Assembly (NCBI GenBank): GCA_009929375.1
Contig: SAAO01000009.1
Span: forward strand, 1-64,000
DNA from: Bacteroidia bacterium
GTDB lineage: Bacteria > Bacteroidota > Bacteroidia > Bacteroidales > Paludibacteraceae
Length of the DNA stretch: 64,000 bases
Reading direction: 5' to 3'
Every line of letters begins with the position of its first letter. Position 1 is the stretch's first letter. The notes below the pieces were generated by a model. It did not search any database, was not told the origin of the DNA, and was given only the letters and a program-made list of their open reading frames with translations. Below, in pieces: positions 1 through 64,000 of this stretch. The position numbers were made by a program, and so were the translations under genes.

Positions 1-556
1 TATCTATAAAGATACTGATTTCCAATGACTTATACAAATAAAAATAAGGTTATTTTTCTCACTATCAAAGAATTAACATAAAGATTAACGAACTATTGAA
101 ATATAAAAGTAATATATTTATTATGCAAGTGATTTGTTTGCTATCGTTGAAATATATTTTGATTTTTTATATATTTGATTTTTTTAAAGAGACATATTCT
201 AAAGAATTCTGTTTGAAATGTGATTTTGAGTTGCGTGTTGTTTGAGAAATAAGTTTCTCTTCAATAATTGTATTTGCTTATAATATTATTTTACGTCTGT
301 ATCTGTATTGTCTTGTTTTTTTAGTTGTTAAGTCAGAAAATAGAACTTGGATTCCGGTAGTTGTATTCTAAAACTATGGCTGCTTTTGTTTGTGATAATT
401 GTTTTTATGGCTGTATTTTAGAATAGTGTTTTATATGTATTGGCGGATATGTGTTCTTGTGTATGTGATGCTCTTAAATTATTTTGCATATGATATCAAT
501 TCATGCTTAATAAAAAATAAATATAAATAATAGCAGGCAAGGATAAAATAATTTAT
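1..556. other. AT-rich intergenic region without a gene
   Basis: I see no credible reading frame in this stretch. It is very AT-rich and probably holds the upstream regulatory region of the secreted protein gene that begins at 632. Bases 2-24, read on the minus strand, match 22 of 23 bases of the insertion-sequence leader at 8994-9016, so the left edge may hold a scrap of a related mobile element. Confidence 0.5.
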
Positions 557-564
557 TATCTTTG
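557..564 (+). promoter_or_regulatory. Bacteroidota-type -7 promoter element
   Basis: The octamer TATCTTTG fits the Bacteroidota primary sigma factor -7 consensus TAnnTTTG. It lies about 68 bases upstream of the likely start codon at 632. I do not see a clear TTTG -33 box. Confidence 0.5.
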
Positions 565-631
565 CACTTGTGGTTTAATAATAATCTTTTAATGAAGAAG
601 CTATTTAGTGTTAATTTTAAAATCAAATGTC

Positions 632-3556
632 ATGAAAATGAAAATTACCAATTTTTTAGTGGCGCTGTTGTTGTTCAGTGTTACCTTGAGTATGAGGGCG
701 CAGATACCTCAGGTAAGTGCAGAGGGTAACGATATCTGGTATTATATCCAGTGTTCGCCCCGAAATTCGGCTTTGCCAAATGCCAAGTGGCTTACAGGTG
801 CTCCCGATGCGGGTGAGTTGAGTGTGGCTGAATTTACACAAACTGATGCTCAACGTTGGAAAGTGGTTTCACATGGTGCTGGTTATGCACTTGTGAATAA
901 AGCAAATGGTACTTATATGAATACTGATCAGGTTTGGTCAGGTGCAGTGGCTACCTCTTTATTGTATGCTTCGACAGCTTTGCCTGCTACGGCTGTAAAA
1001 TTTGTTCCGAGTTTACTTTTGACCAATGGTGTTAATATCGTAGATATAGATACTCAGGTTGATGCTGCAAATAAAATTACTGATGCAAGTATGAAATTCA
1101 GTTTTTATTCGGCCGGAAGTAATATTTTTAAACCGATATCCTACAATGCTATTAATATTCACTCTTCTGTGAAATTCATGCTGGATAAGGATTTCCTTCG
1201 CGATGCGATTGAGCTCGTATCTACTACATTGAATAATAGTTCAGAGGGTTTCAATCCGGGACAATTTCAATCAGATGCTATTACGGGTATGCGTGAAGCG
1301 CTTGAAGCTGCTCAGGCTATCTATGATGATCCGGCTACAACTGTGGCTGAATATCATACTCAGACAGCAGAACTTTTGTCGATATTCGAAGGTTTTAAAT
1401 CGCAGGTTATATTACCTGAATTGAGCACTTCTACAGTTGAAAACTGGTATTTTATACAGGGAACACGTCCTGTAAATACTTATATGACAAGTCTTGGTGC
1501 CGGAGCAAAAGTTCGCGATGCAGCTGTAATTCCGGATGACACTCAATTGTGGAAACTTATAGGAAATCCAAACGGAGGTTTTTCATTACAAAACAAGGCT
1601 ACAGGTGAGTATATCAATACAGATGTGGCATCGGGTACTGAGTTTGTGACTCAGTCGAATATGCCTCAAAACGGATTGCGCTTTATTACCAGTACTTTTT
1701 CCACTAATAAAACAATACGTTTCTGGATTGAAAATGAAGTAGGTGTAACTCCTGATTTGCGTTTTCATGCCGGTAAGTCAGGTAATAGCTGGAATGCTAT
1801 GAACTGGACGGGGAATAAAGATGATAACTGTACATGGCTGTTTATGAGCTATACTGAGGCTCTCAGAGCTAATTTTGTGACAGTTCGTGATGCTGCCCGT
1901 GCTGAACTTAATGCTGCTGCAAAAGGCTCAATTATCGGACAGTATAATGAAGAAGTGTATAATGCTTACAAAGCAGTTATTGAAACTGCCGAAGCGATGG
2001 TTGTTGACGATATGACGGAACAGGAATGTTTGGATGCAGTTGAAATGCTTAAAACAGCTAAAGAAGCATTTGTATGTAATACCGATATCGCAACATTGCA
2101 ATCTCCAACGCCTGCTGCCACCGATTATTGGTTCCGTTTGGTAAATGCCGCAACTGCAGATTATGCCAAAAACAAAGCAATGTCATCTAATGGCAGAGAT
2201 GTAAATCAGAAGTATACATTTGAAAATGTGGTTGAAGGCTCAGATGCTCAGTTGTTCCGTTTTGAATTAAATGAATACGGAGCTTCGGTGAAAGCGATCG
2301 TAAATAAAGCCGGTGAAAGATTTGTGGGTGCTGATGGTATGATCCTGACAGAACCAACCGCTGGTGTTGAGTTTGCTGTGGAAGCATTGGATGGATTCTC
2401 ATTCAAAATTGTTCCAACAGGTTACGCTCCGCTTCATGCTCAGCAAAATGGGTCTCACATTGTGAACTGGAATTCAGGTGCAGGAAGTGCTTCTGCATGG
2501 AGAATTGTATTTGTAAAAGAAGAATCAAATATCGTTCATTTAGCTGCCCCGCGTACTGTTACTGTGGCTTCGTCAGATCCAACAAAAGGAACTGCTGTGA
2601 TCACCGGAACAAGCAATGTGATTGTAAATACTGATGTGAAGAAAGTATCGGTTACAGCTACAGCTAATAAAGGAATCTTCTTTACCGGCTGGACCAATGC
2701 GGCAGGTGATACTGTAAGTAAAGCTAATCCTTATATCTATACAGGTGAGTCGAATATTGAACTTACTGCGAATTTTGTGGATGGTTACTATAAAGCCATG
2801 ACACGTTTCTATTCAGCGGCAAGTCCAACAGTCCAACAGGAAGAACGTTATCTGGAGTCGGCTTACGCCATCGTGGGTGAATCAACTCAGACTATTTTCG
2901 AAAATGTAACAGTGAATCCTAATCCAATTGCAGAATCTGTAACTCCGGGTCAGGTAATTGGTGATGCATTGCTTGATTATACATCAACCAAAATAGAAAT
3001 ACCTGCTGGTACAACTTCATTTGATTTCAAAGCCGTAGGTCGCAATACAGATGCTACAGTGGAAGATCTTCAATGGACACAGCAGATTGCCTTTATCGAC
3101 TGGAATCAGGATTTTGATTTCGTAGATGCAGGTGAAATCAGTTCGAAGAATGCTGAAACGGCTTATGATACCACGCTTGTTGATCCTAAAGGTTATACGC
3201 GAACCATTCAGATTCCTGCTCAGCTTCCCGAAGGTTACTATCGTATGCGTGTGGTTTATCACGAGCCTGTATCGGGTGGCGATAACTGGGGTGTTTCTAT
3301 CTGGACAACCGGTAAAATCCGCAATGGTGTGGCTTACGACTTCGAGATTAAATACGGATCTCCTAATGCTGTAGAAAATACTTATGTGCCTCAGCTGAAA
3401 GTGCGTGTTGTGAATTCGGTAATCGTAGTGGATGGTATTGAAAGCTTTGAGCTTTATAATATAACCGGACAAAAACTACAGACCAACCGCCCTGTTCGTA
3501 CAGGTATTTATCTGGTGAAATCCGGCGATAAAGTGCAGAAAGTATTTGTAAGATAA
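632..3556 (+). CDS. Large secreted multidomain protein with T9SS C-terminal sorting domain
   Basis: A 974-residue exported protein; its precise ligand is unknown. I chose ATG 632 because it gives a clean signal peptide (residues about 1-24, ending RAQ); a GTG at 608 in frame would add eight unlikely residues. Three related blocks begin WYYIQ, WYFIQ and YWFRL (about residues 30, 270 and 490) and contain NKANGTYMN/NKATGEYIN-like motifs, which resemble ricin-type or similar beta-trefoil modules. Helical FIVAR-like segments lie between them (about 190-260 and 405-480). A divergent InlB B-repeat-like module (FTGWTNAAGDTV) follows near 640-710, then a GEVED-like domain (about 720-900, ending GVAYDFEIKY). 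The last ~70 residues look like a type A T9SS sorting domain (LYNITGQKL, GIYLVKSGDKVQKVFVR). It is probably exported by T9SS and held at the surface or released, where it would bind polysaccharide or host or particle surfaces. The binding role is inference. Confidence 0.8.
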   Translation: MKMKITNFLVALLLFSVTLSMRAQIPQVSAEGNDIWYYIQCSPRNSALPNAKWLTGAPDAGELSVAEFTQTDAQRWKVVSHGAGYALVNKANGTYMNTDQVWSGAVATSLLYASTALPATAVKFVPSLLLTNGVNIVDIDTQVDAANKITDASMKFSFYSAGSNIFKPISYNAINIHSSVKFMLDKDFLRDAIELVSTTLNNSSEGFNPGQFQSDAITGMREALEAAQAIYDDPATTVAEYHTQTAELLSIFEGFKSQVILPELSTSTVENWYFIQGTRPVNTYMTSLGAGAKVRDAAVIPDDTQLWKLIGNPNGGFSLQNKATGEYINTDVASGTEFVTQSNMPQNGLRFITSTFSTNKTIRFWIENEVGVTPDLRFHAGKSGNSWNAMNWTGNKDDNCTWLFMSYTEALRANFVTVRDAARAELNAAAKGSIIGQYNEEVYNAYKAVIETAEAMVVDDMTEQECLDAVEMLKTAKEAFVCNTDIATLQSPTPAATDYWFRLVNAATADYAKNKAMSSNGRDVNQKYTFENVVEGSDAQLFRFELNEYGASVKAIVNKAGERFVGADGMILTEPTAGVEFAVEALDGFSFKIVPTGYAPLHAQQNGSHIVNWNSGAGSASAWRIVFVKEESNIVHLAAPRTVTVASSDPTKGTAVITGTSNVIVNTDVKKVSVTATANKGIFFTGWTNAAGDTVSKANPYIYTGESNIELTANFVDGYYKAMTRFYSAASPTVQQEERYLESAYAIVGESTQTIFENVTVNPNPIAESVTPGQVIGDALLDYTSTKIEIPAGTTSFDFKAVGRNTDATVEDLQWTQQIAFIDWNQDFDFVDAGEISSKNAETAYDTTLVDPKGYTRTIQIPAQLPEGYYRMRVVYHEPVSGGDNWGVSIWTTGKIRNGVAYDFEIKYGSPNAVENTYVPQLKVRVVNSVIVVDGIESFELYNITGQKLQTNRPVRTGIYLVKSGDKVQKVFVR

Positions 3557-3580
3557 TTCTTCACAGAATATTGTTTCATG

Positions 3581-3612
3581 AAAAGAGGATGACGTAAGTT
3601 GTCCTCTTTTTT
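3581..3612 (+). terminator. Rho-independent terminator
   Basis: The stem AAAAGAGGA (3581-3589) pairs with TCCTCTTTT (3602-3610) and runs into a T tract, 25 bases after the stop codon of the secreted protein gene. Confidence 0.85.
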
Positions 3613-3707
3613 TTAATGTATTAAACCTTAAAATTCAAACTCAGATATAGTAGGTTAACATTTAGAAAAGAAATTTGGTAAAATAGTTTTTTTTAAAATA
3701 TATTTTT

Positions 3708-3715
3708 TATTTTTG
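3708..3715 (+). promoter_or_regulatory. Candidate -7 element for the lipoprotein gene
   Basis: The octamer TATTTTTG matches TAnnTTTG. It would give a leader of about 160 bases before the start at 3884. The surrounding sequence is so T-rich that chance is a real alternative. Confidence 0.35.
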
Positions 3716-3883
3716 TATCAATTATATTGTTGTTTAATATAATTGACACATTTCAGATGTTTCTCCAGTATAAATATTTTATTTTAACTTTAAAGTAGTA
3801 AATCTACAAATACTACCATTCATTCTCTGAGGATTTCAAACCAAAATATGTTTCTAATTTGTCACTATTTAATTAATTTTATT

Positions 3884-5044
3884 ATGAAAAAACTTAAATT
3901 TTTACCATTAATTGCTTGTGTTGCTTTATTTGCACTTTCGAGCTGCGAGAAAGATGTGGTTTCTACGCCTGTGACAGTGGGTTTGATACCCAGTGCTCAA
4001 ATTGTGGGAAATGTAAACGCAGAATTGAATTTGCAAACTGCAGGTTTAGAAGTTGTTCCAAGTGGCACTATGCTACTTGTGGAAGTGTTTTATGCAGATA
4101 TTAACCCAGCTGCCACCAATGGTAAATGGGCTGACACTGTGACTGTAGCCTCGGATGGAAAATACTCAGTTTCCGTTCCTTCCGATGCAGGGGGTGTAAA
4201 TGTGAACATTACTCCATTTCCATTTGAAGCCGAGCAAGTTCAGGCTTATGGGGCATTTTATAAAGTACTTAAAAAAACTTATACTTGTGCCCCTGCAATT
4301 ATTGCCATTCGTTCAGGGCAAACAATGACAAAAGATTTTACTTTCGTTGCATCTAATGTTCCTTCTTTTGTGGATTTAGTGAATTTGTCAGGCAAATGTG
4401 AAGCAAATCTGAATGCCGAACAACCTGGTCTCGAAAATGTGCCTGATGGAACTGTCATCAATTTTTTTACTTCCGATTGGAAGGATTCGGTGATAGTGGC
4501 TAATGGAAATTATTCGATAAACATGCCTAATAAAACAGTGAACTACAAAGCTCAATTTACTTACGCAAAAAGAGTTTGGGTGGTAAATAGCGATTTTGCA
4601 CAATCGAGCTATCAGAACATCAATCATAAATTTAAATTGAATGGCTCGTTCTCACCAGCAGGAAGCACAAATACTTTAGATTTATCTTTTGGTGAGGGCA
4701 CTGACCTGACAGTAGATCCACATCCTAATACCACAATTTTGTCTGGAACGGCTACTGCTGACCTTGATCTGACGACAGCTGGATTAGAAAATATGCCTGA
4801 TGGAACAAGAATTTATTTTTCAACTGGAACTTGGGGGGCAACAGCCATTGTATCAAGCGGAAAATATACAGTTTCCATTCCACGTTATGTTGACATTAAC
4901 AGCCCTACCAGCGTAGCCTATAACATTAGTTTTAATGCGAACAGGAAAACGACCACAGAAACTAAGGTATATAACTTTAATGCAAGTGGTTCAACTTCAA
5001 CCGTGTCGGCTGCCACTAAAACATTGAACATTACAGCCAATTAG
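3884..5044 (+). CDS. Lipoprotein with three homologous beta-sandwich-like repeats
   Basis: A 386-residue lipoprotein. ATG 3884 is preferred over the upstream in-frame ATG at 3848 because it begins a standard lipoprotein signal (MKKLKFLPLIACVALFALSS then Cys21, an LSSC lipobox). The mature part carries three copies of one module, at about residues 40-130, 165-245 and 280-370. Each has a GLExxPxGT turn, a later W or K-W-A-D/W-K-D strand and a GxYSVxxP ending. The pattern resembles carboxypeptidase-regulatory-like or other surface beta domains, but I do not recognise the family. The following barrel gene is separated by 95 bases with a hairpin, so the two may be co-transcribed and form a surface lipoprotein/outer-membrane pair. 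Function is unknown; a structural or ligand-binding role is only inferred. Confidence 0.7.
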   Translation: MKKLKFLPLIACVALFALSSCEKDVVSTPVTVGLIPSAQIVGNVNAELNLQTAGLEVVPSGTMLLVEVFYADINPAATNGKWADTVTVASDGKYSVSVPSDAGGVNVNITPFPFEAEQVQAYGAFYKVLKKTYTCAPAIIAIRSGQTMTKDFTFVASNVPSFVDLVNLSGKCEANLNAEQPGLENVPDGTVINFFTSDWKDSVIVANGNYSINMPNKTVNYKAQFTYAKRVWVVNSDFAQSSYQNINHKFKLNGSFSPAGSTNTLDLSFGEGTDLTVDPHPNTTILSGTATADLDLTTAGLENMPDGTRIYFSTGTWGATAIVSSGKYTVSIPRYVDINSPTSVAYNISFNANRKTTTETKVYNFNASGSTSTVSAATKTLNITAN

Positions 5045-5065
5045 TAAGTTAAATATTTTCATCTT

Positions 5066-5109
5066 GTCGAGTGAATACTCAATCTAATTCTAATTGAGTT
5101 TCATTCGAC
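5066..5109 (+). promoter_or_regulatory. Intercistronic hairpin
   Basis: Bases 5066-5083 and 5092-5109 form a long imperfect stem (GTCGA, TGAA and ACTCAAT arms, with one G-U pair and one bulge). There is no T tract afterwards, so this is more likely an mRNA processing or stability element, or a weak attenuator, between the lipoprotein and barrel genes. Confidence 0.45.
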
Positions 5110-5139
5110 CATTTTGAAACCACATTAAATTTTTTAAAA

Positions 5140-6003
5140 ATGAAAACTAAAATATTATTTTTACTATGTGTGATGGTAGTGCTGGGTTCTGTAACTGTGC
5201 AAGCTCAAACTCCTACTGAAGGCGAAAAGTCAGTGAAAACAAAGCCGGATTTTTTACCCGAAGCAGGTAATTTTGGCATTGGGGCAGATGCTTCACCGCT
5301 ATTCAATTATATAGGCAATATGTTTAACAACACGGTAGGCAACACACTAAATCTCACCAATCCTGTGATTTATGGAAAGTATTTTCTAACTGATATGAAC
5401 GCCATCCGTGTGGTGGTTGGACTAAACAACAGTACCACCAAAGAAATGAAATATGCAAGAGATGATGCTGCATGGTTTGCCGATCCGTTGAGCAATAAAG
5501 AAGTCGTAGATTCAAAAAGAACGAATATAAATGATTACTTAGCTTCTGTGGCCATGCAGTATTTTGTAGGTAAAAGTAAGTTGAGGGGATTTTATGGATA
5601 TCAGATTTTGGGTGGTAAAGCTTCATCGAAATCGATGTACAAATACGGAAATCCAATGTCGAGTCTGAATCCTACTCCAAGTGCAGCTTATCCTTATACG
5701 CCTTCAGGCTCAAGATTATTAGAAACGATAAATTATTCGAATTTGTATGTTGGTTTGGGTGGAATTGCAGGCTTTGAATATTATATCGTACCTCGCTTAT
5801 GTGTGGGAGGTGAGGCAAGTATAAACTTTCTTTATACACGCAGTAAACAGATTTATACAAAATCGGAAGAAATGAATGGAACCAATGTCGCAAATGTGGA
5901 GAAAGCAATCTCTCCGGGTGGAAATCAATTCTCGGTAGAAACCGTTAGTTTTTCACCTGGACATATTCAAAATCTTGGGTTTTATGTAATGTTTCACTTT
6001 TAG
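5140..6003 (+). CDS. Outer-membrane beta-barrel protein
   Basis: A 287-residue protein with a signal peptide (residues about 1-22, cleavage after VQAQ). The mature chain has alternating amphipathic strands rich in aromatic residues (VIYGKYFLTD, AIRVVVGLNN, YLASVAMQYFVG, LRGFYGYQILGG, YVGLGGIAGFEYYIV) and ends in an FYVMFHF strand with a terminal Phe, as expected for a substrate of the BAM machinery. The gene follows the three-repeat lipoprotein by 95 bases and ends in a strong terminator, so the two probably form an operon. The barrel is short (8 to 12 strands by eye), of the kind often annotated as an OmpA/OmpW-like or porin-family protein. A specific substrate cannot be read from the sequence. 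Confidence 0.72.
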   Translation: MKTKILFLLCVMVVLGSVTVQAQTPTEGEKSVKTKPDFLPEAGNFGIGADASPLFNYIGNMFNNTVGNTLNLTNPVIYGKYFLTDMNAIRVVVGLNNSTTKEMKYARDDAAWFADPLSNKEVVDSKRTNINDYLASVAMQYFVGKSKLRGFYGYQILGGKASSKSMYKYGNPMSSLNPTPSAAYPYTPSGSRLLETINYSNLYVGLGGIAGFEYYIVPRLCVGGEASINFLYTRSKQIYTKSEEMNGTNVANVEKAISPGGNQFSVETVSFSPGHIQNLGFYVMFHF

Positions 6004-6028
6004 ATGATTTGTAGATATTTTCACAAGT

Positions 6029-6061
6029 AAAGGCTGTCTCAAAAAATTGACAGCCTTTTTT
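6029..6061 (+). terminator. Rho-independent terminator
   Basis: The stem AAAGGCTGTC (6029-6038) pairs with GACAGCCTTT (6049-6058) and is followed by T residues. It ends the barrel gene. The group II intron remnant starts immediately behind it. Confidence 0.9.
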
Positions 6062-6508
6062 GTATGTCGGGCATGGTACTAAGCTTACAGGATGAAAGTT
6101 TTTGTATGTGCCGAGTTGATAGGAAATATTAGCGATTGACAAGTGTGATGTGGGTTAATGCAAATCAGAAAGAAGTCATTGTTAAATCTGAAGTTTTTAC
6201 GAACAGAATTGAAATCGGCGTAGCCAAATCTGATATAAGGCTCATTTGAGAGGTCAACCGAGTAATGGATTGGGTGCGCCCGAAATTTAACCGTAACTCA
6301 AAGAGAGTAAATCAGGCAAAACGCAGTGAAAGTTTGGTGTCTTATCCCGAGAGGTTTTGTAAGGTGCACCAACAGTGCAAAACGTGCAGTGATGTAGGTT
6401 TATATTCTACAAGAAGTCAGCAGAGGACATAGTATTTTGTGCAGGAACAACACAGAAGAAGGTCTGAATCTTTTAATTTAAGGAGCATTTAGTTCAAAAT
6501 TTTAATTT

Positions 6509-7307
6509 ATGACGCAACAGCAAGAAATAATGTGCCAATATGACCTGTTTAATCAAATGGAACAGGATATTATTCGCCCTTTTGCCAAGAGTGAAGCCGG
6601 TATGTGGAGCTCAAGCGAAAAAGGCCTTGCAATTAAAAGAAGCAGGTGAACAACAATGAGCCTTAACCCACGATTTGATAGGAACGATATAGTGTCACAT
6701 CAAAATCAAACAAGCCAATAAACAGGTAGAACAGAACAAAGGCGTTGCAGGAATCGATCAAATGCCGGTAGGAGAATTTGCTGTATGGTATGCTGACAAT
6801 GGCGAAAATCTATTGAGTAAACTACACAACGGCACTTATGAGCCACAAGGAGTAAAACAAGTCGAAATTCCCAAGCTGAAGGGTGGCAAGCGCAATTGGG
6901 CATCCCTTCAGTAGCGGATAGGATAATCCAATAACTTATTGCTCAGGTTTTAAGTCCGATTTATGAGCGAAGGTTTTCTGACCACAGTTACGGTTTTCGC
7001 CCCAACCAGTGTGCTTCCCAAGCACTAAAGAATGGAAGTGAATATGTAGCGGACGGAAGAAGTATCGTTATAGATATGGACTTGAAAACAGTCTTTTGTG
7101 TTGTTAGTCATGATGGCCTAATGTGCAGACTATCAACAAGTATTAGTGAAAAAATGCTATTTGAAAAGCAGATGTGTTGAAACTTGGCAAAACTGGATAT
7201 TAGCTCTATCAGGTAAGGGTCATTGGTACAAGTTGTGCTGCCCACAATCACACCAAGCACTTAACAACAAGTGGTTTGTGGAAGTAGAACTATACAACCT
7301 CACATAA
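6509..7307 (+). pseudogene. ltrA: Broken group II intron reverse transcriptase/maturase
   Basis: The normal product is the intron-encoded reverse transcriptase and maturase. ATG 6509 opens a short frame that stops after about 45 codons. The RT homology resumes in another frame with VAGIDQMPVGEF, GTYEPQGVKQVEIPKLKGGK and, after further stops or shifts, NQCASQALKNGSEYVADGR-like and IVIDMDLK-like pieces. Sequence then jumps to a C-terminal maturase-like segment, SGKGHWYKLCCPQSHQALNN, ending at the stop at 7305-7307. The YADD-containing catalytic core and most of the maturase domain are missing, which indicates an internal deletion plus several point disruptions. The frame is therefore non-functional. 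Confidence 0.75.
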
Positions 7308-7339
7308 AATTACGAGAAGTTTAAAAGAATTAAAAGAAA

Positions 7340-7370
7340 CCGCCGTGTGCGAAAGCATGCACGGTGGTGT
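7340..7370 (+). ncRNA. Group II intron domain V hairpin
   Basis: The arms CCGCCGTG and CACGGTGG pair with one G-U wobble; a two-base bulge follows, and the stem closes as TGC-GAAA-GCA. A 34-base GNRA-capped hairpin just ahead of the 3' end is the hallmark of domain V. The GTGTGAG that follows fits the junction to domain VI. Confidence 0.7.
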
Positions 7371-7571
7371 GAGGGCGGGGGAGTAATCGCTCTACCTACA
7401 CGATTTTTTAAAATTGCTGTGTTTTATAACTTTCGGATATATTGCTTAAAAACTGTTTCAACAGCTTTTCGTTTTTCAATGAAATGAAAATTATTTATTA
7501 TTTTTACTCTCGAAATTCAATTTATTTATCAAGTCTCTTTTTTTTGAATTTATAGAAAAATCCTAATAATA

Positions 7572-8828
7572 ATGGCTGATTCTCGAAATAAATTAGATGT
7601 ACATGATTTGAAGCCCGTGATTGATGACGTGTTGCAATTGCGATGCGAGCCTTTGCCAGTGGTTAGGATGGCTTTTGTAGGTTTAGGCAAGCGCGGTAAA
7701 CAGTCGTTTCAGCATTTTTTATACATCGATGGAGTTGAGGTGAAAGCTTTGTGTGATATCTACTCTTCTAATCTGGATGAAATGCAAAAGCTGCTCCAAA
7801 ACTTTAATAAGGCTCAGGCCGATTTGTATGTACAACCTGAGGATTGGAAATCTGTTTGTGAGCGCGACGATATTGACCTTATATATATATGTACAGATAG
7901 GAGTAAGCATGCTGAAATTGCTGTGTATGCCATGAAGAACAATAAGCATGTGGCTATTGAAGTGCCTGCGGCAAATACTCTGGAGGAATGTTGGGAGCTT
8001 GTGAATACAGCAGAGCAAACCCGTAAACATTGTATAATGCTCGAAAATTGCTGTTACGACTATGATGAACTAGCATTGCTGAATTTGAGTAGGTCTGGTT
8101 TCTTTGGAGAAATTGTACATGTCGAGGGAGCTTATATTCATGATTTGCGTTTTCTTGATTTCGAAAATAAGGCTCATTATCTCGACTTGTGGAAAATGAA
8201 TGGCAATCCGTATCCAACGCATGGGCTGGGTCCGCTGTGTCAGTTGTTGGGCATTCATCGTGGCGATAAGCTTCAAAGCATAGTTTCCGTTTCATCCGGA
8301 CAGTTCAACTATCCGGAAAAGTACGATGCTGACAATTCTTCTCTTACTTTAGGAAATATAAATACTTCGATAATCAAGACTTATAAAGGAAAAACTATTG
8401 TTTTGCAACACGATGTGTCAAGTCCGAGGCCTTATACCCGAAACTATTTGTTGAGTGGGAGCAGGGCTTATGCCGAAAAACGTAATGAATTGAGGATTGC
8501 TGTGTCCGAAAATCCCAGTGTGTATTTATCGGCAGATGAAACCGCTATGCTTATGGCTGAGAATGAGCACTGCTTTTATAAACAGAAAGGTGAGTTGGCG
8601 CGTAAAGTAGGAGCGCATGGGGGGATGGACTTTATTATGGATTATCGGCTTATTTATTGTCTGCAGAATGGTTTGCCACTCGATATGGATGTGTACGATG
8701 CGGTTGAGTGGTCGTGTGTAGTTGATTTGTCGGCCCGGTCGGTTGTTGGAGGTTCTGCTGCAATCGAATTCCCCGATTTTACAAGAGGCCGTTGGGATAA
8801 GTTACGAAAACTTGAATTCTTTCAATAA
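7572..8828 (+). CDS. Gfo/Idh/MocA-fold protein, probable GH109-type glycosidase
   Basis: A 418-residue protein with an N-terminal Rossmann fold: the dinucleotide loop is GLGKRG (about residues 37-42), with CDIYS at the end of the second strand. The motif GNPYPTHGLGP (about residues 212-222) and the later HGGMDFIMDYRL are features I associate with GH109 enzymes, which use tightly bound NAD+ to hydrolyse alpha-N-acetylgalactosaminides by oxidation, elimination and re-reduction. Other Gfo/Idh/MocA dehydrogenases remain possible. Unlike many GH109 proteins it has no obvious signal peptide or Tat motif (it starts MADSRNKLDVHDLK), so it may act in the cytoplasm. It is monocistronic, with the group II intron remnant upstream and a bidirectional terminator downstream. 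Confidence 0.7.
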   Translation: MADSRNKLDVHDLKPVIDDVLQLRCEPLPVVRMAFVGLGKRGKQSFQHFLYIDGVEVKALCDIYSSNLDEMQKLLQNFNKAQADLYVQPEDWKSVCERDDIDLIYICTDRSKHAEIAVYAMKNNKHVAIEVPAANTLEECWELVNTAEQTRKHCIMLENCCYDYDELALLNLSRSGFFGEIVHVEGAYIHDLRFLDFENKAHYLDLWKMNGNPYPTHGLGPLCQLLGIHRGDKLQSIVSVSSGQFNYPEKYDADNSSLTLGNINTSIIKTYKGKTIVLQHDVSSPRPYTRNYLLSGSRAYAEKRNELRIAVSENPSVYLSADETAMLMAENEHCFYKQKGELARKVGAHGGMDFIMDYRLIYCLQNGLPLDMDVYDAVEWSCVVDLSARSVVGGSAAIEFPDFTRGRWDKLRKLEFFQ

Positions 8829-8829
8829 A

Positions 8830-8865
8830 AAAAGTGAATCTCAATTTACTGTCAGATTCACTTTT
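8830..8865. terminator. Bidirectional terminator between convergent genes
   Basis: AAAAGTGAATCT (8830-8841) pairs with AGATTCACTTTT (8854-8865). It serves the GH109-like gene on the plus strand and, before the insertion sequence arrived, the glycine-rich membrane protein gene on the minus strand, whose original stop codon lies at 8864-8866. Confidence 0.85.
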
Positions 8866-8911
8866 AATGGGTAATAGTATTTTGTTTGTGACGGAATTTT
8901 ATAAAGGCGTA

Positions 8912-8918
8912 AACAATA
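8912..8918. repeat. Target site duplication, left copy
   Basis: AACAATA lies immediately before the left inverted repeat of the insertion sequence. The same seven bases follow its right end at 10286-10292. Confidence 0.85.
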
Positions 8919-10285
8919 CAATAGTGCGTTATATTTATAGTTAAATAATTGAAAATCAATTAATTATCTTGTTTTAAAATTTGGTTAACTCCATGAAAAT
9001 CAGTATCTTTATAGATTATACCACAAATTTATAAAGTATGATTTTCACAGAAGTTAACACTTTTATTTCACTTGTCAGTAGTGCTTTTAATGGTTTATCA
9101 CTCAATAAATGGCGACGTGACTTTTTAATAGAAATCTTTATGTTGTACTTGGTAATTCCAGGTCGTATTAATTTCACACAAATGAGTCGATACAGTAAAT
9201 ACTGCGAACAGCGATTTCGGAATCAATTCAAAGAAAAATTTGATTTTATGAACTACAATGCTTGTCTTATAAGGCCAGTTGTTTGCTCACGAACAGCCAT
9301 TTCTTTTGACCCGAGTCATATTGAAAAATCGGGAAAAAAGACACCCTATATGGGCTCATTTTGGTCTGGTTCAGACCAATGTACTAAAAGAGGTCTTGAG
9401 ATTGCTCAAATCGCTTTAATTGATATTGACTTAAACCAAAGCTTTCATTTAGAGGCTGTGCAAACAGTGCCAGTAAAAACATTAAAGATTGCTTCCATGT
9501 CGTTATCCGATTGGTATGCTCTGTCAATCATTAACCGAAAAGAAGAACTACAAAAATTATCCAAAATAGTTGTAGCCGATGCGTTCTTTTCAAAGATAAC
9601 ATTTGTTCAACCACTTATGAATGAGGGCTTTCATGTTATATCCAAGCTCAGAGACGATGCAAACCTACGTTATAAATTTACGGGTGAATACTCCGGCTCA
9701 GGAAGACCGCCTCAATTTGCAGGTAAAATCAACTTGGATAATCTGAATATGGATATATTTACTCAAATTCAAATCAATGACGATACTCAAGCATTTTATG
9801 CTGTTGTAAATTCCAAATCATTGAAAACCGATATTCTACTCGTAGTAGAACGAAAAACCGACGAAAACGGGAAAACAATTCAACGTTTGATATTCTCGTC
9901 CGACACTCAAATGGACGCACTTGAAGTTTTAGAGTATTATCACTGCCGATTTCAAATGGAATTCAATTTCAGAGATGCCAAACAAGCTACTGGACTAAAT
10001 CATTGCCAAGCCAGAGATTTAGACAAACTCCATTTTCACTTCAACGCATCGCTTACAACGATTAATATCGTAAAAATTATGCACATTAATGATAAAAACA
10101 AAGCAGGTAAACCATTCTCAATTGCAGACTATAAAGTACTGTATCACAATGCATTCCTATTAAATCGATTTATTGAGGCTTTCGGTATAAAACCAAAAGC
10201 CCTAAAAAGTCACCACCATGTCAAAGAACTACTGTATTTCGGCACAAAAGCCGCTTAATTATTATATTTTTCTAACGGACTATTG
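8919..10285 (+). mobile_element. Complete IS4-superfamily insertion sequence, 1367 bp
   Basis: The element is bounded by imperfect terminal inverted repeats: CAATAGTGCGTTA at the left (8919-8931) and, read on the minus strand, CAATAGTCCGTTA at the right (10273-10285), 12 of 13 identical. A 7-bp direct repeat AACAATA flanks it. It holds one transposase gene in a single intact frame. Intact ends, an intact frame and an unmutated target duplication suggest a fairly recent insertion. Confidence 0.88.
9038..10258 (+). CDS. DDE transposase of the IS4 superfamily
   Basis: A 406-residue transposase that would cut and paste the surrounding element. The catalytic triad is readable: Asp91 in ISFDPSH, Asp181 in VVADAFF and Glu308 in YHCRFQMEFNFRDAK. 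The last segment matches the IS4 superfamily YREK signature exactly in spacing (Tyr, two residues, Arg, three residues, Glu, six residues, Lys). No frameshift or stop interrupts the frame. ATG 9038 lies 119 bases inside the left end. The upstream ATCTTTATA at about 9004-9012 might act as a weak promoter element. The exact IS family within the superfamily is not settled. Confidence 0.88.
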   Translation: MIFTEVNTFISLVSSAFNGLSLNKWRRDFLIEIFMLYLVIPGRINFTQMSRYSKYCEQRFRNQFKEKFDFMNYNACLIRPVVCSRTAISFDPSHIEKSGKKTPYMGSFWSGSDQCTKRGLEIAQIALIDIDLNQSFHLEAVQTVPVKTLKIASMSLSDWYALSIINRKEELQKLSKIVVADAFFSKITFVQPLMNEGFHVISKLRDDANLRYKFTGEYSGSGRPPQFAGKINLDNLNMDIFTQIQINDDTQAFYAVVNSKSLKTDILLVVERKTDENGKTIQRLIFSSDTQMDALEVLEYYHCRFQMEFNFRDAKQATGLNHCQARDLDKLHFHFNASLTTINIVKIMHINDKNKAGKPFSIADYKVLYHNAFLLNRFIEAFGIKPKALKSHHHVKELLYFGTKAA

Positions 10286-10292
10286 AACAATA
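10286..10292. repeat. Target site duplication, right copy
   Basis: AACAATA directly follows the right inverted repeat of the insertion sequence and matches 8912-8918. Confidence 0.85.
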
Positions 10293-10903
10293 CAGAACAG
10301 AATCAAAAGATAAAAACCATCTCCTGCAGGAATTGGGTCGCCTGTTGGGTCTCCACCTCCGGGGTCAGCAAGATCATCTGTGCCACTCGTTGCTTTTTGC
10401 ATAACGCCCTCGTTTGTTGCAGAAGGTGCTGTGCTGCTAAAAAGACCTCCACCTGAGAAACTTCCACCTCCCGTGCTGCTTCCGCCTGACCGGCCTCCTC
10501 CAAGAGCTATCAAACCGGTACCTCCGGATCCGGCGCTACCATTGTTCATTCCTGAGTTTGTTTTATTGAAATTCAGTCCGCCTCCCTGATAATTGCCGTT
10601 TTGAAAATTGCTTTGTGAGGTTGAAGAGTTGCCGATTACAACGGGTTTGGAGAGTACAGAATATGCCGTGCCTGAATTAACGGGCATGGCGTCGTTGTAA
10701 TTTCTGGTTTGATTTGTTCTGCCATTCTTTGGAGCATTACCAATTTTTCCATGAAAATTTACTCCGGGAGTTGTGTAATTGTCATAACTTCCAAAGGTGG
10801 AATCGTGAAGATTTCCACCCAGAGGAGTGTATAACATTGCCAGAATAATGCCAGAAATAATAATAAACGACCAGATATATAGCTTCTGATATTTTTTTTC
10901 CAT

Positions 10904-11355
10904 TAATTTCTAAATCTCTTTATAATTTACATGAGAATTTCAGAAAGAATTATAATCCTGTTATTTGTGATTCAATTCTTTACAGAATAACTTCTGTATT
11001 TATGTGTTAAACGTATGGCGGCGCTTTGTTTATAAAACGTTTTTTTATTTGTTTTTGTTGCAAAACAGCATTCTTTTTATTGTACAACAAATAGTTGTAA
11101 TGTTGATCATAATCTGTTTGCAGGGTATTTCCAGATATATTTTCCTGATTTGTAAGGTGTTCGTAGTTAACAGTTAGCTATTATACTGGAAGATTTGTTG
11201 CAAAGATACAAAATAAATTCTAAGGATAAATGAAAAGATTACAATATTTATATTATAAACAGTTGAAATTTAGAGTTCAAGATGATTGATAAGATTTTAA
11301 AAATATTTTTGATTGCAAAATTTTAAGTGTCGGTAAATCTTTCATGTCTGATGAA
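10904..11355. other. Leader region of the interrupted gene
   Basis: No gene is visible here. On the minus strand a TATCTTTG element lies at 11201-11208, which would give a leader of nearly 300 bases for the interrupted glycine-rich protein gene. The rest is AT-rich spacer up to the mazG stop codon. Confidence 0.4.
11201..11208 (-). promoter_or_regulatory. Candidate -7 promoter element, minus strand
   Basis: The plus-strand CAAAGATA reads TATCTTTG on the minus strand, a match to TAnnTTTG pointing toward the interrupted gene at 10903. Confidence 0.45.
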
Positions 11356-12144
11356 CTACTGCTGTTCAAATTTTTTTGCTTCATTCCATATTTTGTCCAT
11401 TTCTTCAAGCGACATTTGTTTTAAATCTCTCCCGGTTGATAATGTTTTTGACTCCAGGTAGTTAAAGCGGGAGATGAATTTTTTATTGGTTCTTTCAAGT
11501 GCATTTTCAGGGTTGATATCGTATAACCTTGCTGCATTTATCAGGCTGAAAAAAAGGTCACCGAATTCAGCCTCCATCTTTTCCTTATCCATTTTTGATA
11601 TTTCGGCCTGAAGTTCTTCAATTTCTTCTTTTACTTTTTCCCAAACCTGTTCTTTTTCATCCCAATCGAAACCCACACTACGTGCCTTGTCCTGAATACG
11701 ATGTGCTTTTATTGTTGCAGGAAGTGATGCCGGTACTCCTGATAGAACGGTTTTGTTTCCTCCTTTTTCTTTGAGTTTAAGTGTTTCCCAGTTTTGCATT
11801 ACTGTTTCACTATCGTGCGCTTCAGTATCGGCAAATATGTGTGGATGACGGTAAATGAGTTTTTCACAAAGCCCCCTGCAAACATCGTATATATCGAAAT
11901 CGTCTGTTTCACTACCCATTTCAGCATAAAAAACTATATGTAGTAAAATATCGCCAAGTTCTTTACGTATTTCAGTTTTGTCTTCTTTTATGATCGCATC
12001 GGCCAGTTCGTAAGTTTCTTCTATAGTGAGTGTACGCAAACTTTCAAAGGTTTGCTCTTTATCCCATGGGCATTTCTGCCTTAACTCACTCATTATTTCA
12101 AGTAAACGTCCGAATTCGTTTAGTTTTTCTTCCTTGTTATGCAT
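11356..12144 (-). CDS. mazG: Nucleoside triphosphate pyrophosphohydrolase MazG
   Basis: A 262-residue enzyme that hydrolyses nucleoside triphosphates to monophosphates and pyrophosphate. It cleans the nucleotide pool and can lower ppGpp-related stress signals. Both MazG repeats are present: the first has CPWDKEQTFESLRTLTIEETYE and then KELGDILLHIVFYAEM, and the second has RSVGFDWDEKEQVWEKVKEE and then AEFGDLFFSLINAARL. The EExxE and ExxD metal-binding patterns are intact and the length is usual for the full-size family. The gene stands alone on the minus strand, with nearly 400 bases separating it from the divergent ABC transporter operon. Confidence 0.93.
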   Translation of the reverse strand: MHNKEEKLNEFGRLLEIMSELRQKCPWDKEQTFESLRTLTIEETYELADAIIKEDKTEIRKELGDILLHIVFYAEMGSETDDFDIYDVCRGLCEKLIYRHPHIFADTEAHDSETVMQNWETLKLKEKGGNKTVLSGVPASLPATIKAHRIQDKARSVGFDWDEKEQVWEKVKEEIEELQAEISKMDKEKMEAEFGDLFFSLINAARLYDINPENALERTNKKFISRFNYLESKTLSTGRDLKQMSLEEMDKIWNEAKKFEQQ

Positions 12145-12463
12145 TACTTTTTTCGAAATTTATCAGGCTTTATCAGGATTTTTTGTTCTGATTTCCTTAT
12201 TTTCTACAAAAATAATCTTTTTAAGTCATTATTGCGTCTCTAAGGGTAATTCATTTGTGTTAAATGTGAATTCCGATGTTTATGTTGCAGCTTGCCTTTA
12301 TGATGTGCAAATGACATAGTTGATTGTGTGTTAATTTTTTTTTCGCTTCAATGATTATTTCTCCAATAATACGAATTCTGTGCTATATGTGTTATTGTAA
12401 AATGCTGGTAAATAGAAGATTGTAATTTTAATCATTGTGCTTAATAATATTTAACTTGAAAAG
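12145..12463. other. Divergent spacer between mazG and the ABC operon
   Basis: No gene is seen. At 12231-12242 there is a lone ATTGCGTCTCTA, equal to one arm of the hairpin found after the second carB gene (52733-52747), so this may be a half copy of a dispersed element. Confidence 0.4.
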
Positions 12464-12496
12464 TTTGTTTGGTATATATAAAACAAATTACTTTTG
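12464..12496 (+). promoter_or_regulatory. Promoter of the ABC/GntR operon
   Basis: A TTTG box (12464-12467, or 12468-12471) precedes TACTTTTG at 12489-12496 with 21 (or 17) bases between. This fits the TTTG...TAnnTTTG Bacteroidota promoter. The start codon follows at 12534. Self-regulation by the GntR protein encoded in the operon is likely, but no operator is obvious. Confidence 0.6.
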
Positions 12497-12533
12497 CGGT
12501 GTACTAATAAACTAATACACTAATAATTTAGAT

Positions 12534-13373
12534 ATGATACAAATTAAAAACGTAACATTTAGTTACAGTAAACAAAAAGCGCTTTTGTCGGATTTGAGTT
12601 TACAACTCGAATCGGGTCGTATACATGGCCTGCTTGGAAAAAACGGTGAAGGAAAAAGTACCCTGCTCAAACTTATGTCAGGTTTGGTCTTTCCTCAGTC
12701 AGGTAGTCTTGATGTGATGGGATTTGTTCCATCGAAACGTGATCCGCTAATGTTGAGTGAAATTTTCTTCCTTCCTGAGGAACTTCCTCAGTTGAACATC
12801 AGCGTGGCAAATTTTGAAAAAGTGTATGCTCCGTTTTATCCAAACTTCAGTTCGGAACAGTTCAACAACTTTTTAAATGAATTTGATGTGAATGATAAAG
12901 CAAGTCTGCTTACCAAACTATCGCATGGTCAGAAGAAAAAAGTGATGATCGCATTTGGTCTTGCCACTAATACAAAACTTCTGTTGATGGACGAACCAAC
13001 CAATGGACTCGATATTCCTTCTAAAGGTCAGTTCAGACGTATGGTAGCATCGGTGATCGATGAAAGTCGTTGCCTGATAATTTCTACTCATCAGGTACAC
13101 GATCTCGATAGTCTGATCGATAACATTATTATTATGGAGAAGCATAAAATTGTATTTAATCAAACGCTCGAAAATATCGCCGCGAAACTGACATTTAAAG
13201 TTGCCGACAGGGGTACGGTAAACGATCAGGTAATATACAGCGAAGATACACTGCGTGGCCTGTATCAGGTTTGCAAAAATGCCGGAAACGAGGATAGCAA
13301 GGTTGATATTGAACTTTTGTTTAATGCTGTCCTCACAAATACCAATGAATTAACTTCAGTTTTTAATCAATAA
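12534..13373 (+). CDS. ABC transporter ATP-binding protein
   Basis: A 279-residue nucleotide-binding subunit. The Walker A motif is GKNGEGKS (residues 35-42), the signature motif LSHGQKKK, Walker B LLLMDEPTNGLD, and the switch histidine sits in ISTHQ. It is followed after 13 bases by a membrane protein and then by a GntR regulator. That three-gene set is the layout of YtrA/YtrB-type transporter operons, in which a GntR repressor controls an exporter often linked to cell-envelope or antibiotic stress. The transported substrate cannot be told from the sequence. Confidence 0.88.
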   Translation: MIQIKNVTFSYSKQKALLSDLSLQLESGRIHGLLGKNGEGKSTLLKLMSGLVFPQSGSLDVMGFVPSKRDPLMLSEIFFLPEELPQLNISVANFEKVYAPFYPNFSSEQFNNFLNEFDVNDKASLLTKLSHGQKKKVMIAFGLATNTKLLLMDEPTNGLDIPSKGQFRRMVASVIDESRCLIISTHQVHDLDSLIDNIIIMEKHKIVFNQTLENIAAKLTFKVADRGTVNDQVIYSEDTLRGLYQVCKNAGNEDSKVDIELLFNAVLTNTNELTSVFNQ

Positions 13374-13386
13374 TACATACGACTAT

Positions 13387-14157
13387 ATGAACTCAATTTT
13401 TAATACAGGGCGACTGTGGTTGCTTATCAAGCGTTACTTTGTCGAAAATGCACAACGCGAACTTACCTATTGGGGAATAATAACCCTGGTTTTCATGTTT
13501 ATGCATCAGGTCGACTCAGTCAAAACCTTTCTGTTTATCTCCGGATTTATTTTTGCAGCCCGACAATATAAGATGTTCGCATTTACTCCGGGAGGAATGC
13601 ATTATCTGTTGATTCCGGCTACTCATACCGAGAAACTGGTTACTTCGATTCTGATTTCAATACCATATTATTTTGTTATGGTTGTGCTTACTTATCTGAT
13701 TGGTTCAACAGTCGGAGTGACTTTAGGAAATCTTTTGTTCGAACTCGATTTACCTTATAAATACGATTTCTTGTACAGTACAAGTGTGTTCAACGGACTT
13801 CCTGCTAATGCTCATGTTTTTTCGGATGCTGGTTTATTGAAGACCTTTGTGAATTTCACATTTATCCAGTCTCTTTTTCTGATGGGATCTCTTTTCTTTC
13901 GCAGAAATGCTGCTGTAAAAACAATGTTCAGTACAATGATTTTTGGTGTTGTGCTGCTTTTGGTTCAGTTGCTGCTTTTCAGAGTCCTGTTCGGTTCATT
14001 TAGTATGGGTTCTGATCAACTGATGCTTTCCGGAGGGGATGTGTTCGATACCGATACATTTAATTTATTATCAATTCTTCAGAAAGCAGGTACATGGCTG
14101 GCTGTTCCTTTCTTTTGGGTGGTGAGCTACTTCCGGTTAACTGAAAAACAAGTGTAA
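13387..14157 (+). CDS. ABC transporter membrane protein
   Basis: A 256-residue integral membrane protein with about six hydrophobic segments (for example WGIITLVFMFM, FLFISGFIFAA, SILISIPYYFVMVVLTYLIG, TMIFGVVLLLVQLLLFRVLF, WLAVPFFWVVSYFRL). It begins 13 bases after the ATPase gene and ends two bases before the GntR gene, so it is almost certainly the permease half of the same transporter. The family is poorly conserved in sequence; the call rests mainly on topology and context. Confidence 0.75.
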   Translation: MNSIFNTGRLWLLIKRYFVENAQRELTYWGIITLVFMFMHQVDSVKTFLFISGFIFAARQYKMFAFTPGGMHYLLIPATHTEKLVTSILISIPYYFVMVVLTYLIGSTVGVTLGNLLFELDLPYKYDFLYSTSVFNGLPANAHVFSDAGLLKTFVNFTFIQSLFLMGSLFFRRNAAVKTMFSTMIFGVVLLLVQLLLFRVLFGSFSMGSDQLMLSGGDVFDTDTFNLLSILQKAGTWLAVPFFWVVSYFRLTEKQV

Positions 14158-14159
14158 TT

Positions 14160-14546
14160 ATGGAATTCAGAGAAACACAAGCCATTTATTTGCAAATTGG
14201 CGACTATATATGCGAGCAGGTCCTGCTCGGACGATGGAATGAGGGCGACCGCATTTTATCGGTGCGGGAATTGGGAGTGGCTCTTCAGGTAAACCCGAAT
14301 ACGGTAATGAGGACCTTCGAATTTCTTCAGAATCTTGAGATTATTTTCAATAAAAGAGGTGTTGGCTATTTTGTATCAGCCGATGCAAAACAAAAAATTA
14401 TGGATTACCGTAAAAAGCAGTTTATTGAACAGGAACTTCCATTGTTTTTTAAAAATATCTATCTGTTGAAAATGGACTTCGACGAAATGAAAGTTATGTA
14501 TCAGCGTTATGTTGACTCACAGATTGACCCGAAAAGTCAGAACTAA
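14160..14546 (+). CDS. GntR-family transcriptional regulator, YtrA type
   Basis: A 128-residue regulator with an N-terminal winged helix-turn-helix (residues about 1-70: IYLQIGDYICEQVLLGRW, SVRELGVALQVNPNTVMRTF). The C-terminal part is short and helical (about 50 residues) rather than a full effector domain, which is the mark of the YtrA subfamily. Such proteins usually repress the ABC transporter operon they belong to. The start codon lies two bases after the stop of the permease gene, implying translational coupling. Confidence 0.87.
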   Translation: MEFRETQAIYLQIGDYICEQVLLGRWNEGDRILSVRELGVALQVNPNTVMRTFEFLQNLEIIFNKRGVGYFVSADAKQKIMDYRKKQFIEQELPLFFKNIYLLKMDFDEMKVMYQRYVDSQIDPKSQN

Positions 14547-14578
14547 GTTTTTTGATTATACATATAATATATACAAAA

Positions 14579-14803
14579 ATGAAAAAGACAAAACCTATTC
14601 TCAAATCATTGGCAATTTTAGTGCTTCTTACAGCAGGTTTGCTGAGCAGCATGGATTCAGGTCTGCTGAGTACTGAGAATGACAGCAATAGTGCGATGCG
14701 GCTTTCATCTGTTAGTGGTGAGCCGGCGGAAACTATTTCCGGTTCTGACAAGACTTTTACTGTATTGCGATCGGCAGTAAAGTACGTTGTTTCGGTTCTT
14801 TAA
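14579..14803 (+). CDS. Small exported or membrane protein of unknown function
   Basis: A 74-residue protein: a lysine-rich start, one hydrophobic stretch (LKSLAILVLLTAGLLSS) and a Ser-rich tail ending VLRSAVKYVVSVL. ATG 14579 is preferred over an in-frame TTG at 14552. It lies 32 bases after the GntR gene on the same strand and before any terminator, so it should be part of the transporter operon. I do not recognise it. It may be a small partner of the transporter or a spurious frame; the coding-like signal sequence favours the former. Confidence 0.5.
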   Translation: MKKTKPILKSLAILVLLTAGLLSSMDSGLLSTENDSNSAMRLSSVSGEPAETISGSDKTFTVLRSAVKYVVSVL

Positions 14804-14858
14804 CCGATCGATTAATTAAAAAATATATTTACAGGAATTTTTTCAAAGAAAACAGTAT

Positions 14859-15038
14859 ATGAAAACAAGTAATAAACTTCTTTTGGGCGCTTTTGTGCTG
14901 GTGTTGATGTCACAGATTGTCGTGAATGTAGTGGCTAAACGTGAAATTGATAATTTTTCAGGTCAACCCGTCAAAAAGATTAAGGAGATAAAAATTGAGT
15001 TGAAACATAGGGGCGATAGTGTTGTAATTGTTAAATAG
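14859..15038 (+). CDS. Small membrane-anchored protein of unknown function
   Basis: A 59-residue frame with a typical start (MKTSNKLLLGAFVLVLMSQI), one transmembrane helix, and then a short charged segment (KKIKEIKIELKHRGDSVVIV). It follows the 74-residue gene by 55 bases and precedes the operon terminator. In related bacteria the same operon position is often followed by longer head-GIN/DUF2807-type membrane proteins with this kind of N-terminus, so this could be a shortened relative; that is inference from memory, not shown here. Confidence 0.5.
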   Translation: MKTSNKLLLGAFVLVLMSQIVVNVVAKREIDNFSGQPVKKIKEIKIELKHRGDSVVIVK

Positions 15039-15074
15039 ATTAACTTCTACCTCTTAAATACTGATAAAAGATTG

Positions 15075-15112
15075 AAGCATTACCTGACTCCTGTCAGGTG
15101 ATGCTTTTTTTT
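15075..15112 (+). terminator. Rho-independent terminator of the ABC/GntR operon
   Basis: The arms AAGCATTACCTGAC and GTCAGGTGATGCTT form a long stem with one mismatch, followed by a T run. It lies 36 bases after the 59-residue gene, which supports treating both small genes as operon members. Confidence 0.9.
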
Positions 15113-15231
15113 TATTTTGAATAGTTCTAAAAATGTAACAATTCTAAACAAGGCCTGCTTTTTTTAATTAAATGGGGTTTAAAGTGCTGATAAATAGATT
15201 GTTGTTTAATGCAGAAATATTTCATTAATTA

Positions 15232-15264
15232 TTTGTTTTATTGCAAGTAATTGTTGTATTTTTG
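15232..15264 (+). promoter_or_regulatory. Promoter of the nqr operon
   Basis: A TTTG box at 15232-15235 and TATTTTTG at 15257-15264 are 21 bases apart, matching the Bacteroidota consensus. The leader before nqrA would be about 160 bases and contains T-rich stretches. Confidence 0.65.
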
Positions 15265-15430
15265 CAAGACTTTTTCAGTCACATCCTATATGAATGCTTG
15301 TATTGTGTAATTGGCTGAAAATCTATTGTTTGTAGTTTAAATAAAATGATTTTTTCCTTGTTTTTTTACCTGATGTAAAAAAATGCGGGGATTTTACGGT
15401 TTTTTTAAATAACCCATTTACAAATTTAAT

Positions 15431-16792
15431 ATGGCTCAACTGATTAAAACAAAACGTGGTTTGGACATTCAGATTGGAGGTAAAGCCGAAAACCAATTGT
15501 CGGGAATGAAAATTTCCGAGGTTGTGGCTGTCATTCCCGATCATTACCACGGAATCACGCCAAAAGTGGTTGTTAAAGAAGGCGATGCTGTAAAAGCAGG
15601 TACTCCCCTGTTTTACAACAAAGCTGTGGATAGCATGAATTTTGTGTCGCCGGTAAGCGGAAAAGTGCTTGCAGTAAATCGTGGCGAACGTCGTAAAGTG
15701 CTTTCAATCACTATACAGCGCGATGAAAAAACTGCTTACGAGGAATTTTCTCCGAAAGCAGTGTCGCAACTTAGCGGTGACGAAATAAAATCGCTGCTGC
15801 TCAAATCGGGTCTTTGGGTGTACGTGAAACAACGTCCGTACGATGTGATTGCCAATCCGGCACAGGCTCCTAAAGCTGTGTTCGTTTCAGCATTTGACAG
15901 CGCTCCGCTGGCTCCTGATTACGAATTTGTGGTTGCTCCCGAAATGAAAGAGTTTCAGGCTGGTATCGATGCACTTGCTAAAATGGCCGGTGTAAAAGTG
16001 AATCTCGGAGTAAAAGCCGGAAACACAATTTTTTCGTCGGTACAGAATGCTGAAATAACTATTTTCGATGGACCTCACCCTGCAGGAAATGTGGGTGTGC
16101 AGATTAATAAAATCAATCCTGTAAACAAAGGAGAGGTTGTGTGGACAGTGAATGCTGAAGATGTACTGTTTATTGGACGTCTATTCACAAAAGGTCAGGT
16201 TGATCTTGTACGCACAATGGCAGTAACGGGTCCTGAAGTTGTTAAACCTCAGTATGTACAGTCGCTTGCCGGATCGGCAGTGGCTCCACTTATCAAAGGT
16301 AATGTAACAATGGGCGTTGAGCACCGCATTATCAGTGGAAATGTACTTACCGGATTACAGATTGCTGCTAACGGATATATTGATCCTTATGCTACTCAGA
16401 TTTCTGTAATTAAAGAGGGAAAAGATAACCACGAAATGTTTGGTTGGGCTTTGCCGCGATTTAATAAGTTCAGTGCAAGTCGCTTGTATGCCAGCTCACT
16501 GCTTCAGAAATTGTTTGGTAAAAAAGAATTCGAGTACGATGCCCGCTTGCTTGGAGGTGAACGTGCTATTATCATGTCTGGTGAATACGACAAAGTATTG
16601 CCTATGGACGTACTTCCCGAATTCCTTTTCAAGGCAATGATTACCGGCAATATCGACAAAATGGAAGCTTTAGGAGCTTACGAAATTGCTCCCGAAGATG
16701 TAGCTCTGTGTGAATTTGTGTGTACTTCAAAACTGCCTTTACAGAAGATAGTAAGAAATGCACTTGATAATATGAGAAAGGAACTTGAGTAA
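15431..16792 (+). CDS. nqrA: Na+-translocating NADH:quinone reductase subunit A
   Basis: A 453-residue peripheral subunit of Na+-NQR, the respiratory complex that passes electrons from NADH to quinone and pumps sodium out. NqrA sits on the cytoplasmic side and contacts the quinone site with NqrB. The family start is clear (KTKRGLDIQIGGKAENQL), as are GDAVKAGTPLF, a biotinyl-lipoyl-like hairpin, and the C-terminal CEFVCTSKLPLQKIVRNALD. It is the first gene of a complete nqrABCDEF set. Confidence 0.95.
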   Translation: MAQLIKTKRGLDIQIGGKAENQLSGMKISEVVAVIPDHYHGITPKVVVKEGDAVKAGTPLFYNKAVDSMNFVSPVSGKVLAVNRGERRKVLSITIQRDEKTAYEEFSPKAVSQLSGDEIKSLLLKSGLWVYVKQRPYDVIANPAQAPKAVFVSAFDSAPLAPDYEFVVAPEMKEFQAGIDALAKMAGVKVNLGVKAGNTIFSSVQNAEITIFDGPHPAGNVGVQINKINPVNKGEVVWTVNAEDVLFIGRLFTKGQVDLVRTMAVTGPEVVKPQYVQSLAGSAVAPLIKGNVTMGVEHRIISGNVLTGLQIAANGYIDPYATQISVIKEGKDNHEMFGWALPRFNKFSASRLYASSLLQKLFGKKEFEYDARLLGGERAIIMSGEYDKVLPMDVLPEFLFKAMITGNIDKMEALGAYEIAPEDVALCEFVCTSKLPLQKIVRNALDNMRKELE

Positions 16793-16823
16793 TAATCCCA
16801 ATCCCCTTTCGGGGCATAAATAT

Positions 16824-18023
16824 ATGAATGCATTAAGAAAATTAGTAGATAAAGTGAAGCCAAACTTTGAAAAGGGAGGCAAACTTGAAAAGTTCCATTC
16901 GGTATTCGACGGATTTGAGACTTTCCTCTTCGTTCCGAATACAACAGCGAAAAGCGGAACTCATATACACGATGCGGTGGACTCAAAGCGTACAATGATT
17001 GTGGTTGTACTTGCATTGGTTCCTGCTTTGCTGTTTGGTATGTATAATGTTGGTTACCAGCATTTCCTTGCATTGGGTCAGTCGGTAGGTTTCTGGGAAA
17101 TGTTTATTTTCGGAGCGCTGGCTGTGTTGCCACTTATTGTGGTTTCATATGCTGTAGGTTTGGGAATTGAGTTCATTGTAGCTCAGATCAAGGGTCATGA
17201 AATTCAGGAAGGTTTTCTGGTTTCAGGATTTCTGATTCCATTAATTGTACCTGTGGATACTCCGCTCTGGATGGTGGCTGTAGCTACTGCTTTTGCAGTG
17301 ATTTTTGCCAAAGAAGTATTTGGTGGAACAGGTATGAATGTTTTCAACGTGGCACTTGTTACACGTGCTTTCCTTTTCTTTGCTTATCCTACATTCATGT
17401 CGGGTGACGTAGTTTGGGTTCGTACCGGAACAACTTTCGGTTTGGGTGCTGGTTCGGTAGTTGACGGTTATTCGGGTGCAACTGCACTTGGTCAGGTGGC
17501 TACTGCTACCACACAAAATGCTCAGCTTGTTGATATTATTGGTAATCCGATTGGTTTTATCGATGGTTTTCTTGGGTTGATTCCCGGTTCCGTTGGTGAA
17601 ACTTCTACGCTGGCTATTCTGATTGGTGCTGTAATTTTACTGATCACCGGAGTGGCAAGCTGGAAAACAATGTTCTCAGTATTTGCAGGAGGTGCACTTA
17701 TGGCCTGGGTATTCAATGTAGCCGGTCCCGATACTGCAGCAGCACATTTCCCATGGTATAATCACCTTGTATTTGGTGGATTTGCTTTTGGTGCTGTGTT
17801 TATGGCTACCGACCCTGTAACTTCATCAAGAACTGAAACCGGAAAATGGATTTACGGAGCTTTGATCGGAGCTATGGCTATTATCATTCGTGTGCTTAAT
17901 CCCGGTTATCCCGAAGGTATGATGCTTGCTATTCTGCTTATGAATATCTTCGCACCGCTGATTGACTACTATGTGGTGGATGCTAATATCAAACGCCGTC
18001 TCAAACGCGCCAAAACTAACTAA
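16824..18023 (+). CDS. nqrB: Na+-translocating NADH:quinone reductase subunit B
   Basis: A 399-residue integral membrane subunit of Na+-NQR with about ten transmembrane segments. It carries a covalently bound FMN on the threonine of the DGYSGAT motif (Thr220 here). ATG 16824 begins the conserved MNALRKLVDKVKPNFEKGGK; an in-frame TTG at 16785, overlapping the end of nqrA, is less likely. The 31-base gap to nqrA holds a small CCCCTTTCGGGG hairpin. The SSRTETGKWIYGALIGAMAI region late in the protein is typical of the family. Confidence 0.95.
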   Translation: MNALRKLVDKVKPNFEKGGKLEKFHSVFDGFETFLFVPNTTAKSGTHIHDAVDSKRTMIVVVLALVPALLFGMYNVGYQHFLALGQSVGFWEMFIFGALAVLPLIVVSYAVGLGIEFIVAQIKGHEIQEGFLVSGFLIPLIVPVDTPLWMVAVATAFAVIFAKEVFGGTGMNVFNVALVTRAFLFFAYPTFMSGDVVWVRTGTTFGLGAGSVVDGYSGATALGQVATATTQNAQLVDIIGNPIGFIDGFLGLIPGSVGETSTLAILIGAVILLITGVASWKTMFSVFAGGALMAWVFNVAGPDTAAAHFPWYNHLVFGGFAFGAVFMATDPVTSSRTETGKWIYGALIGAMAIIIRVLNPGYPEGMMLAILLMNIFAPLIDYYVVDANIKRRLKRAKTN

Positions 18024-18039
18024 ATACGGAGGATAAACG

Positions 18040-18738
18040 ATGAATACAAATAAAAATAGTTATACATTGATATATGCTATCGTGATGGTTGTGGTGGTAG
18101 CGCTCTTGCTTGCGCTGGTATCGAGTGGCCTCAAGGATATTCAAACCAACAATGTGAAACTTGATAAGAAAAAACAGATTCTTAGTTCACTGAATATTGA
18201 ACTTGATGGTCAGGATGCCAACTCTCTTTACGAAAAACATATTGTGAAGGAATTAGTATTGAATAACAAAGGCGAAGTTATTTCTGAAAAAATGGGAGAC
18301 GCTTTTGTGATTGATGTGATCAAAGAAAATGCGAAAGTGGAAGCCGACAGACAATTGCCGCTGTATGTGGCAGAAGTTGACGGACAAACTAAGTACATTA
18401 TCACTATGCGTGGTGCAGGTCTCTGGGGTCCAATCTGGGGCTATATTGCGTTGAACGATGATAAAAATACAGTTTTCGGAACCTATTTTTCGCATGCCAG
18501 TGAAACTCCTGGTTTGGGAGCTGAAATTGCTACCCCGAAATTCCAGAAAGAGTTTGCAGGAAAACATATTTTGAATGATGCACGCGATTTTGTTTCAATT
18601 GCAGTGATGAAGCCCGGACAGATAGCCGAAGGTCAGGACTATGTAGATGGTATATCGGGTGGAACTATTACCAGTAAAGGTGTGGAAGCTATGCTCCTGA
18701 AAAGTATCGGTCAATATGAAGCTTATTTAAAAAACTAA
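18040..18738 (+). CDS. nqrC: Na+-translocating NADH:quinone reductase subunit C
   Basis: A 232-residue subunit of Na+-NQR with one N-terminal transmembrane helix (TLIYAIVMVVVVALLLALV) and a periplasmic FMN-binding domain. The flavinylation motif is SGGTITS with Thr209 as the expected FMN attachment residue. Such threonines are modified by ApbE, which is not in this window. The start follows nqrB by 16 bases and is preceded by a GGAGG sequence, unusual in this organism's genes. Confidence 0.95.
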   Translation: MNTNKNSYTLIYAIVMVVVVALLLALVSSGLKDIQTNNVKLDKKKQILSSLNIELDGQDANSLYEKHIVKELVLNNKGEVISEKMGDAFVIDVIKENAKVEADRQLPLYVAEVDGQTKYIITMRGAGLWGPIWGYIALNDDKNTVFGTYFSHASETPGLGAEIATPKFQKEFAGKHILNDARDFVSIAVMKPGQIAEGQDYVDGISGGTITSKGVEAMLLKSIGQYEAYLKN

Positions 18739-18753
18739 TGGAGGAACCGAAGA

Positions 18754-19386
18754 ATGAGTAAATTATTTTCAGAAAAAACAAAACAGGTTTTCTTAGGTCC
18801 GCTAAGTAAAAATAACCCTATCACTGTGCAGGTGTTAGGTATCTGTTCGGCTTTGGCTGTGACTGCCAAACTTGAACCGGCTCTTGTAATGGGACTGTCG
18901 GTAACTATCATTGTGGCTTTTGCCAATGTCATCATTTCGCTGCTGCGTAACACGATTCCTAACCGTATTCGAATTATTGTGCAGTTGGTAGTTGTTGCAG
19001 CTTTGGTGACAATTGTGAGTGAAGTTTTAAAAGCGTTTGCTTACGATGTAAGTGTACAGCTTTCTGTATATATTGGTCTGATTATTACAAACTGTATCCT
19101 TATGGGTCGTCTCGAAGCTTTTGCTATGGGTAATAAACCATGGGAGTCATTTGTCGATGGGCTGGGTAATGGTTTTGGATATGCCTGGATATTGGTAGTA
19201 GTAGCTTTCTTCCGCGAACTTTTGGGTTCAGGAACATTGCTTGGTATGAGAGTTATCCCACAGGCAGTTTATGATGCCGGTTATGTAAACAATGGTTTAA
19301 TGATTTTACCCCCAATGGCACTTGTTTTAGTGGCCTGTATTATTTGGGTACACAGAGCCAGAAACAAAGAATTACAGGAAAAATAA
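18754..19386 (+). CDS. nqrD: Na+-translocating NADH:quinone reductase subunit D
   Basis: A 210-residue membrane subunit of Na+-NQR with six expected helices. NqrD and NqrE are homologous, pack with inverted topology, and share an iron centre coordinated by conserved cysteines. The family blocks PLSKNNPITVQVLGICSALA, VIISLLRNTIPNRIRII, MGRLEAFAMGNKP and FFRELLGSGTLLG are present. The gene follows nqrC by 15 bases and again has a GGAGG ahead of its start. Confidence 0.95.
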   Translation: MSKLFSEKTKQVFLGPLSKNNPITVQVLGICSALAVTAKLEPALVMGLSVTIIVAFANVIISLLRNTIPNRIRIIVQLVVVAALVTIVSEVLKAFAYDVSVQLSVYIGLIITNCILMGRLEAFAMGNKPWESFVDGLGNGFGYAWILVVVAFFRELLGSGTLLGMRVIPQAVYDAGYVNNGLMILPPMALVLVACIIWVHRARNKELQEK

Positions 19387-19480
19387 ATAGTAAACAAGGA
19401 AACGAGGAAACGAGGACACAATGTTGCTTTACGTAATGTATTCACCTGCCTGCTTCTCGTTTACTAATTAAAATTATAAT
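19387..19480 (+). promoter_or_regulatory. Spacer with inverted repeat between nqrD and nqrE
   Basis: This 94-base gap is longer than the other early nqr spacers. It starts with TAGTAAAC and ends with GTTTACTA, which can pair, and carries GGAAACGAGGAAACGAGG, a member of the degenerate GAAAC-type repeats seen elsewhere in the window. It may act as an mRNA stability or processing site. Confidence 0.4.
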
Positions 19481-20098
19481 ATGGAAAACTTAGCCAGTAT
19501 ATTTGTTAAGTCGATATTTGTCGATAACATGATTTTTGCATATTTCCTCGGGATGTGTTCGTATCTCGCAGTTTCGAAAAATGTGAAAACATCTATGGGT
19601 CTGGGTCTAGCTGTAATTTTTGTGTTGGCAATTACCCTTCCGGTAAATTACCTGCTCGAAAATTATGTGCTTAAAGAAGGCGCGTTGTCGTGGTTGAGCC
19701 CTGAGTTGGCTTCACTCGATTTAAGCTACCTTGCATTTATTTTGTTTATTGCCGTAATTGCAGCAATGACTCAATTGGTAGAAATGGTTGTAGAAAAATT
19801 TACACCGTCGCTTTATGCCTCATTGGGTATTTTTCTTCCGCTTATTGCCGTAAACTGTGCCATCATGGGAGGTTCGCTTTTCATGCAACAAAAATCATTT
19901 CCTAATGTGGCTGAAGCTACTTCTTACGCATTAGGTTCGGGTGTGGGTTGGTTGTTGGCCATTGTTGGTTTGGCTGCTATTCGTGAAAGAATGGAGTATT
20001 CGGATGTGCCTGCCCCATTACGTGGTTTGGGTATTACTTTTATTACTGTAGCCCTTATGGGTATTGCATTTATGGCATTCTCAGGTTTAAAAATCTGA
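19481..20098 (+). CDS. nqrE: Na+-translocating NADH:quinone reductase subunit E
   Basis: A 205-residue membrane subunit of Na+-NQR, homologous to NqrD. The conserved [20 protein letters not shown] near the N-terminus includes the cysteine that helps hold the membrane iron centre, and [17 protein letters not shown] near residue 125 supplies the second one. About six hydrophobic segments are visible and the length is normal. It is separated from nqrD by the hairpin-bearing spacer and from nqrF by 83 bases. Confidence 0.95.
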
Positions 20099-20181
20099 TT
20101 CCCGATAATCAAATAAACAAAAATTAATAATCATTTAAAAGTACTCCAAAGCGGAAAATTCCGTGACAGAGACATAGAATT

Positions 20182-21441
20182 ATGATATTAGCAATAAACA
20201 CAACAATGGTAATCACCAGTCTGGTAGTATTTCTGCTGGTGATTTTGCTTCTGGTTATTATTTTGCTGGTGGCCAAACAGTATTTGGTTGCTTCCGGTGA
20301 TGTAACCATTACTATCAATGGCGAAAAAGAAGTAGTGGCACCCGCAGGTAGTACACTCCTGAATACACTTTCAACGCAGAGCATTTTCCTGCCATCGGCT
20401 TGCGGTGGTGGTGGTTCATGCGCTCAGTGTAAATGTCAGGTTCTCGAAGGTGGAGGTGAAATTCTGCCAACAGAAACAGTACATTTCAGCCGTAAGGAAA
20501 TTAAGGACAACTGGCGTCTTGGTTGTCAGGTAAAAGTGAAAAATGACATCAAGATTAAAATGGACGAGTCTATTCTTGGTGTGAAGAAATGGGAATGTGA
20601 AGTTGTATCGAACAGGAACGTAGCTACATTTATCAAGGAATTTGTGGTGAAATTGCCTGCAGGCGAACACCTCAACTTTATATCCGGTGGTTATATTCAG
20701 ATTGATATTCCTAAATACGACCTGAAATTTACCGATTTCGACATTGAAGAACAATTCCGTGGCGACTGGGATAAATTTAAAATGTGGGATCTGGCCTGCA
20801 AAAACGACGAGGAAACAATGCGTGCTTACTCTATGGCCAACTATCCTGCCGAAGGTGATATCGTAATGCTTAATGTTCGTATCGCCACGCCTCCTTTCGA
20901 CCGAGCTACAGGTGGTTGGATGAATGTGAAACCTGGTATTTCATCATCATACATTTTCAATTTGAAACCTGGTGACAAAGTAATGGTTTCAGGTCCGTTT
21001 GGTGAATTCCACCCATTGCTCGATACAAAACGCGAGATGCTTTATATTGGTGGTGGTGCTGGTATGGCTCCTTTACGTTCACACGTATTGCATTTGCTCA
21101 ATACTCTCAAAATCTCCGATCGCAAAATTACTTACTGGTACGGAGCCCGTTCGAAGAAAGAAATTTTCTACGAAGAAGATTTCAGAAAACTCGAAAAGGA
21201 ATTTCCGAACTTTACCTTCAATATTGCGCTCAGCGAGCCGCAGCCTGAAGATAACTGGACGGGAATGGTCGGATTTATTCACCAGGTAATTCACGACGAG
21301 TATCTGAGCAAGCACGATTCGCCTGAAGATATTGAATACTACATGTGTGGTCCCGGCCCAATGGCAAAAGCTGTTGAAAAAATGCTCTGGGATTTGGGTG
21401 TTCCACGCGAAATGCTTATGTTCGACGATTTCGGTGCATAA
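20182..21441 (+). CDS. nqrF: Na+-translocating NADH:quinone reductase subunit F
   Basis: A 419-residue subunit that takes electrons from NADH. It has an N-terminal transmembrane helix, a [2Fe-2S] ferredoxin domain with ligands Cys74, Cys80, Cys83 and Cys115, an FAD-binding domain with RAYSMANYP, and a C-terminal NADH-binding domain with [12 protein letters not shown] and YMCGPGPM. All cofactor motifs are intact. It closes the nqr operon and is followed by two hairpin terminators. Confidence 0.96.
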
Positions 21442-21461
21442 CCGGATTTATAATACAGAAA

Positions 21462-21487
21462 AAGAGGATAGTAATATCCTCTTATTT
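21462..21487 (+). terminator. Terminator after nqrF
   Basis: AAGAGGATA (21462-21470) pairs with TATCCTCTT (21475-21483) and is followed by ATTTT. It lies 20 bases after the nqrF stop codon. Confidence 0.75.
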
Positions 21488-21540
21488 TATGCCTGAAATT
21501 AAGGTCACGATTCCAAAAATAGTTTGTAACTACAAAATAA

Positions 21541-21576
21541 AACCTGACAGATATAAAATCTGTCAGGTTTTGCTTT
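21541..21576. terminator. Bidirectional terminator between nqrF and glmM
   Basis: AACCTGACAGA (21541-21551) pairs perfectly with TCTGTCAGGTT (21559-21569), with T residues on the plus side. It separates two convergent genes. Confidence 0.85.
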
Positions 21577-21633
21577 TTATCTATGCCCTAACCGATTTTT
21601 CAACCATTAGGGTGTAGTGTTAGTGAGAAGTTT

Positions 21634-23025
21634 TTAAATACCTGCAATAGCTTTGATTTGTGCGATGATATCCTGTGCAAATTTATCAGCCTGTTCAGGT
21701 GTGCCTGATTCTGAATAAATGCGTATAATAGGCTCTGTGTTCGATTTACGCAGATGTACCCAACCGGTTGGAAAATCAATTTTTACTCCGTCGATATTGT
21801 TCACTTCGTATTGGCTGTGTTTTTCTTTGATTACACTCAAAATATGATCCACATCAATTGCAGGAGTCAGCTCTATTTTGTTTTTTGAAATAAAGTATTC
21901 CGGATATGTTTTACGGAGTTCCGAAACTTTCATTTTGCGTTTGGCCATCATCGTGAGGAAAAGTGCTATTCCTACGAGTGCATCGCGTCCGTAGTGGCTT
22001 GCAGGATAGATGATTCCGCCATTACCTTCACCGCCAATTACAGCATTTGTAGCCTTCATAGCTGTTACCACGTTTACTTCGCCTACTGCTGAAGCAGTGT
22101 AGCTGCAGTTATGTTTTACAGTCACATCGCGAAGCGCACGGGTCGAGCTCATGTTCGAAACTGTGTTTCCGGGTGTGTGCTCGAGTACATAATCGGCAAT
22201 GGAAACAAGTGTGTATTCTTCTCCGAACATTGAACCATCTTCGCAGATAATGGCCAGACGATCTACGTCAGGGTCAACCACAAAGCCCACGTCAGCTTTA
22301 CCCGATTTCATAACATTTGAAATGTCGGTAAGATGTTCGGGAAGTGGTTCTGGATTGTGCGGGAACTGTCCGTTAGGTTCGCAGTACAGTTTTTCTATGT
22401 TTTTTACACCCAAAGCTTCAAGCAGCGCAGGAAGTACAATGCCACCCACTGAATTTACACAATCGATAGCCACACTGAAACCAGCTGCACGAACTGCATC
22501 GGCATCAACCAGGTCGAGGGCTAAAACGCTTTCGATATGTTTGCGGGTATAATCGTTGTTTTCAGTGAGTTTTCCAAGTTCGTCAACCTGTGCAAAGCTG
22601 AAACTTTCGTCTGAAGCAATCTTCAAAACAGCTTCGCCTGCAGCGGCATTGAGGAATTCACCTTTTTCGTTAAGCAATTTCAGAGCATTCCATTGTTTGG
22701 GATTGTGGCTTGCAGTAAGGATGATTCCACCTGCAGCACTTTCCATTGTGACAGCCAGTTCAGTAGTAGGAGTGGTAGCCAGTCCGATATTTACCACATC
22801 GAATCCCATTCCCAACAGGGCTCCGGTTACAATCTCATTTACCATTTGTCCTGAGATACGTGCATCGCGACCCACCACAATTTTATTGGAATTTGTAGTT
22901 TTGTTCTGTCTGATGTAGGTAGCATAAGCCGCTGTAAACCTGACAATATCCACGGGGTTCAGACCTTCGCCCACATTACCGCCTATAGTACCACGGATGC
23001 CGGAAATTGATTTAATTAAAGTCAT
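21634..23025 (-). CDS. glmM: Phosphoglucosamine mutase / phosphohexomutase
   Basis: A 463-residue alpha-D-phosphohexomutase. The likely reaction is glucosamine-6-phosphate to glucosamine-1-phosphate, needed for UDP-GlcNAc and so for peptidoglycan and lipid A. The catalytic phosphoserine loop is TASHNPKQWNALK, the metal loop DPDVDRLA, the sugar-binding loop GGEGNGGI, and the phosphate-binding loop RKSNTEPIIRIY. The N-terminal SISGIRGTIGG is usual for the GlmM-like group in Bacteroidales. A phosphomannomutase activity cannot be excluded. It is the last gene of a minus-strand group behind thrA, the FKBP lipoprotein and the DUF4827 lipoprotein. Confidence 0.88.
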   Translation of the reverse strand: MTLIKSISGIRGTIGGNVGEGLNPVDIVRFTAAYATYIRQNKTTNSNKIVVGRDARISGQMVNEIVTGALLGMGFDVVNIGLATTPTTELAVTMESAAGGIILTASHNPKQWNALKLLNEKGEFLNAAAGEAVLKIASDESFSFAQVDELGKLTENNDYTRKHIESVLALDLVDADAVRAAGFSVAIDCVNSVGGIVLPALLEALGVKNIEKLYCEPNGQFPHNPEPLPEHLTDISNVMKSGKADVGFVVDPDVDRLAIICEDGSMFGEEYTLVSIADYVLEHTPGNTVSNMSSTRALRDVTVKHNCSYTASAVGEVNVVTAMKATNAVIGGEGNGGIIYPASHYGRDALVGIALFLTMMAKRKMKVSELRKTYPEYFISKNKIELTPAIDVDHILSVIKEKHSQYEVNNIDGVKIDFPTGWVHLRKSNTEPIIRIYSESGTPEQADKFAQDIIAQIKAIAGI

Positions 23026-23117
23026 TTTAATTTTCGAATTTAAAGTTTGTATAAGTAAATTAGTTGTTGTGTGTCTGAGTTGGAGTGTGTATAGTTTTAA
23101 ACAAAAAAATTCCGGAA

Positions 23118-23660
23118 TTACTTCTGGAATTTAATTTTAAAATAATAACCATATGGGGTGACTGAATTGACATCGGCATCAAATCCGAGTTTCGAAGGAA
23201 CAATTATTTTTGCTATCGAATTACTGTACTTCATATAACCCACCGCTTCGTGCCAGGCATCGCAGGCCTGCGTTAAATCGCCATAATAAAATGATGAAGG
23301 ATATGCGAAATCTATCGTGCTCCAGTCTGATACTGTATCCGGACTTTCTGTAAGTGTGTATTGATGATATCTTGGATTGATTTTATCGCCACTGCTTACT
23401 TTAAGCGAGTCCACCGCATTGCCTTTTTCTTCGAGTCGGAAATACATTCCGGAAGGAGAGAGGTAATAAATGCTGGTATCAGCCCAGACAGAGTCGGCCG
23501 GAAATTCGGTAACAACTTTAATATTATTTCGTTTGATATAATCTGCAATCAGCTTTTTCTCAGCTCTGAGTTGTTCTGCATAAGTAACGTCATCGTCGCA
23601 AGATACTAAAAGCGTTGAAAGAACAAAAATAAGTGAAAATAATTTCAGGAATGATTTCAT
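23118..23660 (-). CDS. DUF4827-family lipoprotein
   Basis: A 180-residue lipoprotein with a type II signal peptide and an LVSC lipobox (Cys21). The mature region begins TYAEQLRAEKKLIADYIKRN and contains IKVVTEFP and a GYYFKIKFQK ending, which I recognise as DUF4827, a Bacteroidota family related in fold to FKBP-type proteins. No catalytic role is established that I can state. Its neighbour is a second FKBP-like lipoprotein, and the pair sits between thrA and glmM, an arrangement I recall from other Bacteroidales. Confidence 0.75.
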   Translation of the reverse strand: MKSFLKLFSLIFVLSTLLVSCDDDVTYAEQLRAEKKLIADYIKRNNIKVVTEFPADSVWADTSIYYLSPSGMYFRLEEKGNAVDSLKVSSGDKINPRYHQYTLTESPDTVSDWSTIDFAYPSSFYYGDLTQACDAWHEAVGYMKYSNSIAKIIVPSKLGFDADVNSVTPYGYYFKIKFQK

Positions 23661-23919
23661 GTAGTAATTGTTTTGTTTTACTCGTATTTAATACATATGC
23701 TGGCTGTATTTTCAGTGTGGAAATTTAACTGTTATAGCGTATTTCCTCTTCATATGCGATTTTATAAAAGTCTGTTTTAAAATACTTAACTTTCAGCATG
23801 TTTGCTGTTTGTTTCGGACGACAAATATCCGACTATTATCCCGAATTTAAAAGTTAAGAATAATAAATTTGGATATTTGAGCTATAATTTAATACAATTT
23901 GTCCTTTCGAAAAAGTTTT
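23661..23919. other. Intergenic region upstream of the DUF4827 gene
   Basis: This 259-base gap has no reading frame. On the minus strand it probably holds a promoter for the DUF4827-glmM pair, but I see only a weak GATATTTG element, so I do not place one. Confidence 0.35.
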
Positions 23920-24432
23920 TCAGTATTGCTTCATTATTGAAACATCGGCCTTAACTGATTGATAAGCATTTATTTCCGGTGATTGTCCACTAACTCCGTA
24001 TGCCTGATGCCATGGAATAATAAGGCTTGCCTGTGTTACTTCCTGATGTTTCAATACAAAATGATCAAGCGCAGCTATCAGTTCTTTTTTACCGGGTATT
24101 ACAGTTTTTTCCTCACTTAACAAAAGTTCGTTTTCGAGTGAAAAAATATTGTATTTCACCTTCTGTTTTTCTGCTTTCTGTTTCTGATCAGTTTTGATAA
24201 TCCGGTACCAGTATCCGTTATCGGATTTTTCGTATTTTTCAGTTTGCTGCGTTACGTACTCAGCAAGCAGGCTATCCTCGGCTTCAATCAGTTTTTCATT
24301 TGCCTGACGAAGTGCCAAAGTGGCTGAATCAGCGCTGTTTCCTTTGTTTGCAGGGAGCTGAGGCTGTTGTTTTACGCAGCCGGCCAAAACGGCTAAACAT
24401 GCCGACATTATTACGAGAGACTGAAGCCGCAT
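23920..24432 (-). CDS. FKBP-type peptidyl-prolyl isomerase-like lipoprotein
   Basis: A 170-residue lipoprotein with signal MRLQSLVIMSACLAVLAG and lipobox cysteine 19 (LAGC). The mature protein has a helical start (LRQANEKLIEAEDSLLAEYV) and then an FKBP-like domain: GYWYRIIKTD, VKYNIFSLENELLLSEE, ALDHFVLKHQEVTQASLIIP and HQAYGVSG. It resembles the GldI-type lipoproteins that assist gliding or T9SS components in Bacteroidota. It lies only five bases from thrA on the same strand, so translation of the two is probably coupled even though their roles look unrelated. Confidence 0.75.
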   Translation of the reverse strand: MRLQSLVIMSACLAVLAGCVKQQPQLPANKGNSADSATLALRQANEKLIEAEDSLLAEYVTQQTEKYEKSDNGYWYRIIKTDQKQKAEKQKVKYNIFSLENELLLSEEKTVIPGKKELIAALDHFVLKHQEVTQASLIIPWHQAYGVSGQSPEINAYQSVKADVSIMKQY

Positions 24433-24437
24433 ATTAT

Positions 24438-26873
24438 TTATCGTATGTTGGCAATGCTGATAATGTCCGAGAATACTCCTGCAGCAGTAACGCTTGCACC
24501 GGCTCCGTAACCTTTAATCATCATCGGGAATTCGTTATAACGCTCAGTTGTAATCAGGATAATGTTGTTGCTGCCCTGTAAGTCATAGAACGGATGAAGG
24601 CTGTCTACCTCCTGAAGTCCCACATTGCATTTTCCCATTTCCATAGTAGCTACAAAACGCCAGCGTTTACCGGCTGCCACAAGGCGGGCACGTTTTTCTT
24701 CGAATTCAGCATCCAACTCAGAAACTGTAGCCCAGAATTCATCCAAAGATCCTTTGAAATATTTTTCAGGAATGAACAGGTTTTTCAGTACATCTTCCTG
24801 TTCCACACGATAGCCTGCTTCGCGAGCCAGAATTACCAGTTTACGTACCACATCTTTTCCGCTCAGGTCAATGCGCGGGTCGGGTTCGGCAAAGCCAGCC
24901 TCTTTGGCCATTAAAATTGCTTTGCTGAGAGGTATTTCGTTGCTAATGGTATTGAAAATAAAGTTGAGAGTTCCTGAAAGTACAGCCTGCATTTTCTGAA
25001 TATGGTCGCCACTGTTTATCAGGTTGTTCATTGTGTTGATAATGGGCAAACCTGCACCCACATTGGTTTCGAAAAGGAATTTAACGCCTTTCCGACGTGA
25101 AATATCTTTCAGTTTTTCGTATTTCTGGTATTCGGAAGATGCCGCAATTTTGTTGGCCGTAACCACCGACACGTTGTTTTCGAGTAATGTCTGGTAGAGA
25201 TCCGAAATTTCGTGATTTGCTGTACAGTCCACAAATACGGAATTGAAAATATTCATGTTGATTACTTCCTCGCAAATACGTTTGGGACTGGCATCAAGGC
25301 CATTTTCCATTAAATGGTTACGATAGTTGTCAAGTTGAATTCCTGAACGTTCGAAGAGCATTTTCTTACTCGATGCAATGCCCACTACATTTAGCTTCAG
25401 GCCGTTTTTACGCATCAACAAAGGTTGCTGTTTCTTTATTTGTTCCAGAAGATTGCTTCCCACTGTTCCTATTCCCACAACGAAAACATTCAATACCTGA
25501 TATTCAGAAAGGAAGAACGAATCGTGAATAACGTTGAGTGCTTTACGCAGCGATTTGCGGTCGGTTACAAACGAGATATTGGTTTCGGAAGCTCCCTGCG
25601 CACAGGCAATTACGTTGATTCCGTTTTTACCCAAAGTGCCAAAAAGCTTTCCGGCAATACCCGGCGTGCGTTTCATATTGTCGCCTACAATCGCTACTGT
25701 AGCCAAATCATCTTCTGAGAAAATATTGTCGATTTCGCCCTGCGCGATTTCAGCTGCAAATTCCTGACGTAATACTTTTACGGCCAGTTCACTGTCGGCA
25801 TTGCGAACCCCGATGGATGTGGTGTTTTCTGACGATGCCTGCGAAACAAGGAAAACGCTTATACCATTTTTAGCTAACACGCGGAAAATCCGATAGTTCA
25901 CCCCGATAACACCTACCATACCTAAACCCTGAATGGTAATGAGCGAAGTGTCGTTGATCGACGAAATTCCTTTAATGGCTTTCGATACATTTTTTTCCTT
26001 TTCCTGCGAAATATAGGTGCCTGCAGCTTCAGGATTAAAAGTATTTTTAATAACAACAGGAATGTTTTTATGAAAAACCGGGAAAATGGTGGGTGGATAA
26101 ATCACTTTTGCACCAAAGTTGCAAAGCTCCATAGCTTCGCTAAAACTTAGTTTTTCAATTACATAAGTGTTGCTTATGATGCGTGGGTCGGCTGTCATAA
26201 ATCCGTCTACATCAGTCCAGATTTCCAGAATGGAAGCATCGAGTGCAGCTGCAATAATGGCTGCTGTGTAATCAGAACCACCGCGACCAAGATTGGTCAC
26301 AAAGTTTGTCTGACTATCGGTAGAAATAAATCCTCCGCAGACAGAAACTTTTGGAGCAGTGCTGAACATATCTCTGATCAGTACGTTGGTGTTGGCAAAA
26401 TCCACCACATGTTTGTCGAACTGATGATTTGTTTTGATAATTTTTCGTGAATCAAAATGAATGGCATTTTCGATGGCATTTGCAATAATGATCGACGAAA
26501 TTGATTCGCCATATCCCACAATACTGTCGATAATCTTTGGTGACATATCCTTAATCAGATATACACCGCGTAATATGTTCGACAGGTCGTTGAATAACAG
26601 TCGTATTTCCTCAAGTACAGGTTGAATTTTATGTTCGGGGATTACTGTTTCAATGATTTCGGTATGGCGGGCAAGCATAGTCTGATATTCGAGCGTGTAT
26701 TCTGTGTTGCCTTCTGATGCCATTCGGGCCGTCGTGTAAAGCTGGTCGGTTATACCCGAAAGGGCCGAGACCACTACAATGACGGGCTCCTGCTGAGCCT
26801 CAACGATTTTTTTTACACTCAGAATACCATTGACAGAACCTACGGATGTTCCGCCGAATTTCATTACTTTCAT
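24438..26873 (-). CDS. thrA: Bifunctional aspartate kinase / homoserine dehydrogenase
   Basis: An 811-residue fused enzyme that catalyses the first and third steps from aspartate to threonine and methionine. The aspartate kinase part (residues about 1-300) has MKVMKFGGTSVGS and NLGRGGSDYTA. Two ACT regulatory domains follow (about 310-460), which would bind an end-product amino acid such as threonine. The homoserine dehydrogenase part (about 465-811) has VGIGTVGSNL for NAD(P) and ends in GAGASVTAAGVFSDIISIA. ATG 26873 is chosen; a TTG nine bases upstream is also in frame. It heads the minus-strand group thrA, FKBP, DUF4827, glmM. Confidence 0.95.
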   Translation of the reverse strand: MKVMKFGGTSVGSVNGILSVKKIVEAQQEPVIVVVSALSGITDQLYTTARMASEGNTEYTLEYQTMLARHTEIIETVIPEHKIQPVLEEIRLLFNDLSNILRGVYLIKDMSPKIIDSIVGYGESISSIIIANAIENAIHFDSRKIIKTNHQFDKHVVDFANTNVLIRDMFSTAPKVSVCGGFISTDSQTNFVTNLGRGGSDYTAAIIAAALDASILEIWTDVDGFMTADPRIISNTYVIEKLSFSEAMELCNFGAKVIYPPTIFPVFHKNIPVVIKNTFNPEAAGTYISQEKEKNVSKAIKGISSINDTSLITIQGLGMVGVIGVNYRIFRVLAKNGISVFLVSQASSENTTSIGVRNADSELAVKVLRQEFAAEIAQGEIDNIFSEDDLATVAIVGDNMKRTPGIAGKLFGTLGKNGINVIACAQGASETNISFVTDRKSLRKALNVIHDSFFLSEYQVLNVFVVGIGTVGSNLLEQIKKQQPLLMRKNGLKLNVVGIASSKKMLFERSGIQLDNYRNHLMENGLDASPKRICEEVINMNIFNSVFVDCTANHEISDLYQTLLENNVSVVTANKIAASSEYQKYEKLKDISRRKGVKFLFETNVGAGLPIINTMNNLINSGDHIQKMQAVLSGTLNFIFNTISNEIPLSKAILMAKEAGFAEPDPRIDLSGKDVVRKLVILAREAGYRVEQEDVLKNLFIPEKYFKGSLDEFWATVSELDAEFEEKRARLVAAGKRWRFVATMEMGKCNVGLQEVDSLHPFYDLQGSNNIILITTERYNEFPMMIKGYGAGASVTAAGVFSDIISIANIR

Positions 26874-26975
26874 TCCAGACAATTTAAGTTATTTATAGCT
26901 TGTTTTTTGGAACTGCAATATTAGCGATTTTTTACCAATTTCTTGGCCTTAGAACGGGCTTTTTTGAAGAAACAG

Positions 26976-27006
26976 TTGTAAGATTCCGAAAAATAAACTA
27001 CTTTTG
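26976..27006 (+). promoter_or_regulatory. Promoter of the tRNA-Arg gene
   Basis: TTG at 26976-26978 and TACTTTTG at 26999-27006 are 20 bases apart, a good Bacteroidota promoter. The tRNA begins about 94 bases downstream. Confidence 0.55.
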
Positions 27007-27100
27007 CAGCGCTTTTGTAAAATGAACGCGTACACGCTGATAATGATTATTTTATATTTATACAGATAATCTTCACTTTTACAAATGCAAATAAAAGGCC

Positions 27101-27174
27101 GGTCTCGTAGCTCAGCTGGATAGAGCAACAGCCTTCTAAGCTGTGGGTCGTGGGTTCGAATCCCGCCGGGATCA
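27101..27174 (+). tRNA. tRNA-Arg (anticodon TCT)
   Basis: A 74-base cloverleaf can be drawn. The acceptor arms are GGTCTCG and CGGGATC with wobble pairs. The D stem is GCTC/GAGC. The anticodon stem is ACAGC/GCTGT with loop CTTCTAA, giving TCT. The T arm is GTGGG-TTCGAAT-CCCGC. The CCA end is not encoded. It reads AGA codons. Confidence 0.93.
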
Positions 27175-27188
27175 CTTTAAATTTTTCT

Positions 27189-27228
27189 AACGCACTGCAA
27201 TCTAAACCATTGTGGTGCGTTTTTTTTG
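27189..27228 (+). terminator. Terminator after the tRNA gene
   Basis: AACGCAC (27189-27195) pairs with GTGCGTT (27215-27221) and is followed by a run of T residues. Confidence 0.75.
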
Positions 27229-27237
27229 TTACCTTTG
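27210..27237 (+). promoter_or_regulatory. Promoter of mutS2
   Basis: TACCTTTG at 27230-27237 matches TAnnTTTG, with TTG at 27210-27212 as a possible -33 box. It overlaps the end of the tRNA terminator and lies 20 bases before the mutS2 start. This rules out the longer reading frame that begins inside the tRNA. Confidence 0.6.
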
Positions 27238-27257
27238 CGCTCCAGTTTATTTTATAT

Positions 27258-29732
27258 ATGTTATATCCAAATCATTTCGAGCAAAAGACAGATTTTATAA
27301 GCATTCGTCGTTTGTTGAAGGAAAAATGTCTCAGTACGCTTGGCGCCGAGCAGGTTGAACTTATTCAGTTCGAAACCCGCTACGACGATATTGTACGCAT
27401 GCTTAATCAAACTGATGAAATGCTTCGGGTACTTACAAACGAAGGTGCCGATCTTCCTGTGGGTGATTTCTTTGATATCCGACCCGCATTGGCACGTGTG
27501 CGTGTCGAAGGGCTTTTTCTCGACGAACTGGAACTTTTCAATCTTTGGCGGGCTCTTGAAGCTGTTCGCCGGCTTGTGTCGTTTCTGCTTAAAGATGAAG
27601 CGCAGGCTTACCCGTATCTGGCTGAATTATTGCCGGGTACAGAATCATTTCCACAGATAATCAAACGAATTGATACTATTCTGAATAAGTTTGGGAAAAT
27701 CAAAGATAATGCATCGCCCGAACTGAGTCGTATACGCCGTGAAATTCATCAGGTAGAAAGCTCGGTGTCGCGTACGCTGAATGCTATTTTGCGACAGGCT
27801 CAGGCCGATGGATATGTGGAAAAAGATGTAACACCTACCATGCGCGACGGTCGTTTGGTAATTCCTGTTTCACCAGCTTTTAAACGTAAAGTCAACGGTA
27901 TTGTGCACGACGAATCTGCTACCGGTAAAACTGTGTTTATCGAACCACAGCAGGTTGTGGAGGCCAATAACCGCATTCGTGAACTGGAAGGGGAGGAGCG
28001 ACGCGAAATTATGCGTATTTTGCTCGACTTTACCAATTTCGTGCGTCCTTTTACCGACGAAATTGTAGCTTCACAAAAATTCCTGGGTGTGATTGATTTT
28101 CTGCGGGCAAAAGCACTTTTTGCACTCGAAATTGACGCCATAAAACCCCGTGTGGATAATGTTTGTCAGCTCGAATGGTCGAAAGCGCGACATCCTTTGT
28201 TATTCCTTGCGCTTAAAAGGCAGAAAAAAGAAATTGTACCACTGGATATTGTGCTGAATGAAAAACAGCGCATTTTGTTGATCTCAGGGCCAAATGCAGG
28301 TGGAAAATCTGTTTGTCTGAAAACAGTGGTTTTACTTCAGTATATGTTGCAATGCGGATTACTTGTCCCGCTGCACGACAGTAGCCGGATGGGTATTTTT
28401 GAGCGTTTGTTTATCGATATTGGTGATGAGCAATCGATTGAAAATGATCTTTCTACCTATAGTTCGCATTTGCTGAATATGAAATTTTTTATTCGTAACA
28501 GCAATACCAAAACGCTTTTGCTGATTGATGAATTCGGTACCGGAACCGAGCCTATGATTGGTGGTGCAATTGCCGAGGCTACGCTCGAACGTTTTAATCG
28601 TAACCGTGCTTTTGGGGTGATTACCACACATTATACAAATCTGAAATTATATGCTGATGCGACCGAAGGTGTTGTGAATGGTGCTATGCTTTACGACCGT
28701 CAGCACCTTCAGCCGCTTTTCCAACTGAGTATAGGAAATCCGGGTAGCTCGTTTGCTGTGGAAATTGCACGAAAAATTGGCTTGCCCGAAGATTTGATTG
28801 CTGATGCTTCTGAGAAAGTGGGTTCCGATCGTATGGATTACGACAAACATTTGCAGGATATTGTACGTGATAAACGTTACTGGGAAAACAAACGTCGCGA
28901 TATTCGTCTGAAAGAGAAAAAACTGGAGGAGACACTTGCAAAATACGAAGCCAATATGTCGGATATCGACAAGGTTCGTAAGGAAATTACGCAAAAAGCC
29001 CGTCAGGAGGCTCAGACTTTGTTGAGTGAAACCAATGCTCGTATTGAAAATACAATCCGACAGATAAAAGAGGCGCAGGCTGAAAAGGAAAAAACCAAAG
29101 AAGTACGTAAAGAATTAGAAGACTTTAAGACGAAAATAAACGTACATAGCAATGCAAACTCTTCGGCAGCAGGTACTCTTCAACGTCATAAAGGAGATAA
29201 AACTTTAATTAAAAAAAACGAAACTCGAAATCCGAAACCCGAAACGCAAAACGCAAAACCCGAAACTCTTAAACCCGGTTCAAATGTTCGTCTCAAAGGT
29301 CAGACAACCACCGGAGTTATTCTCGAGATTCAGGATAAAAATGCGATTGTTGCTTTCGGACAGATGAAATCGACGGTCAAACTTTCTAAATTAGAGTCTG
29401 TCAGCAATACGCAACTCAAAAAGGAGAACCGGAAATACGATCATTTGGGAAGTTCGTCGAACGATGAAGTGCGCCAGCGAAAACTCACCTTTACTTCCGA
29501 AATTGATGTGCGTGGTATGCGTGGCGACGAGGCTTTGCAGGCTGTTACTTATTTTATAGACGATGCGGTAATGGTGGGCGTGGCTTCGGTGCGTATTCTT
29601 CATGGAACCGGAACAGGTGCGCTCCGTCAGATGATTCGTCAGTACCTTGGTACTGTGCATGCAGTTCGAAACTATCGCGACGAACATGTGCAGTTTGGTG
29701 GCGCAGGTATTACCGTGGTGGAATTCGATTAG
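27258..29732 (+). CDS. mutS2: MutS2 family ATPase/endonuclease
   Basis: An 824-residue MutS2 protein. The family acts on branched DNA or, as shown in some bacteria, on collided ribosomes. The core ATPase has Walker A GPNAGGKSVCLKTV (near residue 344) and Walker B LLLIDEFGTGTEP. A long coiled coil spans about residues 525-640. The C-terminal Smr domain has DVRGMRGDEA and HGTGTGALR (residues about 745-824), the usual nuclease motifs. ATG 27258 is chosen over a frame that starts inside the tRNA. Between the coiled coil and the KOW-like segment, residues about 652-674 are a Pro/Lys/Glu-rich insert (NETRNPKPETQNAKPETLKP) encoded by a degenerate GAAAC-type repeat that also occurs in intergenic DNA here. 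The gene ends with no space before the convergent amidase gene. Confidence 0.92.
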   Translation: MLYPNHFEQKTDFISIRRLLKEKCLSTLGAEQVELIQFETRYDDIVRMLNQTDEMLRVLTNEGADLPVGDFFDIRPALARVRVEGLFLDELELFNLWRALEAVRRLVSFLLKDEAQAYPYLAELLPGTESFPQIIKRIDTILNKFGKIKDNASPELSRIRREIHQVESSVSRTLNAILRQAQADGYVEKDVTPTMRDGRLVIPVSPAFKRKVNGIVHDESATGKTVFIEPQQVVEANNRIRELEGEERREIMRILLDFTNFVRPFTDEIVASQKFLGVIDFLRAKALFALEIDAIKPRVDNVCQLEWSKARHPLLFLALKRQKKEIVPLDIVLNEKQRILLISGPNAGGKSVCLKTVVLLQYMLQCGLLVPLHDSSRMGIFERLFIDIGDEQSIENDLSTYSSHLLNMKFFIRNSNTKTLLLIDEFGTGTEPMIGGAIAEATLERFNRNRAFGVITTHYTNLKLYADATEGVVNGAMLYDRQHLQPLFQLSIGNPGSSFAVEIARKIGLPEDLIADASEKVGSDRMDYDKHLQDIVRDKRYWENKRRDIRLKEKKLEETLAKYEANMSDIDKVRKEITQKARQEAQTLLSETNARIENTIRQIKEAQAEKEKTKEVRKELEDFKTKINVHSNANSSAAGTLQRHKGDKTLIKKNETRNPKPETQNAKPETLKPGSNVRLKGQTTTGVILEIQDKNAIVAFGQMKSTVKLSKLESVSNTQLKKENRKYDHLGSSSNDEVRQRKLTFTSEIDVRGMRGDEALQAVTYFIDDAVMVGVASVRILHGTGTGALRQMIRQYLGTVHAVRNYRDEHVQFGGAGITVVEFD

Positions 29733-30506
29733 TTATAAGTTAATTGTAAAGTTATCTGCATCTTTCCAGAAGGCAGCTTTTTGTCTGAATTTATCCAGCT
29801 TTTCTTTTAAAATTTCGGTGGTAATAATGCTGGTCTCGTTGTCGGGTGCGGATGCTGTTTTGTTTCCTTTGAAATCGAAAAGTGCTGAATGTCCATTATA
29901 TTCAATGCCATTCCCGTCGGTTCCAATGCAATTCACTCCGCATACATAAGCCTGATTTTCAACGGCCCGTGCAGGCAATAAAATATCCCAGCTGCTGATA
30001 CGGCTTTTCGGAAAATTTGCCATGTAAATAAGCAGGTCGTATTCATTGTTTACGTTCCGGCTCCAAACCGGAAATCGTACATCGTAGCAAATCAGCAATC
30101 GAATGTTGAACCCTTGATAACTGACGGTGAGCTTATCATTTCCTGCACTGAAAAAACGATCTTCGCCACCCATTGAAAAAAGATGGCGTTTGTCAGCGGT
30201 GGCTATTTCTCCATTCGGAAAAACAAAAAATCCACGGTTATACAGTTTCCCGTTTTCGGTAGCAATAAAACTTCCTGCAATGGCTAATCCGTAATTCAAA
30301 GCCCATTTTTTCAGGGTTTTTACCGTGTTTTCTTCCATGTCTTCAGCGAGTTCAGGGTGATTCGTACAAAAACCTGTACTGAACATTTCGGGCAGAATTA
30401 CTAAATCCGTTTTTCCTGCAAGTGTTTCAAGTTGCTCCTGCGTTTTATCAAGATTCGACTGTTTGTCAGCCCAGTGAATTATGTCCTGTATAATGGTGAG
30501 TTTCAT
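29733..30506 (-). CDS. Nitrilase-superfamily amidohydrolase, omega-amidase YafV-like
   Basis: A 257-residue carbon-nitrogen hydrolase. The catalytic triad can be read: Glu40 in LPEMFSTGF, a lysine in DKRHLF and a cysteine in ICYDVRFPVWSRN. Its length and the motifs MGGEDRFFSAG and NFPKSRISSWDILLPARAVE fit the YafV/omega-amidase branch, which removes ammonia from alpha-ketoglutaramate or alpha-ketosuccinamate after glutamine or asparagine transamination. It is monocistronic or loosely linked to the upstream GxxExxY gene, and it converges on mutS2 with no intergenic base between the two stop codons. Confidence 0.85.
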   Translation of the reverse strand: MKLTIIQDIIHWADKQSNLDKTQEQLETLAGKTDLVILPEMFSTGFCTNHPELAEDMEENTVKTLKKWALNYGLAIAGSFIATENGKLYNRGFFVFPNGEIATADKRHLFSMGGEDRFFSAGNDKLTVSYQGFNIRLLICYDVRFPVWSRNVNNEYDLLIYMANFPKSRISSWDILLPARAVENQAYVCGVNCIGTDGNGIEYNGHSALFDFKGNKTASAPDNETSIITTEILKEKLDKFRQKAAFWKDADNFTINL

Positions 30507-30541
30507 ATATAAATAGTGATTTTCTTTAATGCTATTTGAAG

Positions 30542-30934
30542 TTAGAATTGTTTGTGCTTGAATTTATTCATAAATACTTTTCGTGAGTATTCAGGTTCGT
30601 GCCCAAAGTTAAATACGAAACCGACTTCCATTTCAGTTGCTTTAAGATAATTCATTAGCTGGATTTCATGTTCATTTTTAATAGTGGCATTTGCTTTTAA
30701 TTCAAGAATTATCATGTTGTTTACGACAATATCTGCAAAGTACTCCCCAATCACTTTATTATCATAAAATACTTTGATGGGATGCTGACATTTAATTTCT
30801 AAACCTTTTTTCTGTAACTCAATAGTAAATGCATTTTCGTAAACTTTTTCAAGAAAACCATATCCTAATGTGTTGTAAACTTTGTAGAAACAGTTGATAA
30901 TCTGTTCTGTCAGATTTTTGTGCAATAGTTCCAT
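30542..30934 (-). CDS. GxxExxY protein (PD-(D/E)XK nuclease-like)
   Basis: A 130-residue protein with the name-giving motif Gly26-Phe-Leu-Glu29-Lys-Val-Tyr32. The nuclease-fold core has Asp68 in YFADIVV and Glu78-Leu-Lys80 in IILELKA, which fits a PD-(D/E)XK active site. These proteins are widespread, small and often scattered erratically between strains. Their role is not established. It reads out from a ~185-bp tandem repeat region that starts about 57 bases upstream of its start codon. It is followed 35 bases later by the amidase gene on the same strand. Confidence 0.85.
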   Translation of the reverse strand: MELLHKNLTEQIINCFYKVYNTLGYGFLEKVYENAFTIELQKKGLEIKCQHPIKVFYDNKVIGEYFADIVVNNMIILELKANATIKNEHEIQLMNYLKATEMEVGFVFNFGHEPEYSRKVFMNKFKHKQF

Positions 30935-30990
30935 ATTTCATATTTTAAAGTTAACTGCAAATATATGAAATTATATTTCTGTTTTGATAA

Positions 30991-31460
30991 TAGGAACGCT
31001 GATAACGCAGATGGAACAGATATGTCGGATAGAATTATTATTTTTTTACGGATATCATTTCATAAATGAAATACTGATTATATGGATGTTAATATTTGGG
31101 GTAAGGATCAATACCTAACGGAATTAAAATCCGAAATGATTAGCTTTGTCCGTTTTATCCGCGTTTCTTTTATTAGAACGCGGATAATGCCGATTGAACA
31201 GATAAGATAAATGTTATCATGTTTATGTGTTCGGATATTATTTCATAAATGAAATACTGATTATGTGGAAGTTGATGTTTGGAGTGCAAATCAATTCCGA
31301 AAGGAATTAAAATCGGAATTAAAATCCGTATTAATTAGCTTCATCTGTTTTATCCGCGTTCCAATTGTTAGAGCGTGGATAAAGCAGGTATACCGGATTG
31401 AATTGTTACAATTCTTTTTTATATGGATATCATTTCATAAATGAAATTTTGATTATGACA
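30991..31460. repeat. Tandem repeats of about 185 bp beside the GxxExxY gene
   Basis: A unit beginning GATATCATTTCATAAATG recurs at 31051, 31234 and 31426, giving periods of 183 and 192 bases. Each unit includes the palindrome ATTTCAT-AA-ATGAAAT, a TGATTAT stretch, GGAATTAAAATCCG-like inverted sequence and a TTTATCCGCGTT...AACGCGGATAA-like hairpin. The first copy has only its tail and the last only its head, so about two full units are present. No reading frame is seen. The array lies between the GxxExxY gene and serS. Confidence 0.8.
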
Positions 31461-31476
31461 AAGTTTTCAAAAACAA

Positions 31477-31509
31477 AACGACTCAACCGAAATAATCAGT
31501 TGAGTCGTT
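31477..31509 (-). terminator. Terminator of serS
   Basis: AAACGACTCAAC and GTTGAGTCGTT form an 11-base stem around 31477-31509. On the minus strand it is followed by a T-rich tract, 26 bases after the serS stop codon. Confidence 0.85.
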
Positions 31510-31534
31510 ATTTTGAAATTTAGTTGTTGACTTT

Positions 31535-32806
31535 TTAGTCGATAATATCGAATCCTGTGTAAGAAATAAGCGCTTTCGGAATGCGGATGCCTTCAGGAGT
31601 CTGATTGTTTTCGAGCAAAGCAGCTACAATACGTGGTAATGCCATTGCGCTACCATTCAGTGTGTGACAAAGCTGTGTTTTCTTGTCGGCTCCTTTAAAG
31701 CGGCATTTCAAACGGTTAGCCTGATAGCTTTCGAAATTCGATACCGAACTAACTTCCAACCAACGTTCCTGAGCTGTAGAATATACTTCAAAGTCGAAAG
31801 TAAGCGCTGAGGTGAAGCTCATATCGCCTCCACACAAGCGCAGAATACGCCATGGAAGTTCCAGCTTTTCAACCAGTGTTTGTACATAGTTTACCATTTC
31901 TGTCAGTCGGTCATACGAAGTGTCGGGATGTGCAATCTGCACAATTTCCACTTTGTCGAACTGGTGCAGGCGGTTGAGACCACGTACATCCTTACCATAC
32001 GAACCGGCTTCGCGACGGAAGCAAGCAGAGTAAGCAGTGTTTTTTACCGGAAGTTCTTTTTCGTCGAGAATTACATCGCGATAAATATTGGTTACAGGTA
32101 CTTCAGCTGTAGGAATCAGATATAAATCGTCGACCTGACAATGGTACATTTGTCCTTCTTTATCAGGTAACTGTCCGGTGCCATAACCCGAAGCAGCATT
32201 GACCACATAAGGTGGTTGAACTTCGAGATAACCTGCTTCGCGGGCATTGTCGAGGAAGAAATTGATCAGAGCGCGTTGCAGACGTGCGCCTTTTCCTTTG
32301 TAAACGGGGAAACCGGCTCCCGAAATTTTCACTCCGAGTTCAAAATCAATCAGATCGTATTTTTTAGCCAGATCCCAGTGAGGTATGGCTCCATCGTACA
32401 GTTTTGGGATTTCTCCACCCTGACGCTCAATCACATTGTCTTCGGCATGTTTTCCGGCAGGAACCGAATCGTGTGGCAGGTTAGGAATCTGTACCAGAAG
32501 ATCGTTCAGTTTTTGCTCGGTTTCAGCCAGTTTGTCACCAAGTTCTTTGATGGTTTCTTTCAGTTCTGTGGTTTTTTCTTTGGCTGCAGCAGCTTCCGAC
32601 TGTTTTCCCTGTTTGAAAAGCATTCCGATTTCCTTCGACAGATTGTTCATTTCGGCCGAAGTGCTGTCGAGCTGAGTCTGTGTGGTTTTTCGAAGGGTGT
32701 CGAGTTCCACAACCTGAGCAATAATGCCGGTACCATCGAAATGTTTTTTTGCCAAACGTTCGATGACTTCAGCTGTATTTTCGGTGATATATTTGAGTGT
32801 CAACAT
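31535..32806 (-). CDS. serS: Seryl-tRNA synthetase
   Basis: A 423-residue class II aminoacyl-tRNA synthetase that charges tRNA-Ser and tRNA-Sec. An N-terminal antiparallel coiled coil (residues about 30-105: TTQTQLDSTSAEMNNLSKEI and onward) grips the long variable arm of tRNA-Ser. Motif 2 is ACFRREAGSYGKDVRG with the FDKVE block, and motif 3 is NGSAMALPRIVAALLE. It is preceded on the same strand by rplU and rpmA, a gene order I recall from other Bacteroidota. Confidence 0.96.
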   Translation of the reverse strand: MLTLKYITENTAEVIERLAKKHFDGTGIIAQVVELDTLRKTTQTQLDSTSAEMNNLSKEIGMLFKQGKQSEAAAAKEKTTELKETIKELGDKLAETEQKLNDLLVQIPNLPHDSVPAGKHAEDNVIERQGGEIPKLYDGAIPHWDLAKKYDLIDFELGVKISGAGFPVYKGKGARLQRALINFFLDNAREAGYLEVQPPYVVNAASGYGTGQLPDKEGQMYHCQVDDLYLIPTAEVPVTNIYRDVILDEKELPVKNTAYSACFRREAGSYGKDVRGLNRLHQFDKVEIVQIAHPDTSYDRLTEMVNYVQTLVEKLELPWRILRLCGGDMSFTSALTFDFEVYSTAQERWLEVSSVSNFESYQANRLKCRFKGADKKTQLCHTLNGSAMALPRIVAALLENNQTPEGIRIPKALISYTGFDIID

Positions 32807-33029
32807 AGTGTCAATTACTATTTAAACATTTACTATTTACTTATTCAATAAGCCTGCAAATGTTTTTGTTTTTTATCTTTATTCTTTGATCTTTGTTCTT
32901 TATTCTCTGGCCTTTGGGCTATGATCTAACAGAAAAAATCTCCTGAAATTTTACGCAGCGGTAAAACAACAGGAGATTTTGTATTTTATAAAGCGTTCCT
33001 TTTCCCTGTCGGGTTTCGGGCTCTCTTTA
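32807..33029. other. serS leader with degenerate CTTT repeats and rpmA terminator
   Basis: No gene is seen. A run of degenerate TTCTTTATTCTTTGATCTTTG-like units lies at about 32870-32910. The rpmA terminator occupies 32935-32980. I see no convincing promoter for serS. Confidence 0.4.
32935..32980 (-). terminator. Terminator of the rplU-rpmA operon
   Basis: AAAATCTCCTG (32935-32945) pairs with CAGGAGATTTT (32970-32980), and the inner TTTTAC/GTAAAA adds a second stem. On the minus strand it ends in T residues, about 50 bases after rpmA. Confidence 0.85.
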
Positions 33030-33293
33030 TTAATTAGCTTCGATTGGTTTTACAGAAACGTAAGATTTGTTATCTTTTCTTTTTCTGAATTCCACAATAC
33101 CGTCAACTAATGCAAAAAGTGTATGGTCTTTACCAAGTCCCATATTTTCACCTGCATGGTGTACTGTTCCGCGCTGACGAACGATGATATTACCTGCTTT
33201 TGCAAACTGACCACCGTAAATTTTTACGCCAAGTCGCTTACTTTCCGATTCGCGACCGTTCTTCGAGCTACCAACTCCTTTCTTATGTGCCAT
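33030..33293 (-). CDS. rpmA: 50S ribosomal protein L27
   Basis: An 87-residue ribosomal protein of the large subunit whose N-terminal tail reaches the peptidyl transferase centre. The conserved [16 protein letters not shown] and [16 protein letters not shown] are present. There is no N-terminal processing extension. It follows rplU by 25 bases, the usual order. Confidence 0.97.
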
Positions 33294-33318
33294 TTTCTTT
33301 TACTTTTTAACAGGTTAA

Positions 33319-33633
33319 TTAAGCTACAATTTCTTTGATTAAAATTTCGGTGAAGTCCTGACGGTGACCGTTACGAACACGGTATCCTTTACGACGTTTT
33401 TTCTTGAAAACGATTACTTTATCGCCACGAAGGTGCGATACTACTTCGCCTACTACTTTTGCGCCTTCAACTACAGGAGCGCCTACTGTTACTGTTCCGT
33501 CGTTATCAACGAGCAAAACTTTGTCGAATTCTACTGCTGAACCTCTTTCAGCTTCATTCATACGGTGGATGTACAGTTTTCTTCCGGCTTCTACCTTAAA
33601 CTGTTGTCCAAGAATTTCTACAATTGCGTACAT
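33319..33633 (-). CDS. rplU: 50S ribosomal protein L21
   Basis: A 104-residue large-subunit ribosomal protein that binds 23S rRNA. ATG 33633 begins the standard [17 protein letters not shown]; an in-frame TTG twelve bases upstream is less likely. The C-terminal [16 protein letters not shown] is the basic RNA-binding signature. It heads the rplU-rpmA operon. Confidence 0.96.
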
Positions 33634-33645
33634 TTTCTTATACAA

Positions 33646-33952
33646 TTTATTATTACATCGGGAAGGTGAGATGCTTCACAGCAGTGCTTCTTGGATACCT
33701 TATCCGAAATGAGGGTGCAAATTTACAGATATTTTTTTATATGACAAAGAGTTGATAGCTTTTTTTCTTGCGGAAAGGAGATAGCGTTTCGTGTTTCGCG
33801 TTTCGTGTTTTGCGCTTCGGTAGTTATTCGCAATTAATCATGCGTTCAACTGTCTTTTCTCTTTGTTCTTTTCTCTTTTGTCTTAAAAAAATCTGTGTCT
33901 TCGTGTCTCTGTGTTTCAATCTGCTGTTACCCGCTAAACGCAAAACTTTTCC
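33646..33952. repeat. Spacer with degenerate GTTTCG and TCTTTTG repeats
   Basis: No real gene lies in this divergent spacer between rplU and mfd. It holds GCGTTTCGTGTTTCGCGTTT-type repeats (33784-33820) and TCTCTTTGTTCTTTTCTC-type and GTGTCTTCGTGTCTCTGTG-type runs (33850-33930). They are the complement-strand form of the GAAAC-type repeats found elsewhere in the window. Confidence 0.55.
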
Positions 33953-33960
33953 TATCTTTG
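33953..33960 (+). promoter_or_regulatory. -7 promoter element of mfd
   Basis: TATCTTTG matches the consensus and lies 25 bases before the TTG start at 33985. This position argues against an upstream in-frame start at 33895. Confidence 0.6.
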
Positions 33961-33984
33961 CATTCCGATAAAAACATATTTATT

Positions 33985-36900
33985 TTGAACCTTTCCGACT
34001 TGCAGCAACTTTATGCCCTGCATCCTCAGGTGAAAGCACTTTTGAGGTGGGCGGATTCCGCAGCATCAGACCTGAAAATTTCGGGTTTGAGCGGATCTTC
34101 ATGCGCTTTGGTGACGGCTTCGCTCTTTCGTGAGCGTCCTCAAACGCAGATTCTTTTGATGAACGATGCCGATGAAGCGGCTTATCTCTACAACGATTTA
34201 AAGCAAATGCTGGCGGTGGAAGAGGTGTTTTACTATCCTTCGTCGTTTAAAAAAGCCATTAAACTTAGTCAGTTCGATAGCTCAAACGAAATTCTCCGTA
34301 CCGAAGTACTCAACCGTTTGGCAAATAATGCGGCACCTTGTGTGGTGGTGACTTATCCCGAAGCAATTATGCAAAAGGTTATTTCGGTGCACAGCATGAA
34401 AACCCGCATGCTGAGACTGAAGACCGGTGAGTCACTGTCTATCGATTTTCTGTCGGAAATGTTGCTGGAATATGGATTCGAACGTGTGGATTTTGTGTAC
34501 GAGCCCGGACAGTTTTCGGTGCGCGGTAGCATTGTCGATATTTTTTCGTTTGCATACGAATTGCCTTACCGTTGCGACTTTTTTGGTGATGAAGTGGAAT
34601 CGATACGTGTGTTCGATATTGAAACTCAGCTTTCGAAAGAAAAACGCACCGAAGTGGAAATTATTCCTGACCTGAAAACAGATGTCCATTCAAAAAATGT
34701 ATCGTTTTTCGAGTTTATTCCCAAAAATGCACTACTGACTTTTACCGATGTGGCTTTCTGTCGCGAACGCATCAATCAGCTTTACGACGAAGCGCTGATT
34801 AAGGCCAACACCAGCGATAATCATGTGCCCGATTTGCATCGATCGCGCATTACAGGAAATGAATTTGCACAGCAGGTTTTGGAATTCAGAAAAATTGAAT
34901 GGGGCGAAAAGTCATTTTTTAATGCCAAAGAAGAGCTAACTTTCAATACTTCGCCTCAACCTATTTTTCATAAAAACTTCGATTTGGTAGCCGACAATCT
35001 GAAAAGAGCCATTTTGGGCGGCTACAAAATATATATACTGAGCGACAGTGTGAAGCAAACCGACCGTATTGCTTCCATTTTTACCGATCGTGGCGATAAT
35101 ATTGTTTTTCAGTCGGTAAAAAACACGCTTCACGAAGGTTTTATCGATCACGATTTGTCGCTTTATTGCTACACCGACCATCAGATTTTCGACCGTTTCC
35201 ATAAATATCAACTGCGTACCGATAAAACACGTCAGGGGAAAGTGGTGATGACGCTCAAGGAACTGAACCAGTTTCAGGTGGGTGACTACATGGTGCATGT
35301 GGATCATGGAGTGGGAACTTTTGGCGGACTGGTGCGAACCAATGTAAACGGCAAAATGCAGGAAATGATAAAGCTGACTTACAAGGATAACGATGTGATC
35401 TTTGTCAGTATTCATGCTTTGCACCGCATTTCGAAATATAAAGGCAAGGAAGGTGAAGCGCCGCGCATCAATAAATTAGGCTCGGGCGCATGGGAACGTC
35501 TGAAAGAACGTACCAAAGCTAAAGTCAAGGACATTGCCCGCGAACTGATAAAACTTTATGCACGCCGAAAAGCCGAACAGGGTTTTCAGTATTCACCTGA
35601 CAGTTATTTGCAACAGGAACTGGAAGCTTCGTTTATTTACGAAGATACGCCCGACCAGGTAAAAGCGACTGCCGATGTAAAAAAAGACATGGAATCGGCT
35701 TTGCCAATGGACAGGCTGGTTTGTGGCGATGTGGGATTCGGAAAAACCGAAGTGGCTATGCGAGCCGCTTTCAAAGCAGCTACCGACAGTAAACAGGTGG
35801 CGGTTTTAGTTCCGACTACGGTGCTTGCGTTGCAACATTACAATTCGTTTAAAGACAGATTTAAGGATTTTCCTGTAACTGTGGAATATCTCAGCCGCGC
35901 ACGCACTGCCACGCAAACCAAAGAAGTGCTCGCCCGACTCGAAAAAGGTGAGGTCGATATTTTGATTGGTACGCACAAACTGGTAAGTAAAAGTGTGAAA
36001 TTTAAAGATTTGGGTTTGCTCATAATCGACGAAGAACAAAAATTCGGAGTAACTGTAAAGGAAAAGCTCAAAGAAATGAAAGTAAATGTGGATACGCTCA
36101 CGATGACAGCAACGCCTATTCCGCGTACTTTGCAGTTTTCGCTTATGGGTGCCCGCGATTTGTCGATTATCAATACGCCACCGCCCAACCGTTATCCGGT
36201 GCAAACCGAAATTCATACTTTCGACGAAGATGTGATTCGCGAAGCCATTCAGCTTGAAATGAACCGAAACGGACAGGTGTTTTTTGTCAATAACCGCATT
36301 CAGAATATTTACAATATTGAAGCAATGATCAGGCGTTTGGTGCCCGGTTGTCGTGTAGCAGTGGGTCACGGACAAATGCCACCTGATAAACTCGAGGAAA
36401 TTATTGTGGATTTTATTGATTATGAATATGATGTGTTGGTGGCAACCACTATTATTGAATCTGGAATCGATATCTCAAATGTAAATACGATTATTATAAA
36501 CAGTGCTCACATGTTCGGACTGAGCGATTTGCATCAGCTTCGCGGACGTGTGGGACGCAGCAACCGCAAAGCTTATTGCTATTTGCTGGCTCCTGAACTG
36601 AGTTTGCTCACGCCCGATGCGCGCAGGCGTTTGCAGGCACTCGAAACATTTGCCGAATTGGGTAGCGGTTTTAATATTGCCATGCAGGACCTCGATATTC
36701 GTGGTGCAGGTAATATGCTGGGAGCGGAGCAAAGCGGTTTTATTGCTGATCTTGGTTACGAAACTTATCAGCGAATTTTGAACGAGGCGGTCCATGAATT
36801 GAAGGACGAAGAGTTTTCTGAACTTTATGCAGAAGAAATTGCTCAGGAAAATAGTACGGCCACTTTTGTAAACGACTGCCAGATTGATTCAGACATGGAG

Positions 36901-37326
36901 TTGCTCTTCCCAAACGAATATATCGAAAATGTATCGGAACGTATCAGCCTTTACCGCGAGCTCGACAATATCGACAATGAAGCCGAACTTCGAGAGTTTG
37001 AAGTGCGACTTGAAGACCGTTTTGGTAAAATTCCCGAAAAAGGACTTGAATTGCTGCAAGTGGTTCGTTTGAGGCGTGTTGCAATGCAGTACGGAATTGA
37101 AAAACTGGTTTTGAAAAACGACCGTATGACTGCATTTCTGGTTTCGAATCCGCAATCGGCTTATTATCAGTCGGAACAGTTTGGTAAAATACTCAAATAT
37201 ATGACCATGCATCCCCGCAAGTGTCAGCTCCGCGAACAAAATATGCGCCGCTCGGTGGTTTTCAACGAAGTAAAATCGGTAGAACGGGCAAGAGCCGTAA
37301 TGGAAGAGATTGTAAATATTAAATAG
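33985..37326 (+). CDS. mfd: Transcription-repair coupling factor Mfd
   Basis: A 1113-residue DNA translocase that removes RNA polymerase stalled at lesions and recruits UvrA. The chosen start is TTG 33985, giving MNLSDLQQLYALHPQ, like other Bacteroidota Mfd proteins, and sits just behind a promoter element. Visible parts are a UvrB-like N-terminal module (to about residue 330), the RNA polymerase interaction domain (about 420-490, with QVGDYMVHVDHGVGTFGGL), the translocase with Walker A GDVGFGKTEVA (near 581), DEEQ box IIDEEQKFGV (near 680), TATPIPRTLQF, and QLRGRVGRSNRKAYCYLL. A C-terminal autoinhibitory domain follows. All motifs are intact. Confidence 0.95.
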   Translation: MNLSDLQQLYALHPQVKALLRWADSAASDLKISGLSGSSCALVTASLFRERPQTQILLMNDADEAAYLYNDLKQMLAVEEVFYYPSSFKKAIKLSQFDSSNEILRTEVLNRLANNAAPCVVVTYPEAIMQKVISVHSMKTRMLRLKTGESLSIDFLSEMLLEYGFERVDFVYEPGQFSVRGSIVDIFSFAYELPYRCDFFGDEVESIRVFDIETQLSKEKRTEVEIIPDLKTDVHSKNVSFFEFIPKNALLTFTDVAFCRERINQLYDEALIKANTSDNHVPDLHRSRITGNEFAQQVLEFRKIEWGEKSFFNAKEELTFNTSPQPIFHKNFDLVADNLKRAILGGYKIYILSDSVKQTDRIASIFTDRGDNIVFQSVKNTLHEGFIDHDLSLYCYTDHQIFDRFHKYQLRTDKTRQGKVVMTLKELNQFQVGDYMVHVDHGVGTFGGLVRTNVNGKMQEMIKLTYKDNDVIFVSIHALHRISKYKGKEGEAPRINKLGSGAWERLKERTKAKVKDIARELIKLYARRKAEQGFQYSPDSYLQQELEASFIYEDTPDQVKATADVKKDMESALPMDRLVCGDVGFGKTEVAMRAAFKAATDSKQVAVLVPTTVLALQHYNSFKDRFKDFPVTVEYLSRARTATQTKEVLARLEKGEVDILIGTHKLVSKSVKFKDLGLLIIDEEQKFGVTVKEKLKEMKVNVDTLTMTATPIPRTLQFSLMGARDLSIINTPPPNRYPVQTEIHTFDEDVIREAIQLEMNRNGQVFFVNNRIQNIYNIEAMIRRLVPGCRVAVGHGQMPPDKLEEIIVDFIDYEYDVLVATTIIESGIDISNVNTIIINSAHMFGLSDLHQLRGRVGRSNRKAYCYLLAPELSLLTPDARRRLQALETFAELGSGFNIAMQDLDIRGAGNMLGAEQSGFIADLGYETYQRILNEAVHELKDEEFSELYAEEIAQENSTATFVNDCQIDSDMELLFPNEYIENVSERISLYRELDNIDNEAELREFEVRLEDRFGKIPEKGLELLQVVRLRRVAMQYGIEKLVLKNDRMTAFLVSNPQSAYYQSEQFGKILKYMTMHPRKCQLREQNMRRSVVFNEVKSVERARAVMEEIVNIK

Positions 37327-37383
37327 CCGGAGGAATTACAACAAAAACTAACAACTTGTATTTACAAGAACCTTTTATAAAAT

Positions 37384-37430
37384 AAATTCAGCTTTGCAAC
37401 CAAATGGACTGCAAAGCTGAATTTGTTTTT
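37384..37430. terminator. Bidirectional terminator between mfd and ndh
   Basis: AAATTCAGCTTTGCA (37384-37398) pairs perfectly with TGCAAAGCTGAATTT (37410-37424), followed by T residues on the plus side. Confidence 0.9.
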
Positions 37431-37447
37431 ATGTTAATTTTGGACTG

Positions 37448-38752
37448 TTATTGCATTTCTTTTTTCGGGTCAATAATTTCTTCTTTTTTGTAATTTATCT
37501 GAGTGATAAGTCGGAGTGAAGTGTCTTTTGTAAAGTAGCTCCAGCCCCAGTTAAAGAAAATAACGAGTTTGTTGCGCACACTCAGAATAAGCATCAGATG
37601 CAAAAACATCCAAACATACCATGCCAGCAGGCCTTTGAATTTGACGAACGGAAATTCCACCACTGCTTTGTGTTTGCTTATGGTAGCCATCATTCCGAGA
37701 TCTTTGTATTCGTATTCTTTTATTTTGTCGCTTTGGTTTTTCAAAATGCGCAAAATGTTTCTTCCCAGATTTTTTCCCTGATTAATAGCTACGTTTGCAA
37801 CCTGCGGATGTCCGTTTGGGTAATTTGGTGTTTCCATATACGCCACATCGCCCAAAGCATATATATTATCAAAATTCTTCAGACGACTGAATCTGTCCAC
37901 AATATATCTGTTTCGTACAATATCTTCCTGATTTATACCTTCAATAATATTTCCGGTAACACCGGCAGCCCAGATTACATTTTTTGTGGGAATCTGTTCT
38001 CCATTGCTGAGTGTGGCAATTTCGCCATCGTACGAACTCAGTACAATCTCGGTTTTTACAATTACCCCAAGATCTTCAAGATATTTTTGCGAACTGATTT
38101 TCGACGATTCGCTCATATTGTTGAGCGTATGTTTGCTGCCTTCGATTAAATAAATATTGAACTTCGAAAAATCAATATTGTGATAATCTTTTGGCAATAC
38201 ACTTCTTTTTAACTCGGCAAATGCGCCCGAAAGCTCAACTCCGGTTGGACCACCACCCACAATGATAATATTCATCCATGCCTGTTTGTCTTCGGGGCGG
38301 GCGAAAATTTCTTTTTCGAAACTGAAAAGAATTTTATTCCTGATTTCAATGGCTTCCTGAGTCGTTTTCATCGAAAATGCATTTGCCTGCATTTCGTTAT
38401 TTCCGAAGAAGTTTGTTTTGCAGCCTGTGGCAATCACCAAATGGTCGTACCATATTGTGCGGTCGTACGAAGTCATTAGTTTGTTTTCATCAGGCATTAT
38501 TTTTACAATGTCGGCCATTCGGAAATCGATATTTTTACTTTTCTGAAAAATTTTTCTGAAGGGGAATGAGATACTGGATGGTTCAAGACGCCCGCTTGCT
38601 ACCTGATAAAACAGAGGTTGAAACTGGTGGTGATTTTGCTTATCGACCAACACTACATTTACTCCCGAATTTCTTAAGGTTTTGGCTAACTGTAAACCTC
38701 CAAAACCACCACCTATGATCACAATCCGATCACCTTTTTTAATACCTTTCAT
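37448..38752 (-). CDS. ndh: Type II NADH dehydrogenase
   Basis: A 434-residue single-subunit flavoprotein that oxidises NADH and reduces quinone without pumping ions. The FAD loop is GGGFGGLQLAKTL near the N-terminus, the NADH loop GGGPTGVELSGAF in the middle, and a second FAD contact is IYALGDVAY. The C-terminal part (FKGLLAWYVWMFLHLMLILS) is hydrophobic and anchors it to the membrane. Together with the nqr operon it gives the cell a coupled and an uncoupled route from NADH to quinone. It stands alone between two terminators. Confidence 0.92.
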   Translation of the reverse strand: MKGIKKGDRIVIIGGGFGGLQLAKTLRNSGVNVVLVDKQNHHQFQPLFYQVASGRLEPSSISFPFRKIFQKSKNIDFRMADIVKIMPDENKLMTSYDRTIWYDHLVIATGCKTNFFGNNEMQANAFSMKTTQEAIEIRNKILFSFEKEIFARPEDKQAWMNIIIVGGGPTGVELSGAFAELKRSVLPKDYHNIDFSKFNIYLIEGSKHTLNNMSESSKISSQKYLEDLGVIVKTEIVLSSYDGEIATLSNGEQIPTKNVIWAAGVTGNIIEGINQEDIVRNRYIVDRFSRLKNFDNIYALGDVAYMETPNYPNGHPQVANVAINQGKNLGRNILRILKNQSDKIKEYEYKDLGMMATISKHKAVVEFPFVKFKGLLAWYVWMFLHLMLILSVRNKLVIFFNWGWSYFTKDTSLRLITQINYKKEEIIDPKKEMQ

Positions 38753-38954
38753 TGCTATACCTTTAAATTTTCAATAAATAAGAATGATTTAATACAATCA
38801 CTATTGTCATTCTTATTTCAGGTAGAACAATGAATTTGTACGAAAGTTGATTAATAAAGGAAATTTTTCCGTAATTAAATGAGATTTCTTTGTATGTGTT
38901 TGTAAATAAAGGATTTTAAGTTCTTTATGGATGTGCATTTTTAGTATAATATTA
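38753..38954. other. Intergenic region upstream of ndh
   Basis: No gene is visible. The region is AT-rich and would hold the ndh promoter on the minus strand, but I see no clear consensus. Confidence 0.3.
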
Positions 38955-39000
38955 AAAGCCATATCATTGCAATAGTTCTTTTTTGCAATGATATGGCTTT
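38955..39000 (-). terminator. Terminator of the DUF4469-like gene
   Basis: A perfect 18-base stem joins 38955-38972 (AAAGCCATATCATTGCAA) with 38983-39000. On the minus strand it lies 21 bases after the stop codon at 39022. Confidence 0.88.
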
Positions 39001-39021
39001 CCTGATTATATATTTTGTTTT

Positions 39022-39579
39022 TCAGATCATCAGTTTTTTTTCAAAAACCGTAGTTCTGCAATGTTTCAACTCCTTTTGTGAACCATTGTATGTTGTGCTT
39101 ATTTTGAGTTCGTATTCGCCCTTTTCCATGTTTTCGGGCACAAAAATGAGCAGCATTGTCGGAGTGTTGAGTACAATATCTGTTCGGGGAATTTTAAATA
39201 CTTTTCCGCTTGTACAATGCGTGAAATAAATTCCGCCATCGTCTTTTTTCGAACAAATACTAATACAGTTGCCTTTGATTTGAAGATTTCTTCCCGGTGT
39301 TATTTTGCCATCTGTGCGACAGGTGCTGGTGTCGAGTATGCTTTCAATCGAAGGCAATTCGGTTATTGTATTGTCATTCTTGTTTTCAGACTTTGAAAGT
39401 TTTTTCCCGAAACGGCCAAAAATCTGAAACGATTTCGGACTGTAATTGTAACCGGGGATGTATAAATCGGTTGATAAGCCCGAAAATGTTATGATTGTAT
39501 TCGAAACATTGTGCATATCCATACCGTAAGTTTGCAATAGTAGTTGGTTCTCAAAACCGGTTTCTGAATTTGATTTCAT
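39022..39579 (-). CDS. Protein with a probable DUF4469-type C-terminal domain
   Basis: A 185-residue protein. The last ~95 residues (ITPGRNLQIKGNCISI, GGIYFTH, MLLIFVPENMEKGEYELKIS, FEKKLM) resemble the C-terminal DUF4469 domain found in Bacteroidota behind an HU/IHF-like DNA-binding domain. Here the first ~85 residues do not look like HU, so the protein may be a variant that lost or replaced it. There is no signal peptide. It stands alone between the terminator and a 430-base spacer. The family call is from recall and moderate; the function is unknown. Confidence 0.5.
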   Translation of the reverse strand: MKSNSETGFENQLLLQTYGMDMHNVSNTIITFSGLSTDLYIPGYNYSPKSFQIFGRFGKKLSKSENKNDNTITELPSIESILDTSTCRTDGKITPGRNLQIKGNCISICSKKDDGGIYFTHCTSGKVFKIPRTDIVLNTPTMLLIFVPENMEKGEYELKISTTYNGSQKELKHCRTTVFEKKLMI

Positions 39580-40011
39580 AACTTAGAAATGTTAGTGAAT
39601 GCTGTGATAGAAATATAAAATGGTTTTTCTCTTGTTTCAAAATTACTTAATACATACAAGATGCAATCATCCGGAGCCTGAAAAAATTAAGACAAGCCTT
39701 TTCTGTAAAATTCATTATTTGAGTGTTTTATGTTGTTTTTGAGCTTCAAAAATTAAGACAGCCCCCTGAAACGTTTATCCGAAAGGGCGTTTTAGCTATG
39801 TTTGCGCTCATAAATTCTGCGGAAATGATAAATCGGTATCCTTTATTTTAGTGTAAAGTGAAAGTGTTTGTTTTTTGCTACATGATGTTGCAACCAGGTT
39901 TAAATATCGGTTTTATTTCACTACTTTTGCAGCGCAAATCGAAACATGAAATGCTGTTTTTCTGACAATATATTACAATGAGGGAAACAGCCGAAAATTA
40001 TACACGATCAT
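39580..40011. other. Divergent intergenic region
   Basis: No gene is seen. Near-copies of an AAAAATTAAGACA motif occur at about 39684 and 39750, the second running into GCCCCCTGAAACG, which resembles part of the GC-rich repeat in the carAB linker. The promoter of the aminotransferase gene lies at 39922-39929. Confidence 0.4.
39922..39929 (+). promoter_or_regulatory. -7 promoter element of the aminotransferase gene
   Basis: TACTTTTG matches TAnnTTTG and lies 83 bases before the start codon at 40012. No clear -33 box is seen. Confidence 0.5.
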
Positions 40012-41208
40012 ATGCCACAAACATCACAGCGCGGTCAGGCAATGCCCGAATCGCCCATTCGAAAATTAGTGCCGCTTTCCGACAAAGCCAAAGCACGCGG
40101 AATCAAAGTTTACCATTTGAATATCGGTCAGCCCGACCTGAAGACGCCCGAAATAGCGCTCGATGCGATCCGCAAAATAGATCGTACCGTGCTTGAATAC
40201 AGTCCGAGCGATGGTATTCGTAGCCTGAAGACCAAACTTGCGGCCTATTATCATACATTTAATATTGATGTCACCGAAGAGGATATTCTGATCACTACCG
40301 GTGGTTCCGAAGCTGTGAACTTCGCCTTTATGAGCTGTCTCGATCCGGGCGATGAAATTATTGTGCCTGAGCCTGCTTATGCCAATTATACTGCGTTTGC
40401 CATTGCAGCGGGTGCTGTGGTGCGACCTGTCGTTTCGTCGATCGAAGAAGGTTTTGCTTTGCCGCATGTAGATAGATTTGAGGAACTTATTACTCCAAAA
40501 ACCAAGGGAATTCTGATTTGCAACCCCAACAATCCAACCGGATATTTATATACGCGCAGCGAAATGAATAAAATCCGCGATCTGGTAAAAAAATACGATT
40601 TGTATTTGTTTTCCGACGAAGTGTATCGCGAATTTTGCTATACAGGTGCTCCTTATATTTCAGCTTTCCATTTGGATGGCATTGAAGAAAATGTGGTTTT
40701 GATCGATTCTGTGTCAAAACGTTACAGCATGACCGGTGTGCGCATTGGTGCAATTGTGACTAAAAATAAGGAAGTACGCAAAAATGTGATGAAGTTTTGT
40801 CAGGCACGTTTGAGTCCGCCGCTTTTGGGCCAGATTGCTTCTGAAGCCGCCATGAGCACTTCTACTGAGTATATGCTCGAAATGTACAACGAATATGTGG
40901 AGCGTCGTAAGTTCCTGATCGACGGTCTGAACCGCATTCCCGGAGTGTATTCTCCCATTCCAATGGGCGCATTTTACACTGTAGCACGTTTGCCCATCGA
41001 CGATGCCGACCGTTTTTGTGCATGGTTGCTTTCCGATTTCGAATACGAAGGTCATACAGTGATGATGGCGCCTGCTTCGGGATTTTATACCCAGGAAGGT
41101 TATGGTAAAGATGAAGTGCGTATTGCTTATGTGCTTGAAAAGGAGGCTTTGAAGCATGCACTTGTAGTACTTGCCAAAGCCCTTGAGGTGTATCCGGGAA
41201 GAAAATGA
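40012..41208 (+). CDS. Class I/II pyridoxal-phosphate aminotransferase
   Basis: A 398-residue fold-type I aminotransferase of the aspartate aminotransferase family. Visible features are NIGQPDLKTPE, GGSEAVNFAF for phosphate contacts, ICNPNNPTGYLYT, the SDEVYREF aspartate-tyrosine pair, and the Schiff-base lysine in SVSKRYSMTG. The second-domain arginine that binds the substrate carboxylate is in DEVRIAYV. An aspartate or related amino acid is the likely donor, but specificity cannot be fixed. ATG 40012 gives MPQTSQRGQAMPESPIRKL, the usual family start. No partner gene is adjacent on the upstream side; a LolC/E-like gene follows 151 bases later. Confidence 0.88.
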   Translation: MPQTSQRGQAMPESPIRKLVPLSDKAKARGIKVYHLNIGQPDLKTPEIALDAIRKIDRTVLEYSPSDGIRSLKTKLAAYYHTFNIDVTEEDILITTGGSEAVNFAFMSCLDPGDEIIVPEPAYANYTAFAIAAGAVVRPVVSSIEEGFALPHVDRFEELITPKTKGILICNPNNPTGYLYTRSEMNKIRDLVKKYDLYLFSDEVYREFCYTGAPYISAFHLDGIEENVVLIDSVSKRYSMTGVRIGAIVTKNKEVRKNVMKFCQARLSPPLLGQIASEAAMSTSTEYMLEMYNEYVERRKFLIDGLNRIPGVYSPIPMGAFYTVARLPIDDADRFCAWLLSDFEYEGHTVMMAPASGFYTQEGYGKDEVRIAYVLEKEALKHALVVLAKALEVYPGRK

Positions 41209-41356
41209 TGTGATGATGTGGTAATGTGATGATGTGATGATGTGCTGATGTGATAATGTGTTGATTTGGAGATTTGAAGCTTCAGTGTTTGTAAAGCATC
41301 CCTAAATTCTCACTCAATTCAAAACACAAAACACGAAACGCGAAACGCGAAACAAC
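41209..41356. repeat. Degenerate TGATGTGA and GAAACGC repeats
   Basis: Directly after the aminotransferase stop lies a run of TGATGTGATGATGTGGTAAT-like units (about 41206-41275), then AACACGAAACGCGAAACGCG-type repeats (41322-41350). The first is low-complexity; the second belongs to the GAAAC-type family found at several sites here. The next start codon follows at 41360. Confidence 0.7.
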
Positions 41357-41359
41357 CCA

Positions 41360-42607
41360 ATGTCAATAGAATATTTTATAGCCAAACGTATTCATTTCAG
41401 GCAGGATAAAAAGAATGTATCCCGCCCTGCTGTGCGTATAGCTACTATTGCTATTGCATTGGGAATGGCTGTAATGTTGATTTCGCTGGCTGTGGTTGTT
41501 GGTTTTAAATCTGAGGTGCGGAACAAAGCCATTGGTTTTGGTGGTCATATTCAGATTAGCAGTGTAGAAAGCGTGGGAAACTACGAAATGCAACCCATTG
41601 AGCCATCGGATGCTTTTCTGAAAAAAATAAGTGCATTGCCGGATGTGAAATCGCTTCAACGTTTTGTGACCAAGCCGGGCATTATCAAAACCGACGAAGA
41701 TTTTCAGGGTATTTTGCTTAAAGGAATTGCGGCAGGGGCTAATAATGACTTTTTTCGTTCGCATTTGGTGGAAGGCGAAATTCCGGCTTTCGAAGCTGAT
41801 ACACTTACAAATGGCGTGTTGATTTCGTCGTATCTGGCAGCAAAGCTAAAACTCGGAACAGGGGACAGTTTTTTTAGCTACACCTATACTTCGAATGAGC
41901 AAATGCGTGCACGCAAATTCCGCATTCAGGGTATTTACAATACCAGTTTTGTGGAATACGATAAAATGTTCATCCTGGCCGATATTCGTCACTTACAACA
42001 ACTTAATGGTTGGGAAAATTCGCAGGTAAGTGGTGTGGAGATACAATTGACGGATTTCGACAGTCTCGAACCTTTGTCTGATCTGATATATCACTTGGTA
42101 ATGCAGGAAAATACCGACAGCGACAAGCGTTATTATGCGCAAACCATTCGCGATCTGAATCCGCAAATATTTGGCTGGCTCGATCTTATTGATATGAATG
42201 TGTGGGTGATATTGCTGCTTATGCTGGCTGTGGCGGGTTTCAATATGATTTCGGGTTTGTTGATTCTGATTCTGGAGCGTACAAATATGATTGGCATTCT
42301 GAAATCGCTCGGAGCTACCAACTGGTCGGTGCGTAAAATTTTTCTGTATCATTCGGTTTTTCTGATTGCACGTGGCATGTTTTGGGGAAATCTGATCGGT
42401 TTGGCTTTTTGTATTATACAATATTATACGCATCTTATTCCGCTCGATCCCGAATCGTATTATGTGGCTTATGTGCCGGTGGTTATTAACTGGCTGCATG
42501 TTGTGTTGCTCAATGTGGGTACTTTTGTTTTGTCGGTTTTAATGATGGTAGGTCCCTCGTATCTTATTACCAAAATCTCGCCTGCGAAAATTATTCGCTA
42601 CGAATAG
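41360..42607 (+). CDS. LolC/LolE-like ABC transporter permease (FtsX family)
   Basis: A 415-residue inner-membrane protein with the layout of lipoprotein-releasing permeases: one N-terminal transmembrane segment (IATIAIALGMAVMLISLAVV), a large periplasmic domain of about 210 residues, and three C-terminal segments (VWVILLLMLAVAGFNMISGL, the segment after SLGATNWSVRKIF, and VVLLNVGTFVLSVLMMVGP). RTNMIGILKSLGAT is the conserved FtsX loop. LolCDE proteins extract lipoproteins from the inner membrane for transport to the outer membrane. No ATPase gene is adjacent, so its LolD partner must be elsewhere or it may serve another MacB-like system. Confidence 0.82.
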   Translation: MSIEYFIAKRIHFRQDKKNVSRPAVRIATIAIALGMAVMLISLAVVVGFKSEVRNKAIGFGGHIQISSVESVGNYEMQPIEPSDAFLKKISALPDVKSLQRFVTKPGIIKTDEDFQGILLKGIAAGANNDFFRSHLVEGEIPAFEADTLTNGVLISSYLAAKLKLGTGDSFFSYTYTSNEQMRARKFRIQGIYNTSFVEYDKMFILADIRHLQQLNGWENSQVSGVEIQLTDFDSLEPLSDLIYHLVMQENTDSDKRYYAQTIRDLNPQIFGWLDLIDMNVWVILLLMLAVAGFNMISGLLILILERTNMIGILKSLGATNWSVRKIFLYHSVFLIARGMFWGNLIGLAFCIIQYYTHLIPLDPESYYVAYVPVVINWLHVVLLNVGTFVLSVLMMVGPSYLITKISPAKIIRYE

Positions 42608-42772
42608 TTTTCTTCTTCATAAAATAATTTTTCATCAATTTTCTTGTTTATATCGTAAGGATTCAAGGTTTCTATTTTCATATTTTTGATATAAGTCAGT
42701 ATTTGGCAGTGTCAATTTCTTTTTTGAAATTTGTAGTCCGTTTTTCATTTGTACATTTAAAAACAAACAGTT
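42608..42772. other. Short intergenic region without features
   Basis: AT-rich spacer before the lipoprotein gene. I see no terminator or clear promoter. Confidence 0.3.
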
Positions 42773-43699
42773 ATGAGAATTAATAAGATTGTTTTGGGTT
42801 ATTTGTTGATAATCAGTTTTGTAGTATCAGCTTGTCACCGCTCGGGCGACGATAATCAGTCGCAAAGCGATTCCACAATCTATGTGCGTGATTCGCTCAT
42901 ATTGCAAACCGAGCATCCAATGTTGATTGATTTTCGAATGTTTGTACACGATCTCGACAGTACGGATATGAATTCGGCAGCGCTTGCTGTGGATCATTTT
43001 CATAAGTTTTTCGAAGGGCAGCGACCCGGTCTGTGCGATTCTGCTTTTGTGGTTTTGCAGCAGTTGCTCGATACTATCGAAACCAACCTGAACGAGAAAC
43101 TTTACGAGGATAGTACCGATTATTCGCCACTGATGAACGGCGAAAATGTGAGTCCGAAGTTGAGTCGTTATCGTAATAATTTACTCAAAAGCGGTTTCAA
43201 AATGTCGTTTACCGAAGGTATGCCCTACATTGAACAGGACAGAGAGTTTGTGTTGCTGCAACTTTCCGATATGTTTACCGAACCGATGAAAGCTTATCTT
43301 GCACAAATTGAGCTCGAAAATCGCGAGGGATTTGCACAGGATGCCTTTATTACCATTGAACCTGAAAAATACATTGAGCGGCTTGTGTGGTACGAAAAAT
43401 TTATGGCTGCCAATAAAACCTTTGTTTTCCTGGATAATTGCAAAAACTATCGCAAGGCATATCTCACTTATCTGCTTTCGGGCATGGACAATTCGCCGCT
43501 TTACGATGATGTGGATCACCTGCAACTGGCTGAATATTATGCAAAAGCTTATACTTATTTGCTGAAAAAATATCCCGACAGCGAAACAGCCGGTCTGGTG
43601 CGCCCGTATTACGATGCTATTCGTAAAAAACAGAAAAGTGAAGTGAATGCCCTGTATAAAAAATACGTAGTGGGAGGTCATGTTTATAATTTCCAATAA
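42773..43699 (+). CDS. Lipoprotein of unknown function
   Basis: A 308-residue protein with a lipoprotein signal peptide (MRINKIVLGYLLIISFVVSA then Cys21). The mature part is mainly helical and acidic, with no repeated modules that I recognise (HDLDSTDMNSAALAVDHFHK, LDTIETNLNEKLYEDST, YAKAYTYLLKKYPDSETAGL). The last region resembles a TPR-like helix pair. It lies 165 bases after the LolC/E-like gene on the same strand. It would be carried to the outer membrane or remain on the inner membrane; I cannot assign a role. Confidence 0.65.
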   Translation: MRINKIVLGYLLIISFVVSACHRSGDDNQSQSDSTIYVRDSLILQTEHPMLIDFRMFVHDLDSTDMNSAALAVDHFHKFFEGQRPGLCDSAFVVLQQLLDTIETNLNEKLYEDSTDYSPLMNGENVSPKLSRYRNNLLKSGFKMSFTEGMPYIEQDREFVLLQLSDMFTEPMKAYLAQIELENREGFAQDAFITIEPEKYIERLVWYEKFMAANKTFVFLDNCKNYRKAYLTYLLSGMDNSPLYDDVDHLQLAEYYAKAYTYLLKKYPDSETAGLVRPYYDAIRKKQKSEVNALYKKYVVGGHVYNFQ

Positions 43700-43926
43700 A
43701 TCAGTATTGAATTTCATAGGTTGATAACTATCTTTGTAAAAAAACTAAGGCAGCATTCTGAAACATGGATGTTGTTCTGTTTGTGAAATTTCGGACAGAC
43801 ACAAGTCTGTTATTTGAAATTGATACTATAACATCTTGATTCAAAGAGCATATTGTTGATTGAACCCGGATTCTGTAATGTCAGTGATTTGATTTCAGAA
43901 TTATTAATCAATAAAAATATAATGCA
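43700..43926. other. Intergenic region before the methyltransferase gene
   Basis: No reading frame is seen in this 227-base stretch. It is AT-rich and has no evident terminator or promoter match. Confidence 0.3.
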
Positions 43927-44697
43927 ATGAGAGATGTGTTAGTAAATGTGTTTTTTCGCCTTTGGTACAAGGTTGTTTGTTTTGTGGATAAAAAGTCGCA
44001 GGTGACTTTTATGAATTATGGTTTTGCGTCGAAGGGACACGACATAGACCTGGAGCCTGCTGATATGCCCAATCTTTATCCGGCCAAATTGTATAATTAT
44101 TTAGTAACCAAAATTGATATTTCCGGAAAAAGTTTGATGGAAGTTGGCTGCGGTCGTGGTGGTGGTTTGTCGTATGTAAACCGTTATCTGAAACCCGCGT
44201 CGGCTACTGGTGTGGATCTCAACGACAAAGCTATTGAATTCTGTAAGCGCCATTACAGCCAGCAGAAAATGAACTTTTTTACCGGAAATGCCGAAATGCT
44301 TCAGTTCGATAATGCATCTTATGATGTGATTATCAATGTCGAATCCTCGCACCGTTATACCCGTTTCGATAAATTTCTGGCCGAGTCGTTTCGTGTTTTA
44401 AAACCCAAAGGGCATTTGTTGATTGTAGATTTCCGGTTTCGTCATCAGGTGGAATTGATGCACAGCCAGATTTTACAGTCCGATTTTGAGTTGAAAACAC
44501 GTGAAGTGATTACGCCTAATGTGGTGGAAGCACTTACTTTGTCGTCGGCTCAAACAAAAAAAATGATCAGCGAAATGGCTCCCAAATTTCTTCACGCTGC
44601 TGCCGGTCAGTTTGCCGGACTCGAAGGAACTTCTACTTTTAATAAGTTTGCAAATGGCGACTACGAGTATTTGCTTTATGTGTTGCATAAGAATTGA
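43927..44697 (+). CDS. Class I SAM-dependent methyltransferase
   Basis: A 256-residue enzyme that moves a methyl group from S-adenosylmethionine to an unknown acceptor. Motif I is MEVGCGRGGGLSYV, the acidic end of strand two is GVDLNDKAIEFC, motif II-like is GNAEMLQFDNASYDVIINVE, and FRVLKPKGHLLIVDF closes the core. The layout (NYGFAS... before motif I, SHRYTRFDKFLAE after it) resembles methyltransferases of lipid or polyketide tailoring such as the phthiotriol dimycocerosate type, but an assignment to a substrate is not possible. It is monocistronic between AT-rich spacers. Confidence 0.8.
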   Translation: MRDVLVNVFFRLWYKVVCFVDKKSQVTFMNYGFASKGHDIDLEPADMPNLYPAKLYNYLVTKIDISGKSLMEVGCGRGGGLSYVNRYLKPASATGVDLNDKAIEFCKRHYSQQKMNFFTGNAEMLQFDNASYDVIINVESSHRYTRFDKFLAESFRVLKPKGHLLIVDFRFRHQVELMHSQILQSDFELKTREVITPNVVEALTLSSAQTKKMISEMAPKFLHAAAGQFAGLEGTSTFNKFANGDYEYLLYVLHKN

Positions 44698-44781
44698 AAG
44701 TTCATAATTATTCTTTTTATATACCGTTTTAAATCAGCCAATAAAAAAAAGATTAAAAGGACAAAAATTGAATTTTGATGC

Positions 44782-44812
44782 TTGTTTGGTAGACAAAAAA
44801 GCAGTACTTTTG
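44782..44812 (+). promoter_or_regulatory. Promoter of the carAB fusion gene
   Basis: TTG at 44782-44784 and TACTTTTG at 44805-44812 are 20 bases apart, matching the Bacteroidota consensus. The start codon lies at 44884. I see no clear PyrR- or arginine-linked leader structure. Confidence 0.6.
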
Positions 44813-44883
44813 CAAAAATCCGGACATTTGAGTAGTCAAATGTTGCGGATAAATGAAGATATTCAAAATTCTATTTTATTTTT

Positions 44884-47800
44884 ATGCAAAAGTATAAGCC
44901 CTTTCATCTTGTTTTGGAAGACGGCACTGTGTTCGAAGGGAAATCCTTCGGTTTCGAAAAACCAGTGGCCGGTGAAGTAGTTTTTAATACGGCCATGGTC
45001 GGGTATCCCGAAAGCCTCACCGATCCATCTTATGCGGGTCAGCTGTTGGCAATCACATTCCCGTTGGTTGGTAATTACGGTGTTCCGAACGACACCATCG
45101 AAAACGGCCTTTCTACTTTTTATGAATCGGAAAAAATTCAGGCATCAGCTTTGATTATTTCCGATTTTTCTTTTGAATACAGTCACTGGAATGCTGTAAA
45201 AAGCCTGAGCGACTGGTTGAAAGAAAATGAAGTGCCCGGAATTTTTGGTGTGGACACGCGTGAGCTTACAAAACTTGTTCGCGAAAAGGGAACCATGCGC
45301 GGAAAACTTGTGTTTCCCGATGGCGATGATATCGAATTCGTTAATCCCGACGACGAAAATCAGGTGGCTAAAGTGAGCTGCAAAGAAGTAATTACTTACG
45401 GAAACGGTAGCAAACGCGTGTTGCTGGTGGATTGTGGCGTAAAACACAACATTATCCGCTGCCTGCTCAAACGCGACACTACAGTGATTCGTGTACCCTG
45501 GGATTACGATTATAATCACATAGAGTTCGATGGACTGTTTATCTCCAACGGTCCCGGCGACCCTGAATATGCGCAGGATACTGTGCGACATATTCAGGAA
45601 ACCATGAAAACCGGAAAACCTATTTTCGGTATTTGTATGGGAAATCAGTTACTTTCGGTAGCTGGTGGTGCTAAAACTTACAAACTGAAATACGGACACC
45701 GCAGTCATAACCAGCCTGTGCAGCTAGCCGGGACACAACGTGCCTTTATCACTTCACAGAATCACGGTTTTGCAGTGGATAATTCCACACTGAGCGCCGA
45801 TTGGGAACCACTTTTTGTAAATATGAACGATGGTACCAATGAAGGTATCCGTCACAAAACAATGCCCTGGTTCTCGGCTCAGTTCCACCCCGAGGCTGCT
45901 TCGGGACCTACCGATACTGAGTTTCTGTTCGATGTGTTCTTAAACCTCCTCAGAAGCCCCCTAAATCCCCCTTCAGGGGACTTTAAGATAGCTGACTTCG
46001 ATGTGGTTTCGATGATTGAAGAGGAATTGCAATCTAAAAAGGCGGCTGTAAATCAACCAAAGCTTCCCGAATTTTTGGAACGTGAAAAGTCCCCTGAAGG
46101 GGGATTTAGGGGGCTGGATGGTGTCGCTAAAGTTCTGGTACTTGGTTCGGGCGCTTTGAAAATTGGTGAAGCGGGTGAATTCGACTATTCGGGTTCGCAG
46201 GCTCTGAAAGCTCTGAAAGAAGAAGGCATTGAAACAGTGCTTATCAATCCGAACATTGCTACTGTACAAACTTCAGAAGGCATTGCCGATAAAGTATACT
46301 TCCTACCGGTTACGCCCGATTTTGTGGAACGTGTAATTGAAAAAGAGCGTCCCGATGGCGTTTTCCTATCGTTTGGCGGACAAACAGCGCTGAACTGTGG
46401 TGTGGCTCTTTACAAAGACAAAGTGTTCGAAAAATATGGTGTTCGCGTACTCGGGACGCCTGTACAATCGATTATTGATACCGAAGACCGTGAGATTTTC
46501 AATCGGAAACTTTCGGAAATCGATGTAAAATATATCAAAAGTGAAGCTGTTACTAATTACGAAGATGCAAAACGTGCAGCCAACGAACTGGGTTATCCGG
46601 TGATTGTGCGCGCGGCTTATGCGCTTGGTGGTTTGGGCTCGGGCTTCTGCGACAACGATGAAGAACTGAAAGCGATTGTGGACAAGGCATTTTCGTATTC
46701 GCCTCAGGTATTGGTCGAAAAATCGCTTAAAGGCTGGAAAGAAATTGAATACGAAGTGGTGCGCGACCGTTACGACAACTGTATTACGGTTTGTAACATG
46801 GAAAACTTCGATCCGCTGGGAATTCACACCGGCGAAAGTATCGTGGTGGCTCCTTCGCAAACGCTTACCAACAGCGAATATCACAAACTTCGTGAGCTTG
46901 CTATCCGCATTATCCGCCATATCGGAATTGTGGGCGAATGTAATGTGCAGTATGCGTTCGACACCGAATCGGAAGATTATCGTGTGATTGAGGTAAATGC
47001 CCGTTTGAGCCGTTCCTCAGCGCTGGCTTCGAAAGCCACGGGTTATCCGCTTGCATTTGTGGCTGCAAAACTTGGTTTGGGTTACGGACTTCCCGAATTG
47101 AAAAACTCGGTAACGAAAGATACTTCAGCATTCTTCGAACCGGCTCTCGACTATATCGTATGTAAAATTCCACGTTGGGATTTAGGTAAATTCCAGGGTG
47201 TAAGCCGCCTTTTGGGCTCCAGTATGAAGTCGGTGGGCGAAATTATGTCTATCGGTCGTACTTTCGAGGAAGCCATTCAGAAAGGAATCCGCATGACAGG
47301 ACTTGGAATGCATGGTTTTGTGGGTAATAAAGAACTTTTTGTGGATAATCTGGATAAAGCGCTGAACGAACCTACCGATCATCGTATTTTCTATCTGAAT
47401 CAGGCTTTTGAACTTGGTTATACGGTAGACAGACTTCACGAACTGACAAAAATTGACCGCTGGTTCCTGTATAAACTGGAACGCATCAAACAACTCGAAA
47501 AGGAACTTACTGCTACCGAATCGCTGGCTACACTTTCGGATGAATTGCTGAAAGAAGCCAAAGTGGCCGGTTTTTCCGACTTCCAGATCACACGCTTTGT
47601 GAGCAAATGCAGCAAAGACGATATGGATGAGCAGATAAAAGTGACCCGTGCACATCGAAAAAGTCGTGGAATTGTTCCGGTGGTTAAACAAATTGATACG
47701 CTCGCGGCAGAATATCCTGCACAAACCAACTATCTGTATCTTACTTACAGCGGTGTGGCCGGCGATATGAAATATCTGGGCGATCATCGTTCGGTAGTGG

Positions 47801-49329
47801 TGCTTGGTTCGGGTGCTTACCGCATTGGTTCGTCGGTGGAGTTCGACTGGTGTGGTGTAAATGCGCTTATGACCATTCGTAAAGAAGGACTTCGCTCGGT
47901 AATGATCAACTACAATCCCGAAACGGTTTCGACCGACTACGATATGTGCGACCGTCTGTACTTCGACGAGTTAAGCTTCGAACGTGTGATGGATATTATG
48001 GAACTCGAAAATCCAATGGGAACTATTGTTTCTACAGGAGGACAGATTCCGAATAACTTAGCCATGAAACTGGCCGATGCCAATGTAACCATTTTGGGAA
48101 CACAGGCTGTGGATATCGACCGCGCTGAAGACCGTCATAAATTCTCGTCGATGCTCGACGAGCTGGGAATTGACCAACCACGCTGGAAAGAGTTGACTAC
48201 TTTCGAAGATGTAAACGAATTTGTTGCCGAAGTGGGATTCCCTGTGTTAGTGCGCCCATCGTATGTACTTTCGGGTGCTGCCATGAATGTGTGTCACGAT
48301 GCTTCGCAATTGGAAAACTTCCTGAAATTAGCAACCGAAGTGTCGAAAAAGCACCCTGTGGTAGTATCGGAATTCCTCGAACGTTGCAAAGAAATTGAAA
48401 TTGATGCTGTTGCTCAGAATGGTGAGATCATGGTGTATGCCATTTCAGAACATGTGGAATTTGCAGGTGTTCACTCCGGTGATGCAACCACTCAATTCCC
48501 TCCGCAGAAAATTTATGTGGAAACCATTCGCCGTATTAAAAAGATTGCGGGAGAAATCGCACGTTCGCTGAATATCTCCGGACCATTCAACATACAATTC
48601 TTGGCTAAAGACAATTATATCAAGGTAATTGAATGTAACCTGCGCTCGTCGCGTTCGTTCCCATTCGTTTCCAAAGTGTTGAAATTGAACTTTATCGAAC
48701 TGGCCACCAAAGTAATGCTTGGCTTACCGGTTGAAAAACCTGAAAAATCAGCCTTCGACCTCGATTATGTCGGTATCAAAGCTTCGCAATTCTCATTCCA
48801 CCGTCTGCAACAGGCCGACCCTGTGTTAGGAGTGGATATGGCTTCGACAGGTGAAGTGGGCTGTATCGGCGACGATTTCCACGAAGCAATCCTGAAATCG
48901 CTGCTCTCGGTTGGTTTCCGCATTCCGAAGAAACGGATTCTGATTTCGTCGGGTGAGCCAAAATCGAAAGTAGAACTGCTCGATGCAACCCGTTTGCTTC
49001 AGAAAAAGGGTTATGAACTCTTTGCTACACGGGGTTCACAACGTTTCCTCAAAGAAAACGGAATTGAAGCCACAGCCGTAAACTGGCCCGATGAGGAAGG
49101 CGATTTGAATGTAAAAACCATGCTTTCGAACAAACAGTTCGATCTGGTAATCAACATACCGAAAAATACCACCGAACGTGAATTGCGTAACGACTACGCT
49201 ATTCGTCGTGGTGCTATCGACTTTAATATCCCGCTTTTGACCAATGCACGACTGGCTTCGGCCTTTATCACTGCATTTTGCAATATGACTGTGGAGGATA
49301 TTAAGATTAAAAGCTGGGACGAATATTGA
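44884..49329 (+). CDS. carAB: Carbamoyl-phosphate synthase, fused glutaminase (CarA) and synthase (CarB)
   Basis: A 1481-residue single chain that should make carbamoyl phosphate from glutamine, bicarbonate and two ATP for pyrimidine and arginine synthesis. Residues 1-350 are CarA: a small N-terminal domain (GKSFGFEKPVAGEVVFNTAM) and a class I glutaminase with Cys251 in FGICMGNQ and His335/Glu337 in QFHPEA. Residues 358-411 form a linker encoded by two inverted copies of a 29-nt GC-rich repeat. Residues about 413-1481 are CarB, with LGSGALKIGEAGEFDYSGSQ, two ATP-grasp halves (AAYALGGLGSG and ENFDPLGIHTGES in the first, RPSYVLSGAAMNV in the second), and an MGS-like allosteric domain ending IKIKSWDEY. 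Bacteria normally encode the two subunits as separate genes; the fused order matches eukaryotic CAD. The frame is unbroken. A second CarB follows at 49464. Confidence 0.93.
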   Translation: MQKYKPFHLVLEDGTVFEGKSFGFEKPVAGEVVFNTAMVGYPESLTDPSYAGQLLAITFPLVGNYGVPNDTIENGLSTFYESEKIQASALIISDFSFEYSHWNAVKSLSDWLKENEVPGIFGVDTRELTKLVREKGTMRGKLVFPDGDDIEFVNPDDENQVAKVSCKEVITYGNGSKRVLLVDCGVKHNIIRCLLKRDTTVIRVPWDYDYNHIEFDGLFISNGPGDPEYAQDTVRHIQETMKTGKPIFGICMGNQLLSVAGGAKTYKLKYGHRSHNQPVQLAGTQRAFITSQNHGFAVDNSTLSADWEPLFVNMNDGTNEGIRHKTMPWFSAQFHPEAASGPTDTEFLFDVFLNLLRSPLNPPSGDFKIADFDVVSMIEEELQSKKAAVNQPKLPEFLEREKSPEGGFRGLDGVAKVLVLGSGALKIGEAGEFDYSGSQALKALKEEGIETVLINPNIATVQTSEGIADKVYFLPVTPDFVERVIEKERPDGVFLSFGGQTALNCGVALYKDKVFEKYGVRVLGTPVQSIIDTEDREIFNRKLSEIDVKYIKSEAVTNYEDAKRAANELGYPVIVRAAYALGGLGSGFCDNDEELKAIVDKAFSYSPQVLVEKSLKGWKEIEYEVVRDRYDNCITVCNMENFDPLGIHTGESIVVAPSQTLTNSEYHKLRELAIRIIRHIGIVGECNVQYAFDTESEDYRVIEVNARLSRSSALASKATGYPLAFVAAKLGLGYGLPELKNSVTKDTSAFFEPALDYIVCKIPRWDLGKFQGVSRLLGSSMKSVGEIMSIGRTFEEAIQKGIRMTGLGMHGFVGNKELFVDNLDKALNEPTDHRIFYLNQAFELGYTVDRLHELTKIDRWFLYKLERIKQLEKELTATESLATLSDELLKEAKVAGFSDFQITRFVSKCSKDDMDEQIKVTRAHRKSRGIVPVVKQIDTLAAEYPAQTNYLYLTYSGVAGDMKYLGDHRSVVVLGSGAYRIGSSVEFDWCGVNALMTIRKEGLRSVMINYNPETVSTDYDMCDRLYFDELSFERVMDIMELENPMGTIVSTGGQIPNNLAMKLADANVTILGTQAVDIDRAEDRHKFSSMLDELGIDQPRWKELTTFEDVNEFVAEVGFPVLVRPSYVLSGAAMNVCHDASQLENFLKLATEVSKKHPVVVSEFLERCKEIEIDAVAQNGEIMVYAISEHVEFAGVHSGDATTQFPPQKIYVETIRRIKKIAGEIARSLNISGPFNIQFLAKDNYIKVIECNLRSSRSFPFVSKVLKLNFIELATKVMLGLPVEKPEKSAFDLDYVGIKASQFSFHRLQQADPVLGVDMASTGEVGCIGDDFHEAILKSLLSVGFRIPKKRILISSGEPKSKVELLDATRLLQKKGYELFATRGSQRFLKENGIEATAVNWPDEEGDLNVKTMLSNKQFDLVINIPKNTTERELRNDYAIRRGAIDFNIPLLTNARLASAFITAFCNMTVEDIKIKSWDEY
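45955..46115. repeat. 29-nt inverted repeat pair inside the carAB linker
   Basis: AGCCCCCTAAATCCCCCTTC with nine further bases (45955-45983) occurs again as its exact reverse complement at 46087-46115, with 103 bases between. Both copies are read in frame, giving SPLNPPSGDF and KSPEGGFRGL. The sequence belongs to the CCCCCTAAA type of intergenic repeat; a related copy is at 62570-62592. Confidence 0.92.
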
Positions 49330-49463
49330 TTTACAATTAAATCATTTACGATTTACAATTTCAGCAGAGACTCAAGGCATTGGGTCTCTGCTGAACGCGT
49401 AACCCGGAACGCGAAACCTGGAACGCGAAACCCTGAACAACAATAAAACTAAATATACAGAAA
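49330..49463 (+). repeat. Spacer with hairpin and GAAAC-type repeats between carAB and carB
   Basis: After TTTACAATT-type repeats (49330-49360) there is a perfect 11-base stem, TCAGCAGAGAC (49361-49371) and GTCTCTGCTGA (49384-49394), without a T tract. CGCGAAACCTGGAACGCGAA-like degenerate repeats follow (49396-49440). The same three-part arrangement follows the second carB gene. Confidence 0.75.
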
Positions 49464-52400
49464 ATGGATCAATCAATAAAGAAAGTGATTTTGCTCGGCT
49501 CGGGCGCACTTAAGATCGGTCAGGCCGGCGAATTTGACTATTCGGGCTCGCAGGCGCTGAAAGCATTGAAAGAAGAAGGTATCGAAACGGTATTGATTAA
49601 CCCCAATATCGCCACTATACAGACTTCGGAAGGCATTGCTGACAAAGTGTATTTCCTGCCCATTACGCCGCATTTTGTGGAAGAAGTAATTAAAAAAGAA
49701 AAACCTGATGGCATTTTGCTGGCTTTTGGCGGACAAACAGCGCTGAATTGTGGCACCGAAATGTACCTGGATGGCACTTTGCAGAAGTACGGTATTAAAG
49801 TGCTTGGTACATCGGTTGAAGCTATTATGATTACCGAAGACCGCGATTTGTTTGTAAAAAAACTAAACGAAATTGACGCCAAAACACCGGTTTCGCAGGC
49901 TGTGGAGTCGCTTACCGATGCCCTTACAGCTGCCCGTCGTATTGGCTATCCGGTAATGGTGCGCTCGGCTTATGCTTTGGGTGGGCTTGGTTCGGGCATT
50001 TGTGCCAACGAGCAGGAGTTTATTACACTTTGCGAAAGTGCTTTGGCTTATTCCAAACAAATTCTGGTTGAAGAAAGTCTCAAAGGCTGGAAAGAAATTG
50101 AATTTGAGGTGATTCGCGATAAAAACGACCATTGCTTCACGGTTGTTCCAATGGAAAACTTCGACCCGCTGGGTATTCATACCGGCGAAAGTATAGTGGT
50201 TGCACCCATTATTTCGCTTTCGAAAGATCAGATTGCATTTCTGGAAGATGTAGCGCGTAAAGTGGTTCGTCATATCGGAATTGTGGGCGAATGTAATATA
50301 CAGTATGCCTTTAATGCTGAAACAAACGATTATCGTATTATCGAAATCAATGCACGTCTGAGCCGCTCATCGGCACTGGCTTCGAAAGCTTCGGGTTATC
50401 CATTGGCTTTTGTGGCTACCAAGTTGGCTTTGGGCTACTCGCTCGATCAGATTGGTGAAATGGGAACGCTAAATTCGGCTTATGTGGCTCCTTCGGTGGA
50501 TTATATGATTGTGAAAATCCCACGTTGGGACCTTACCAAGTTCGAGGGTGTAAGCCGTGAAATTGGTTCGTCGATGAAGTCGGTGGGCGAAATTATGTCC
50601 ATTGGTCAGTCGTTCGAAGAAATTATTCAGAAAGGTTTGCGCATGATAGGACAGGGAATGCATGGTTTTGTGGGTAACAACGACCTTGTGTTCGACGATG
50701 TGGCTTCGGCGCTCTCAAAACCTACCGACCTGCGTATTTTTGCCATTGCCGACGCTTTTACCAAAGGCTTTACAGTGGAACAAATTGTGGATCTGACAAA
50801 AATCGACCGCTGGTTTATCGAAAAACTTGAAAATATACATAAATACAGCCTTGTGCTTTCGTCGTACAACAGTATTGCCGACCTTGATGCCAGTGTGCTT
50901 GCCGAAGCCAAACGCCTCGGTTTTTCCGATTTCCAGATTGCCCGTTTCGTCGAAACTCCTGCAGGCTCTATGGAAAAAGAATTGCTTCAGGTGCGCGACA
51001 AACGTAAATCAGTTGGTATTACACCCACAGTTCGTCGTATCAATACCGTAGCTTCCGATCACCCCGATAAAACCAATTATCTGTATTTTACTTACGGATC
51101 GGACAAGGCTTACAAGCCAGCCAAAGATGAGCGTGAAGCCATTGTGGTGCTTGGTTCGGGTGCTTATCGCATTGGGTCGTCGGTGGAATTCGACTGGTGT
51201 TCGGTCAATGCGGTTCAAACTGCCCGTGAACTTGGTTACGAGTCGGTAATGATCAACTACAATCCTGAAACCGTTTCGACCGACTATGATATGTGCGATC
51301 GTTTGTATTTCGATGAACTTTCGTTCGAACGTGTGTTGGATGTAATCGATATTGAGCAGCCCAAAGGTGTGATTGTGTCGATGGGCGGACAAATTCCAAA
51401 TAATCTGGCCATGAAACTCGACCGTCAGAATGTGCCTATTCTTGGTACACCTGCCGCTTCGATCGACCGCGCCGAGAACCGTCATAAATTCTCAGCCATG
51501 CTCGATACACTTGGTATCGATCAGCCACGCTGGAAAGAACTCAGCAGTTTCGAGGAAATTGATGCCTTTATCGACGAAGTTGGATTCCCGGTACTTATTC
51601 GTCCTTCGTATGTACTTTCGGGTGCAGCCATGAATGTATGTTTCGACAAGGAGCAGATGACAAAATTCCTGACGCTTGCTGCCAATGTATCGAAAGAATA
51701 TCCTGTGGTAGTTTCTTCGTTCCTGCAAAATGCCAAGGAAGTGGAATTCGATGCCGTAGCTCAGAATGGCGAAGTGGTGGAATATGCCATTTCGGAACAT
51801 GTGGAATTTGCCGGGGTACACTCGGGCGATGCTACGCTTGTGTTTCCGGCTCAGAAAATTTATTTCGAAACAATGCGCCGCATTAAAAAGATTTCGAAAC
51901 AAATTGCCCGTGAACTCAATATCTCAGGGCCTTTTAATATTCAGTTCTTAGCCAAAAACAACGATATCAAAGTAATTGAATGTAACCTGCGTGCTTCGCG
52001 TTCGTTCCCTTTTGTGTCGAAAGTGCTGAAACGTAATTTTATTGAAACAGCTACCCGCATTATGCTTGATGCGCCATACAGTCGTCCCGATTCGTCGGTA
52101 TTCGACCTTGAACATATTGGTGTAAAGGCTTCGCAGTTCTCTTTTGCCCGTTTGCAAAATGCCGACCCGATTTTAGGTGTGGACATGTCGTCGACTGGTG
52201 AAGTAGGTTGCATTGGCGACGATTTCAGAGAGGCATTGCTTAAATCGATGCTGTCGGTAGGTTACAATATACCGGGAAAAAACATTTTGGTATCGTCGGG
52301 TGAAGCGAAATCGAAAGTGGATTTGCTCGAAGCCTGTCACATGCTTCACGACAATGGTTATAATATCTACAGCACTTCAGGTACAGCTGCATTCCTAAAT

Positions 52401-52676
52401 GATAACGGTATTAAAGCAATACCTGTGGCCTGGCCCGATGAGGAAGGCGAACTTCAGATAATGGAAATGCTCAACAAAAAGCAAATCGATCTGGTGATCA
52501 ATATTCCGAAAAATCAAACCCGTCGTGAACTGACCAACGGTTACAAAATCCGTCGTGCGGCCATCGATTATAATATTCCATTGTTGACCAATGCGCGACT
52601 TGCGTCTGCATTTATATATGCTTTCAGCACCCTCAGTCTCGACGATATTAAGATTAAAAGCTGGGACGAATATTGA
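49464..52676 (+). CDS. carB: Carbamoyl-phosphate synthase large subunit, second copy
   Basis: A 1070-residue stand-alone synthase subunit. It starts MDQSIKKVILLGSGALKIGQ and is similar along its length to the CarB half of the fused protein, including both ATP-grasp halves (SAYALGGLGSG, ENFDPLGIHTGES, RPSYVLSGAAMNV) and the MGS-like end IKIKSWDEY. Catalytic motifs look intact. It has no glutaminase domain and no second carA is in the window, so it must pair with a CarA elsewhere, borrow the fused one, or use free ammonia. The copies differ mainly in the allosteric region and linker surfaces, which might allow separate control by pyrimidines and arginine; that is inference. It lies 134 bases after carAB and may be in the same transcript. 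Confidence 0.93.
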   Translation: MDQSIKKVILLGSGALKIGQAGEFDYSGSQALKALKEEGIETVLINPNIATIQTSEGIADKVYFLPITPHFVEEVIKKEKPDGILLAFGGQTALNCGTEMYLDGTLQKYGIKVLGTSVEAIMITEDRDLFVKKLNEIDAKTPVSQAVESLTDALTAARRIGYPVMVRSAYALGGLGSGICANEQEFITLCESALAYSKQILVEESLKGWKEIEFEVIRDKNDHCFTVVPMENFDPLGIHTGESIVVAPIISLSKDQIAFLEDVARKVVRHIGIVGECNIQYAFNAETNDYRIIEINARLSRSSALASKASGYPLAFVATKLALGYSLDQIGEMGTLNSAYVAPSVDYMIVKIPRWDLTKFEGVSREIGSSMKSVGEIMSIGQSFEEIIQKGLRMIGQGMHGFVGNNDLVFDDVASALSKPTDLRIFAIADAFTKGFTVEQIVDLTKIDRWFIEKLENIHKYSLVLSSYNSIADLDASVLAEAKRLGFSDFQIARFVETPAGSMEKELLQVRDKRKSVGITPTVRRINTVASDHPDKTNYLYFTYGSDKAYKPAKDEREAIVVLGSGAYRIGSSVEFDWCSVNAVQTARELGYESVMINYNPETVSTDYDMCDRLYFDELSFERVLDVIDIEQPKGVIVSMGGQIPNNLAMKLDRQNVPILGTPAASIDRAENRHKFSAMLDTLGIDQPRWKELSSFEEIDAFIDEVGFPVLIRPSYVLSGAAMNVCFDKEQMTKFLTLAANVSKEYPVVVSSFLQNAKEVEFDAVAQNGEVVEYAISEHVEFAGVHSGDATLVFPAQKIYFETMRRIKKISKQIARELNISGPFNIQFLAKNNDIKVIECNLRASRSFPFVSKVLKRNFIETATRIMLDAPYSRPDSSVFDLEHIGVKASQFSFARLQNADPILGVDMSSTGEVGCIGDDFREALLKSMLSVGYNIPGKNILVSSGEAKSKVDLLEACHMLHDNGYNIYSTSGTAAFLNDNGIKAIPVAWPDEEGELQIMEMLNKKQIDLVINIPKNQTRRELTNGYKIRRAAIDYNIPLLTNARLASAFIYAFSTLSLDDIKIKSWDEY

Positions 52677-52949
52677 TTTTATTTACAATTTAATCATTTA
52701 CAATTTACAATTTTTATTAGAGGCGCAAGACATTGCGTCTCTAATAATATTGAACCCTGGGCTGTAAATAAGACAAAAGACAAAAGACTGTGTTGAGCAT
52801 GAAACATTGCGAATCAACTTCTGAATGCTCAATACGAAACGCTAAACCCTGAAACTTTGAAACCCTGAAACCCTGAAACTCTGAAACTCTGAAACCCTGA
52901 AACTTCAAAATGCTAAAAATAGTTTAAATAAGTTTTTAAATAATAATAA
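52677..52949 (+). repeat. Spacer with TACAATTTA units, a hairpin and GAAACCC repeats
   Basis: The spacer repeats the layout of the carAB-carB gap. It has TTTACAATTTA-type units (52680-52710) and a 15-base stem with one G-U pair (TTATTAGAGGCGCAA at 52714-52728 against 52733-52747). Degenerate GACAAAAGACAAAAGACTG and GAAACCCTGAAACTCTGAAA units follow (52768-52910). No reading frame is evident. Confidence 0.75.
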
Positions 52950-53126
52950 TTCCGTTCGGAAAGTATTTCACAAATAATTTGTCGTTTCTTTGTCCTCCGA
53001 AAAAGGATATTGTATATTTTCGTCAGTCTGTTCACAACTTATCCGCATTTATGCGCACTTTGTTCCCCGCCTACGTAATTACACTTCGCTTTCTCATTAT
53101 TATTTATTTTTACACATTATTTTTTT
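52950..53126 (+). promoter_or_regulatory. Long leader of the RNA-binding protein gene
   Basis: The region carries the palindrome TTCCG-TT-CGGAA (52950-52961), a weak -7-like TTTCTTTG at 52985-52992, and then a C/T-rich leader of about 130 bases up to the start codon. Long pyrimidine-rich leaders are common for cold-shock-like RNA-binding proteins and may be self-regulated; the latter is inference. Confidence 0.35.
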
Positions 53127-53372
53127 ATGAACATCTACGTAGGTAACTTAAGTTACAAAGTAAAAGAAAACGACCTTAGAGCCGTTATGGAAGAGTATGG
53201 TCAGGTTGACTCATGCAAGATTATCACCGATCGCGACACACGCAAATCAAAAGGCTTCGCTTTCGTTGAAATGGCTGACGATGCTGCTGCCCGTACTGCT
53301 ATCACCGAACTTAACGGTGCTGAATACGACGGTCGCACAATGGTATTGAAAGAAGCTACTCCAAGAAGCTAA
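53127..53372 (+). CDS. RRM-domain RNA-binding protein
   Basis: An 81-residue protein that is one RNA recognition motif. RNP2 is IYVGNL at residues 2-7, and RNP1 is SKGFAFVEM near residue 41. The aromatic residues that stack on RNA bases are in place (Tyr3, Phe43, Phe45). Single-RRM proteins of this size are common in Bacteroidota and cyanobacteria and bind single-stranded RNA as chaperones or regulators. It has its own long leader and a strong terminator. Confidence 0.93.
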   Translation: MNIYVGNLSYKVKENDLRAVMEEYGQVDSCKIITDRDTRKSKGFAFVEMADDAAARTAITELNGAEYDGRTMVLKEATPRS

Positions 53373-53395
53373 TTCAAAACCCAAGCAAAAAACAA

Positions 53396-53432
53396 AACAA
53401 CCCTGTTGGTATTATACCGACAGGGTTGTTTC
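53396..53432 (+). terminator. Terminator of the RRM gene
   Basis: AACAACCCTGTTGGT (53396-53410) pairs with ACCGACAGGGTTGTT (53416-53430) with one G-U pair. Confidence 0.88.
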
Positions 53433-53437
53433 GTTTA
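53417..53437. repeat. Direct repeat, left copy
   Basis: CCGACAGGGTTGTTTCGTTT plus one base recurs at 54002-54023 with two differences (one an inserted base). The two copies enclose the 42-bp tandem array. Confidence 0.6.
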
Positions 53438-53616
53438 CAGACTTTTCCTCTTTTGAATCGACCAATTATTATTTCTGCTTTGCGTAATGCTATAAAATAC
53501 CCGACTGACTGTCTCAAAGCAGCGAAAATTATACAAACAGCAAAATAAATCTGCTAATAACGCATTACTATACTACTAAAAACGTATTACTCTATAACTA
53601 ATAATATGGAGCGTTT

Positions 53617-53836
53617 CTACATTGAGTATAATGATTCGTGTAAAAAGCATGAATTTCTCTACATTGAGTATAATCAATCGTGTAAAAAGCATGAATCTTT
53701 CTACATTGAGTATAATGATTCATGTAAAAAGCATGAATTTCTCTACATTAAGTATAATCAATCATGTAAAAAGCAGGAATTATTCTACATTAAGTATAAT
53801 GATTCGTGTAAAAAGTATAATGAATTCTACCTAAGT
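53617..53836. repeat. 42-bp tandem repeat array
   Basis: A unit starting CTACATTGAGTATAAT begins at 53617, 53659, 53701, 53743, 53785 and 53827, an exact 42-base period with five full copies and a partial sixth. Alternate units differ (GATTCGTG or GATTCATG versus CAATCGTG or CAATCATG), so there is also an 84-base superperiod. Because 42 is a multiple of three, more than one frame is open. The frame from ATG 53606 to 53842 would encode 78 residues of (F/L)YIEYN(D/Q)SCKKHE repeats. I cannot tell whether it is translated or acts as DNA or RNA. There are no distinct spacers, so it is not a CRISPR. Confidence 0.8.
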
Positions 53837-53980
53837 GTATGAATTTGCCTTGCTGCTTCTCTGTTTGGCATGTGTCTTCGCTATGTCAGAGTTAAAAGGA
53901 AAGCTTTTCTTTCCATATTTAATCATTTAGCGACTAAGTTTTTTTTTTAGAATATGCCAGACAGAGGCAGGCTTTTGCTA

Positions 53981-54004
53981 CGGCATAGGCCTGAGCCTAT
54001 GCCG
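53981..54004. repeat. Perfect palindromic hairpin
   Basis: CGGCATAGGC (53981-53990) pairs with GCCTATGCCG (53995-54004) around CTGA. It sits 36 bases beyond the stop codon of the DUF3472 gene, which is on the minus strand, and could serve as its terminator even though the following tract is not T-rich. Confidence 0.6.
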
Positions 54005-54023
54005 AACAAGGTTGTTTCGTTTA
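54002..54023. repeat. Direct repeat, right copy
   Basis: CCGAACAAGGTTGTTTCGTT plus two bases matches 53417-53437 in 20 of 21 aligned bases, allowing one inserted base. Confidence 0.6.
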
Positions 54024-54040
54024 TGTAAGTTGTAGTTTAC

Positions 54041-55300
54041 TTATTTGAAGTCGGCCAGATTGATATCCGGTTTTGTAAAAGATTTCAGACTTTTGAATTT
54101 GGTGCGGTATGTGGTGTTTTGATCAAAGAAACCACCCATTTTCAGAAAGAAACCTTTTTTGGTAACACCACCGGCATAGTCGAAACGGCGTTGTGCGTGT
54201 GCTGTGGCATCGTAAGTGAATGTGGCTTCGGTTACAGGATACCAGTTGCCTTTGCTGTCGGCTACCCACTGATTGCTGTAGTTGGCCATGCGTGTTTTGT
54301 CGCCCTGATCGGGGATGAAGTTTTCGAGGAATGAGTGAAAGCGCTTCAGGTAAGTGTTTGTTTTCGGGCGTTTGAACGAAGCCATAAGCATCCACTGTTT
54401 GGTTGCGGGGTCGTGAAACCATGCTGTGTAAGTGGTATTGTTTTTACCGTCGGGGACGCCGCGCAATAAAAATCCGTAGCGCACGCCGGCTTTCCAGGGG
54501 AAACGCATAAAACTTTGTCCGCCGGAACCTTCGTTTCCAAATTCACCTGAATTTACTTTTTCACCTTTTTTGAGCAGTACAATTTTTTCTTCGTCGGGAA
54601 TGGCGTTCGGATCGTCGGTATGAAAGGGACTCCATACTGAAAACAATACGCGGCGTTCGGTAGGCGAATTTACCTGTATGCCAAAATATCCTTCGCCAAA
54701 ACCATTGGCCATATAATACGAACCAATTTGATCCTGACCTTTGGGAACTTCAATTTCGGAATAATACCATTCGGTTTCAGATATGTTTTCGGGAATCGTA
54801 TAAGCTAAATGTACCGAAGGACCGCGACGCCCAAAGTATGTGTTCTCCTGGTCGATGAATTTTACAAGTGTGGCATCGCCTGCTAACAAAACATTTTGAA
54901 GATTGCCATAGCTGCTTCCGCTACGCTTTTTACCCTGTATTGTCATTTTGTAATGACCGGCTTTTTTGAAGTTGATTTCGCCAAGTTCAATTTTTGAACC
55001 GGAGGCACTCACCTGTTTCAGAAATGTTTTACCAGCCACTTTAATTTTCAGTTCAGCAGTCTGACTGGCTTCCATTTCGATAGCTACAGGCAGCTTGCAG
55101 GCTTTTGTAATGTAAAAATAGAGGTTGATTATTTGTTCGGGATTGCTCCATTGTTCCATTTTACCGGAACGTAATACGGCTTTGGTACTTTCGTTGTTGG
55201 CCCAGGCATTGCTGCGTACCGGAATTGAAATGTTGTAACTGCCTTGTGCCAATAGCAATAAGGGCAGTAGAAGTAGGATTGAGAGAAGTGTTTTTTTCAT
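54041..55300 (-). CDS. DUF3472-domain secreted protein
   Basis: A 419-residue exported protein with a signal peptide (MKKTLLSILLLLPLLLLAQ). The N-terminal part (about residues 25-150) is a carbohydrate-binding-like beta module of the DUF5077 kind, with INLYFYITKACKLPVAIEME and KIELGEINFKKAGHYKMTIQ. The C-terminal DUF3472 part has WYYSEIEVPKGQDQIGSYYM, YFGIQVNSPTERRVLFSVWS and the GFFLKMGGFF ending. Such proteins occur in polysaccharide-use loci of Bacteroidota but no activity is settled. It is divergent from the GH16 gene, and they share one promoter region. Confidence 0.83.
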   Translation of the reverse strand: MKKTLLSILLLLPLLLLAQGSYNISIPVRSNAWANNESTKAVLRSGKMEQWSNPEQIINLYFYITKACKLPVAIEMEASQTAELKIKVAGKTFLKQVSASGSKIELGEINFKKAGHYKMTIQGKKRSGSSYGNLQNVLLAGDATLVKFIDQENTYFGRRGPSVHLAYTIPENISETEWYYSEIEVPKGQDQIGSYYMANGFGEGYFGIQVNSPTERRVLFSVWSPFHTDDPNAIPDEEKIVLLKKGEKVNSGEFGNEGSGGQSFMRFPWKAGVRYGFLLRGVPDGKNNTTYTAWFHDPATKQWMLMASFKRPKTNTYLKRFHSFLENFIPDQGDKTRMANYSNQWVADSKGNWYPVTEATFTYDATAHAQRRFDYAGGVTKKGFFLKMGGFFDQNTTYRTKFKSLKSFTKPDINLADFK

Positions 55301-55332
55301 TGTTCAATTGATTATATTATAATAATAAATTA

Positions 55333-55340
55333 TATCTTTG
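55333..55340 (+). promoter_or_regulatory. -7 promoter element of the GH16 gene
   Basis: TATCTTTG fits the consensus, with TTG at 55308-55310 as a possible -33 box. The start codon is at 55404. Confidence 0.55.
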
Positions 55341-55360
55341 TGTTATAATAAAATAAAATA

Positions 55361-55368
55361 CAAATATA
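55361..55368 (-). promoter_or_regulatory. -7 promoter element of the DUF3472 gene
   Basis: The plus-strand CAAATATA reads TATATTTG on the minus strand, a match to TAnnTTTG. It overlaps the region of the GH16 promoter, so the two divergent genes may be controlled together. Confidence 0.5.
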
Positions 55369-55403
55369 AGGATAATAAATCTAATTAATTAATCAAATGT
55401 GGT

Positions 55404-56942
55404 ATGAAAATTAAAGTCACGTTATTTTTATTGCTTTTTTTCTATGTGAATGTGAATGCTCAACAGACCTCCTTGTGGAAAATGATTTACGAAGATGAGT
55501 TTGCAGCTCAGACTTTTGACACAAATTACTGGTCGTATTGCCCCCGTATTAATCCCGATTGGGGAAAATATCTGGTTTCATCGCCTGCCACTGTGAGCAC
55601 TGCCGATGGTTTTCTGAAACTCAGACTTATCAAAAATACTGATACGAGTGTGGATAAAGTGCCCTATCTGAGCGGAGGTATTCAGACAAAGGGAAAATTC
55701 ATTTTTAAATATGGCAAAGTGGAAGTGCGTGCCAAATTCAGTAATGGTCAGGGTTCGTGGCCTGCCATTTGGATGATGCCCGAAAATCCGGGTGTAAGTT
55801 GGCCTGCCTGTGGCGAAATTGATATTATGGAGCATGTAAATTCTGAAACTCAGATTCATCAGACCATTCATTCCGATTTTGTCAATACGCAGGGTATTCG
55901 CAATCCCTCACCGACTAAAACCACAGCTTTCGACAAGGACGCGTTCAATGTATATGGCGTGGAATGGCATGCCGACAGGCTCGATTTTACGCTGAACGGT
56001 CAGTTGACTTTTTCTTATCCGCGCATAGTGACCGATAAAACCGGTCAGTGGCCTTTCGATAAGCCTTTTTACATTATTCTGAATATGGCCGGTGGCGGTA
56101 GCTGGACAGGTGCAATAAACGATGTGGCACTACCTTTTGAAATGCAGGTGGACTGGGTGCGCGTGTATGAGCGTGACCCCGAAGCGCCTTATGTGGCGCC
56201 CGGATGGACTTCGAACAAGACTCAAAACGATGCGCATTGGGCAAATACTTTTGTAAAGAAAATAACCACTACCGGTGCGCTGAATAATCTGAATTATACG
56301 ACACAACAGCGTCCTGCAAGTTATTATTACGAACATGCTGATACTTTAAGAGTTGTAGCGGGTAATCAGCTGAGTTTTCAGTTGTCGGCACATTCGCTGG
56401 GCGCTTATAGCACCAGTACCGTTTTGCAGGACTTACGCTATACCTGCAATTATGCTTATGCCGACTTCGATGGCGATAAAAGTTTCGAAACATCGTTTCC
56501 GCGTATTGGAAATGTGCCTCCTACAAATGGTGTGGGCGGCAATTTCGACGTATTGGAAGTTACACGTGCCATCACAATTCCGGAAAATAGTGAAGATAAA
56601 ACAGGACGCATTCGCATTGTGTACGACAATGCCTGGGCAGAGCGTTTTTCGCCCGAAGCAAATGTACGCGAAGGTGTGGTGTACGATTTTCCGATTCGTA
56701 TTAATGCCCGCAATACAGATTTAAAACAAACTTTCAGTAAACCCCTTGTGAAGCGTATTGGAAATCAAATCGTTTTGGAAAGTATAGCCGGAGATTATAG
56801 TGTGGAAGTATTTAATGCTTCGGGACAGCGCTTGTATTCGGAGCGATTGAATGATACCGGTTTTAATATCAATGTACCCAATGGTATGGTCGTAGTGAGA
56901 ATTAAAGATGCAGATGATAATATGTTTAGCTATAAGTTTTAA
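55404..56942 (+). CDS. GH16-family endo-beta-glucanase-like enzyme with T9SS sorting domain
   Basis: A 512-residue exported enzyme. The signal peptide spans residues 1-19. The GH16 domain (about residues 25-260) has the catalytic motif GEIDIMEH with Glu138 as nucleophile, Asp140 and Glu143 as acid/base, and the supporting YGKVEVRAKF, WPAIWMMP and YGVEWHADRLDFTLNG. GH16 enzymes cut beta-1,3 or mixed-linkage glucans, laminarin, agar or carrageenan; the substrate is not fixed here, though the IDIME spacing suits laminarinase or lichenase. A GEVED-like domain (about 290-435) and a C-terminal T9SS sorting domain (LVKRIGNQIVLESIAGDYSV, YKF end) follow. It is divergent from the DUF3472 gene. Confidence 0.9.
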   Translation: MKIKVTLFLLLFFYVNVNAQQTSLWKMIYEDEFAAQTFDTNYWSYCPRINPDWGKYLVSSPATVSTADGFLKLRLIKNTDTSVDKVPYLSGGIQTKGKFIFKYGKVEVRAKFSNGQGSWPAIWMMPENPGVSWPACGEIDIMEHVNSETQIHQTIHSDFVNTQGIRNPSPTKTTAFDKDAFNVYGVEWHADRLDFTLNGQLTFSYPRIVTDKTGQWPFDKPFYIILNMAGGGSWTGAINDVALPFEMQVDWVRVYERDPEAPYVAPGWTSNKTQNDAHWANTFVKKITTTGALNNLNYTTQQRPASYYYEHADTLRVVAGNQLSFQLSAHSLGAYSTSTVLQDLRYTCNYAYADFDGDKSFETSFPRIGNVPPTNGVGGNFDVLEVTRAITIPENSEDKTGRIRIVYDNAWAERFSPEANVREGVVYDFPIRINARNTDLKQTFSKPLVKRIGNQIVLESIAGDYSVEVFNASGQRLYSERLNDTGFNINVPNGMVVVRIKDADDNMFSYKF

Positions 56943-56963
56943 AAAACATTTTTCATCAGAATA

Positions 56964-57000
56964 AAAAAATCCGCTTTCATAACGAAAGCGGATTTTTTGT
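56964..57000. terminator. Bidirectional terminator between GH16 and GH2 genes
   Basis: AAAAAATCCGCTTTC (56964-56978) pairs perfectly with GAAAGCGGATTTTTT (56984-56998). Confidence 0.9.
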
Positions 57001-57016
57001 TGGATAAATTGAGTGG

Positions 57017-62745
<5,729 letters not shown>

Positions 62746-64000
62746 TTATTTTTTTCTGATTTTGTATCCTGAGATAGCAAAATACAATATGAAAACATAA
62801 GCAGGAAGAAAAATGGTATAAGCTGCTTTGTAGTCGCTTACTACGGGTGCAATGCCGGTCTGGAACAAATCGATGATGGCTCCGAACAGCAGTGGGAAAA
62901 TGGCTCCGCCCACAATGGCCATCACCAGCAATGAGGAACCTGTTTTGGTAAATTTACCCAAATCGGCAATGGCAAGTGGCCAGATAGCGCCCCACATAAT
63001 GGAGTTGGCAAAGCCAATGGCTACCAGAAAATAAATGCCAATTTCGCCCGGTAAAAGCAGAACGCCCAGAGAAGCCAGAATGCCGATGATTGCAAACAAA
63101 CGAAGCGCTTTGGTTTGCGAAATAAGTTTCGGAATAGCGAGTACACCAAAAATATATCCGATAAACATACCTATTGGCACCCATTTGGCATAACTTTCAG
63201 GGTTGGTCATTCCTTCGCCAAACACAGTGTTTGCGTAACCAATAATTGAAACCATTGGAAGTGTTTCCACACCCACATAAAAGAAAAGTGCCAATACGCC
63301 CAACAATACGTGAGGCATTTGGAAAATGCTTTTTTTGCTGTTTCCATAACTGCCCGATTCGGTGGCAGGAGCATCGCTGCTTTCGTCTTCGCCGGCAGCT
63401 TTAACTTCGGGAAGTGGTGCGAAATACATAAATATAGCTAATGCTACGAGAATGCCTGTTACAATATAAAACGGCAGCGAAACCTGATCGAGACTTACAT
63501 TGTTCAGGTCGAGGAACAGACCCAGAAATACCGGTCCGAGCCACCATGCCAGTTTATTCATGATGCCCATGAGGCTCATGCGCATGGCTGCCGAATCCAT
63601 TGGACCCACAATGGTTACGTAAGGATTTACCGAAGCCTGAAGTAAAGTATTACCGATACCACCCACGAAAAGAGCGAGTAAAAATACAGGGAAACTGGCC
63701 ATGTTTGCCGAAGGAACAAAAAGAATCATTCCCAATGCCATAATAAGCAGGGCAATAACCATACTTACACGGTATCCCACTTTCTTGATAAGTTGCCCGG
63801 CAGGCGAACCAAAAATCAGGAATGCTGAGAAAATGGCGGCTGTCACCAGATACGATTGCGTTACTGTAAGGTTAAGTGCGCTTTGCAAAAAGGGAGTAAG
63901 AAATCCACTGATTCCCACACCGAATCCAATCACGAAAAATAATATTCCAATCAGTAAAAGTGGTATAAACAAAGTACTTTGTTTACCGGATGTTTTGTTT
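62746..64000 (-). CDS. Sugar transporter of the major facilitator superfamily, 5' end beyond the window
   Basis: At least 417 residues of a 12-helix MFS carrier resembling the FucP/GluP/NagP group (sugar:proton symport). The frame stays open to the right edge of the window, with NKTSGKQST ahead of LFIPLLLIGILFF, so the true start lies beyond 64000. Visible features are GFGVGISGFLTPFLQ in helix 1, ASVNPYVTIVGP between helices 4 and 5, a long central loop rich in Ser, Asp and Glu (AGEDESSDAPATESGS), and the IMWGAIWPLAIADLGKFT segment near the end. It lies upstream of the GH2 gene and could import the sugars that enzyme releases; the substrate is not determined. Confidence 0.88.
   Translation of the reverse strand, partial: NKTSGKQSTLFIPLLLIGILFFVIGFGVGISGFLTPFLQSALNLTVTQSYLVTAAIFSAFLIFGSPAGQLIKKVGYRVSMVIALLIMALGMILFVPSANMASFPVFLLALFVGGIGNTLLQASVNPYVTIVGPMDSAAMRMSLMGIMNKLAWWLGPVFLGLFLDLNNVSLDQVSLPFYIVTGILVALAIFMYFAPLPEVKAAGEDESSDAPATESGSYGNSKKSIFQMPHVLLGVLALFFYVGVETLPMVSIIGYANTVFGEGMTNPESYAKWVPIGMFIGYIFGVLAIPKLISQTKALRLFAIIGILASLGVLLLPGEIGIYFLVAIGFANSIMWGAIWPLAIADLGKFTKTGSSLLVMAIVGGAIFPLLFGAIIDLFQTGIAPVVSDYKAAYTIFLPAYVFILYFAISGYKIRKK

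What the first reader, a model, noticed from the sequence alone, without database searches (positions are those of the whole stretch)
44884..49329. CarA and CarB fused in one bacterial protein with CAD-like sequence
An unbroken 1481-codon frame joins a complete glutaminase (Cys251, His335, Glu337) to a complete synthase. Bacteria normally encode separate carA and carB; a GATase-synthase fusion is characteristic of eukaryotic CAD. Several blocks also read like CAD (from memory): TSQNHGFAVDNSTLSADWEP, DGTNEGIRHK, NARLSRSSALASKATGYPLA, GIHTGESIVVAPSQTL. This may bear on the origin of the eukaryotic enzyme or be convergent fusion.
Basis: partly seen in the sequence, partly recalled or inferred. 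Interest (0 to 1): 0.75.

Follow-up and report, generated by a model that had tools for sequence, protein, structure and literature searches.

The report
Fused bacterial carbamoyl-phosphate synthase
A bacterium of the Bacteroidales makes the two parts of an ordinary metabolic enzyme as one protein, as animals do; the join is real, but it arose separately inside this group of bacteria, and the likeness to the animal enzyme is shared by close relatives that keep the two parts apart.

Summary
Window 44884-49329 is one open frame of 1481 codons joining a complete glutaminase (CarA) to a complete synthase (CarB), and is the genome's only CarA. A second, free CarB follows at 49464-52676. At least 52 of 200 genomes of the family carry the fusion, as does a complete Petrimonas genome.

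Both halves resemble human CPS1 more than E. coli CarAB, but unfused Bacteroidales and Ignavibacteria relatives do so equally (CarB median 53.4% fused, 53.6% separate, 39.4% ordinary). CPS1 and these bacteria form one clade, rooted by CarB's internal duplication. Fused genes are nested among separate ones, need at least 8 changes on the tree, and grouping the main fused clade with CPS1 is rejected. The fusion is convergent. Only one eukaryotic sequence was available.

Beyond the finding: the linker holds a dispersed palindromic repeat in frame; two relatives have fused enzymes with the glutaminase triad lost, a possible bacterial parallel to CPS I; the regulatory domain has CPS1's N-acetylglutamate-pocket tryptophan where ordinary CarB has lysine. 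Fused bacterial CPS is mentioned in print; the rest was not found in ten searches of one library.

The parts
44884..49329 (+). fused carA-carB gene, 1481 aa, single-chain carbamoyl-phosphate synthase
44884..45951 (+). CarA (glutaminase) part, residues 1-356
   Evidence: TIGR01368 residues 8-356; PF00988 and PF00117
45634..45894 (+). catalytic Cys251 (codon 45634-45636), His335 (45886-45888) and Glu337 (45892-45894)
   Evidence: translation; triad kept in 220 of 225 bacterial CarA; roles recalled
45952..46122 (+). inter-domain linker, residues 357-413, longer than in most congeners
   Evidence: in the model, low confidence at 361-365 and 395-410, helix 374-387
45955..45984 (+). left arm of a perfect 30-base inverted repeat, read in frame as part of the linker
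46086..46115 (+). right arm of the same inverted repeat
46123..49326 (+). CarB (synthase) part, residues 414-1481, two ATP-grasp halves
   Evidence: TIGR01369 residues 414-1464; ATP-site residues intact
48973..49242 (+). MGS-like allosteric domain, residues 1364-1453, with Trp at the CPS1 Trp1410 position
   Evidence: PF02142; alignments
49464..52676 (+). second, free-standing carB (CarB2), 1070 aa, 66% identical to the fused CarB

Best explanation
The gene encodes a working glutamine-dependent carbamoyl-phosphate synthase whose glutaminase and synthase are one chain. The CarA part releases ammonia from glutamine with Cys251, His335 and Glu337. It docks on the N-terminal half of CarB as in CPS1. 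Ammonia then passes inside the protein to two ATP-grasp sites that make carbamoyl phosphate for pyrimidines and arginine. The chain arose by loss of the stop codon between neighbouring carA and carB genes, inside the Bacteroidales, and this happened several times. The likeness to the eukaryotic enzyme is older than the fusion and belongs to a whole clade of CarAB (Bacteroidales plus Ignavibacteria) that shares an ancestor with eukaryotic CPS. Shown here: the frame, the intact residues, the tree, the scatter of fusion. Predicted: the docking. Inferred: that fusion and not splitting was the direction, activity, ammonia channelling, metabolic use.
For: Families over cut-off on both halves. Only CarA in the genome. 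Sixteen ATP-site residues identical in 266 of 266 aligned CarB rows, CPS1 and E. coli included. The predicted structure of residues 1-964 (pLDDT 86, pTM 0.87) superposes on ligand-bound human CPS1 over 971 columns, both domains together, TM 0.91, rmsd 2.4; 0.83 on the apo form. Fused genes nested among separate ones: 8 changes at least among 204 rows, all 8 forced by starred branches; the 40 Bacteroidales-side rows that branch before the 154-row group with all 63 fused genes are separate. CPS1 outside the bacterial group at 97/94, ordinary CarB apart at 100/100. The clade holds with the root set by CarB's internal duplication, 100/99 and 100/100. CPS1 with the main fused clade rejected. Fused and separate equally like CPS1.
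Against: No activity or expression data. The docking comes from a predictor that has probably seen CPS1, so it is weak as an independent test. The tree of fused states is FastTree on a sample enriched for fused loci. Changes of state cannot tell fusion from splitting. Only one eukaryotic sequence, on a long branch; its place outside rather than inside the bacterial group is weakly supported: alternatives are rejected only at p 0.022 and 0.045, the N-half tree has it outside at 98/84 and the C-half tree inside at 89/69. No Archaea or Cyanobacteria were sampled. Two rows labelled with other lineages (L171 of family f134, L079 'Chlorobiota') branch among Bacteroidales.
Confidence: 0.86

Rival explanations
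1. The fused bacterial gene is the ancestor or donor of the fused eukaryotic CPS (CAD, CPS1).
For: Both are fused, and both halves are closer to human CPS1 than to E. coli CarAB.
Against: Unfused relatives are equally close; fused genes are nested late and scattered; grouping with CPS1 rejected; all 12 rows of the f134/Ignavibacteria loci checked are separate genes.
Confidence: 0.03
2. The bacterial clade received its CarAB from a eukaryote, already fused, and later split it by a stop codon between the halves; today's fused genes are partly remnants.
For: The eukaryotic enzymes are fused (recalled; shown here for CPS1). Most other Bacteroidota sampled carry a different CarB. In many fetched loci carA and carB sit in one frame with a single stop between them.
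Against: In the even sample, same frame in 10 of 22 adjacent separate pairs, or 11 of 23 with G011, is no clear excess over one third (p 0.16 and 0.11). CPS1 falls outside the bacterial members in the concatenated tree. The early bacterial branches are separate.
Confidence: 0.1
3. Division of labour: the fused enzyme feeds one pathway and the free CarB2 next to it feeds the other, using ammonia or borrowing the fused glutaminase.
For: CarB2 is intact. Ten of eleven rows labelled CarB2 form one group at 100; the eleventh, L214, falls elsewhere and was not counted as CarB2 later. CarB2 occurs in 7 of 60 genomes of the order and lies directly behind carA-carB1 in three loci, the window, L051 and L215. 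G059 and G218 show CarB2 but no CarA.
Against: The two window copies have the same residues at the ATP and ornithine sites and nearly the same in the MGS site, so nothing in the sequence separates the roles; CarA may be missing from G059 and G218 through assembly gaps.
Confidence: 0.35
4. Artefact: a missed stop or frameshift, or a decaying gene.
For: None found.
Against: The open frame recurs in at least 52 of 200 genomes of the family, including a single-contig genome; catalytic residues kept.
Confidence: 0.01

Closest known systems
Human CPS1 (5dot, 5dou), the fused eukaryotic CPS I
   Same: GATase-synthase in one chain; 50.6% identity in CarA and 53.8% in CarB; same predicted docking; Trp and Pro at 1410-1411
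   Different: CPS1 has Ser for the glutaminase Cys and uses ammonia (recalled); the window has Cys251. Q1368, R1371, K1444 and N1449 of the N-acetylglutamate site differ
Eukaryotic CAD / CPS II
   Same: fused GATase and synthase with intact glutaminase (recalled)
   Different: no dihydroorotase or aspartate carbamoyltransferase domain in the window protein; no CAD sequence was at hand to compare
E. coli CarA plus CarB
   Same: same domains; ATP-site residues identical
   Different: two genes; 40% (CarA) and 43% (CarB N half) identity; Lys and not Trp in the MGS site
Separate CarA and CarB of other Bacteroidales (Bacteroides ihuae, L042)
   Same: same clade, 70% (CarA) and 77% (CarB) identity
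   Different: a stop codon between the two genes
Fused bacterial CPS II named in the review PMC6022934
   Different: the passages read name no bacterium with the fusion and give no phylogeny or count

Membership tests
Glutamine-hydrolysing CPS (TIGR01368 + TIGR01369) | both subunit models over their curated cut-offs | tested here: met
   440 against 307 bits and 1515 against 1027 bits
Glutamine-hydrolysing CPS (TIGR01368 + TIGR01369) | Cys-His-Glu triad in CarA and both ATP sites in CarB | tested here: met
   roles of residues recalled from the E. coli enzyme
Glutamine-hydrolysing CPS (TIGR01368 + TIGR01369) | makes carbamoyl phosphate from glutamine | not testable with these tools
   needs an assay
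CAD | dihydroorotase and aspartate carbamoyltransferase domains behind the synthase (recalled) | tested here: not met
   no such domain among the 13 Pfam families matched; the chain ends with the MGS domain
CAD | descent with eukaryotic fused CPS, apart from unfused bacterial genes | tested here: not met
   with human CPS1 as the only eukaryote
CPS I (ammonia-dependent) | glutaminase Cys replaced | tested here: not met
   the window keeps Cys251; two fused relatives, G109 and G142, have lost it
CPS I (ammonia-dependent) | N-acetylglutamate pocket (T1391, T1394, W1410, N1437, P1439, T1443, N1449) | tested here: inconclusive
   window: T, S, W, N, P, T, D; six of seven kept or conservative, N1449 not; Arg1371, whose change impairs NAG response in CPS1, is not Arg here (contacts from passages of PMC4655335)

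The most novel reading that the evidence does not exclude
Bacteroidales have repeated the path of the animal enzyme: carA and carB fused several times by stop loss, and in two relatives (G109, G142) the fused glutaminase then lost its triad while the synthase stayed intact, giving a bacterial counterpart of ammonia-dependent CPS I. Most of the clade carries the CPS1-type tryptophan in its regulatory domain, so it may be switched by an N-acylglutamate, most likely the N-succinylglutamate with which Bacteroidetes begin arginine synthesis, and not by UMP and ornithine. If so, acylglutamate control of CPS is older than the urea cycle.
Probability: 0.2. Interest if true: 0.75.

Novelty: new member of a known kind. 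Interest (0 to 1): 0.42.

Why it matters
Where the fused eukaryotic CPS came from is an old question, and the usual outgroups (E. coli, Bacillus) are far away. A bacterial clade at 50-55% identity, with both separate and fused members, is a closer outgroup and shows that carA-carB fusion comes easily and says little about descent. The two glutaminase-dead relatives may be a natural repeat of the CPS III to CPS I change. The regulatory domain gives a simple test of whether acylglutamate control predates the urea cycle.

Tried and rejected
Same-frame excess as a sign of gene splitting: 10 of 22 adjacent separate pairs in the sample are in one frame, p 0.16 against one third; 11 of 23 with G011, p 0.11; dropped. 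Over all fetched CarB1 loci same-frame pairs dominate, but that set was chosen by similarity and by long open frames. The 'open_frame_aa' column of the genome searches was first taken as fusion (note); one search showed that it reads through stops, and fusion was then called only from an unbroken match or from fetched DNA. First structure prediction with 44 close homologues was poor (pLDDT 66) and was not used; the second replaced it. Promoter and terminator scan: 12 and 5 sites, no more than in shuffles. Rfam: nothing at gathering threshold in 43600-54100. The repeat pattern CCCCCTAAATCCCCC reads the same backwards, so the built-in control is no control. Whether G109 and G142 lost the triad once or twice: tree unresolved. 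The test of CPS1 with all seven fused rows (p 2.5e-57) says little, because the fused rows are no single group themselves; the five-row test is the fair one. Ten paper searches (two of them empty) listed no paper whose title or abstract start shows a report of fused CarAB in Bacteroidales, of its kinship with eukaryotic CPS, or of glutaminase-dead bacterial fusions; the library lacks most subscription journals.

Rows dropped: copies of the window (L001, L002, L003, L005, L170), rows of 850 aa or less, and 18 identical rows (222 to 204). CarB pieces of 700 aa or less were not used (for example L198). The tally of CarA triads was not thinned of near-copies; some loci occur twice under two ids (for example L035 and L123).

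Full report
OBSERVATION. Window 44884-49329 (+) is one open frame of 1481 codons. Residues 8-356 match the small-subunit model TIGR01368 and residues 414-1464 the large-subunit model TIGR01369, both over cut-off. Pfam shows CPSase_sm_chain, GATase, two pre-ATP-grasp and two ATP-grasp stretches, the oligomerisation domain and the MGS domain; its other matches are general models of the same folds. Cys251, His335 and Glu337 are present. The own genome has no other CarA. Downstream, after 134 bases, lies a second CarB of 1070 residues, 66% identical to the fused one.

IS THE FRAME REAL? Yes. In a search of 200 genomes of the family, the own one included, 37 give one unbroken match across the junction, five of them cut by contig ends. 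DNA fetched from others confirmed 15 more, so at least 52 of 200; of the 20 family loci fetched, 14 were fused and 6 separate. Of 34 genomes of the window's genus listed, 28 show an unbroken match across the junction, contig-end pieces included; the other six are absent, fragmentary or not in the shown part of the list. One of the 28, G060, is a single contig of 3,685,504 bases, which by my recollection is the length of the Paludibacter propionicigenes WB4 genome. The complete genome of Petrimonas sp. IBARAKI has the fusion too (L098). In an even sample of 60 genomes of the order, one a family, 2 have it (G000 and G002; G020, cut by a contig end in the search, was fetched and is separate), so it is a minority form in the order.

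IS THE LIKENESS TO THE ANIMAL ENZYME TIED TO THE FUSION? No. Human CPS1 is the best match among solved structures by sequence for both halves: 406 bits against 247 for E. coli in CarA, 829 against 657 in the N half of CarB and 649 against 489 in the C half. But blastp of CPS1 gives the same values for fused and separate genes: CarB median 53.4% (67 fused), 53.6% (154 separate), 39.4% (28 ordinary); CarA median 50.8% (68 fused), 49.6% (144 separate), 36.7% (11 ordinary). In an even sample of 118 genomes of the phylum, 14 carry this kind of CarB: the own genome, G658 of the same class, and 12 of family f134 (56-68% identity). Of 61 plasmid records with a CarB match, five, from Bacteroides, Phocaeicola and Parabacteroides, are above 60%.

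TREES. A CarB tree of 62 rows and a concatenated CarA+CarB tree of 36 rows both set CPS1, Bacteroidales and Ignavibacteria apart from the ordinary CarB rows (100; 100/100). With the root set by the internal duplication of CarB, the group is a clade in both halves (100/99 and 100/100). The ordinary rows come from Fusobacteriota, Bacillota, Pseudomonadota, Actinomycetota and other Bacteroidota; no Archaea or Cyanobacteria. In the concatenated tree CPS1 stands outside all the bacterial members at 97/94. Placing it with the Bacteroidales block (p 0.022) or with Ignavibacteria (p 0.045) is only weakly rejected; the N-half tree has it outside at 98/84, the C-half tree inside at 89/69. Its exact place is open. 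Grouping CPS1 with the main fused clade (five rows) is rejected at p 6.4e-6; with all seven fused rows at p 2.5e-57, but those seven are no single group themselves. On 204 distinct CarB rows (63 fused, 141 separate) the fused state needs at least 8 changes, all 8 forced by starred branches, and all 63 fused rows lie in one 154-row part of the Bacteroidales that also holds 91 separate ones. The sample is enriched for fused loci, so 8 is no rate. Two rows with other labels, L171 (f134) and L079 ('Chlorobiota'), fall among Bacteroidales. In many separate loci only one stop lies between carA and carB in the same frame (8 of 20 adjacent pairs among the loci), so a fusion can need only one point change. 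In the even sample same-frame pairs are not in clear excess (10 of 22, p 0.16; 11 of 23 with G011, p 0.11), so there is no sign of past splitting.

HOW IT WORKS. The predicted structure of residues 1-964 (pLDDT 86, pTM 0.87) matches ligand-bound human CPS1 over 971 columns with TM 0.91 and rmsd 2.4, glutaminase and synthase half together, and the apo form at 0.83; the E. coli subunits, being separate chains, match one part each. The predictor has probably seen CPS1, so this shows that the window chain fits that arrangement, not that it was found independently. The linker is modelled with low confidence except for one helix at 374-387. The 16 ATP-site residues compared (positions recalled) are identical in 266 of 266 rows, window CarB2 and CPS1 included. 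I infer a normal glutamine-dependent CPS with ammonia passed inside one chain.

REGULATORY DOMAIN. At the position of CPS1 Trp1410, which contacts N-acetylglutamate (PMC4655335, passages read), Trp stands in 204 of 222 CarB1 rows (3 gaps) and 14 of 15 CarB2, and in none of 27 ordinary rows (24 Lys, 3 gaps). T1391, T1394 (T or S), N1437, P1439 and T1443 (T or S) are also kept in most CarB1 rows, but T1391, T1394 and N1437 are kept in ordinary CarB as well and P1439 in 16 of 27. Against the idea: N1449 is Asn in no bacterial row of the listed counts, and Arg1371, whose change impairs the NAG response of CPS1, is mostly Ser or Gln. E. coli's Glu892 of the ornithine site (recalled) is Ala. Bacteroidetes make arginine through N-succinylglutamate (PMC7311316, passages read). 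An acylglutamate sensor is thus possible, not shown.

A POSSIBLE BACTERIAL PARALLEL TO CPS I. Of 225 bacterial CarA sequences (near-copies included) 220 keep Cys-His-Glu. Two fused proteins do not: L243 (G109: Gly, Ser, Ile) and L242 (G142: Asn, Ser, Glu). G109 is 99% complete and shows no other CarA. Their CarB halves are intact. In G109 the CarA half has drifted: dN 0.233 to its congener G081 against 0.062 between G129 and G081, while CarB gives 0.108 against 0.075. In G142 there is no such special drift: CarA 0.292 to G074 against 0.194 between G103 and G074, CarB 0.148 against 0.087. dS is saturated throughout. In each genus (by GTDB code) the other members whose CarA I compared keep the triad (G081, G129, G146; G074, G103). 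The tree does not say whether this is one loss or two. Three separate CarA (L085, L087, L104) are also altered at the triad. These are sequence results; ammonia dependence is inferred.

THE LINKER. By the same anchors, 18 of 23 other loci of the genus measured have a linker stretch of 45 residues; the window has 70. The extra residues come from a perfect 30-base inverted repeat. The same palindrome is dispersed in these genomes. Of 20 places fetched, chosen in part because pairs showed, 16 hold an inverted pair, 98-154 bases across (157 in the window), and 13 of these 16 are spanned by no open frame; the four other places in the window's own genome are single copies. By eye, several other fused genes carry similar insertions in the linker (L115, L116, L117, L120, L221). 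So a REP-like element seems to have entered a tolerant spot, in frame, after the fusion.

NOVELTY. A 2018 review already says that bacterial CPS II can be a single fused peptide (PMC6022934, passages read). The window gene is a new member of that kind. I found no paper on the clade's kinship with eukaryotic CPS, the recurrent fusion, or the glutaminase-dead fusions in ten searches of one open library. A paper on eukaryotic CPS phylogeny (PMC7542463, passages read) has no word beginning with 'bacteroid' in its main text.

Noticed in passing
45955-45984 and 46086-46115: Perfect 30-base inverted repeat inside the coding linker, of the same family as dispersed, mostly intergenic palindrome pairs in genomes of the same genus; read in frame as SPLNPPSGDF and SPEGGFRGL.
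   Followed up: partly
L243 (G109), L242 (G142): Fused CarA-CarB proteins with the glutaminase triad lost and the synthase intact, possibly ammonia-dependent like CPS I.
   Followed up: partly
49464-52676: Second CarB (CarB2) directly behind the fused gene; also directly behind carA-carB1 in L051 (Proteiniphilum) and L215 (G129); in 7 of 60 genomes of the order. G059 and G218 show CarB2 but no CarA.
   Followed up: partly
L006 (G002): A genome of another family has a fused carAB whose CarB is 93% identical to the window's, while its family mates G416, G496 and G319 are at 75-76%: transfer or a mixed bin.
   Followed up: no
residue 589 of the fused protein (46648-46650): The Cys in GSGFC may be the oxygen-reactive CarB Cys180 reported for B. 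thetaiotaomicron (PMC13252398, passages read); matched by motif and rough position only.
   Followed up: no
49393-49438 and 52836-52904: Short tandem repeats of 14 and 8 bases behind each of the two synthase genes.
   Followed up: no
53614-53815: Tandem repeat, period 42, 4.8 copies, 88% matches.
   Followed up: no
L085, L087, L104: Separate CarA proteins with changed catalytic residues in three Bacteroidales genomes.
   Followed up: no
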